Virus record (IMG/VR): IMGVR_UViG_3300000928_000191
Location: 1-33,210 of that record
Strand: one strand, 5' to 3'
Source: a virus
DNA length: 33,210 nucleotides
Shown: piece after piece, positions 1-33,210 of the stretch
Numbering within the stretch: the stretch's first letter is position 1
How the letters are laid out: the number at the start of each line of letters is the position of its first letter
Position numbers and translations under genes: made by a program
Notes under the pieces: model-generated
Databases searched by the model: none
Told to the model about the DNA's origin: nothing
Seen by the model: only the letters and a program-made list of their open reading frames with translations

Positions 1-3
1 TTA

Positions 4-906
4 TTACCCTACGACTGAATGGCCGCGCCCCTTCCAGCGCTCAGCTGGTATCCCAACCAGCTGAGCTGGCACCTTACCTTCATAGCTGGTGCCAACTAAA
101 ATCGTATGCGGTCGATTCCCGTAATTCTCCTGGTAATTTTCAACCATCGCCCTCGCCTCCTTTGCGAGCCGCCCAAGCGCACCGACATAGATTGGCTCCT
201 GCAGGCCGACACCCCCCTGTGGCTTTGCCTGAGCTACAGAGCCCTGCGCCGACACAACTGACAATTTCCCCCCTTGAGGGGGTCGGGGGGAGGTGAGGCG
301 TGCGGGCATCGAGCGGCCCTGCAGGAGACATCCGACGTTGTTAGCGTCAGCTCTACTGTAGGAGCGCTTCGCGCTCTTAAATCCAGCGGACAAGTCCGCA
401 GAGGGGATCTGAGGCTCACAACCCCGCGCCCATTCCTTGAGCAGCGCAGTGGCCTCATCATCGCTCAGATCATAACCGATCAATAGCGCCTCAGCGGCTT
501 TGGTTGCGCGGGCCTGAAAGTCAGTAAACTGCTTCACCTTAGCCTTGCCGCAGGCAGAGCGAATCGAGCGATTCAGCTCATCACGTGCCCCTTCGCAGGA
601 CGTATGGAAGCAACGCAACGTAGGCGCTCCATCGGGCATAAACTCACAGTCACGCCGCGCATTCTTACCGCCGCTGTGACTACCTGCTCCTGGGCAAGTT
701 AAATAATAGCGACCCTTTGGGTCGGGGGTTAAAGACACCCGCAGAATCTCCGATGCTATATCGAGCACCTCTCCACGAGTAAGCGGCGGAGCATACTCCA
801 CCACCGAGCGGCCCATCGGCATCTTCGAGATCGTCTTCAGATAACGACGCGCATGATCCATCTTATCCATGCGAGACTTCATGCTTTGTGGAGGCCGACT
901 AGACAT
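4..906 (-). CDS. Zinc-finger primase-companion protein
   Basis: A 300-residue protein. Residues about 65-115 hold a CHC2-like zinc ribbon: C-P-G, a histidine, a cysteine, then C-F-H-x-x-C, with a D-G-A-P-T-L stretch between. Such ribbons are known in the DNA-binding part of phage and plasmid primases. It follows the prim-pol/helicase gene with an 8-bp overlap, so it probably supplies template recognition for that primase; this is inference. The start is decided by a strong AGGAGGAGG ribosome site about 8 bases upstream. Residues about 205-220 are a proline/glycine linker encoded by a C5-TTGA-G5 hairpin (269-282). The C-terminal 80 residues show no motif that I recognise. Stop codons stand at 4-6 and 1-3, so the gene is complete. 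Confidence 0.7.
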   Translation of the reverse strand: MSSRPPQSMKSRMDKMDHARRYLKTISKMPMGRSVVEYAPPLTRGEVLDIASEILRVSLTPDPKGRYYLTCPGAGSHSGGKNARRDCEFMPDGAPTLRCFHTSCEGARDELNRSIRSACGKAKVKQFTDFQARATKAAEALLIGYDLSDDEATALLKEWARGCEPQIPSADLSAGFKSAKRSYSRADANNVGCLLQGRSMPARLTSPRPPQGGKLSVVSAQGSVAQAKPQGGVGLQEPIYVGALGRLAKEARAMVENYQENYGNRPHTILVGTSYEGKVPAQLVGIPAERWKGRGHSVVG

Positions 907-2947
907 CGATAATATCCTCCTCCTGAATGAATTTCACCTTCTTCCACCCGCGCTGATCCTTGCCCTCGCGTTCGACGGAGTTACTCTTAGCGGCTTTAAA
1001 TTTCTCAAGCATGAGATCAGGTAGCTTCAATTCGATCTGACGCTGTGACCCCGTCTCCCAACCACGGGCCTCGCAGTATTCGAAGTATGCCTTCACCATT
1101 TCCTCACTGCTGATATCATCATTACGATCTGACGAATGCGTGACACGGCGACCAATGAACGTGCGAAGCGAATCCGACTCATCGAGTAGATCCTGAACGA
1201 TACCCGCCTGACGCTCGGTCAACTTGATGCTCTGGGTCGCCAACACCTTGATAGCACCCTCGATCAACAAATTCAAAATCCCTGATCCTTCGTTTTCAAA
1301 CAGCCAACGCGCGAAATTAGGGATCGGCTTCTCAGGACGCTCGCAAGCGACATGAATGATCGCCAGGCGGCGAGACCACGCCCCAGCATCCGCATTGAGA
1401 TCCAGCTTCAGCCGAGAGTTACATGTAATCCCGAGATTGAAATCACCACGCATGGAGACCTTCTCACGCACACCCTTGACCTCACCCTTGATCAGGTCAC
1501 CGCCAGTCAACGACTTGATGACGTAAGCGCCCTTCTGCATCAGGAAATAGCCAGGGACATCAGAACCGAACAACGCCGTCGCACCAAGGTAAGAGCCGAC
1601 CTCGAAACGCTCGAGCAGCATCTCTGTGCGCAGCTGCTCGCAATTCTCCTCACCGATCATACGCTGGAACACCTCCATCAGCGCCGATTTACCAGCGCCC
1701 GCAGTCCCGGTCAGAATCATGAGCATCTGCGTCACATTCTTCTGCAGCAGCAGCTGGCCACCCCAACGCGTAATCAGATCTATATCCTCATCAGGCAACG
1801 CCCGCTCAAGCAGATCCTTCGTGAATGTAGGGCACTCAGCCGCGCCGTCATAGTTCACTGGAATCTGATTGCGCGAATAGAAATACGGTGAGAATGGCTT
1901 GAGCGTTGGCTGATCCGCAGTCAGATCCAGCATCCCGTTACGCAGATGCACCAAGCCCAGCTTGATCTTAAACACATCATGCTTACCCGTGTAGCCCTTC
2001 AACCAGGTAATCACATTGCCCAGCTTCGCCGAGCTACGAAACTTCGTGCCCCGCAACACGGGATGCCCCAGCTCACGCGAAATCGTCAACATCATCTCGG
2101 CAAGCTTCACTTGGATCCCCTGCTCAGAGATATGATCCCAGCACCCCGTTTCTGAGTTATAAAAATAGAAACGCTCCTCCTTCTCTTCCCAAATTACGTG
2201 ATTGTGATAGATGAAGCGACCAGCCCAATACGGCTCACACATCGCCTTAATTTCCTTCAGCTCACCCAGGGGAGTAAACGACGCCGTCCACGGATCACCA
2301 AACGTCACCTCCAACCGCTTCAGCCATTCATCCTCCCAGGGAGTCAACAAACCAGCAGGCCACGCGATCTCGCGAAAATAAACCTCACGCACAGGCGCTT
2401 CATTCACGAAAGTGTAATCCACCCCATCCGGATGCTTACCATACACGATCGACTGAAAGCCCCGATATTCACCAGTCGCCAAACGACCCTCATTGCGCCA
2501 CTCGCCGAAACACATCACAGACATCTCACCCGTCGCCTCATTCTCGACCTGACGATCAGCAAACTTCAACGCCGAATAAAAAGGAGCCGAGTCCATACCC
2601 CGCGCCTCAGCCTCCGTATCGCGAGTGCATCGGATCCAGATCTGCACACCACGTGCACCACGAGTCACCAACGACTGACGCAGCCCCGGGTTCAGTGAGA
2701 AGAACTCATCCATCAACTCATCATCATCGATATCGATCGCGCACAGCCCACCCGATGGCCCACCGAGCAACACACCCACATTCCCCTTGGCCAGCTTCTT
2801 CTGATACTCCTCCGTCTGCGTCTCCGCAAACTGGACACTCTGCCAGCCCTTAGACACTGGTCCCTTCTTGCCCTTAGGCACCTGCAGCAGCACCACCTCG
2901 GCACCCAGCAACTCATAGAGCTTAGTGATGTGATCCGCGCCGCCCAT
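899..2947 (-). CDS. Prim-pol / SF3 (D5-type) helicase replication protein
   Basis: A 682-residue replication initiator-type protein. The N-terminal 200 residues resemble bifunctional primase/polymerase (AEP) domains: a G-V-L-L-G-G-x-S-G-G-L loop followed by D72-x-D74 metal ligands. At the usual S-x-H motif the sequence reads G-A-R-G-V-Q, so the histidine appears replaced by glutamine. The C-terminal half is an SF3 helicase of the D5/P4 family, with a Walker A G-T-A-G-A-G-K-S near residue 415, a Walker B-like stretch near 462 and the N-containing sensor (I-T-C-N-S) near 502. Family knowledge says such proteins open and prime the origin. It overlaps the exonuclease gene by one base upstream and the zinc-finger gene downstream, so it is part of a translationally coupled operon. 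Confidence 0.88.
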   Translation of the reverse strand: MGGADHITKLYELLGAEVVLLQVPKGKKGPVSKGWQSVQFAETQTEEYQKKLAKGNVGVLLGGPSGGLCAIDIDDDELMDEFFSLNPGLRQSLVTRGARGVQIWIRCTRDTEAEARGMDSAPFYSALKFADRQVENEATGEMSVMCFGEWRNEGRLATGEYRGFQSIVYGKHPDGVDYTFVNEAPVREVYFREIAWPAGLLTPWEDEWLKRLEVTFGDPWTASFTPLGELKEIKAMCEPYWAGRFIYHNHVIWEEKEERFYFYNSETGCWDHISEQGIQVKLAEMMLTISRELGHPVLRGTKFRSSAKLGNVITWLKGYTGKHDVFKIKLGLVHLRNGMLDLTADQPTLKPFSPYFYSRNQIPVNYDGAAECPTFTKDLLERALPDEDIDLITRWGGQLLLQKNVTQMLMILTGTAGAGKSALMEVFQRMIGEENCEQLRTEMLLERFEVGSYLGATALFGSDVPGYFLMQKGAYVIKSLTGGDLIKGEVKGVREKVSMRGDFNLGITCNSRLKLDLNADAGAWSRRLAIIHVACERPEKPIPNFARWLFENEGSGILNLLIEGAIKVLATQSIKLTERQAGIVQDLLDESDSLRTFIGRRVTHSSDRNDDISSEEMVKAYFEYCEARGWETGSQRQIELKLPDLMLEKFKAAKSNSVEREGKDQRGWKKVKFIQEEDIIDV

Positions 2948-3591
2948 TAAGCGGAAACCCCCTCGGCTAGATACTCACGAGTCAACCCGTCGATCATTTG
3001 ATCAAATTTAGGATCCTCACACTCCCCCAAAGAACACCAATCCGTCGTCAACCGCCGAAAGCCCTCCATCTCGTGGACCGCACCGCGCAACGCATTATGC
3101 GGCATCGGCTCCTTGCCCAAATGAAACTCTGCATAGATATCATCCGTGCTAAAACCCTCAGCACACCAATCCATCCCCGACTTCATCGCGTGGCCATACG
3201 CCAACGAATGCAAATCCACCACGCGCCGACTGATCACCTGCGACAGATTCAACGAAACCGAGTCCGGCCAATTCGTCTCAAGAAATCCATAATCGAACTG
3301 CGGATTCTTCCCCCCCAGAATCCACATGCCAGCACAGCCAGCATGCAACCAATCAACCAAGTCAATCAATGCCGATTCAATGGAAACACCCAAGCCCAGA
3401 TCAAGCACATCAATACCATTACACTGCAACGCTGGCCAATCCACACGGCGATCACGCCCCAACGCCACACGGCGATAGAACCGCCGGCCCGATGCATCCA
3501 CCGCACCGATCTCCAAGATCCCGCAAGACTCAGGATCAAGCCCTGTCGTCTCCAGGTCGATCACTACAAAATTTTCAGGCAATTTTCTCAT
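2947..3591 (-). CDS. DnaQ-like DEDDh 3'-5' exonuclease, last Asp replaced
   Basis: A 214-residue protein of the RNase H-like exonuclease fold. Motif I is V-I-D-L-E-T-T-G (D12, E14). Motif II is N-P-Q-F-D (D100). Motif III reads H-N-A-L-R-G-A (H165 to A171), where the family has H-x-A-L-x-D-A. The final metal-binding aspartate is therefore glycine 170. This may weaken or remove nuclease activity, or a nearby acidic residue may substitute. It overlaps its upstream neighbour by 4 bp and its downstream neighbour by 1 bp, between clamp and primase-helicase genes, which fits a proofreading or processing factor acting with a borrowed host polymerase. Confidence 0.8.
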   Translation of the reverse strand: MRKLPENFVVIDLETTGLDPESCGILEIGAVDASGRRFYRRVALGRDRRVDWPALQCNGIDVLDLGLGVSIESALIDLVDWLHAGCAGMWILGGKNPQFDYGFLETNWPDSVSLNLSQVISRRVVDLHSLAYGHAMKSGMDWCAEGFSTDDIYAEFHLGKEPMPHNALRGAVHEMEGFRRLTTDWCSLGECEDPKFDQMIDGLTREYLAEGVSA

Positions 3592-3785
3592 TTCACATCC
3601 CCCACTTCCGCGACCACATCCAGGCGCGTCATTAAATTAGATTCAGCCGCCTCAAACGACGGCCCATATGCATGGCGCAACCCTTCAGCACCCTCCGACA
3701 GATACACCCTCGAAACGAACGCATCCTCCCGAGGCGCACCAAAGCCAGTCGCCTCAGTCTTCACTTCTCCGATCACTAAACTCAC
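3588..3785 (-). CDS. Small protein of unknown function
   Basis: A 65-residue, mildly acidic protein with no motif, membrane segment or signal that I recognise. I call it real because both ends form 4-bp overlaps with the flanking genes (clamp-FtsK gamma upstream, exonuclease downstream). This is the pattern of the rest of the operon. Its position suggests a replication accessory role, but nothing in the sequence shows one. Confidence 0.6.
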   Translation of the reverse strand: MSLVIGEVKTEATGFGAPREDAFVSRVYLSEGAEGLRHAYGPSFEAAESNLMTRLDVVAEVGDVK

Positions 3786-4720
3786 GATTCACCCCCTTCA
3801 TCAGAATCATCCGCTGGCACCTCAGTCACCAGCACCTCACGCGGCGTCGCACCATTATCGGGGCCGACGATACCAGCCTGCTCCAGCTGCTCCTGCAAAC
3901 GAGCCGCCCGATTGTAGCCGATACGCAAGTGCCGCTGCAGACTCGCAGTCGATGCACGCTGAGTGCGCACCAATAGCTCCGTCGCTTGACTAATCAGCGG
4001 ATCCAGATCGTCGTCACCGCCCGCTGCATCATCCTCAGGCTTATCAAAATTAAAGCCCACACCAGGCTCGCCACAGGCCCAGTCTGGCCAGCTCACCACC
4101 GGGAACAATTCCTCATCCACGCGCAGAGGCATGACCAACGCAAACAACCGGTCATCCTTAAGGAAGCGCACATACACCGCCGATGCATCATCCGTGCAAT
4201 ACGTCGCCACACTCGGCACGCCAAACTCTCCCAACGTTTTCCAGACTTTAGAAATATCCGCCATCAAGTCCGCATTCAGAGCACCCGATCCCCGACGCAA
4301 TTGCACCGACGCATCACAAATCGCCCGCCAATTCGGGAACAGCTCATCACTCGACCGAGCCCGCCAAGACATCTGCTTATGGAGCGCCTCCAGCTCCAGC
4401 TGGCATTGCCCCGTGTCCTCATCGAGCAGCTCCACAGTCAGCACCGCATTCTCCAGCTTCGTGCCTAGCTTCGCCTCACCCATCTCTTTGATAAACACCA
4501 AAGGGATCGCCACTTTCAACGGCTCATCACCTGCGAAAATATACTCAGCGTCATAATAAACCATGCCGATCAATCGAGTCCCATCCGTCGCGCAGAAAAT
4601 CAGCCGATTCTCCTGTATTTCCATTGCCACACACTGCAGCGCCACTCGACACGCATCCTTCGAAGCGAAATGAGCAAGCGCCTTACACACCTGCCACGGG
4701 AAATTGAATATTTGAATCAT
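3782..4720 (-). CDS. Sliding-clamp-like protein fused to an FtsK gamma winged helix
   Basis: A 312-residue protein in two parts. Residues 1 to about 205 look like a DNA polymerase sliding clamp: the A-T-D-G-T-R-L loop (44-50) matches the T-D-G loop of beta clamps, F-P-N-W (128-131) matches the region before the domain linker, and V-M-P-L-R (196-200) matches the conserved end of bacterial DnaN (V-M-P-M-R-L). The length fits two clamp domains rather than DnaN's three. After an acidic linker (228-239), residues 237-300 match the FtsK/SpoIIIE gamma domain: R-A-S, L-Q-R, R-I-G-Y-N-R-A-A-R-L, A-G-I-V-G-P and P-R-E-V-L-V. In FtsK this domain binds the KOPS polar sequences. The combination suggests a clamp placed or oriented by DNA sequence, or one linked to XerCD/dif recombination. 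Both parts are clear; the combined role is unknown. Confidence 0.8.
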   Translation of the reverse strand: MIQIFNFPWQVCKALAHFASKDACRVALQCVAMEIQENRLIFCATDGTRLIGMVYYDAEYIFAGDEPLKVAIPLVFIKEMGEAKLGTKLENAVLTVELLDEDTGQCQLELEALHKQMSWRARSSDELFPNWRAICDASVQLRRGSGALNADLMADISKVWKTLGEFGVPSVATYCTDDASAVYVRFLKDDRLFALVMPLRVDEELFPVVSWPDWACGEPGVGFNFDKPEDDAAGGDDDLDPLISQATELLVRTQRASTASLQRHLRIGYNRAARLQEQLEQAGIVGPDNGATPREVLVTEVPADDSDEGGES

Positions 4721-4726
4721 AGTTAT

Positions 4727-5104
4727 TTACTCTTTCGTTAATTCAGGACACTCACACATCCCCACATATTTAAACTCGATCCGAGTCACCTCATCCCACG
4801 GCTCACACTTCATCTCCCCGCAAAACATATCAACGAAGCCCCCCCCCGACAGATTCGGGAAACCCTCCTTAGTCGCTTCCAAGCAACCATAATCAGGATC
4901 TTTCACCATACGCTCCAACGGCTCACGCCGAACAGACACCACCTCGATCTCACCCAGACGCTCGATCTGCTCACCAGGCTTCAGCCCCTGGCACTTCACA
5001 CAGCCCATCAGCCGATCCCCCACCTTCAAGTTCTCCCAACCCAGCCGCCGAGTCACTCTCTTTGAGCGATCCATAAACTGAGCCTGAGTCAGCCAAAAAG
5101 ACAT
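4727..5104 (-). CDS. ASCH-like domain protein
   Basis: A 125-residue protein. The pattern F-W-L-T, K-R-V-T-R-R-L-G-W, L-K-V-G-D, G-L-K-P-G-E, and a later V-S-V-R-R-E-P-L matches small ASCH-like phage proteins. ASCH is a PUA-like fold thought to bind RNA or modified nucleotides. I chose the ATG at 5104 over the GTG at 5113 because GTGAGGA would serve as its ribosome site. It contains several cysteines (C-V-K-C near 38-41, C-E-C near the end) that could bind a metal. It lies between an unknown protein and the clamp gene in the early operon. Confidence 0.6.
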   Translation of the reverse strand: MSFWLTQAQFMDRSKRVTRRLGWENLKVGDRLMGCVKCQGLKPGEQIERLGEIEVVSVRREPLERMVKDPDYGCLEATKEGFPNLSGGGFVDMFCGEMKCEPWDEVTRIEFKYVGMCECPELTKE

Positions 5105-5109
5105 GTTCC

Positions 5110-5517
5110 TCACGCCGCACCCCCATCCTTAAAAGATCCGTGCCCATTCGAGCGATTCGTGGACGACACCATCAAAAGCTCCGGCTCCCCAAGCAGCACA
5201 GGGCGCACCACCTTTTGCAGCTCACGCATCAGGCGCGGCAGACCAGTGATCCACTCTGCCCCCGCATAGCTCGCATACACATACCCCACGCCCAGCACAC
5301 ACTGCAAACCAGCGCACTGCGTAAACGCCTCACCCGTGTCAATCGCCGACAACCAAGCCGACAACTGACCAGACAAACGATGCGCGCACACAGCCAATAT
5401 CTTATTATCCTCAGAGCCAATAATACCAACCACCTCAGAGCCCAGCCGCACCCGAAAGCAACGCACCACAGCAGTCCCCACACTCGGCGAATCAATTAAT
5501 TCTAGATCAGTAATCAT
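5110..5517 (-). CDS. Early protein of unknown function
   Basis: A 135-residue protein that I cannot assign. It has alternating small hydrophobic and aromatic stretches but no clear membrane helix. The last 20 residues are polar and Ser/Asn/Gly-rich, probably disordered. Its start is overlapped by a 15-codon leader ORF (5507-5554) that has the better ribosome site, so translation may be coupled. The stop (5110-5112) lies just upstream of the ASCH-like gene. Confidence 0.55.
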   Translation of the reverse strand: MITDLELIDSPSVGTAVVRCFRVRLGSEVVGIIGSEDNKILAVCAHRLSGQLSAWLSAIDTGEAFTQCAGLQCVLGVGYVYASYAGAEWITGLPRLMRELQKVVRPVLLGEPELLMVSSTNRSNGHGSFKDGGAA

Positions 5518-5554
5518 AACAGTAAAAGTTAGAAGTTAATATTTTCTTACCCAT
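5507..5554 (-). CDS. Possible 15-residue leader peptide
   Basis: An ATG with a good AAAGGA ribosome site 6-7 bases upstream opens a 15-codon frame (starting M-G-K-K-I-L). It stops inside the first codons of the next gene. The gap it occupies is AT-rich compared with the flanking genes. It could couple ribosomes onto the 135-residue gene, or be chance; no homology was checked. Confidence 0.3.
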   Translation of the reverse strand: MGKKILTSNFYCYDY

Positions 5555-5595
5555 GATATTCCTTTATTTTTATTGTTAGTTTTGTATCCGAAATT

Positions 5596-5847
5596 CTAAT
5601 ACGCATCTTTGCGCTGTGCCTTCATTTTTAGAAAACGCTCATGCTCGATCTCAGCGGGGGACTTACCACCGGGACGCTTCCCCGTCCGAAACTGGCTCAA
5701 CAAGCTCAGCGCTTGCTTATACGAGCACGGCTCACCCAAGCACTTCTCAACCTTACGCGCCTTCACATCGATGCTCACCCCGTCGCCAAGCGGTTCAAGA
5801 ATCTCCACAATACGAGCACGCCGCCCTGCAGTTAATTTCTTCTTCAT
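5596..5847 (-). CDS. Small basic protein of unknown function
   Basis: An 83-residue, lysine/arginine-rich protein beginning M-K-K-K-L-T-A-G-R-R. The middle could form helices of a DNA-binding fold, but I see no definite HTH. It overlaps the upstream HTH gene by 4 bp (ATGA) and is followed by an AT-rich gap of about 80 bp. It probably belongs to the early regulatory group. Confidence 0.55.
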   Translation of the reverse strand: MKKKLTAGRRARIVEILEPLGDGVSIDVKARKVEKCLGEPCSYKQALSLLSQFRTGKRPGGKSPAEIEHERFLKMKAQRKDAY

Positions 5848-6098
5848 AGCCCCAAGCCCTCCCGTTTGCGCTTCAGCTCCAGCACATCATCACGCCAAAA
5901 ACGCTTCGTGCCAGGGATATAAAAAATGTCACCCTCATCGACGTGCCGGCTCTTAAAATTTGGATAGCAAATACCGAGCAGCTCAGCAGCCACTTGACCA
6001 CTCACTCGAGGGCTTTGCTTAGCCTCCAAAGCAGCCAAGACTTGCCGCGTCACCAAATCGGCGACTGCGTGATCACGCTCTGTCAGCACCACGCTCAT
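5844..6098 (-). CDS. Excisionase/MerR-like HTH protein
   Basis: An 84-residue protein with a compact winged-helix pattern. V-S-G-Q-V-A-A-E-L-L-G-I (about 32-43) is followed by a recognition-helix stretch, then G-D-I-F-Y-I-P-G-T-K-R-F-W-R-D-D-V-L, where a wing strand and W/F-x-R-x-D-V-L resemble HTH_17/excisionase proteins. It is the third gene of the minus-strand early operon, with 4-bp overlaps on both sides. It may act as Xis or as an early regulator; the sequence does not decide. Confidence 0.6.
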   Translation of the reverse strand: MSVVLTERDHAVADLVTRQVLAALEAKQSPRVSGQVAAELLGICYPNFKSRHVDEGDIFYIPGTKRFWRDDVLELKRKREGLGL

Positions 6099-6274
6099 CA
6101 GTCCAGATCCTCCGCTTTAAGAATTCCCATCCGGACCGCACGATGCTGCGACCGCAAGCGCCTTTCAGCACGCCCCTCCAACCAAGCAACCGCCGCCCGC
6201 CATAGCCCACGCAGCTCACAGCCGAGAATCGACAGAGCCACACAGACAAAAAAAGCGATCAGCAAGTAAGCCAT
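6098..6274 (-). CDS. 58-residue small membrane protein
   Basis: This short gene begins M-A-Y-L-L-I-A-F-F. Residues 3-19 form one hydrophobic helix (with C11 and C19), followed by an arginine-rich, amphipathic cytoplasmic tail. Its TGA overlaps the ATG of the HTH gene (ATGA), and it starts 2 bp after the stop of the gene before it. The tight packing is the main reason to call it real. A single-helix membrane protein early in the lytic operon could affect superinfection or host physiology, but this is speculation. Confidence 0.6.
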   Translation of the reverse strand: MAYLLIAFFVCVALSILGCELRGLWRAAVAWLEGRAERRLRSQHRAVRMGILKAEDLD

Positions 6275-6275
6275 C

Positions 6276-6434
6276 TTAAGCAGCCACCTCTTTGTTAATT
6301 TTTCGAGCCTCGCTGCGCAGATACATCTCCGTTGCCACCTTCGGAGTCACCCCCAACAGATCAGCCACCTCAAAGATCGTAACCAACGCCTCAAACCCCA
6401 AAGAGCCGTAATCTATATCCATTTGCGTTTTCAT
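6276..6434 (-). CDS. 52-residue HTH-like protein, first gene of early operon (Cro position)
   Basis: Residues about 18-38 (I-F-E-V-A-D-L-L-G-V-T-P-K-V-A-T-E-M) have the spacing of a helix-turn-helix. It is divergent from the repressor-like gene at 6524, which is the position of cro in lambdoid phages. Its ATG lies within the first operator palindrome and has no ribosome site. With the TTGACA at 6470-6465 as -35, the predicted transcript starts at about the ATG, so the message may be leaderless. Function is inferred from position. Confidence 0.55.
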   Translation of the reverse strand: MKTQMDIDYGSLGFEALVTIFEVADLLGVTPKVATEMYLRSEARKINKEVAA

Positions 6435-6505
6435 GGGTTAATGCATTTACCCATTACGGGTTACTGTCAAACCCATTATCGAAAAAACTTGCAAAAGTTA
6501 CCCAT
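6433..6505. promoter_or_regulatory. Divergent promoter/operator region of the lysis-lysogeny switch
   Basis: Site 1 (6433-6454) is a 22-bp palindrome, ATGGGT-TAATGCATTT-ACCCAT, with one mismatched pair. Site 2 is GGGTT-N7-AACCC (6458-6474). A half site TTACCCAT lies at 6498-6505. The shared element is GGGTTA/TAACCC. On the minus strand a perfect TTGACA (6470-6465) lies in site 2, with its -10 inside site 1, so a bound repressor would cover the early promoter. Toward the plus gene, GGGGAAG (6509-6515) is the ribosome site. The layout fits a phage immunity switch. Confidence 0.7.
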
Positions 6506-6523
6506 TTGGGGAAGTTTTGAATA

Positions 6524-6937
6524 ATGAAACAAGACGACGTCAAAGACTGGCTCAAAGAAAACAACCGCACTAGGGCATGGCTGGCAGATCAATGCGAAGC
6601 TGCCACGCAGACAGTAAACAACTGGCTATCAACTGACCGTGGCATACCAAACAAAGCAGTGATTATAATTGAGCGCTTAATGGAAGCCGATCGCATCCGC
6701 GAAACAGAAGGCACCAAGATCGCCCATGCGCTCACGCTCGAATTCTCATCCGAGGATTTCGACGCCATCGAGGAAGCCGCCCATCGTGCAGACAAAAAGA
6801 TTCGCACCTGGGCAACCGACACACTCCGCAATATGGCAACCCGCAAACCAGAAGACATTTTCAGAGAGCTACAAGCCGCCGAAGATCCCGAACCTTACAC
6901 CGGCAAAAAAACAAACGCCGAAGACAAACCAGCGTAA
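6524..6937 (+). CDS. Repressor-like protein: XRE-type HTH plus ribbon-helix-helix
   Basis: A 137-residue protein. Residues about 5-45 are an XRE-type HTH: W-L-A-D-Q-C-E-A-A-T-Q-T-V-N-N-W-L. Residues about 68-105 (A-L-T-L-E-F-S-S-E-D-F-D-A-I-E-E-A-A-H-R-A, then W-A-T-D-T-L) look like a ribbon-helix-helix/DUF1778-like domain. The tail is charged and disordered. It faces the early operon across three operator sites, so it is the best candidate for the prophage repressor. It has no S24/LexA peptidase domain, so induction by RecA cleavage is not expected from the sequence. The ATG is set by GGGGAAG 9 bases upstream. Confidence 0.65.
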   Translation: MKQDDVKDWLKENNRTRAWLADQCEAATQTVNNWLSTDRGIPNKAVIIIERLMEADRIRETEGTKIAHALTLEFSSEDFDAIEEAAHRADKKIRTWATDTLRNMATRKPEDIFRELQAAEDPEPYTGKKTNAEDKPA

Positions 6938-7014
6938 AAGACGCCCCCGGGCATAACTTGATACAGTTTCCAGCACAGGTGAAGCCCGCACTAGAAACTA
7001 TAAGATGCCCTTAT

Positions 7015-7050
7015 CGCTTCTGCGAGAAGCGCGTATTGATCAAATCAATA
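7015..7050. promoter_or_regulatory. Two adjacent perfect inverted repeats between repressor and HIRAN gene
   Basis: CGCTTCT-GCG-AGAAGCG (7015-7031) and TATTGAT-CAA-ATCAATA (7034-7050) lie 38-73 bp upstream of the HIRAN gene. The first could be a hairpin terminator stem after the repressor gene, but it has no T-run. The second looks like a dyad operator. The rest of the 150-bp gap holds a weaker AGTTTC/GAAACT pair (6966-6998). Confidence 0.45.
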
Positions 7051-7087
7051 TTCGACAAATAACCAAAAGTTTTTAATATTTGGCGCG

Positions 7088-7627
7088 ATGTGGACTTTCC
7101 TAAAATCACGATTCAGCCCACCACCCAGAACCGCAGAATTCCAATTTCTAATTTGCGAAGAAGCGCTCGAAGCCCCCAAAGGCCAATGGTATCGGCTCGA
7201 CCACTGGAAGCGATTTAACTACCTCCGCTATCAGCCAGGCAAAGACTGGTCAAAGGATTGGAAAGTCGGCAGTGCCGAAGAAGAAGTCGTCGGCCTGCAC
7301 CACCGCAAGGGGCAAAAGCCCTTCATGCTCTACGGCGACAAGCCCGGCTTCAGCGTCCAACTACGACGCGAACCCCACAACAAATACGACAAAAATGCCA
7401 TCGCCGTAGATGCCACCTACCAGGAGCGCAACTACCACCTCGGCTACCTCTCCAAATACACAGCCGCCCTCATGCGAATGGAACCCGCCCTCGATGCCCG
7501 CTGGCATTCCTGCGAAATCCCCGCCAAAGGCCAGCCCTTCCGCCTCAACATCACCGTCCTCGTGCGCTCAGCCGCATGGCGCAAAAAAGCAAACAAGCTC
7601 CCACCACCACTCAAAAAAGGCAAATGA
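7088..7627 (+). CDS. HIRAN-domain protein
   Basis: A 179-residue protein. Residues about 65-130 match the HIRAN domain: V-V-G-L, then V-Q-L-R-R-E-P-H-N-K-Y-D-K-N-A-I-A-V, and L-G-Y-L-S-K-Y-T-A. HIRAN domains (HLTF/Rad5) bind 3' single-stranded DNA ends, and free-standing bacterial copies often lie in mobile DNA. The N-terminal 60 residues are unassigned. It shares an ATGA overlap with the membrane protein that follows. Lying between the repressor and attP, it may be a lysogenic-conversion or anti-host gene; this is inference. Confidence 0.75.
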   Translation: MWTFLKSRFSPPPRTAEFQFLICEEALEAPKGQWYRLDHWKRFNYLRYQPGKDWSKDWKVGSAEEEVVGLHHRKGQKPFMLYGDKPGFSVQLRREPHNKYDKNAIAVDATYQERNYHLGYLSKYTAALMRMEPALDARWHSCEIPAKGQPFRLNITVLVRSAAWRKKANKLPPPLKKGK

Positions 7628-8148
7628 CCGATCAATTCAAAGCCTTCCTCATCGCAATCCCCTGCCTGTTTCTCTTCATCTGCATAAGCGCCTTCCAGAT
7701 AGGCAAACAACAACGCGAACAAGCAGCCACAAAAGCCATCACTGAGCAAGCCGAACTCAAAGCTTACCGCGAACTCAGCCCCGAGCAGAAGCTACGCAAA
7801 GAAATCCCAGGTATCAAAACCCTAAAGCGCGGTCCAAATTATCACGATATCGATACCCTGCAGCTCACCATCACTGAAAAATTCCCGAGCAGCTATCACT
7901 GGTTTTTAATGACCATCGAAGACACCACCGCCGCGGCATACAAAAACTACCCCACAATCGAGCTACTCGACATCAAAATCAACCTGTCAGGCCACGACAC
8001 CTACGGACAAGCCATAGAACTACCAGGGCTGCTCTACGAAATGGATCGACAGACATTCCAGAAGATCCAATGGGATACCTTCGACCTGGACAATCTCCCA
8101 AAGATCGCCACACGATGGACACCATTACACCACCAGCTCTCCAACTAA
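7624..8148 (+). CDS. Single-span membrane protein of unknown function
   Basis: A 174-residue protein starting at the ATG that overlaps the TGA of the HIRAN gene. A longer frame runs in from 7258, but that part is a shadow of the HIRAN gene. Residues about 6-24 are a strongly hydrophobic helix (F-L-I-A-I-P-C-L-F-L-F-I-C), followed by a charged coil and a mixed soluble domain of about 130 residues. The protein is probably anchored with its main domain outside the membrane or in the periplasm. The coupling suggests it works with the HIRAN protein. I recognise no family. Confidence 0.6.
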   Translation: MTDQFKAFLIAIPCLFLFICISAFQIGKQQREQAATKAITEQAELKAYRELSPEQKLRKEIPGIKTLKRGPNYHDIDTLQLTITEKFPSSYHWFLMTIEDTTAAAYKNYPTIELLDIKINLSGHDTYGQAIELPGLLYEMDRQTFQKIQWDTFDLDNLPKIATRWTPLHHQLSN

Positions 8149-8244
8149 CCCAACTGAAAAACTCGACCCAGCGCAAGACCTCCTAGAGATGCCCGAAAAC
8201 TTCGCCGAATCAGTCCAGCGAATGAACCCAGAAAGCGAGTAGCT

Positions 8245-8271
8245 CAACTGTTCGATTCCACCGAACAGTTG
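8245..8271. repeat. Perfect 10-bp inverted repeat with 7-nt loop
   Basis: CAACTGTTCG, 7 bases, CGAACAGTTG. It lies downstream of the membrane-protein gene and about 70 bp before the tRNA fragment. No T-run follows, so it is either a factor-assisted terminator or a protein site near attP, such as an integrase or Xis arm. The stretch 8149-8340 also holds a short acidic frame but no gene that I can support. Confidence 0.5.
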
Positions 8272-8340
8272 CCAACGGACAGCATAAGCGGTTCCTAGCG
8301 ATACCGAAAAACAAGCCAAGCCCCTACAGTAAAGACATTG

Positions 8341-8393
<53 letters not shown>

Positions 8394-8400
8394 ATCGTTT

Positions 8401-8433
8401 AACCCGCTTTACCACTGGTAGAGCGGGTTTTAT
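8401..8433 (+). terminator. Rho-independent terminator after the tRNA fragment
   Basis: AACCCGCT (8401-8408) pairs with AGCGGGTT (8422-8429), with an inner TACCA-C-TGGTA helix, followed by T-rich TTTTATT. It probably copies the terminator of the host tRNA-Pro gene and may be part of the shared att identity. Confidence 0.75.
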
Positions 8434-8526
8434 TGTGATCCGACGCCACCCTACAATTTCGCTTATTCAAAAAGTTTTTGGTTATTTCTTTGATCCCAGA
8501 GGCATAAACGGTTCTTGTGATACCAA

Positions 8527-9786
8527 ATGGCACGCCCAAGGAAAACCCGAATACTCAAGATCGACGGTCGAAAAAAACCGCATCGGGTCATTTATTGGGA
8601 AAGCAACTCCCGGAAGACTTCGCACTTTGAAAAAAAGATCGATGCGGAATTGTTTGCCAGGCAGCACGGATGGGAAGCGCTGGATCCTTCGCTGGCTGTT
8701 TCAGCCGAGGAACGAATCCTGATCGGCAAAGCCCGAGGCGCGGCTGCTGCTCTAGGCGTCGATGCGGCGGCGATCGTTGAGGCCGGGTTGAAAGCCATGC
8801 GGTCAACGGCTCAGGAAGCCCCACCGCTCAGTGAAGCGATCAAACTCTACATCGATGCGCAGGATCTAGCAGGGGGGCGGTCCTCTAGCCTGGAGAACCT
8901 TAAACGCTTCCTGGGCTTCTTTGAAAAGGTGGCCGGATCTTCAGCTCGGCTGGCTGATATTTCGCCGGTGGATGTTTCGCGAGCCGCCCGCGCTCGATAC
9001 TCGAACAGTGAGAGTGTGCGTTCTTACATGGCGGTGGTGATCGCGTTTTTTCGATGGACGGCTGAGGCTGAGCGCCAATGGGCTGGCCCTGAGTGGTTTC
9101 GCCGAATCAAACTGCGGACGGATAAGACGGACAAGGAACGGGTGACGATTGCGAAGCCCGATCGGGTGGCCGCATTCATGTATAATACCCCCGCCCGCTT
9201 TCAGGCTGGCTTTGCCATTGAGTGGTTCGCCGGGGTTCGCCCCGAGGAGATGGTGCCAGTGGACAGCAATAAGGAGCGACTACAGTGGAGCGACATCGAC
9301 CTGCCCGCTCGCACAATCCAAATCCGCGCTGCAGTCTCAAAGATCCGACACCCGCGATTGATCCATGATTGCTTTGCCAACCTATGGAGCTGGCTGGAGG
9401 CGGTGCCGAAAGCTGAGCGAGTGGGGCCAGTGATGCCGGTCAACCATCGCAACTTTAAAAAGATGCGGCGTGCGATCGCTGACAAGGTAGACATACCAAG
9501 CCCGTGGCCACGTGACCTGACACGGCATTCATTCGGCACCTACTCATTCCATCACTTCGGCCTCGAGACCACGATCAATAACACCGGGCACATGAATGAG
9601 CCTAAGACATTCTTCAGCCACTACAAAGGCTCAACCGTGAAAGCAGAAGCGGCAACCTACTCGGAGATTGAGTGGACTGACGCATGCGGATCAGGCATCT
9701 GGGGCGCGATGAAAACGGACAAGGACAAAGCGCGGGATCTAGCGCGAAAAGCGAAGGCAAAAGCAAAGGCACTCTTCGAGAGTTAA
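8527..9786 (+). CDS. int: Tyrosine recombinase, phage integrase
   Basis: A 419-residue tyrosine recombinase. The N-terminal 170 residues contain an AP2-like arm-binding part and a SAM-like core-binding helix bundle. Catalytic positions are R238 (A-G-V-R-P-E-E), K272 (S-K-I-R), R333-H334 (L-T-R-H-S-F), H355 (N-T-G-H) and the nucleophile Y366 (S-H-Y-K-G). The usual H of the HxxR box is D330. It lies next to a tRNA-Pro 3' fragment, the expected attP. There is no strong ribosome site before the ATG. It converges on the tail-tip gene with overlapping stop codons in TTAA and no terminator between them. It lacks an IntI-type extra helix as far as I can see, so it should not be read as an integron integrase. 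Confidence 0.92.
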   Translation: MARPRKTRILKIDGRKKPHRVIYWESNSRKTSHFEKKIDAELFARQHGWEALDPSLAVSAEERILIGKARGAAAALGVDAAAIVEAGLKAMRSTAQEAPPLSEAIKLYIDAQDLAGGRSSSLENLKRFLGFFEKVAGSSARLADISPVDVSRAARARYSNSESVRSYMAVVIAFFRWTAEAERQWAGPEWFRRIKLRTDKTDKERVTIAKPDRVAAFMYNTPARFQAGFAIEWFAGVRPEEMVPVDSNKERLQWSDIDLPARTIQIRAAVSKIRHPRLIHDCFANLWSWLEAVPKAERVGPVMPVNHRNFKKMRRAIADKVDIPSPWPRDLTRHSFGTYSFHHFGLETTINNTGHMNEPKTFFSHYKGSTVKAEAATYSEIEWTDACGSGIWGAMKTDKDKARDLARKAKAKAKALFES

Positions 9787-12500
9787 GGATACTGAATCTC
9801 AACATATTCATTAAAATGAAAAAACACATCCCCATTTGCGAAAGTAATATACGAGTTTTGAAACCCTGACTGTTCAACGTAAAATTCGCGCTGATATTCA
9901 TACCTTGAACCAAAGGTGTTGTTATAAGACATTACATAGTTGTAAGTCTCCCCCCACGACACACTTGAATCTTCGACGCTCCATGAGCTCCAGCTGTTCC
10001 AATTCCCATAGCTTCCAGAGCTATAATAACGCCGCCTCCAGCGATACCAAAGCTTACCATTAGTTGCCCAGGCAGTTAGCCTCAGGTAGTTAGTCGTGGG
10101 ACTTGCAGTATTGTCATCTTCGATGTATCCCATCGCCGGGATTGCCCGATCTGACATCTGAGCAACAATTGAATCTAAATACCCAGCCTTTTGCGTGAAT
10201 GCTCGATAATCACTCGGCGCCCAACTCTCAGGAACCGAATGGTTTGAATCAAACGTCTCTCCGACATCACCGTCCGTGGTTAAGGTTGTATAGTTTGACC
10301 CACCATTATTAGAGGCTTTCAAAGTTAAATTATTTAAGCTCCCTCCTATATACCAATGAACCTCTGGCTGGCCCCCAGACGCCGCCCATCGTTCTGCAGG
10401 CTTCGTCGATAAATCAGTCGGCGCGTTGTAGGTATACTCGTAGGTGATCACTTCGGAAGTGAGTGATCCTGAGTTTTGAAATGATTTGAGTTTGAGCGTG
10501 GTGGTCGACGTGCCGATTACGACAGTGCCGCCATCGGCGACAGAGGAATCGCTCTCCGTGGGCTCGGAACCGTCGGTTGTATAACGGCATGTGACCCCGG
10601 TTTCGTTGTGTGAGACGGTGACATTAAAGCCCGTATTAAAAGTCTGACTCCCGGGCGTTGCGCTTGGCGATGCCAGGCGGGCAAGCGTCCATGCGAGAAT
10701 CGAATCAGCCGGTTCCTCGGGCACGGTCAACTCGGATTCTTCGGTCGATTCATCCCAGGCATAATCAGTTGAGGCCACCTCAAGAAGTTCGAGCTCAAGC
10801 CGTGGATCCAAACCGAGCACGATACTCAGCGAGCGCACCTCATAAACGACAGAGCCGATTTGACTCTTGGCCGTGGTGAGTGAGATAACATCCCCGGCAC
10901 GGATCTCCAGCATGGATAGCATCGCACTGAGGCTGACCATGCGAGCGGCCCGGCTACGCATGACATTGATCTTGGCGATGCGCTGGCAACGCGACGCTGA
11001 GGTGGTCATCGGCAACGGAAGATCGAGCCAACGTGTCTCGCCATCAGCAGCGAGCGCCGCGACATTTTGATAGACTGGATAGTCTTCTTCCTGCCAGTCG
11101 AGTGCAGGCGTGCGGTAGAGCCCCCGAGCACCATTGTAAGTCTGGCGAAGATTGCGATTACGAAAGCTCAGCCCATCAACCAACACACCATCGGAGACAG
11201 ACAACGAGGTCAGCGAGTAGTTGCCCGCATAAACAGAAAACACACCACCCAGATAACTGAGCTTGCCCGCCATCGCGTCGAGCAGGCGCTTTAGATTTTC
11301 ACCGATCGGGAGTGCGGTATCGAGCACGCCATTGACGGTGTAGCGTCTCTCAGTCGAGGCATCCGCTTTCGCAACTAGGTAATCGCAATCATTGGCCGCA
11401 ACTGAAACCGACGCATCGTCGACTTCAGCGGAGCCACCAGAGAAACCGTAGTTTTCAGAGAGCAGATAATCACGCACAGCGAGCGCGGCATTCTCGCTAA
11501 ATGCGGTCGTGGTGGTGCGTGGATCATAGAGCTTCTTACCTCGGATGCGTGCCGCCACGGCGGGAGCATCTGTGCCAAAAAGCTCTTCAGAATAGAGGAT
11601 CCGAAGATAGACATAAGTGATGCCACGGAGCCGATGATCATTTGTCCAGACAGTGCTGGTGACCTCGGCCTGCAGAGCGGTATCAACCGTTTGCGAGTCA
11701 GTGCCCAGATGCGGATAGTAATCGACCACCCCCACAAATTCACCGGCTACGGACCCACCGCTCAGCACGGCCCGATCGTCAAGCCATAGTTGCTCGATAG
11801 CATCGCACTCATGATCAGCAAAGGCGACCACGAGATTCAGATAGCGCGAACCACTGCCAGAGGTCGAAATAAAGACAGGCGCTCCATCCACAGGCGTGGT
11901 GCCGTAAACAATCTTACGCGAAAAAGGCTGATCGGGTGTTTCACCACGCGAAAGGAACAAGGCACTCTGAGCCGCCCCGGCATACTCGAGCCCACGATCC
12001 CCGGGGAATCGCTGCAGCTGTGATTGATGCGTATAGCGCACAGTCTTAGCTTTCTGCAAATCCACTAGACGGGATTCGACCGTGATGCTATATCCATCGG
12101 CCTCGCCATCTTCAACGAATCCGACCACGGCCATGCGCCCGCTGAAGATTTTGTAAACGTTGGCCGCTGGAAGGGCCCCACTGGAATCAAGGAAACCGAT
12201 ATAGATCTCACACGCCCGGGCGCGATACTTGGCCGGGTCTGCAATATCGACTGCGTATCCAAAATTTCCCGACAGTTCGAGCGTGATATTATTGGCAACC
12301 AAATCGATACTTTCAGTGACCAGCGGCCATTGATTGACGATACCATGACTGCTCCACGCTTCGGAGTCGTAAGACAGATCACCATCGCCCGTCCAGGTGC
12401 GGATTGAGCCGCCATCGAAGTCGAAGAAAGCCAGGTAAACAGGATGGACGGTGCCCGCCGCGATCGCTGCTTTAATTTCGGTTGAAAGTCCGCGTGGCAT
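9783..12500 (-). CDS. Tail tip / host-specificity protein with chitobiase-like C-terminal domain
   Basis: A 905-residue protein. I start at the ATG at 12500, which has GGGAGG upstream and overlaps the TAA of the previous gene (TAATG). The longer frame adds 20 residues that read as the end of the neighbour. Residues 1 to about 200 resemble the N-terminal domain of siphophage baseplate/tip proteins. The middle (I-R-G-K-K-L-Y-D-P-R, V-R-D-Y-L-L-S-E-N-Y-G) matches gpJ-like tip proteins. Near 620-700, C-R-Y-T-T-D-G-S-E-P-T marks a chitobiase/Fn3-associated (CHB_HEX_C) domain, often found in sugar-binding proteins. The last 200 residues are Tyr/Trp/Ser-rich and probably bind the receptor. It ends convergently against int. 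Confidence 0.8.
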   Translation of the reverse strand: MPRGLSTEIKAAIAAGTVHPVYLAFFDFDGGSIRTWTGDGDLSYDSEAWSSHGIVNQWPLVTESIDLVANNITLELSGNFGYAVDIADPAKYRARACEIYIGFLDSSGALPAANVYKIFSGRMAVVGFVEDGEADGYSITVESRLVDLQKAKTVRYTHQSQLQRFPGDRGLEYAGAAQSALFLSRGETPDQPFSRKIVYGTTPVDGAPVFISTSGSGSRYLNLVVAFADHECDAIEQLWLDDRAVLSGGSVAGEFVGVVDYYPHLGTDSQTVDTALQAEVTSTVWTNDHRLRGITYVYLRILYSEELFGTDAPAVAARIRGKKLYDPRTTTTAFSENAALAVRDYLLSENYGFSGGSAEVDDASVSVAANDCDYLVAKADASTERRYTVNGVLDTALPIGENLKRLLDAMAGKLSYLGGVFSVYAGNYSLTSLSVSDGVLVDGLSFRNRNLRQTYNGARGLYRTPALDWQEEDYPVYQNVAALAADGETRWLDLPLPMTTSASRCQRIAKINVMRSRAARMVSLSAMLSMLEIRAGDVISLTTAKSQIGSVVYEVRSLSIVLGLDPRLELELLEVASTDYAWDESTEESELTVPEEPADSILAWTLARLASPSATPGSQTFNTGFNVTVSHNETGVTCRYTTDGSEPTESDSSVADGGTVVIGTSTTTLKLKSFQNSGSLTSEVITYEYTYNAPTDLSTKPAERWAASGGQPEVHWYIGGSLNNLTLKASNNGGSNYTTLTTDGDVGETFDSNHSVPESWAPSDYRAFTQKAGYLDSIVAQMSDRAIPAMGYIEDDNTASPTTNYLRLTAWATNGKLWYRWRRRYYSSGSYGNWNSWSSWSVEDSSVSWGETYNYVMSYNNTFGSRYEYQREFYVEQSGFQNSYITFANGDVFFHFNEYVEIQYP

Positions 12501-13078
12501 TATAGTGCCTCCCTTGCTCCGATGGTGATACCGTAAAGCTTGGCGACATCCATCTCCCATTCAAACGAATCGAACAAGCGAAAGATGCCAACTGGCGCGG
12601 CGTATTCGACGGTGCTAGTAGTGACAACGATCTCACTGCGCGGCTTAGGCCAAACTTCGATTGTAGCAGCACCGGCTGCAGCGGTCGCTCCGACCGTGAC
12701 ACGATAGAGTCCGTTCTCAATCTGGATCCAATCGCCAGGGGTGAAGGTGCCTGTCATGCCTGTGAGATCGAGCGCGTATTCGGAGATCGCTGCGACGACG
12801 ATTACGCCGGATACAGCGAGCTGCGGCGTGACATCGGTCGGTGCAAATTTAAAGGTGCCTTCCCTGCCGTTGAGCGAAAGCAGTGCGCCTGCCCACTCGC
12901 CTGACTGCGCCTGATTGAGCGGCGGCAGATCTGCATTGATCTCCCACCATTGCCCAGGGTGCGCATACACTTGAGCCTGCCCGGTAAATGGCGAGCTAGC
13001 GACGGCCACGCGGCTGACCTGACGCCAGGACATCTCACGCGGACGCGGAGCGGAAGGGAGTGTGATGGGGAAAAGCAT
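12500..13078 (-). CDS. Minor tail / distal tail-like protein
   Basis: A 192-residue protein between tape measure and tail tip. The pattern P-G-Q-W-W-E-I-N-A-D-L-P-P-L, W-A-G-A-L-L-S-L-N-G-R-E-G-T-F, then P-G-D-W-I-Q-I-E-N-G-L-Y-R-V and E-V-W-P-K-P-R, matches a family of siphophage tail proteins encoded at this position, probably tail hub or distal tail subunits. Its TAA overlaps the next ATG. The 37-bp gap before it holds the AATTCCTAATTC-type repeat. Confidence 0.65.
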   Translation of the reverse strand: MLFPITLPSAPRPREMSWRQVSRVAVASSPFTGQAQVYAHPGQWWEINADLPPLNQAQSGEWAGALLSLNGREGTFKFAPTDVTPQLAVSGVIVVAAISEYALDLTGMTGTFTPGDWIQIENGLYRVTVGATAAAGAATIEVWPKPRSEIVVTTSTVEYAAPVGIFRLFDSFEWEMDVAKLYGITIGAREAL

Positions 13079-13081
13079 AAC

Positions 13082-13113
13082 TTTGAATTAGGAATTAAGA
13101 ATTAGGAATTTAA
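13082..13113. repeat. Intergenic degenerate repeat, ATTAGGAATTA type
   Basis: The gap between the tape measure and distal tail genes consists of repeated units (GAATTAGGAATTAAGAATTAGGAATTT in two pieces, each about 7-12 bases). A shorter relative (GAATTAGGAGTTAGGAG) fills the gap at 14950-14966. The same type of low-complexity filler, with different units, recurs at 17430-17470, 17835-17875 and 22735-22775. Confidence 0.6.
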
Positions 13114-13115
13114 CC

Positions 13116-14942
13116 TTAGACAGTGCGGAGGTTGTTTTCTTGGACGGCCTGCACGGCGATGCGCTCGAGGGCTCCGCGATTGTTTTTGATGAAGCTCTGA
13201 ATCTCCATACCGACGCCATTAAACGTCATGTTGATGGTCTGCCCACCACCGCCGCCCATCGCGTGATTCGGCACGATACTGCCGCTGTATTTCGGCACGA
13301 ATAGTTCGGGGCCACGCTCGCCTACGATATACGGAGAGCCACTAGAGACGGGGCCTCCATCGGCGCGGAAGGCGATGCCTGAAATCAGATTACCAATAGC
13401 TTCTCCCGCTGCAGTAGCTCCAGTGACTTTACCAAACAGCTTCCACATGTTCTTGAGCTTGCCGACCACGCCGTCGATCGCTCTACCAATCGAATTAAAC
13501 ACCTTGATCACATCGGAGCGCACCCTCTCGGCTGAGAATTGAATGCCGGTGAAGGTCTCGATCACCTCACCGAGCAAACCAAGGAAGCTACCGATGGCGG
13601 CGGTGATACTGCCATTGATAAAAATATCGGCGATCAACTGACCAAGGGCCTCGCCCATTTCGCGCACCAGGTCGAACTTGATCGCCACACCTGCGACGGC
13701 GACACCGAGCGCAATCCACCAAGTAGCTGCGCTGGAAAGGATCACCATCAGTTGACCGACGACGACGAGCAACGGCCCGACCACCGCAGCGACCCCCGCG
13801 ATCTTAAGGCCGAGATCAATCCAACCAGGGATGCTGGCCTTATTCTCCTCATACCAGGCTTTAAACTCTTCTGCGGCTTGCGTGACATACGGCGCGAGCT
13901 GCTCTGCGATTGCGAAACCGACCTCGCGAATGATGGCCAAAGATTTTTCAAAACTACGAATCACCCCCTCATTATTTGTTTTAAAAGCGGCACTCATTGC
14001 ACCACTGGCATCAGTCATCGCACGAAGATCATCAACCGCACCATCGAAGTTTTGCCCTGTCTGACTAAGCAGCGCCATGTAACCTTCAACACGACCAAAC
14101 GCCTCAGTCAGCGCACTCGCACTGAGCCCACTCTCCATACGGAGCGCCTGCAGTGCACCGAGATAACCCTTCGAATCGAGCAAGGCTTGACCATCGCCAA
14201 AGCCTAAGTTGCGGATCGCATCCTGCATGCCTTCGGTGGGCTTTTGCAGGGCGATCAGCGAGGCGCGGATCTGAGTGATGGCTTGCGAGGTGGGAACACC
14301 CGACTTCGTAAGCGTTGCCAGCGCTCCAGTGATCTCCTCGAGCGGCACATTCATCGCGGCGGCCAAAGGTGCCACGGCTGAAATCGTGCTGCCGATCTCG
14401 GTGAAATTCGTCTTACCTAAACGAACGGTGGTAAAGAGTGCATCGGCTACATCCTCGGCATCTTCTGCGCCTCGCTTATAGGCGTTGAGAATCGAGGTGA
14501 GCGTATCGACTGCCGTCGTGGTATCCGACAGACCCGCAATGCCGGTCTTGGTGGCCGTGCTTAAAAATTCGATAGCGTTGCCCTTAGGCACACCAGCGGA
14601 GATGGCTTGATACAATGCTCCAACTGAGTCGACGGCATTGACCCCCATCTCGACGGAGAGATCGCGCACATCCCGCTGGAGTTGCACGAACTCTCCCTGA
14701 TTGAGATCAGGCATGAGGGACTTCACTTCATTCATGCCCTTCTGGAAACTCCCGAAACTAACCAGAGCGGCCACGCCAATGCCGACTAAAGGCGCGGTAA
14801 TTTTACGCGTCAGATCCTTACCGATCGACTGCATACTTTTACCCAGCTTGCCCAGCATTTTACCGACAGACTTGATGTCTTTATCCAACTGCGCAGTGCG
14901 CAGAGAGACGTCGCCAAAGAGGGAACCGATTTTTGTGGCCAT
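13116..14942 (-). CDS. Tail tape measure protein
   Basis: A 608-residue protein of the TP901 tape measure family. Residues about 60-270 carry the conserved pattern (V-S-F-G-S-F-Q-K-G-M-N-E-V-K; Y-Q-A-I-S-A-G-V; L-T-K-S-G-V-P-T-S-Q-A-I-T-Q-I-R-A-S). Around 380-420 lie hydrophobic helices typical of tape measures that enter the inner membrane. The tail has a G-G-G-G-Q linker. At about 0.15 nm per residue it predicts a tail near 90 nm long, a short siphovirus tail. It directly follows the G/GT chaperone gene, as in lambda. Confidence 0.9.
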   Translation of the reverse strand: MATKIGSLFGDVSLRTAQLDKDIKSVGKMLGKLGKSMQSIGKDLTRKITAPLVGIGVAALVSFGSFQKGMNEVKSLMPDLNQGEFVQLQRDVRDLSVEMGVNAVDSVGALYQAISAGVPKGNAIEFLSTATKTGIAGLSDTTTAVDTLTSILNAYKRGAEDAEDVADALFTTVRLGKTNFTEIGSTISAVAPLAAAMNVPLEEITGALATLTKSGVPTSQAITQIRASLIALQKPTEGMQDAIRNLGFGDGQALLDSKGYLGALQALRMESGLSASALTEAFGRVEGYMALLSQTGQNFDGAVDDLRAMTDASGAMSAAFKTNNEGVIRSFEKSLAIIREVGFAIAEQLAPYVTQAAEEFKAWYEENKASIPGWIDLGLKIAGVAAVVGPLLVVVGQLMVILSSAATWWIALGVAVAGVAIKFDLVREMGEALGQLIADIFINGSITAAIGSFLGLLGEVIETFTGIQFSAERVRSDVIKVFNSIGRAIDGVVGKLKNMWKLFGKVTGATAAGEAIGNLISGIAFRADGGPVSSGSPYIVGERGPELFVPKYSGSIVPNHAMGGGGGQTINMTFNGVGMEIQSFIKNNRGALERIAVQAVQENNLRTV

Positions 14943-14953
14943 AGTTTAGAGAA

Positions 14954-15283
14954 TTAGGAGTTAGGAGATGATTTGACGACGCGAGCACCCATTGCTTGCT
15001 CGAAGAGGCCGAGCTTGGCCTCCAATGCTTCTTGAGTATCCGGGTATTCTTTCGGCATAAACTTTTCAGGGCTTACCCACTGGCGCGGCTTTTTAGGATC
15101 CTGCGGTTGGCAGTTATACATAGCCGCACAGAGCTGGGCGGTTCGCCAATCCTTGCGCCGCTCTTCAGATTCGAAAACCTTTTGCAACGCCTCTATTTGC
15201 GGATCGGTGGCATCGCCATACTCAGCGACAGTTAAACCGTATCGGATCTGCGCGACGGCGACACATTGCCACCAACTGGCTCC
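14954..15283 (-). CDS. T part of the tail assembly chaperone, made by -1 frameshift
   Basis: The frame downstream of the G-like gene is open from a TTG-started stretch (15187) back to about 15290, with no good start codon. Read in the -1 frame from 15283 it gives G-A-S-W-W-Q-C-V-A-V-A-Q-I-R-Y-G and onward, a coherent protein overlapping the G gene by about 50 bases. A frameshift at CCG-GGG-GAG would fuse 117 G residues to 109 residues here, giving a 226-residue GT protein. GT proteins of siphophages recruit tail tube subunits to the tape measure. Family practice and reading frame both support this; the efficiency cannot be seen. Confidence 0.75.
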   Translation of the reverse strand, partial: GASWWQCVAVAQIRYGLTVAEYGDATDPQIEALQKVFESEERRKDWRTAQLCAAMYNCQPQDPKKPRQWVSPEKFMPKEYPDTQEALEAKLGLFEQAMGARVVKSSPNS

Positions 15284-15633
15284 CCCGGCACATTACCCCC
15301 GCTCTTAAAACGCTCCATCGCCTGCGCAAACTTCGGCGCTAGGGTCACCAAAGACTCGAAGCTGTCCTCATGCTCTTCCCAATTACCGTGCAACTTGAGC
15401 ACAGCCATAAGCAGATAATACATGCGGCCCGTTGCCTCGTCTTCGCTCAGCTCAACATCGTCTTCGACATCGCCCGCAAGTTTTCGGAAGCGGCGAATCA
15501 CCGAGTTAACAATCTTGAGCTCATAACGAGCGCCTTTGTAATAAAAGAAAATGGGTGCACCACTGGCTTTGTTTTGAGTGCGTGCGCCGGGCTTATTGCG
15601 AGCGCGTTTAATGGCTGTTTTTTTCTTTGGCAT
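15232..15633 (-). CDS. Tail assembly chaperone, G-like
   Basis: A 133-residue protein with a basic start (M-P-K-K-K) and an acidic helical middle (D-V-E-D-D-V-E-L-S-E-D-E). It lies between tail tube and tape measure genes, exactly where lambda gpG is. Its last 15 residues (S-P-S-R-R-S-D-T-V) look like filler read in the wrong frame after the slip site, while the -1 frame continues a conserved-looking protein. Confidence 0.75.
   Translation of the reverse strand: MPKKKTAIKRARNKPGARTQNKASGAPIFFYYKGARYELKIVNSVIRRFRKLAGDVEDDVELSEDEATGRMYYLLMAVLKLHGNWEEHEDSFESLVTLAPKFAQAMERFKSGGNVPGEPVGGNVSPSRRSDTV
15280..15288 (-). promoter_or_regulatory. Probable -1 ribosomal frameshift site
   Basis: On the minus strand the codons CCG GGG GAG contain a run of five G. 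The P-site GGG can re-pair with GGG one base back. In the -1 frame a TAA lies just upstream (in GGT-AAT-GTG) and none follows until the end of the T part, so the shift must occur in this short interval. A less likely alternative is the GGG GGT five codons upstream, which would meet that TAA. Confidence 0.65.
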
Positions 15634-15685
15634 GATATGTATTCAGTTTTTAGTTACGTTTTATTTAGTGAGTGATCGCCTGAGA

Positions 15686-16105
15686 TTAAGACGCGTCGTA
15701 ATCAATCACGCCCGAGTTATCAAACGAGTAAGTCTGCGTGAGCTTATCCTCCATCGGCACGACAGGGCTGCAACCAGTGCAGACAGCGTCGAACTCGGTA
15801 ATCGTGCCCGCCGGGTAAACAATACGGTAATTTTCCGGTTCTTCGTGCGCACTGTTGGCCCGGGTTTGCAATTCTTGGTGCGTGGCGTTTTCGGTGTCGA
15901 ACTGCACCTCAATTGAGCTTTGCCCAGGATCGACCAGACCGCCCATCTTTGTGCGAGTGCCAGCAACAGACCCGTGGTGCGTAGTGTCGATCACGTCCTT
16001 GCTAGGAGCAGGGGGGCTAACGTCGATAATTTCGCCGACATCCGTCCAGGTGGTTCCGCCGTCAGTCGTGTATTGGAATTTAGTGCCGAAGCCTTTTTTT
16101 GCCAT
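15686..16105 (-). CDS. Tail tube (major tail) protein
   Basis: A 139-residue protein beginning M-A-K-K-G-F-G-T-K-F-Q-Y. The features D-G-G-T-T-W-T-D-V-G-E-I, D-T-T-H-H-G-S, and a mid part rich in beta strands (S-S-I-E-V-Q-F-D) are those of siphophage tail tube subunits. The position, between the tail completion protein and the chaperone, agrees. A C-T-G-C pair near the end is unusual. Confidence 0.8.
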   Translation of the reverse strand: MAKKGFGTKFQYTTDGGTTWTDVGEIIDVSPPAPSKDVIDTTHHGSVAGTRTKMGGLVDPGQSSIEVQFDTENATHQELQTRANSAHEEPENYRIVYPAGTITEFDAVCTGCSPVVPMEDKLTQTYSFDNSGVIDYDAS

Positions 16106-16130
16106 GGTGATTTTCTCTTTCTATTTTGGT

Positions 16131-16532
16131 TTACGTGATTTGGTATTCAAAGAGCAGGTCGATTGTCCTGCGGTAAATTCGCTCTTCATCTGGCTCGTGA
16201 TCGAACTCGGTCTCGACCTTGCAGAAACACACCTCAGTGCCCTCTGCTATCTGCACAGACTTGCCCTCAAATGCATCACCGAGCGCATCAGCTGCATCGT
16301 GCGTTTCGTGAAACTTGTAGGCATAAAAATCATACTGCACGCGCATTGATCCCCATCCGGAGCGACCGCCATGGTTGACATCCGTGCCCCCGCTAATCTG
16401 AGTAAAGACCGCATAGGGAGCCTCGACCTCTTGGGGGGCCTCTACCGGATAGATCCGCGTGCCGATGATCGCGAGGAGATCAGCAATCTGGCTCGCTTGA
16501 TAGCTAGCTAAGGTTTCTAAAAATGCACTCAT
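16131..16532 (-). CDS. Tail completion protein (DUF3168-like)
   Basis: A 133-residue protein. R-I-Y-P-V-E-A-P-Q-E-V-E-A-P-Y-A-V-F-T-Q-I-S-G is the core signature of DUF3168 tail-terminator-type proteins, followed by the V-Q-Y-D-F-Y-A strand and a helix with A-A-D-A-L-G-D-A-F. The family caps the tail tube at the head-tail joint. It overlaps the HK97 gp10-like gene by 4 bp. Confidence 0.8.
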   Translation of the reverse strand: MSAFLETLASYQASQIADLLAIIGTRIYPVEAPQEVEAPYAVFTQISGGTDVNHGGRSGWGSMRVQYDFYAYKFHETHDAADALGDAFEGKSVQIAEGTEVCFCKVETEFDHEPDEERIYRRTIDLLFEYQIT

Positions 16533-17029
16533 TTGACAGCTAAAGCTCTGGATTCTTTGTCGAAGACTTCCGTCATCTTATCGACCACGGCGTCGACCGC
16601 ACGCGGGGCGGCGGCATCCCAACCAGGACGCATAAATGGATTGGCCTTAACCCCGGGGTGCATGCCAGCGCCACGACGGTAGAAGGATTTCTTCTTGCCC
16701 GTGCGGTGCGGCTTGACGCCGAGCTCTTGCAAGTGCGCATAGTAGGCTGGGTTACGATTGCCCTTGGCGGTGGCGTAGCGCTTCGACCGAGCACCAAGAA
16801 TGCTAGTGACGGTCTTATTACGGCGATAGTTTTTGACCTTTTGACCGATCGATTTCTTGAGCGCTCCGGTCTCTTTGGGCGCACGGCGGCGGATCTCTTT
16901 AATGATCACCGAGCTACCGGCACGCACAGCTGCAGCGGGGCCGCGCTTGGCGATCCGAGTGCCGAGCTTCTCGAGGTTTTTAGCCATCTCATCGATGCCA
17001 CGCATATCAACTTTTACTTCGTCGTTCAT
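16529..17029 (-). CDS. HK97 gp10-like head-tail/tail protein
   Basis: A 166-residue basic protein. I start at the ATG at 17029, which overlaps the TGA of the head-closure gene (ATGA), not at 17128, because the extra residues are arginine-rich shadow sequence. The start V-D-M-R-G-I-D-E-M-A-K-N-L-E-K-L, then A-R-R-R-A-P-K-E-T-G-A-L-K-K-S-I-like stretch (I-R-R-R-A-P-K-E-T-G-A-L), and Y-Y-A-H-L-Q-E-L-G are the HK97 gp10 family signature. The family acts at the head-tail junction. Confidence 0.85.
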   Translation of the reverse strand: MNDEVKVDMRGIDEMAKNLEKLGTRIAKRGPAAAVRAGSSVIIKEIRRRAPKETGALKKSIGQKVKNYRRNKTVTSILGARSKRYATAKGNRNPAYYAHLQELGVKPHRTGKKKSFYRRGAGMHPGVKANPFMRPGWDAAAPRAVDAVVDKMTEVFDKESRALAVK

Positions 17030-17427
17030 GCGGGGCGGGTGTTGGAGTGAAGGACGCAGTGGACGTCCTGTAAAATGCGACGCCCGATTTCTTCGACGTC
17101 GATAATGTCGTAAGCCAATTCGTCGCACACGATGCGATCAGTGAGTGCGAGCCCCGCTGTGTAGCGCATCCGAAAGCGCACTACCTGCCGACCGATCTCG
17201 CGACCAGCCTCAACCTCTTCAGAGCCTGACTTTGATTTCTTGCTGGCCATGCGCTCATGCCATAATCCCCAGGCGCTGAGCTCTGCACCGAAACGACCCT
17301 TGCGCGAACCAGTAATCATCTGCTCACCGTCGGCAGTCGTCATGATCGTGCCATCGGCGGTGACCATAGGGAGGCCGTCCAGCTGGCGCTGGATTTGTAT
17401 CTTACGATCTAAGGTGCCGGGGTTCAT
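17026..17427 (-). CDS. Head closure / head-tail joining protein
   Basis: A 133-residue protein with the opening pattern M-N-P-G-T-L-D-R-K-I-Q-I-Q-R, then E-L-S-A-W-G-L-W and R-M-R-Y-T-A-G-L-A-L-T-D-R-I-V, I-D-V-E-E-I-G-R-R of the SPP1 gp16/HK97 joining family. Residues 20-40 hold a short internal repeat (V-T-A-D-G-T, T-T-A-D-G-E). It is separated from its usual partner, the gp6-like adaptor, by 4.6 kb of fibre and lysis genes. Confidence 0.82.
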   Translation of the reverse strand: MNPGTLDRKIQIQRQLDGLPMVTADGTIMTTADGEQMITGSRKGRFGAELSAWGLWHERMASKKSKSGSEEVEAGREIGRQVVRFRMRYTAGLALTDRIVCDELAYDIIDVEEIGRRILQDVHCVLHSNTRPA

Positions 17428-17474
17428 TTGTTAAGAGAGCTGAGGTCGGAGAGCTGAGACTTGAGGTGAAAACA

Positions 17475-17621
17475 TTAGGAGTGCGGTTTTTCGGGAATTG
17501 GTAAAATGGCTAAAGGCTCGCGTGCTTTGGCTGTGTGATAATCGGCAAGTTGCTGATAATACTCTGCGAGCATCGCGTGGATCTCGGGGTGCGTATCAGC
17601 AACTGTGCCGGGGGCGGTCAT
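17475..17621 (-). CDS. 48-residue protein next to the holin candidate
   Basis: The frame begins M-T-A-P-G-T-V-A-D-T-H-P-E and has a helical Y-Y-Q-Q-L-A-D-Y-H core and a proline-rich end. Its ATG lies 2 bp after the stop of the holin candidate, so it is probably co-translated. There is no membrane segment. It could be a lysis accessory such as an antiholin partner; nothing shows this. Confidence 0.5.
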   Translation of the reverse strand: MTAPGTVADTHPEIHAMLAEYYQQLADYHTAKAREPLAILPIPEKPHS

Positions 17622-17623
17622 CG

Positions 17624-17830
17624 TCAGTCGTCGCCAAAGGTGACTGGCCCCTTCGCTTTGGCTCGTCCGTAGATCGTATAGCCAAAGCTTACCAGGGCAG
17701 CGACTGCCACGGTGGCGGTCTCGATATCGACATCAGCGACGTCGACGCGGAAAACAATTAACAGCACGGTGAGGATCAATTGAATGATCGCACCCTGCGC
17801 GGTCTTGGATTTTGTGATGTTCTTGGACAT
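17624..17830 (-). CDS. Holin candidate
   Basis: A 68-residue protein with two hydrophobic helices (about 13-28 and 41-55) separated by an acidic turn (D-V-A-D-V-D-I-E). Ends are charged, and Y-G-R-A-K-A-K follows the second helix, a common end in small phage holins. It is in a cluster with a lipoprotein and another membrane protein. The family is not certain. Confidence 0.55.
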   Translation of the reverse strand: MSKNITKSKTAQGAIIQLILTVLLIVFRVDVADVDIETATVAVAALVSFGYTIYGRAKAKGPVTFGDD

Positions 17831-17883
17831 AAGGGAAAGAGACTTGAGATAGGAGACTTGAGAGCTGAGAGATTTAAAATCAG

Positions 17884-18354
17884 CTACTCAAAGACGGCGG
17901 GGATGAGCCCTTCGACAATTCCCTCGGTCACGCTGCCCGTGATATCGGCGGCGGCATCAGTCGTGGTCTCCAGCTGCGCGGTATCGCCAGCGGTCTGATC
18001 GGCTACGGCCTGATTATTCACGGTGGTGGTGTAGCCTTCGGCGTAGAGATAAAAGCCCCCGGAGCGGTCGCCCTCGGCTTGACCAAACTTCGCAATTTCA
18101 GGCTCCCAATTAAGCGTGCCATCGACCACGACAGAGAGCGTGGCAAAGTTGCGCTCTTGATTGTAGCGCATCGTGAGATCGGTGGTCTCTTCGAGGATCG
18201 TGCCATCTTCGGCGACGAATGGTGTAGAGTCTCGATACGTGATCTCGTCGAGCTGGTAATTAGTATCTGCACCAGTCGCGCAACCTGTGCAGGCAAATAA
18301 GCCGACGAGCGAAAGGCTCGCAGCGAGAAAGATGATGAGTGCTTTATTTTTCAT
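17884..18354 (-). CDS. Lipoprotein, possible outer-membrane lysis protein
   Basis: A 156-residue protein with a lipoprotein signal: M-K-N-K, hydrophobic 5-19, and cysteines at 22 and 25 (V-G-L-F-A-C-T-G-C). Either could be lipidated; L-F-A-C fits the box better. The mature part is acidic with many Thr/Asp and no cysteine pair. Adjacent membrane proteins suggest a spanin-like or lysis role, but it is longer than typical outer spanins and has no proline-rich stretch. Surface exclusion is another possibility. It overlaps the upstream gene by 4 bp (ATGA). Confidence 0.55.
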   Translation of the reverse strand: MKNKALIIFLAASLSLVGLFACTGCATGADTNYQLDEITYRDSTPFVAEDGTILEETTDLTMRYNQERNFATLSVVVDGTLNWEPEIAKFGQAEGDRSGGFYLYAEGYTTTVNNQAVADQTAGDTAQLETTTDAAADITGSVTEGIVEGLIPAVFE

Positions 18355-18596
18355 AACGTTTCGTTTGGATTTTTAGTGGTTACTTCGACGCGCTTACGCG
18401 CTCGCTGTGTCAGAGTTTGCACACTGACTGCAGCGGTGAGAGTGAGGGCAATGATCGACACGATCTTGAGAACCAGGGCGGCTACAATGTCAGCCGCTTG
18501 CAGCCCGGACACACCCGTGACGGTGCCGAAGCCGAGCGAGCTAAAAATCGTCGAGAGCGGGAAACGAACTGCGAGCGTTTGGAGATATTCGATCAT
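18351..18596 (-). CDS. Small membrane protein in lysis cluster
   Basis: An 81-residue protein. The N-terminal half is moderately hydrophobic (residues 15-30). A strong helix follows at about 34-60 (I-V-A-A-L-V-L-K-I-V-S-I-I-A-L-T-L-T-A), and the tail is basic. It overlaps the lipoprotein gene by 4 bp. It could be a second holin component or an inner spanin-like anchor. Confidence 0.5.
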   Translation of the reverse strand: MIEYLQTLAVRFPLSTIFSSLGFGTVTGVSGLQAADIVAALVLKIVSIIALTLTAAVSVQTLTQRARKRVEVTTKNPNETL

Positions 18597-18627
18597 TTAG
18601 TTTTTTGTATTCGGGCGGTGGATACGA

Positions 18628-20130
18628 TTAAAGTGAGCGCGTAAAAAGCACGGAATAGTTGTTGGTTTCGTAGGATTCGCCGCTGAGGCGGGTCAGTGTC
18701 TTGCGCGGATTGGTATCGCAAAGCGACCCGCGCAGCCGCGTGCCGGTGCCGCCGCCCATGGCCCCGCCAACCTCTCCAGTCTGCCCGTAGTCGATCTGAC
18801 CACCAATCGGCGACTCCGAGCAACTAAGTTTGATCGTAGAGGGCCCATCTAAAGTAGCTGCGGTGAGGATCTCAGCCGATGCACTATTTAGGACACTAAA
18901 ACCACCATGCTCGATAATTGTTAATAGTGGCTGAGTTTGGCTATTGCTAGCTGGCATCGCAAATTGAAGCGGGGGATGCTGCACTGCAAAATGTAGATAA
19001 ATATCGTTGCCATCAATCGTGTGGCTACTCGGTTGCAACGGTGTCCATGATCTGCCGTGCAGCACCTTATAAATCGCTTCGGCATACGTAAATCCTCGCG
19101 AGATTGTCGACGCTGGCGAATGGTGGACGTCCGTGTTAAACTGATATCGCGGCTGCACAAGATGGAGTCGCGAATCTGACGCAACAGCGGCCATTACCTC
19201 GTCGTCGATTGCATAATGCCCGGTCTCAATATCGTTGTAGGTAATCGATTCGCAAAACACATTAACGTCATCCGATTGCCCGGTGATCGCCTTAATACAA
19301 GCGTTGAGACTATCAACGATCAGCAACAGTTTTGCATCATAACCACCGCCGCCGTTATTGCTCTCTCCCTGTATCCAGCAGATCGCTGCGACCTTGTAAG
19401 TGAGCCCACGATCATCGGACAACTCTTTCGCTCGGCGAACTTGAGCTAAGACCGAGGCAAATGCGCCGCTCGAATACCAACCCGACAGGCTCGCATCATA
19501 GACCGACAGATCGACAGTGTTTGCAAAGGAATATCCATCGGGCACTCCCTGACTCGGCTTAACCGTAAGCATGTCGATATTCGCACCGCCTAAGCCAGCA
19601 CAACTGCCGACATAGCGAGCGCCAGTGAGAGCAGTGAGCTCGTTACAGAGAGAGGACACAATCGACTCCGAATGCTCGACCGCCTCAACAGGCTCGTATG
19701 CCTCGGTTAGAGGCCTAAAATCACAGGCCGCGAGTTTGATCACATAATCGTTATAATTCCAAACCTCGGCCCTTTGCCCATTGGGAGCCCAATAGGTATT
19801 CGCACCACCAATCAGTTGCGCTAAATAGTTATTTTCCCACGGGGCACGCAGCCCACTAGCAGACACATCTGCATAAGTCATGCCAGCGGTGGATGTCGCA
19901 TCGGCAATCTCGGTGCCGTCTTGCGCATACAGCCGCATAGTAAACGGGGTAAATGTGATATTGTGATAAGGCTGAGCCGTTGAGATCGGCGCACCTTGGC
20001 CTTGATTGTAGCCTTGAGCGTTGGATTGGCCAAAGGAGAGAACATGATTAAGGTCGGCGAATTCAAATCTAGCCGATGCCACAACTTGCCCTAACACTAG
20101 AGCGATTAGGATGCTGTTTAAAAGTTTCAT
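18628..20130 (-). CDS. Secreted SGNH/SASA-type carbohydrate esterase
   Basis: A 500-residue protein with a Sec signal peptide (M-K-L-L-N-S-I-L-I-A-L-V-L-G-Q-V-V-A-S-A, cut after about 20). The catalytic blocks of the SASA (sialate O-acetylesterase-like) branch of SGNH hydrolases are present: G-Q-S-N (34-37, nucleophile S36), W-I-Q-G-E-S (252-257) and D-x-H (D334, H336 or H337). The last 150 residues are a beta-rich domain that could bind sugar or attach to the virion. The family removes acetyl groups from polysaccharides. A signal peptide on a phage protein implies export from the infected cell before lysis. It follows the fibre gene by 5 bp. Confidence 0.78.
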   Translation of the reverse strand: MKLLNSILIALVLGQVVASARFEFADLNHVLSFGQSNAQGYNQGQGAPISTAQPYHNITFTPFTMRLYAQDGTEIADATSTAGMTYADVSASGLRAPWENNYLAQLIGGANTYWAPNGQRAEVWNYNDYVIKLAACDFRPLTEAYEPVEAVEHSESIVSSLCNELTALTGARYVGSCAGLGGANIDMLTVKPSQGVPDGYSFANTVDLSVYDASLSGWYSSGAFASVLAQVRRAKELSDDRGLTYKVAAICWIQGESNNGGGGYDAKLLLIVDSLNACIKAITGQSDDVNVFCESITYNDIETGHYAIDDEVMAAVASDSRLHLVQPRYQFNTDVHHSPASTISRGFTYAEAIYKVLHGRSWTPLQPSSHTIDGNDIYLHFAVQHPPLQFAMPASNSQTQPLLTIIEHGGFSVLNSASAEILTAATLDGPSTIKLSCSESPIGGQIDYGQTGEVGGAMGGGTGTRLRGSLCDTNPRKTLTRLSGESYETNNYSVLFTRSL

Positions 20131-20135
20131 AGAAA

Positions 20136-22052
20136 TTATTTAATCACTTTGTAGTTAACACGGATATCGACAGAGGTGGCGTCAGGATCGCCCGAGCCAT
20201 CAAGCGCAACATTGAGATAAGCCGAAGACTGCACCCCCTCGTTAGCGACGATAAGCGCTTGCTGCCCTCCAGATAAGCCCTGCCCGTTATCGCCGATCAC
20301 ATTGTAAGCTGACCGCGATGAGCGCTTAAGATCTAACAAACCACCCGTAATCGTGCCGGTGTTATTACGCACGATCGCAGCAGTAAGGATCGCACCGGCA
20401 GGGAGCACATTGCGCGTCGATGAAACTAACTCAGCATTTCCCGCGCCTCCACTGTAAGCATCGACCGAAAAATCACGGACATAACCCTCAGTCTTAGTGC
20501 GCAAATGAGCCACCCCCGACGTTGAGAGCAGCATATCATACGCCGCATCACTTGTGTCGCGCAACTGATATCCGAGCCCCTCGTCACACGGCAAGGCCGC
20601 AGTCACGCCAACAAACTCAACGCTATTAACGACGACCGACATACCATCCGAAGAACTTAGCGAAGTGAATCGCAAGTCACCATAGGGGAGATCAGTCGGC
20701 GCAGTGATTAAGTAATCCACCGTCCCGACCTGCAACAACACATACTCGCTGAGATTCGCCCCGGACACTAAAACCACATTTCCGTTATCCAAATCTCCAG
20801 AGATTGTAATATTAGCCCGCACAGTCTGCCCCGAATTAATCGCAAATGAGCCAAGATGATTCGTCGCGAGCCCCGACGCGCCAGCATCCAAATCGAAGCT
20901 CGAAATCGTGCCGTTCGACACAGTCCCACTGCCGCTCAATTTAAAATACACACTAGACGTCGGCCCTGTAGCACCGGCCTGAAGCAGATTAGGATCTAAC
21001 CCAAGCCACACCATCGGGCCCGCCGATGACACCTCCAACACTTCGCCTGCGGACAACTCAAAGTTACAAACTAATAACTTACCAAATGACCCAGCCAACT
21101 CACCCGAAAACAAAGCACCTTGCGTGACGTTCGAATCGCCAAGGGAGACCACACTCGATGCACTAATATCCACACTACCCGCACTATTGCCAGCGATATA
21201 CAGCGTGGCATCGCCACCGCGTGCGCACGTCAATGCCACCAGATACGCGACACCGTCCACAAGCGACGAGGCTGGCGTAATGTCGTAAACCGCCAAAGTC
21301 GACCCGCTGTCAGTAAACGACAAGCGCCAGTCGCCATCCGACTCAACAGTGACGCTCAAACGATTATCACCCGACGAGTGCGTCGCGATTAACTCACCCG
21401 CCGCACTCGGCGTATAATCATCGAGCCGCAACTGAAAGATGAAGCTAAAATCGTTAAAGCCGAAATCGCACATCCCACCGGCAAACTCAGCAGAGCCATC
21501 CGAGAGAAAACGCACGCCAGACTTAAAGGATTGACTGGTGATCGCCGCGCTTAACTCAGCATCACGAGTGATCGACGCATCAATGTAAGACTCTCTCACC
21601 ACACCCGAATCAACACTCGAACCATCCAACGTAGAGCCATCAATATAGCCAAGGTCATTAAACAACGACGATACGTCGGCCCCCGGGTAAAGCACCAAAG
21701 CAAACGATGCATCCACCTCGCTTCGCGTATACGCATCTGTGATACCATACCCCGAAATCGTGATCGGCGTGCCAGTTACATCTCCCCAGGCAGAGGTGAT
21801 ATTCAGATCAGCCGCCCACTCCACCGGATCAAATGCCGAGTTGCTCGACGGGTCCGCCGCAAACGGAGAGACGATCTGCTCCAGGGTGGCGTCGACATCA
21901 GCGGTCGCACCGTCAACATCGGCCAGCCAAACCTTATCATCCGCAGAGATTGTGGTAGCATCCGTCAGCCCCAGGATCGTGCTAGTCGTCTGCGAAAAAG
22001 CGGAAAGCTGAAAAACGGAAATGCTGAAAAATAGAATTAAAAGATGCTTCAT
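20136..22052 (-). CDS. Tail-fibre-like protein with signal peptide and LamG-like domain
   Basis: A 638-residue protein. I start at the ATG at 22052, which gives a good Sec signal (M-K-H-L-L-I-L-F-F-S-I-S-V-F, A-F-S-Q). The upstream in-frame start would add 12 residues overlapping the gp6 gene. After about residue 80, I-S-G-Y-G-I-T-D-A-Y-T-R is a common phage tail-fibre shaft motif. Residues about 170-360 form a LamG/concanavalin-like domain (F-S-F-I-F-Q-L-R-L-D, Y-L-V-A-L-T-C, A-T-L-Y-I-A-G-N-S-A-G). The rest is beta-rich. It is probably a sugar-binding appendage. A cleavable signal on a fibre is not normal for virion proteins. Confidence 0.6.
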   Translation of the reverse strand: MKHLLILFFSISVFQLSAFSQTTSTILGLTDATTISADDKVWLADVDGATADVDATLEQIVSPFAADPSSNSAFDPVEWAADLNITSAWGDVTGTPITISGYGITDAYTRSEVDASFALVLYPGADVSSLFNDLGYIDGSTLDGSSVDSGVVRESYIDASITRDAELSAAITSQSFKSGVRFLSDGSAEFAGGMCDFGFNDFSFIFQLRLDDYTPSAAGELIATHSSGDNRLSVTVESDGDWRLSFTDSGSTLAVYDITPASSLVDGVAYLVALTCARGGDATLYIAGNSAGSVDISASSVVSLGDSNVTQGALFSGELAGSFGKLLVCNFELSAGEVLEVSSAGPMVWLGLDPNLLQAGATGPTSSVYFKLSGSGTVSNGTISSFDLDAGASGLATNHLGSFAINSGQTVRANITISGDLDNGNVVLVSGANLSEYVLLQVGTVDYLITAPTDLPYGDLRFTSLSSSDGMSVVVNSVEFVGVTAALPCDEGLGYQLRDTSDAAYDMLLSTSGVAHLRTKTEGYVRDFSVDAYSGGAGNAELVSSTRNVLPAGAILTAAIVRNNTGTITGGLLDLKRSSRSAYNVIGDNGQGLSGGQQALIVANEGVQSSAYLNVALDGSGDPDATSVDIRVNYKVIK

Positions 22053-22065
22053 TTTATGCGCGGTT

Positions 22066-22731
22066 TCAGTTATAGATTTTATAAGCACTGCAGAGCGCCT
22101 CGACGGTGAAGGGCATCTTGTTTAGATTAACGTTAATGCCGACAGGTGAGCGGTTGTCGTAGAAGTGCTGCACCAAATACAGCACCGCTTGACGGAGCGA
22201 CTGAGGCACGGCCTCGCGATGTAGCGTATCGACTGCAGTCCCATCCTCTTCCCCTGCATCTGCATCTGCGATCACGGCAGCGGCAAGCGCATCTGCATCG
22301 ATCACGTTGCCATAGCCTGCGGTAAATTGGATCCGAATGCGGTCGACGTATGGCCGATCAACTAAATCGGGATCGGTGAACTCATTATAAAACGCGGCGA
22401 ACGCACAGCCATCGCCATGCGGCTGAATGCCATACTCTGCCGCATCGACAGTCTGCTCATCACCAGCGGCATCATCATACTTGATCGACACGATGGCGTG
22501 TGCATTACCACGCAGCAGATTCACACAAGGATACCAATCGCGCATCGTTTGCGTAAAGATGGTATCGATCAACGTGCGCCCGGTCATATCCTCGACAGCA
22601 CGGCGCGCGACAGAAATGAGCGTAGCGATATAGACGTCGTCATCCTCGAAATCGACCACGCGCAAATGTGCCTTGGCTGCTGCCAAGGTAAGCGGATCGA
22701 TGGTCGGCTCGGTTGTTCGTGTGACGTTCAT
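22066..22731 (-). CDS. gp6-like head-tail connector (adaptor)
   Basis: A 221-residue protein. The start P-L-T-L-A-A-A-K-A-H-L-R-V-V-D-F-E-D-D-D-V-Y-I is the hallmark of gp6-like connectors, followed by A-R-R-A-V-E-D-M-T-G-R-T-L and the long strand I-R-I-Q-F-T-A-G-Y-G. Its C-terminal part (Q-A-V-L-Y-L-V-Q-H-F-Y-D-N-R) is also typical. It attaches under the portal. A terminator and a purine-rich repeat lie upstream. Confidence 0.88.
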   Translation of the reverse strand: MNVTRTTEPTIDPLTLAAAKAHLRVVDFEDDDVYIATLISVARRAVEDMTGRTLIDTIFTQTMRDWYPCVNLLRGNAHAIVSIKYDDAAGDEQTVDAAEYGIQPHGDGCAFAAFYNEFTDPDLVDRPYVDRIRIQFTAGYGNVIDADALAAAVIADADAGEEDGTAVDTLHREAVPQSLRQAVLYLVQHFYDNRSPVGINVNLNKMPFTVEALCSAYKIYN

Positions 22732-22734
22732 GGA

Positions 22735-22775
22735 TTGAAAATTGGAAAGCGGAAAATTGGAAAGTGGAAAAGAGT
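22735..22775. repeat. Intergenic GGAAAGTGGAAAATT-type degenerate repeat
   Basis: Units of 7-8 bases (TTGGAAAG, CGGAAAAT, TGGAAAGT, GGAAAA) repeat just before the start of the gp6-like gene. The first codons of the fibre gene (21997-22035) are built from similar units (GCGGAAAGC, TGAAAAAC, GGAAATGC, TGAAAAAT) and there encode its signal peptide. Confidence 0.55.
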
Positions 22776-22882
22776 CACGGTTTCAACAGCTTCAGCTTTT
22801 CTTAAAAAGTGGTGCCTGGAGCGGGGCAGGAATATCAAAACGCGCCCCAACCCCAGGACTTTGACTAACAATAACAAACTTA

Positions 22883-22904
22883 TAAAAAAGCCCTTCGACG
22901 GGCT
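22883..22904 (-). terminator. Rho-independent terminator
   Basis: On the minus strand AGCCC-GTCGAA-GGGCT is followed by TTTTTT. It lies 25 bp past the stop of the small head protein, before the connector gene. The rest of 22732-22928 holds the repeat above and no gene that I can support. Confidence 0.75.
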
Positions 22905-22928
22905 CAGGATATAGATGAGCCTTGCGGC

Positions 22929-23096
22929 TTACTTGTCGTAACCCTTAGCGGGTGCTTTCTTGGCGGGCTCAGCGATCTTTGCTTTACCGCAAAGGATTAG
23001 ATTGGAGGCATCCTCCTTAGACAGCTCTTGCGGCTTGTCGCTGGCTGCATATGCCTTGCCCTTGGCAAAGGTGTTTCGAGTGATGATTACTTTCAT
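22929..23096 (-). CDS. 55-residue head-associated protein
   Basis: The frame starts M-K-V-I-I-T-R-N-T-F-A-K-G-K-A-Y and continues A-S-N-L-I-L-C-G-K-A-K, then ends in a Lys/Ala/Pro-rich tail. Small proteins of this shape, with a start K-V-x-I-T and L-I-x-x-G-K-A, lie between the major capsid and connector genes in HK97-type phages, and are thought to be head accessory proteins. It is flanked by terminators on both sides. Confidence 0.6.
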   Translation of the reverse strand: MKVIITRNTFAKGKAYAASDKPQELSKEDASNLILCGKAKIAEPAKKAPAKGYDK

Positions 23097-23142
23097 AACA
23101 ATTTTATATTTAGAATTTTAATTGATTGGATTTTGACTTTCA

Positions 23143-23195
23143 GAAAAAGAGCCCGGCGCTTCGATAAGCGGTGCTACACAAACCGCCGGGCTTTC
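23143..23195 (-). terminator. Terminator after the major capsid gene
   Basis: AGCCCGGCG and CGCCGGGCT (23150-23158 and 23184-23192) pair as a 9-bp GC-rich stem around a 25-base loop, and CTCTTTTTC follows on the minus strand. It may set the capsid message level apart from downstream genes. Confidence 0.7.
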
Positions 23196-23225
23196 TCGTT
23201 TTCTAATTACCCCCTACGAAAAGGA

Positions 23226-24752
23226 TTAATCAGTGAGCGCGTCTTGCATCGCTGCGAAGCTTGCAGGGCGCTGCACACCGCCGTCGTAATAGACAGCCGC
23301 GTGGATGCGGTTCTTACCAAGACCGGCCTGAGTGAATGGATCGGCCAATAGCTCGATACCAGCCCACTGCGCGATCACGTAATCGATCCAGTTGCCGAAG
23401 ATGATCGCAGAGGCGACGGCATCGGCAGTGCCCTTGGTCAAGTTGCTAGGCACCGCGTTGGAGCGGCGATAGTTGTAATCGTTAAGCTTACCGCCGTCGC
23501 TTTGAGGAAGGATAAACATCGAGTCGAGCGCATCGCCAGAGCCATCGACTGCGAGCGGCGTGCGCTTGAGCTTACTCACCACTTTGGGATTGGTGTAATA
23601 AGCGAGATTACCAACCAGAGCATTATCCACGTCGACTTCTTCCACCAGCTTGACGATGTGCGACCAGGCAGCCGCAAGGCCGTTGGTGCCACCGAGCACA
23701 GCTCCGATACCGGAAGTTTGCAAAATGCCCTCGGCTTCGTTTGTGCCAGTGCCGTTGATAAACGCCCGTTCCATTACGACCGAGAGTTTGCTCACGATGT
23801 GGCGCTCAAGGAAACTCTGCAGGCTACGCTCTGCGGATTGGATAAAGAGCTGCTTGCTCACATCGACAAAAGTCGGCAGCCGGTTAGGCGAGAGATTGAG
23901 ATCCGCCATCGTGGGCGCATACTCTTCGCTCTGCGCGTTCTCGCTCTTGCCTGCCGGGGCAGTGCCATCGACCATGCGAGTGATGTCGAGATTACCGACA
24001 AGGCCATCATAAACCGTCGCACCGAGACTGCGCACATTGAGCGAATCAAAAAGCGAATCGAGCAAGTTGCCCTTATTCGTCTGCACGGTCATGCCGCCTT
24101 GATTGCCACCAGTGCCACCGGTCACAGTGAGATCACGCTGCTCGCTGAGAGCCATGCGGGAAATCATGATGCCGCCGTCTTTGACTTCGATACCAGAAGC
24201 GCGGGCTTCGCTTTCGCCTTCTTGCGCCATTTCGAGTTCGACGCCGTCAAGATCGCCTTTGCCATTAATTCGAGCGACTAGGCCACGGCAAGCGCGGGCT
24301 AGCGTAAACTGAGAGACATCGCGCTGCTCACCTTCGGAGAGCCCACGATTAGCGGGGTCACCAACAATGCGAGGAGTGCCACGTAGCAGACTGCGACGCT
24401 CAAGCTCTTTCTGCTCTGCGTTGCGGTCTTCAGCATCGCGAGCGCGGCGGATGCGGCTATCCAGAGCGCGAATCTCATTGGCGAGCACATCGTGCTCTTT
24501 GAGCTGATCTGCAGTGAGGTCACCAGTCGCGTCGCCTTTCTTCCAGCGCTTCTCAGAGCTGGAATCGTCGGAATCGTGCTTACCCTGCGGATCGTCTAGA
24601 ATCGCGTTGAGGCTCTTTAGCTTCTTCGAGCGAGACTCGGTCAACTCCTCAAGAGAGCTGCCCCGTTGTTGATCTCCATCGACGATGCCGAGCTGGAGAC
24701 GTAAGATGCCCGCGCCGAAAAACGCGAACAGAATTGCATAGAATGTATTCAT
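23226..24752 (-). CDS. Major capsid protein, HK97 fold, with hydrophobic N terminus
   Basis: A 508-residue protein. I start at the ATG at 24752; the longer frame overlaps the protease gene. Residues about 4-24 are a hydrophobic helix (F-Y-A-I-L-F-A-F-F-G-A-G-I-L). Residues 25-140 are a charged coiled-coil delta domain (Q-L-K-E-H-D, R-A-L-D-S-R-I-R-R-A). From about 170 on, the HK97 capsid domain follows, with an R-S-L-G-A-T-V-Y E-loop region, F-I-N-G-T-G-T, and a C-terminal I-H-A-A-V-Y-Y-D-G-G-V. The gene upstream encodes an HK97 prohead protease, which would remove the delta part and the membrane-like start. The hydrophobic start is unusual for this family. Confidence 0.9.
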   Translation of the reverse strand: MNTFYAILFAFFGAGILRLQLGIVDGDQQRGSSLEELTESRSKKLKSLNAILDDPQGKHDSDDSSSEKRWKKGDATGDLTADQLKEHDVLANEIRALDSRIRRARDAEDRNAEQKELERRSLLRGTPRIVGDPANRGLSEGEQRDVSQFTLARACRGLVARINGKGDLDGVELEMAQEGESEARASGIEVKDGGIMISRMALSEQRDLTVTGGTGGNQGGMTVQTNKGNLLDSLFDSLNVRSLGATVYDGLVGNLDITRMVDGTAPAGKSENAQSEEYAPTMADLNLSPNRLPTFVDVSKQLFIQSAERSLQSFLERHIVSKLSVVMERAFINGTGTNEAEGILQTSGIGAVLGGTNGLAAAWSHIVKLVEEVDVDNALVGNLAYYTNPKVVSKLKRTPLAVDGSGDALDSMFILPQSDGGKLNDYNYRRSNAVPSNLTKGTADAVASAIIFGNWIDYVIAQWAGIELLADPFTQAGLGKNRIHAAVYYDGGVQRPASFAAMQDALTD

Positions 24753-24783
24753 AGTGTGGATACGGTTTTTTATTTTCTGTGGT

Positions 24784-25419
24784 TTATTGCAGCTGCCGGG
24801 CACGCAGACGGAGTGTCCGCACACTAGGTGCTACAGGTTGGTTTTCGTTCGCTTGCGCGTTCGCGTGGGCGGTTTGAAATTCTTCGCGAGCGGCATCAAG
24901 ACTGCGCTCGGCTAGTGTAGTGTCGGTATAGGCAGGGATGGCGGTGATCGACATCTCCACCAGCTCGGCTTCAAGGATGCGGCGCTCGGGTGGGTCTTTG
25001 CTATGGTCCCATTCATCCTTGACCGAATCGTAAGGCCAGGACACAGAGACGCCCTCGATATCCTTACGGCGAATCGATACCAGCAAATCGCGCCCCAGGG
25101 CGGTGTCTGGCATATCGAGCTCGTAATGCACGCCATCGGCGCGATCTTCGAGCTTCAGCGTGCCTGCCCCGGTGCGACCTAGCACGTTGGCAAAATCATG
25201 ATGAAAGAGCGCGAAAGCATCGCGCTTCTCATCGATGCCCGCCTTAAAAGCACCACGCGCAAACGTCTCTTTAAAATAGCCGAGATCGGTCTGACGCTCG
25301 TAAGGGGCGGCCATGCCGAACACGATCTTAGCTTCATCGCCTTCGCCGCGCACCTCGAGGTCATCAAGCGGTATAAAACGAACCTCCCGGTTCTTAGAAT
25401 CTTTTTTAATCTGTGGCAT
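24784..25419 (-). CDS. HK97-type prohead protease (S78)
   Basis: A 211-residue protein. Features are V-F-G-M-A-A-P-Y near 33-40, the catalytic histidine in F-H-H-D (73/74), and the serine in E-G-V-S-V-S-W (124/126), followed by the acidic V-E-M-S-I-T-A-I-P-A-Y-T of the family. It cleaves the capsid delta domain during maturation. It overlaps the portal gene by 14 bp, and the capsid gene starts 32 bp after it. Confidence 0.9.
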   Translation of the reverse strand: MPQIKKDSKNREVRFIPLDDLEVRGEGDEAKIVFGMAAPYERQTDLGYFKETFARGAFKAGIDEKRDAFALFHHDFANVLGRTGAGTLKLEDRADGVHYELDMPDTALGRDLLVSIRRKDIEGVSVSWPYDSVKDEWDHSKDPPERRILEAELVEMSITAIPAYTDTTLAERSLDAAREEFQTAHANAQANENQPVAPSVRTLRLRARQLQ

Positions 25420-26692
25420 CGGTCAAAGTGGGTTGAGCATTCGTCGTCATGTTCATCGGCTGCAGGAACGCATCGCCGCCATCGCGTGGATTCATGTTCT
25501 CCATGCGGCGGCATTCGTTGGGGTTAAAAATCCCGTTGCGGATCCCGATATCGTAAGTCTCGAAGCGAGCCTTAGCATCGCCGCGCAGAAGCCCGGCGAT
25601 ATTGAACTCGACATAGAAACGGCGGCGATGCGCACGGCTTAGCAACTTGGCGTTCATCGCCTGCTCCCAGTTGATCAGCAGAGGGCGGAGCGTATCGACC
25701 ACGAATGAAATATTGTCCTGCTCCACATTAGCACGCGGTTGATTATCGACGATGCCGACCTTGTGCCCCTGCACGCCAAAAATGCGCGCAATCTCCTTAG
25801 CCTGACGCTCACGAGATTCATCCATCTGAGCATCCTTATTCGCCATGCGGCCCTGAATATACTGCAAGCCCTCTTCCAGGACCTTAAGACGGTAAGAGTT
25901 CGCCCCGCCGGTCTGATCCTCAAACGAGACCCGCATCCGCTCGGCGGCCTCTTTACTTAGCTTGCCTGGGTGCGAAAGAAAGCCCCCCGGGAAAGAACCA
26001 TTTTTGAAAAACGAAGCTGCATTGCGATCAAGCGCCAAGGCCAAGCCGAGCACATCACGCACCTCGCCAATCATGTCAGGCGCAACCAGCCCGTTAAAAC
26101 TCAAGCCCTTCAGGTGCAACACCTCGTTAGCAAAGAGCGCATCGCCCTTGACCTTATAAAACAATTGCCCCGTCGCACGATCGCGCATCGGTTCCACTTC
26201 GTGATTCTCGACGGGCGTAATATCAATCACTCGATCCGAACCACGAGCACGGCCAATCACCGCGTAAGCATTTTGCCGCAAAGAAAGATTCGCCTGCATC
26301 GCCATACGGCAATCCAGACTCGTCATATCATCATTAGGTGAGCTATGCAGCAAATCATACAGCGGGTGATCCACCGCCAACTCACGCGAGCCATCCGGCA
26401 TACGCTCATACACGTGCAACGGCAGCGAGGCCACCGAGCGAGCCAACACAGACACACACGCGTAAACAGTCGCCACACCCATCGCCTTAGCAGGCGTCAC
26501 AGCGATACCCGCCGCCGATCCCGCCCCAAACAAAAGCGAATTAATCCACTGCGTCTCCAAAGACTCAGCCTGCGCATCCGGCACCGCGCCATCCTTCAAA
26601 GACTTTCGCACCTCAACCCGGGCACGCGAGTGCCCCCAGGCGTTAAGGTCTTCGAGGTGCGGTGCAAGTGGCATACACCCATCGTCAAACAC
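25406..26692 (-). CDS. HK97-family portal protein
   Basis: A 428-residue protein. Signature stretches are V-Y-A-C-V-S-V-L-A-R-S-V-A-S-L-P-L, D-H-P-L-Y-D-L-L, the A-N-L-S-L-R-Q-N-A-Y-A stretch and Y-K-V-K-G. The portal forms the 12-fold DNA gate. The start is ambiguous: GTG at 26692 or ATG at 26674 (422 residues); neither has a clear ribosome site. Three 10-bp repeats lie 35-65 bp upstream. Confidence 0.9.
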   Translation of the reverse strand: MFDDGCMPLAPHLEDLNAWGHSRARVEVRKSLKDGAVPDAQAESLETQWINSLLFGAGSAAGIAVTPAKAMGVATVYACVSVLARSVASLPLHVYERMPDGSRELAVDHPLYDLLHSSPNDDMTSLDCRMAMQANLSLRQNAYAVIGRARGSDRVIDITPVENHEVEPMRDRATGQLFYKVKGDALFANEVLHLKGLSFNGLVAPDMIGEVRDVLGLALALDRNAASFFKNGSFPGGFLSHPGKLSKEAAERMRVSFEDQTGGANSYRLKVLEEGLQYIQGRMANKDAQMDESRERQAKEIARIFGVQGHKVGIVDNQPRANVEQDNISFVVDTLRPLLINWEQAMNAKLLSRAHRRRFYVEFNIAGLLRGDAKARFETYDIGIRNGIFNPNECRRMENMNPRDGGDAFLQPMNMTTNAQPTLTDATD

Positions 26693-26725
26693 TCAGCATC
26701 CGCCCGCAATCGGTCAAATGTTCAA

Positions 26726-26757
26726 CCCTGCACAACTTTGCACAACCCTGCACAATT
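26726..26757. repeat. Three tandem 10-bp repeats upstream of portal gene
   Basis: TGCACAA occurs at 26729-26735, 26739-26745 and 26749-26755, exactly 10 bp apart, in ACCCTGCACA / ACTTTGCACA / ACCCTGCACA units. The same face of the helix is presented each time. This suggests a binding site for an activator or initiator at the entry to the head genes. Confidence 0.6.
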
Positions 26758-26786
26758 AAACAAAATAACCCCGCTTAATCGCTTGC

Positions 26787-26999
26787 CTAGTGTAACTTCA
26801 AGTTCTGCTGAAATCCCCCGATGAATCCGAGCACCTCGGCCAGCCGTTGCAGCTCCTCATCGGACAGCGTTTTAACCCGCCCCAACTTCCAGCCCTTGAG
26901 CCTGTTATAGTCTACCCCCGCACGATCACAGACCGCCGAGGCGTTAAGCAGAGCTAGCCTCTCGGCTAGCCCCTCAGATGTTAAACGATTAGGCTCCAT
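26787..26999 (-). CDS. XRE-like HTH protein, module A
   Basis: A 70-residue protein if started at the ATG at 26999. I prefer that start to 27032 because it aligns exactly with the paralogue at 27460-27666 (M, four residues, L-T-S-E). HTH-like core: G-L-A-E-R-L-A-L-L, C-D-R-A-G-V-D-Y-N-R-L-K-G-W, then the shared G-R-V-K-T-L-S-D-E-E-L. Its start lies inside the last codons of the partner gene, so the two are translationally coupled. The last codons overlap the R box GTTCTGC (26802-26808). Role: probably a repressor or antitoxin-like partner. Confidence 0.65.
   Translation of the reverse strand: MEPNRLTSEGLAERLALLNASAVCDRAGVDYNRLKGWKLGRVKTLSDEELQRLAEVLGFIGGFQQNLKLH
26802..26808. repeat. R-box GTTCTGC, partner of the box at 27407
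   Basis: This heptamer is the exact reverse complement of GCAGAAC at 27407-27413 and has the GTT start of an integron R' box. It lies 605 bp away at the other end of module A. I could not find a full L-box stem next to it, so this site is only partial. Confidence 0.4.
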
Positions 27000-27264
27000 C
27001 TTCGATTTCAGAGATTTGATCTTCAACGTCATCCTCGCACCAATTGAGCCACTGCTCTGCTACGATTTCAGAATCTGATTCAGATTCGATGCAGAACGCA
27101 CCGCAGCCTCCTTGAAGGTCGATGATTACTGTAGCACCATGCAGTGCTGACTCGTAGTTGAACTCGCCATTCTCGTAGACAATCGCAGGGTTCATTGTGC
27201 TGTCTTCTTCAAACTGTGCGATAAGTGCTTTTTCTAGGGCGTTTTTTAGGCTGATCTTGTTCAT
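26989..27264 (-). CDS. 91-residue acidic protein, module A
   Basis: A very acidic protein with a helical start (I-S-L-K-N-A-L-E-K-A-L-I), a mid beta part (A-T-V-I-I-D-L-Q-G-G-C-G-A-F-C) and an acidic tail (C-E-D-D-V-E-D-Q-I-S-E-I-E-D-G). I see no catalytic motif. It lies first in a two-gene unit with an HTH partner and is not similar to its counterpart in module B despite the equal length. A toxin, anti-host protein or DNA mimic is possible; nothing decides. Confidence 0.55.
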   Translation of the reverse strand: MNKISLKNALEKALIAQFEEDSTMNPAIVYENGEFNYESALHGATVIIDLQGGCGAFCIESESDSEIVAEQWLNWCEDDVEDQISEIEDGA

Positions 27265-27293
27265 TGTATTGTTTCTCGTTTTCGTTTCGTCAT
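27261..27293 (-). CDS. Possible 10-residue leader peptide, module A
   Basis: ATG with AGAGGGA ribosome site 8 bases upstream encodes M-T-K-R-K-R-E-T-I-Q and stops in an ATGA overlap with the acidic gene. A matching leader, basic and in the same place, is found in module B (27924-27965). Confidence 0.45.
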   Translation of the reverse strand: MTKRKRETIQ

Positions 27294-27314
27294 TGGGTTT
27301 GTCCCTCTGATCTA
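27289..27314 (-). repeat. 26-bp direct repeat, copy A
   Basis: GTCATTGGGTTTGTC and the next 11 bases recur at 27961-27986 with one change (25 of 26 identical). The repeat covers the ribosome site and start codon of the leader peptide in each module. Confidence 0.85.
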
Positions 27315-27338
27315 TCTACAACCTACACCAAAAAGCGC

Positions 27339-27373
27339 ACATTGCAAGCAATGTTTACACTTTTTAGTGTAAA
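27339..27373. promoter_or_regulatory. Operator palindromes of module A
   Basis: TTTACACT-TTTT-AGTGTAAA (27354-27373) is a perfect 8-bp dyad, and CATTGC-AA-GCAATG (about 27340-27353) lies beside it. Module B has similar TACAC/GTGTA dyads at the same place. They are likely binding sites of the HTH partner. Confidence 0.55.
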
Positions 27374-27406
27374 TCTTTTATTCGGGTAGATTGAGCGCCA
27401 GTGAGG

Positions 27407-27472
27407 GCAGAACATGGCGGAGCTGGTCAACTCCGTTCGTTCCTCACTCCGTGCCAGTCCTAGGAGTTAGGC
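27407..27472. repeat. attC: attC-like site 1
   Basis: Read on the plus strand: R'' GCAGAAC (27407-27413), 5-nt spacer, L'' arm GGA-(G)-CTGG-(T)-CA (27419-27429), 22-base variable end, L' arm TG-CCAG-TCC (27452-27460), 5-nt spacer, R' GTTAGGC (27466-27472). The bulged G27422 and T27427 have no partner. This is the architecture of integron attC sites. The site overlaps the end of the HTH gene of module B. Confidence 0.7.
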
Positions 27473-27666
27473 AGAGAAAAACCACGAGCCGCAAGCGCAG
27501 ATTTCACAGCGTCTAACTCCTCATCCGTCAGCGATTTCACCCGCCCGTGTTTTAGATTCTTTAGCCTTGCAGGGTCGATTCCTGACTCTCTCGCAATCTC
27601 TGGCAGTGTCGGCAAAAGCCCTAGCCATTTGGCTAGAGCTTCGGATGTTAGTTTTAGATTACTCAT
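27460..27666 (-). CDS. XRE-like HTH protein, module B
   Basis: A 68-residue protein from the ATG at 27666 (three in-frame residues earlier is possible). Core: A-L-A-K-W-L-G-L-L-P-T-L-P-E-I-A-R-E-S-G-I-D-P-A-R-L-K as an HTH pattern, then G-R-V-K-S-L-T-D-E-E-L. It is clearly homologous to the module A protein (L-T-S-E, L-L, R-L-K, G-R-V-K, D-E-E-L). The start overlaps the partner's stop by 8 bp. The last codons run through the R-box GTTAGGC/GCCTAAC. Confidence 0.65.
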   Translation of the reverse strand: MSNLKLTSEALAKWLGLLPTLPEIARESGIDPARLKNLKHGRVKSLTDEELDAVKSALAARGFSLPNS

Positions 27667-27934
27667 TTTCAGCAACTAATTTTAACGCCATTTCAATTGC
27701 AGATCCAATATCAGTCGCCAATGCGACGCTTGAACTATTTTTGTATATGATAAATATGGTTACATCTTCATCTGACTCGCTCCATTGTTGTAGCGAATCA
27801 ACCCCCATTAGTTTAGTATTTTTCCAGTCTGCTAATATTTCTGAAACAGTCCCAGTGTCGCCCTTGATTTGAATAGAATCAACACCCGTCTTCCATGTTG
27901 CCACTCCGTCAATATTTGTGTATTTAGTGCTCAT
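27659..27934 (-). CDS. 91-residue acidic protein, module B
   Basis: A small acidic protein with an alternating beta pattern (V-D-S-I-Q-I-K, D-V-T-I-F-I-I-Y-K-N) and a C-terminal helix (S-A-I-E-M-A-L-K-L-V-A-E-N-E). It has one or two Trp-containing segments (D-W-K-N, Q-Q-W-S-E-S-D-E-D). I do not recognise a family. It is lower in GC than the phage core genes, which suggests a different origin. It is coupled to its HTH partner. Confidence 0.55.
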   Translation of the reverse strand: MSTKYTNIDGVATWKTGVDSIQIKGDTGTVSEILADWKNTKLMGVDSLQQWSESDEDVTIFIIYKNSSSVALATDIGSAIEMALKLVAENE

Positions 27935-27965
27935 TTTGATAATCTCGCTTTAGTTTTATAGTCAT
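27924..27965 (-). CDS. Possible 13-residue leader peptide, module B
   Basis: ATG 8 bases after AGAGGGA encodes M-T-I-K-L-K-R-D-Y-Q-N-E-H and stops 11 bp inside the acidic gene. Start and ribosome site lie in the 26-bp repeat shared with module A. The peptide sequences themselves differ except for the Met-Thr start and basic residues. Confidence 0.45.
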   Translation of the reverse strand: MTIKLKRDYQNEH

Positions 27966-27986
27966 TAGGTTTGTCCCTCTGATCTA
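27961..27986 (-). repeat. 26-bp direct repeat, copy B
   Basis: Same element as at 27289-27314, with A instead of G at the seventh base. Confidence 0.85.
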
Positions 27987-27987
27987 C

Positions 27988-28045
27988 AAACAAACATACA
28001 CGTTTCGTGTATCTCGTCAACTATTATTTACACATTATGTGTATT
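27988..28045 (-). promoter_or_regulatory. Promoter and two TACAC/GTGTA operators of module B
   Basis: On the minus strand TTGACG, 16 bases, TATGTT form a plausible promoter. ATACACG-TTT-CGTGTAT (27996-28012) is a perfect dyad covering the -10 side, and TACACA-TTA-TGTGTA (28029-28043) lies just upstream. The arrangement fits autorepression by the HTH partner. Confidence 0.6.
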
Positions 28046-28077
28046 TTTTTTATTTAGGCAATTTGATGGCGCAACAA

Positions 28078-28137
28078 GCCTAACTAGACGCTTCTGGTCA
28101 ATTCCGCTTCGCTCCATGCCAGAGCAACTTGTTCTCT
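28078..28137. repeat. attC: attC-like site 2
   Basis: R'' GCCTAAC (28078-28084), 5-nt spacer, L'' arm GCT-(T)-CTGG-(T)-CA (28090-28100), 16-base variable end with CGCTTCG, L' arm TG-CCAG-AGC (28117-28125), 5-nt spacer, R' GTTCTCT (28131-28137). The bulged bases fall at the same positions as in site 1. The outer three pairs differ (GCT/AGC against GGA/TCC) but still pair, which is compensatory change. It overlaps the last codons of the methyltransferase gene. Confidence 0.7.
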
Positions 28138-28825
28138 AGAATAATGTAGTCTGGCGGGTTTCACGTTCTACCCTCTCGCAAGCGGCATTGAAATAGTCCT
28201 CGTCTAACTCTGAGCCTGTCAGGTGCATTCCTGCATAGTGGGCGGCTATCGCGCTCGATGCGCTGCCGAGATGGGTGTCTAGTATCTTCATTCCCTCCGT
28301 AGCATAGTTTGCATAGATCCAGTCATAGAGTTTTACTGGCTTCTGTGTGGGGTGGATTCGCTTCCCTTCTTCGCACTTGCGGAAGCCCGCCCAAAGGATT
28401 TTGCAGACCTTTACCGAGTCCCTGCAACTCACGTAAGCCAGCTCCGCCTGTGATAGCGTCATTGTATCTGGCACACCCTTCTCCCACACGATCCATCCGC
28501 CGGATGGTGGGAGCATATCCGCGAAGTAATTGCCGCCCCATATAATCACATCTTTTGCCACTCTGCCCACCTCCTTAAAGTATTTCCGGTCAGGTCTTAC
28601 TCTGTCCCAATCTTTCCTCTCGTATCCCACGCCCTTTGCCCCGCTCCATTTGCCGCTGTCATTGTCAGCCATAGAGCTTTCCCCATCCCATCCGATGCCA
28701 TAGGGCGGATCGACCACGGCAAGGTCGAAGTGATCGTCCGGGTATTCTGCCATGAGTTCCATGCAGTCCATATTCCGGAGGTCTAAGTTTTCGGTTTTCA
28801 TGCGTTAATAATTAAGAGAGAGAAC
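28132..28825. mobile_element. Cassette-like unit C, methyltransferase
   Basis: The unit starts with the R' box GTTCTCT of site 2 and ends near AGAGAAC (28819-28825), its exact complement. The match extends to 11 bp (ACTTGTTCTCT at 28127-28137, AGAGAACAAGT at 28819-28829). A complete L-box stem beyond 28830 is not visible, so the far end is only partly supported. Confidence 0.4.
28136..28801 (-). CDS. DNA N6-adenine (or N4-cytosine) methyltransferase
   Basis: A 221-residue beta-type methyltransferase. The catalytic motif IV D-P-P-Y-G lies near residues 35-39, before motif I, which reads L-D-T-H-L-G-S-A-S near 180. Between them are I-H-P-T-Q-K-P-V and W-E-K. Phage copies of this type protect phage DNA from host restriction. 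It is not coupled to terminase and lies in the cassette island, with a 29-residue leader frame just upstream. Confidence 0.85.
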   Translation of the reverse strand: MKTENLDLRNMDCMELMAEYPDDHFDLAVVDPPYGIGWDGESSMADNDSGKWSGAKGVGYERKDWDRVRPDRKYFKEVGRVAKDVIIWGGNYFADMLPPSGGWIVWEKGVPDTMTLSQAELAYVSCRDSVKVCKILWAGFRKCEEGKRIHPTQKPVKLYDWIYANYATEGMKILDTHLGSASSAIAAHYAGMHLTGSELDEDYFNAACERVERETRQTTLF

Positions 28826-28894
28826 AAGTCGCCGTATCCGACCGCTTACCGCGTCCGAGTTTATTTCTGATTCAGTGTTTTTCGTTTCGTTCAT
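28805..28894 (-). CDS. Possible 29-residue leader peptide before methyltransferase
   Basis: ATG at 28894 opens M-N-E-T-K-N-T-E-S-E-I-N-S and onward to a stop 3 bp before the methyltransferase start. The AGAGAAC box lies inside it. No strong ribosome site. It may be a truncated gene remnant or a coupling leader. Confidence 0.35.
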   Translation of the reverse strand: MNETKNTESEINSDAVSGRIRRLVLSLNY

Positions 28895-28932
28895 GTCTTT
28901 GATTGGTTAGGGCGGCGGCTAGGCTTAACGTT

Positions 28933-29157
28933 CTAAGAAAAATTAACATCGATCGACTTGAGCTCCGGAGATCCCGAGCGCCCCTTCACGTAATCGGTGC
29001 AAGAAAATTTAGGATTCGCCCGGAGCCATGCCCGCGCTTCTTCCACCGTGGCCGTGCCACCAGGCATCTCGAATCCCGCCTTCTTCATCGCACAAACAAA
29101 TGTCCGAGATTTACGTATCCGAGCCGCCAATTCTTTCTGATAAAGTAAGTCATTCAT
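28933..29157 (-). CDS. Small HTH DNA-binding protein
   Basis: A 74-residue protein with an early HTH: Y-Q-K-E-L-A-A-R-I-R-K-S-R-T-F-V-C-A-M-K-K-A-G-F in two stretches, then M-P-G-G-T-A-T-V-E-E-A-R-A-W-L-R-A-N-P, a wing and helix pattern seen in small phage regulators. It overlaps the terminase gene by 4 bp. It may help packaging or regulate the accessory island. Confidence 0.6.
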   Translation of the reverse strand: MNDLLYQKELAARIRKSRTFVCAMKKAGFEMPGGTATVEEARAWLRANPKFSCTDYVKGRSGSPELKSIDVNFS

Positions 29158-30854
29158 AGCTCAATAATCCCCCGATCCTCATACACCGATCCCTCATCAG
29201 TTTCATTATTCAGCATCGCACCACCTACCGCATTCGCCAGCGCGGACAACCCATCGATGCGCTTACGAGTCGACTTCTTCAGTAGCTTGATATTGCCCGC
29301 CGGATCCCGAGCGATCACAGCATTCGAAGCATTCCAAGAGAGAATCGGATTCTTCGGAAATCGTATCTTCTTATTCAGCAATCGCCGTTCAATTTCCTTC
29401 AGCGCGGGTGAAGCATCCTTGAATCCCTGACCATACGGCACACACGTCACCACTTCGTCACGCACTAGATTCTGCACCACAGAGGCCGATTTCCAGCGGT
29501 CATACAGCAGCTCCTTCACTTCGAGCTGCTCGATCAGCTCGCGAATCTGCGCCTCAATGAAATCAAAATCAGTCGCTTCACCTGGCGTCTTCACCAAATA
29601 CCCCAGACGCTCCCAATCAGGATAAGGCACCTTGTCCATCTTAGACCGCCCCAGGATATCCTCCTCCGGGCACCAATACCAGGCAAAGCATCGCCAGATG
29701 CCATCGGAGAAAGGGAACAAAGCAATCAAAGCGGACATGTCATTGACCTCAGCAAGATCAACCCCGAGATAGCACTTCTCAGCAGTGAACGCAGCCAGAT
29801 CAAGCGAATCGTCCCGGGCACGATCCCATTGCTCCTTGTCCAGCCAGACCTCAGCAGCATGCGCCCAAATATTCAGCTGCTTCACCTTGAAATCGGTCAT
29901 ACGACTCGGCAGCTTGAGCGCCTTCTGGTATTGACGTCGCATGTAGTCAACCGGCTTCGAAACCCCCAGGTTGGGATTTGCCATCGCCCACTGCAGAGGA
30001 TCGTCGATTGCTTTCTTATCAGAGACCGCCGCCATATAGACAAACAGCTCGTCTTCGTCGTAATCCTCTTCAGCAGGATCTAACACCGAGATCGCATGCT
30101 CATGCTTCTCCATGCAAATAGACTCCGGATTCGTGCCTGCAGTCGTGATCGAATAAATCAACGGCTGATCACGAGATCCCATCGCATCTTCAATCTGCGA
30201 CCACAGCAAAGGATCCTCCCAGGCATGCAGCTCATCAACACATGCAAAATGAGGATTTAAACCGTCCAAGTTCTCAGAGTTTCGACCCAATGCCTCGAAC
30301 TTCGAATCCGTCGAAGGCATAGAAATATTTGCCACGTAGCAATTAATGCGCTTCGAGAGAAACGGCGATTTGAGAATCATCTTTTTAGCATCCGTCCAAA
30401 GAATCTTAGCCTGCGCCCGCTGAGTGGCCACCGCGTAAATCTCCGCACCGGGCTCGCCATCCAAAGCCAAACCGTAAATCGCAGTGCCACCACCGATCGT
30501 AGTCTTTCCGTTTTTTCGTGGCACTTCAACATACGCCTCCCGGAAACGCCGATAACCATCATCGCATCGCTTCCAACCGAAGATCGAACCCTGAATGAAT
30601 TGTTGCCACGGTTGCAGTTCGATCGGCTGACCAGCCCACCGGCCCTTCCAATGCTTTAGCAACGAGAAGAAATCGAGGTGCACCGACACAGCCTCCAAAT
30701 CAAAATAAATATCATCGCGCTCAAGATCCCGCATGTGCCGTTCACAAGCCCAAATTACATACGGCCCCGCAACAATCTCACCATCGAGCACACCCCGCGC
30801 ATAATCCGTCACCGGATCCGGAAGACTAACCTGCAATGAACCCTCCGAACTCAT
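29154..30854 (-). CDS. terL: Terminase large subunit
   Basis: A 566-residue protein. ATPase motifs: Walker A V-P-R-K-N-G-K-T (111-118) and Walker B F-A-C-V-D-E-L-H (D207, E208). The nuclease half starts with Y-L-G-V-D-L-A (D366), with later acidic residues toward the C terminus. It belongs to the Terminase_1 (HK97-like) group, which packages by cos or by 3' ends. It overlaps the small subunit by 4 bp and the HTH gene at its stop. Confidence 0.95.
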   Translation of the reverse strand: MSSEGSLQVSLPDPVTDYARGVLDGEIVAGPYVIWACERHMRDLERDDIYFDLEAVSVHLDFFSLLKHWKGRWAGQPIELQPWQQFIQGSIFGWKRCDDGYRRFREAYVEVPRKNGKTTIGGGTAIYGLALDGEPGAEIYAVATQRAQAKILWTDAKKMILKSPFLSKRINCYVANISMPSTDSKFEALGRNSENLDGLNPHFACVDELHAWEDPLLWSQIEDAMGSRDQPLIYSITTAGTNPESICMEKHEHAISVLDPAEEDYDEDELFVYMAAVSDKKAIDDPLQWAMANPNLGVSKPVDYMRRQYQKALKLPSRMTDFKVKQLNIWAHAAEVWLDKEQWDRARDDSLDLAAFTAEKCYLGVDLAEVNDMSALIALFPFSDGIWRCFAWYWCPEEDILGRSKMDKVPYPDWERLGYLVKTPGEATDFDFIEAQIRELIEQLEVKELLYDRWKSASVVQNLVRDEVVTCVPYGQGFKDASPALKEIERRLLNKKIRFPKNPILSWNASNAVIARDPAGNIKLLKKSTRKRIDGLSALANAVGGAMLNNETDEGSVYEDRGIIEL

Positions 30855-31357
30855 ATAGCGCCCCCAGATCCACCCGAGCGATTACTCGCCGCCCGTTTAG
30901 CCAAAGCTGCAAATGGATCATCCTCCTCTTCATCCGGCCCACCCGAGACCCGAGTCCGCGCTGCAGGCGTCATACCAAATTCCTTCAACCAGCCCATCAT
31001 TTCAGCCTGCGCATCACGCTGAATTTTAACGTAAGGCGAGGGCATAGGGTAGCCATTCGGGGACCGCACAAGCATGCCGGTCTCTTTGATTTTCTTAATC
31101 GCATCCAACCAGGTCGAGTAGGCATTGCAATACGCCGCCAACGCCATCACATCCAGATCCGAGATCAGACCCAAGCCAGCCAGCTGCATCACCACGCGCT
31201 TCCATTCACGTTTAGCCGCAGACGGCAAAAAAGACGGCGGCTTCAGATTCGTCAAATTCTCCGGCTTAGGCTCATTCGGATTCGCGGCCCGCTTCCCAGG
31301 ATTCCCCTCGAGCGCCTTAATTACGGACGGTTTCCCCACTGGCCCGCGCTTACCCAT
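30851..31357 (-). CDS. terS: Terminase small subunit, P27-like
   Basis: A 168-residue protein with the P27-family start (G-K-R-G-P-V-G-K-P-S, L-E-G-N-P-G-K-R) and the helical segments E-W-K-R-V-V-M-Q-L, L-D-V-M-A-L-A-A-Y-C-N-A-Y. It recognises the packaging site for TerL. It overlaps the ParB-methyltransferase gene by 8 bp. Confidence 0.9.
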   Translation of the reverse strand: MGKRGPVGKPSVIKALEGNPGKRAANPNEPKPENLTNLKPPSFLPSAAKREWKRVVMQLAGLGLISDLDVMALAAYCNAYSTWLDAIKKIKETGMLVRSPNGYPMPSPYVKIQRDAQAEMMGWLKEFGMTPAARTRVSGGPDEEEDDPFAALAKRAASNRSGGSGGAI

Positions 31358-32579
31358 GCGTCGCCTCCTTTCGCACCGAGCAACCTAGCTCAGTCATACG
31401 CTCAAGAATCACAGCGCAATATTTCGGATCCAACTCCATCGCAAAACAGCGCCGGTTCAAATTATTAGCCGCCAACATCGTCGACCCAGACCCGCCAAAT
31501 GAGTCCCAAATCACGCCCCCACGCGGGCAACTATTCGTGATTTGGTAAGCCATCAACTCCACCGGCTTCATCGTCGGATGCAGATTATTCCTGCGCGGCT
31601 TATCGAATTCGAGCACAGTAGTCTGCGCCCGATCCGCCAGCCAGAGATGCGCCCCCTTATCCTTCCACCCATAGAGACAAGGCTGATGCTTCCAGCCATA
31701 AAGACACGGCTCATGTTTCCACTGGTGGTCTTGTCGCCCCAGGACAAGCGAGTTTTTCACCCACACCAGGCACTGACGAATCTTCCAACCAGCCGCATCC
31801 GCAGCCAGGCGGAAATTCAATTCCTCAGAATCCGCATGCCAAATGTAGAAAACACCGCCCGGCTTCAACACCGAATCAGCAGCCCGGAAAGCATCCACAA
31901 GAAAAGCCCGAAAATTCTTATCCGATTTCTTATCATTCTTAATCGTCAGCTTCTCAGCGCCGCCCCCCTGGTAATCCACATTATATGGCGGATCAGTCAG
32001 CAGCAGATCCACCAACTCACCACCCGCCAAGCGCTTCACATCCACCGCCGAAGTCGAGTCACCACAAATCAACCGGTGCCCATCGATCAAATACAAATCA
32101 CCAGTCTGAACAGCCCACTTCTCATCGAGCGCCGCAACTTCCCCAGGCGGCAAGTCAGGCATCTGATCAAATTCAACATTCTCATCGTCCCGGAAAAAGT
32201 CATCCGGATCAAAACCAGTCAGCTCAACATTGTAACCAAGATCCATCAAATCAGACAGCTCAGCCTTAAGCAGCTTCATATCCCAACCCGAGCCCTCAGC
32301 GATCCGATTGTCCGCCAAGATCAAAGCCCGAATCTGAGTCTCACTCAAATGCCCCAACCGAATACAAGGCACCTCATCCATGCCCAGCTTCTTAGCCGCG
32401 ATCAACCGGCCATGCCCAGCCGCAATCATTCCCGACGCATCAATCAAAATCGGATTCGTAAAACCCCACTCAGTAATCGCAGAGCACAACTCCGCAATTT
32501 GCTTTTTCGGATGCGTCCGAGCATTGCGCTCATATTCACGCAGCTCACTCACTTTCACTATTTCAAACTTTGGAATCAT
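31350..32579 (-). CDS. ParB-like nuclease domain plus DNA methyltransferase
   Basis: A 409-residue protein from the ATG at 32579, which has GGGGAGA upstream and overlaps the TGA of the HNH gene. Residues 1-100 are a ParB/Srx-like domain (S-E-L, A-R-T-H-P, G-H-G-R at about 55-58). From about 150 on there is an N6/N4 methyltransferase with D-P-P-Y-N (196-200), H-P-T-M-K-P-V-E-L and a C-terminal motif I (D-S-F-G-G-S-G-S-T). Such fusions near terminase genes are common in phages. A tandem duplication W-K-H-E/Q-P-C-L-Y-G lies near residues 290-308. Its DNA units (31678-31730) are diverged. Confidence 0.9.
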   Translation of the reverse strand: MIPKFEIVKVSELREYERNARTHPKKQIAELCSAITEWGFTNPILIDASGMIAAGHGRLIAAKKLGMDEVPCIRLGHLSETQIRALILADNRIAEGSGWDMKLLKAELSDLMDLGYNVELTGFDPDDFFRDDENVEFDQMPDLPPGEVAALDEKWAVQTGDLYLIDGHRLICGDSTSAVDVKRLAGGELVDLLLTDPPYNVDYQGGGAEKLTIKNDKKSDKNFRAFLVDAFRAADSVLKPGGVFYIWHADSEELNFRLAADAAGWKIRQCLVWVKNSLVLGRQDHQWKHEPCLYGWKHQPCLYGWKDKGAHLWLADRAQTTVLEFDKPRRNNLHPTMKPVELMAYQITNSCPRGGVIWDSFGGSGSTMLAANNLNRRCFAMELDPKYCAVILERMTELGCSVRKEATHG

Positions 32580-33193
32580 AAGCCATCTCCCCCCACGCCC
32601 CCCGGGCAATCGTAACCATCTGTCATAAGCGTCATTTTCGAGCCATTTTGATCCGATCCAGAACCCCCCACGCTCAAATTCGCGGGATCGGTAACCCCAT
32701 CTTCCCAAAACTTGCGCACGGATTTTTTTAACTGGACAGACGGTAGGACACGATCTGCACCGCAGGTTTTGCCCCCCCCCTCCCTCCGAGCTGAGCCTCG
32801 AACTGATCGACCTTGCTCGCTTTGAGTTTTTTTCGAGTGGCAGCTAGCGCAGAGTGACTGACAATTTGATTCGTCAAATCGTTCACCTCCTTCAGCGATT
32901 GGTTTGATGTGATCGACCTGGGTGCCGGGGGCCGTGCAACTTCCACCAACACAGAGAGGATGACGTCGAAGAAACCAGATTCGGAATCGCCGCCAAGCAG
33001 CCGAAGAATAGAAGTAACCATTCGAACGATGATACTCGGATCGATCCACACTTGGATTTGATCGAAGATGGGGGGGACAAAACCGAACCCCGGGGCCAAC
33101 TAATTCGACACAGCCAGGCTCAGAACACCGCCGCCTCGGCTGAGATGCTGGGCTCCTTTCCTTTTCCTTACACTTATGACACTTCTTTTTCAT
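32576..33193 (-). CDS. HNH endonuclease
   Basis: A 205-residue protein. The HNH core is at 75-122: C81-x4-C86, V-D-H (94-95), N110, C115-x2-C118-H119. The start is a separate Cys-rich zinc-like part (C-H-K-C, C-x4-C, C-P-P-H). In HK97-like phages an HNH protein next to terminase takes part in cos cleavage. A C9 run (32772-32780) falls after the domain, and the remaining 60 residues show no fold that I recognise. The start lies 17 bp from the window end. Confidence 0.85.
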   Translation of the reverse strand: MKKKCHKCKEKERSPASQPRRRCSEPGCVELVGPGVRFCPPHLRSNPSVDRSEYHRSNGYFYSSAAWRRFRIWFLRRHPLCVGGSCTAPGTQVDHIKPIAEGGERFDESNCQSLCASCHSKKTQSEQGRSVRGSARREGGGKTCGADRVLPSVQLKKSVRKFWEDGVTDPANLSVGGSGSDQNGSKMTLMTDGYDCPGGVGGDGL

Positions 33194-33210
33194 TTAGTTA
33201 GATTATTAAT

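Follow-up and report, generated by a model that had tools for sequence, protein, structure and literature searches.

Can a sliding clamp carry a DNA sequence reader of its own, and what might such a protein do for a phage? This question is raised by an ATG-initiated open reading frame at positions 3782-4720 (minus strand) of a 33.2-kb virus record (the 33,210-nucleotide stretch that was analysed as a whole, hereafter the window), which encodes a 312-aa protein. A sequence-only reading of the DNA had described this protein as a sliding clamp joined by an acidic linker to an almost textbook FtsK gamma domain, and this architecture was borne out. Neither of the two outcomes named there as refuting, an N-terminal part with a fold other than that of a clamp or a gamma region devoid of its recognition helix, was observed. 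The clamp-gamma protein was found to contain the following components, all encoded on the minus strand: a two-domain DnaN-type sliding clamp (residues 1-204; 4109..4720), an acidic linker (residues 205-237; 4010..4108), an FtsK gamma winged-helix domain (residues 238-299; 3824..4009) and, as judged from the sequence, an acidic C-terminal tail (residues 300-312, with the stop codon; 3782..3823). The linker had a pI of about 4 and a charge of about -7, and the confidence of the structural model was low at residues 218-232 (pLDDT <50).

The gamma half matched the Pfam family PF09397 (FtsK_gamma) over profile positions 2-63 of 63, with a score of 88.9 bits (gathering threshold 30.6) and an E-value of 1.8e-25. 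A record-wide search with the same family returned residues 238-299 as the sole gamma match in the record (E 4.6e-28 at 3824-4009), and comparison with the FtsK gamma structures in the PDB (2ve8/2j5o) gave an E-value of about 5e-12. In the AlphaFold model, the winged helix was predicted with a pLDDT of about 90, including the recognition helix (residues 269-281; 3878..3916, minus strand). Upon alignment, R263, N270, R274 and E277 corresponded to R1289, N1296, R1300 and E1303 of E. coli FtsK, the last three of which we take to be the KOPS-reading residues; N270, R274 and E277 lie within the recognition helix, and R263 just precedes it. The full PF09397 domain and its contact residues are common to FtsK/SpoIIIE and the window protein, whereas the motor and membrane part of FtsK/SpoIIIE are absent from the latter: no RecA-type motor was matched in Pfam at E up to 1, and the NCBIfam FtsK model matched only over its last 65 positions. 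In FtsK, no residue affects XerD activation more strongly than R1289; gamma uses overlapping surfaces for XerD and KOPS, the positions that touch XerD all being among those that touch DNA, and three gammas bind one KOPS octamer, by which the motor ring is loaded on one side (PMC5052618).

The clamp half was recognized through its relatives. Single-sequence searches gave weak matches to PF02767 (E 0.007), TIGR00663 dnaN (3.3e-4) and the phrog_947 clamp (6.9e-6), and the curated cut-offs were not reached (17.1 of 27 bits for PF02767; 19.7 of 137.65 bits for TIGR00663). The profile searches proposed in the sequence-only reading were thus strong for PF09397 but weak for the DnaN models. Alignment by hhalign against a profile of eight other short phage clamps, from which the window protein was excluded, covered residues 12-204 with 96.9% probability and an E-value of 1.8e-10. 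Profiles of these eight clamps in turn matched solved PDB beta clamps at 1e-15 to 1e-20 (best 3e-20), so the relatives link the weak sequence of the window protein to the DnaN clamps and give it its clamp identity. The AlphaFold model of the protein, which was built from an alignment of 35 sequences, showed a mean pLDDT of 77.1 and a pTM of 0.61; with an alignment of 5 sequences only, the pLDDT was 45. As a Foldseek query against the PDB, the model returned beta clamps as all of its 50 best matches. Superposition by VIA-align of model residues 1-201 on domains II-III of DnaN (6ap4, residues 129-380) revealed a Z-score of 16.2 and an rmsd of 2.7 Å over 179 residues, and superpositions on residues 125-366 of DnaN structures gave Z-scores of 13-16 with rmsd values mostly of 2.6-3.4 Å. 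The 35-sequence alignment included known clamps, and the model is therefore not fully independent evidence of the fold; the hhalign test is independent, as the window protein was kept out of the profile.

On the basis of the model, the clamp half corresponds to domains II and III of DnaN without domain I. Bacterial DnaN contains three domains of about 120 aa, while the window protein has two, and it is better described as a two-domain phage clamp than as DnaN proper. The two proteins share the fold of domains II-III and the partner pocket but are opposite in two respects, in that DnaN possesses domain I and lacks a gamma tail. Since domain I is absent, the ring would be expected to be a trimer rather than a dimer, and three subunits would be needed per closed ring, as in the trimeric T4 clamp (PMC11139829). 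We found no close relatives of the full-length protein in viral_contigs or genome_contigs.

The A-T-D-G loop and the V-M-P-L-R end, which had been singled out earlier as clamp-like, proved to be segments of the DnaN partner (CBM) pocket. In the comparison of the pocket, which was made without N320, Y323 and V344 (not mapped), DnaN residues R152, L155, T172, G174, R176, L177, P242, M362, P363 and R365 were identical to R25, L28, T45, G47, R49, L50, P129, M197, P198 and R200 of the window protein, respectively. Conservative swaps were present at V247 (to I), V360 (to L) and M364 (to L), and H175 and R246 were changed to T and A. Across the 35 relatives, four columns were invariant (L28, T45, P129 and M197), and their DnaN counterparts L155, T172, P242 and M362 are listed within subsite I of the partner pocket (PMC11139829). 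The window protein therefore possesses a largely intact DnaN-type partner pocket, and the conservation suggests that the clamp is functional and attracts proteins with clamp-binding motifs, probably those of the host. Because the pocket is conserved, use of a host polymerase by the phage clamp is plausible. The related statement that the phage has no polymerase held in part: no replicative DNA polymerase was found among the part of the open reading frames scanned, but the primase shows a weak Prim-Pol match (PF09250, 2.5e-5).

Two short sequences resembling the clamp-binding motif were also observed. A DNA methylase at 28136-28801 (minus strand; PF01555) ends in ...RETRQTTLF, and its C-terminal QxxLF was the sole match among 12 phage proteins scanned for the motif; this methylase, as well as the clamp-gamma protein, was without a blastp match in the colinear sister phage described below. 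Residues 202-206 of the window protein itself (4103-4117, minus strand), after the end of the clamp, read DEELF, a looser resemblance for which self-binding would be possible but speculative.

The clamp-gamma gene lies within the early-gene block of a temperate phage, whose record also contains an integrase-like gene, a primase-helicase, a DnaQ-like exonuclease, a terminase, a portal and methylases. The replication protein is the primase-helicase (Prim-Pol and D5-type; 899..2947, minus strand; PF08706 8e-7, phrog_1156 6e-44), and the DnaQ-like 3'-5' exonuclease (2947..3591, minus strand; PF00929 6.3e-8, phrog_192) is the next conserved gene downstream of clamp-gamma. The integrase-like gene, on the plus strand, is judged to be of the tyrosine type from its sequence and position and had no Pfam match at 0.001. 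The record contained no tRNA genes, and a repeat scan of positions 1-7000 revealed only short repeats of two or three copies. A weak ParB-N-like domain fused to an N6/N4 DNA methylase was observed at 31350-32708 (minus strand).

A sister contig, IMGVR_UViG_3300025632_000046, matches the window colinearly across most of the genome, with identities of 70% for the primase, 72% for the terminase, 81% for the integrase-like protein and 56% for the exonuclease. Neither a gamma domain nor anything matching the clamp-gamma protein was found in it; both flanks of the missing stretch were present, in a record that may be incomplete. The distance from the exonuclease to the next conserved gene was 0.46 kb in the sister versus 2.0 kb in the window. 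Two small genes next to clamp-gamma were likewise not found in the sister: a 65-aa gene overlapping its 3' end (3588..3785, minus strand; no family) and a 128-aa gene just upstream (4727..5113, minus strand; no significant family). Because a colinear sister with both flanks lacks the gene, clamp-gamma is accessory and dispensable in this lineage, and phage replication is independent of it. Toward the host, a prophage search with the terminase found nothing, and the nearest phages by terminase were only 35-37% identical.

To the author of the sequence-only reading, no well-described protein with this pairing was known. The literature that we searched agreed, since it contained no paper on clamp-gamma or RdgC-gamma proteins, but GenBank does contain the pairing: Gordonia phage Nyceirae gp49 is annotated as 'FtsK DNA translocase; DNA polymerase III sliding clamp (Beta)'. 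We found clamp-gamma proteins in about 20 Gordonia phage records and in the proteobacterial prophage L043, so that known parts form a recurrent and apparently undescribed combination. Nyceirae gp49, Kiko gp52, Bowser gp53 and BBQValindra gp53 have the same order as the window protein (two-domain clamp, linker, C-terminal gamma), although they are only about 25% identical to it and their gamma is of the actinobacterial type, with A or K and D at two KOPS-reading positions. We found no functional study of these Gordonia proteins, which are annotated inconsistently; names among the clamp-gamma relatives sometimes include 'RusA-like resolvase' or 'FtsK-like translocase'. Purky gp55 has a gamma and no clamp domain recognizable in Pfam. 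Purifying selection acts on the Gordonia phage gamma, with dN/dS values of 0.09-0.34 between closely related pairs, while the linker drifts.

The matches of the L043 clamp are phage proteins that bear the name DNA polymerase III beta subunit or the mistaken name RusA-like resolvase. Gamma is missing from at least 25 viral clamps that are 56-68% identical to the L043 clamp, and the L043 fusion is therefore recent. The nearest relatives of the L043 gamma (76-81%) are found on the phage primase-helicases L010, L061, L054 and L067, and the neighbours of the L043 gene (a methylase, a gene that is presumably DUF5131-like, and an integrase) are those of RdgC-gamma genes elsewhere, for example in prophage L044. 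Since both its kin and its neighbours are those of other gamma proteins, gamma moves between proteins, and separate clamp-gamma fusions exist in three lineages, namely the window, the Gordonia phages and L043.

The two-domain phage clamps of phrog_3007 and phrog_12598, which are named 'RusA-like Holliday junction resolvase', share the clamp fold and the pocket with the window protein over their whole length and, in the members checked, have no gamma except in the Gordonia phages, L043 and the window. Members such as L093:5007-5654 and L043:5278-6186 match two-domain DnaN-type clamps despite the RusA name, which is also found on RefSeq phage records of these clamps. For the window protein itself the name 'RusA-like resolvase' was rejected, as there was no RusA Pfam match at E up to 1 and the fold is that of a clamp instead. 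In Xanthomonas phage Rb1 (L093:4045-5654), an RdgC without gamma adjoins a two-domain clamp without gamma and then an ssDNA-binding protein, so that both ring types occur within one phage.

A census of 80 viral gamma loci, which were found with the window gamma as the query and form a query-shaped sample rather than a frequency, contained 54 RdgC-gamma proteins, five primase-helicases (DUF5906), two ParB-like proteins, one clamp and several short unknowns. RdgC forms a dimeric ring, and its non-specific binding of DNA probably takes place in the pore (PMC11077077). The RdgC-gamma proteins of Pseudomonas and Vibrio phages resemble the window protein as DNA-ring proteins with a C-terminal gamma, but their ring part is RdgC instead of a clamp. 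The small terminase of Bacillus phages Sam46 and Sam112 also carries an FtsK gamma (PMC8190038); as in the window protein, this gamma is of the host type and comes without a motor, but it is located at the N-terminus of a packaging protein. Gamma is, on the strength of these fusions, a mobile phage module. Further observations were a ParB-like phage protein with two tandem FtsK gamma domains (L021:5185-6600) and short phage proteins of unknown function with a C-terminal FtsK gamma (L006, L013, L019, L034, L052 and similar), of which the L034 type contains, in addition, a segment resembling ribosome modulation factor (PF04957, 5e-6, slightly below the cut-off).

In phages of known host, gamma follows the lineage of the host FtsK. 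Gordonia and Mycobacterium phage gammas were 57-72% identical to actinobacterial FtsK versus 32-46% to E. coli/Pseudomonas FtsK, and the gamma of Pseudomonas phage PA8 was 68% identical to P. aeruginosa FtsK. The window gamma was 48-55% identical to seven reference FtsK proteins and fitted none of them well, and its host therefore probably lies outside these lineages.

The suggestions that gamma reads KOPS sites on the phage genome or couples phage DNA to dimer resolution were not supported. KOPS and SRS octamers, GGGNAGGG, GAGAAGGG and looser forms included, were not enriched in the window, and the minus-strand excess of GNGNAGGG was that of shuffled sequences. There was likewise no KOPS enrichment in two other gamma-bearing phages, which carry RdgC-gamma. 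No dif-like site was found in the phage within 3 mismatches, and XerD half-sites occurred at chance. Given this lack of enrichment and of a dif-like site, gamma is unlikely to act via KOPS or dif on the phage's own DNA, unless the motif differs. In Pseudomonas phages PA8 and TC7 (L195, L197), KOPS octamers were fully polar (0:7 and 8:0) and not enriched; polarity as an effect of gamma was ruled out, as it occurs with and without a gamma protein.

The best explanation, which we hold tentatively, is that gamma aims or loads the clamp ring at host-type DNA sites, where it recruits host clamp-binding proteins. Three clamp-gamma subunits would close a six-domain ring resembling T4 gp45, to which three gammas would be attached by flexible linkers. 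Gamma would deliver the subunits to sites of the KOPS type; as KOPS shows no enrichment in the phage, these would most likely be sites in host DNA. There it would load, orient or park the ring, and a clamp loader would be needed less or not at all. The conserved pocket would then draw in clamp-binding proteins of the host (Pol III, repair polymerases). This explanation is favoured by the fold and profile of both halves, the conserved pocket and gamma contact residues, the separate fusions, the host matching, the purifying selection on gamma in Gordonia phages and the fact that gamma is most often joined, in the viral sample, to a second kind of DNA ring, RdgC. The missing KOPS enrichment and the sister phage that does without the gene speak against it. 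The correspondence between three gammas per trimeric clamp and three gammas per KOPS in FtsK is an analogy and only suggestive; it does not extend to all gamma proteins, given that RdgC is dimeric.

A somewhat improbable alternative is that gamma is a captured winged helix that simply raises affinity for double-strand DNA, any specificity for a sequence or a partner being irrelevant. The many unrelated gamma partners, some with unknown N-terminal parts, and the phage genomes lacking KOPS enrichment would fit such a tail, but host-lineage tracking and conserved base- and XerD-contacting residues are unexpected if specificity is irrelevant, with the caveat that recent capture from a host would likewise produce host matching. 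It is rather unlikely that the clamp merely slides along DNA as a passive carrier, takes gamma to host XerD and turns on XerCD recombination without FtsK, thereby resolving phage or host DNA multimers or influencing integration. Recombination is activated by gamma when it is fused to XerC or XerD, and a gamma peptide of as little as 9 aa has this effect too (PMC5052618), the key residue R1289 is kept as R263, and a contact with host XerD would require gamma to follow the host lineage as it does; however, the phage has no dif-like site and chance numbers of half-sites, it has its own tyrosine-type integrase, which is 81% identical in the sister phage that lacks clamp-gamma, and residue conservation does not discriminate, as the residues that contact XerD all contact DNA as well. 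Least probable is host takeover, in which gamma rivals FtsK for KOPS/XerD and/or the clamp rivals host DnaN and segregation, division or replication is disturbed: the gene is accessory, its gamma is host-matched, related proteins are classed under host takeover in PHROGs and mycobacteria are poisoned by overexpression of phage clamps (PMC11373665, PMC9339283), but a preserved partner pocket and partners such as RdgC or a primase-helicase are not needed by a decoy, and a temperate phage would presumably gain little by blocking host division.

Aiming or loading of the ring by gamma, if it occurs, would make the clamp-gamma protein a sliding clamp positioned by DNA sequence rather than by a loader at a primer end, and a small, loader-free model for ring loading. 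The PHROG entry called RusA-like resolvase in fact comprises clamps, and many phage annotations need correction accordingly. More broadly, gamma has been shuffled among many DNA proteins of phages and is matched to the host, a pattern that could be explained for hundreds of phages by what phage gamma binds. Its repeated attachment to sliding clamps, RdgC, an SF3-type helicase, ParB-like proteins and a small terminase could mean that gamma is a mobile loader for DNA rings, with host-specific polar sites setting the place and orientation of closure; we consider this reading doubtful but worth stating, because, if it is true, a sliding clamp would load at a DNA sequence and not at a primer end by means of a clamp loader.
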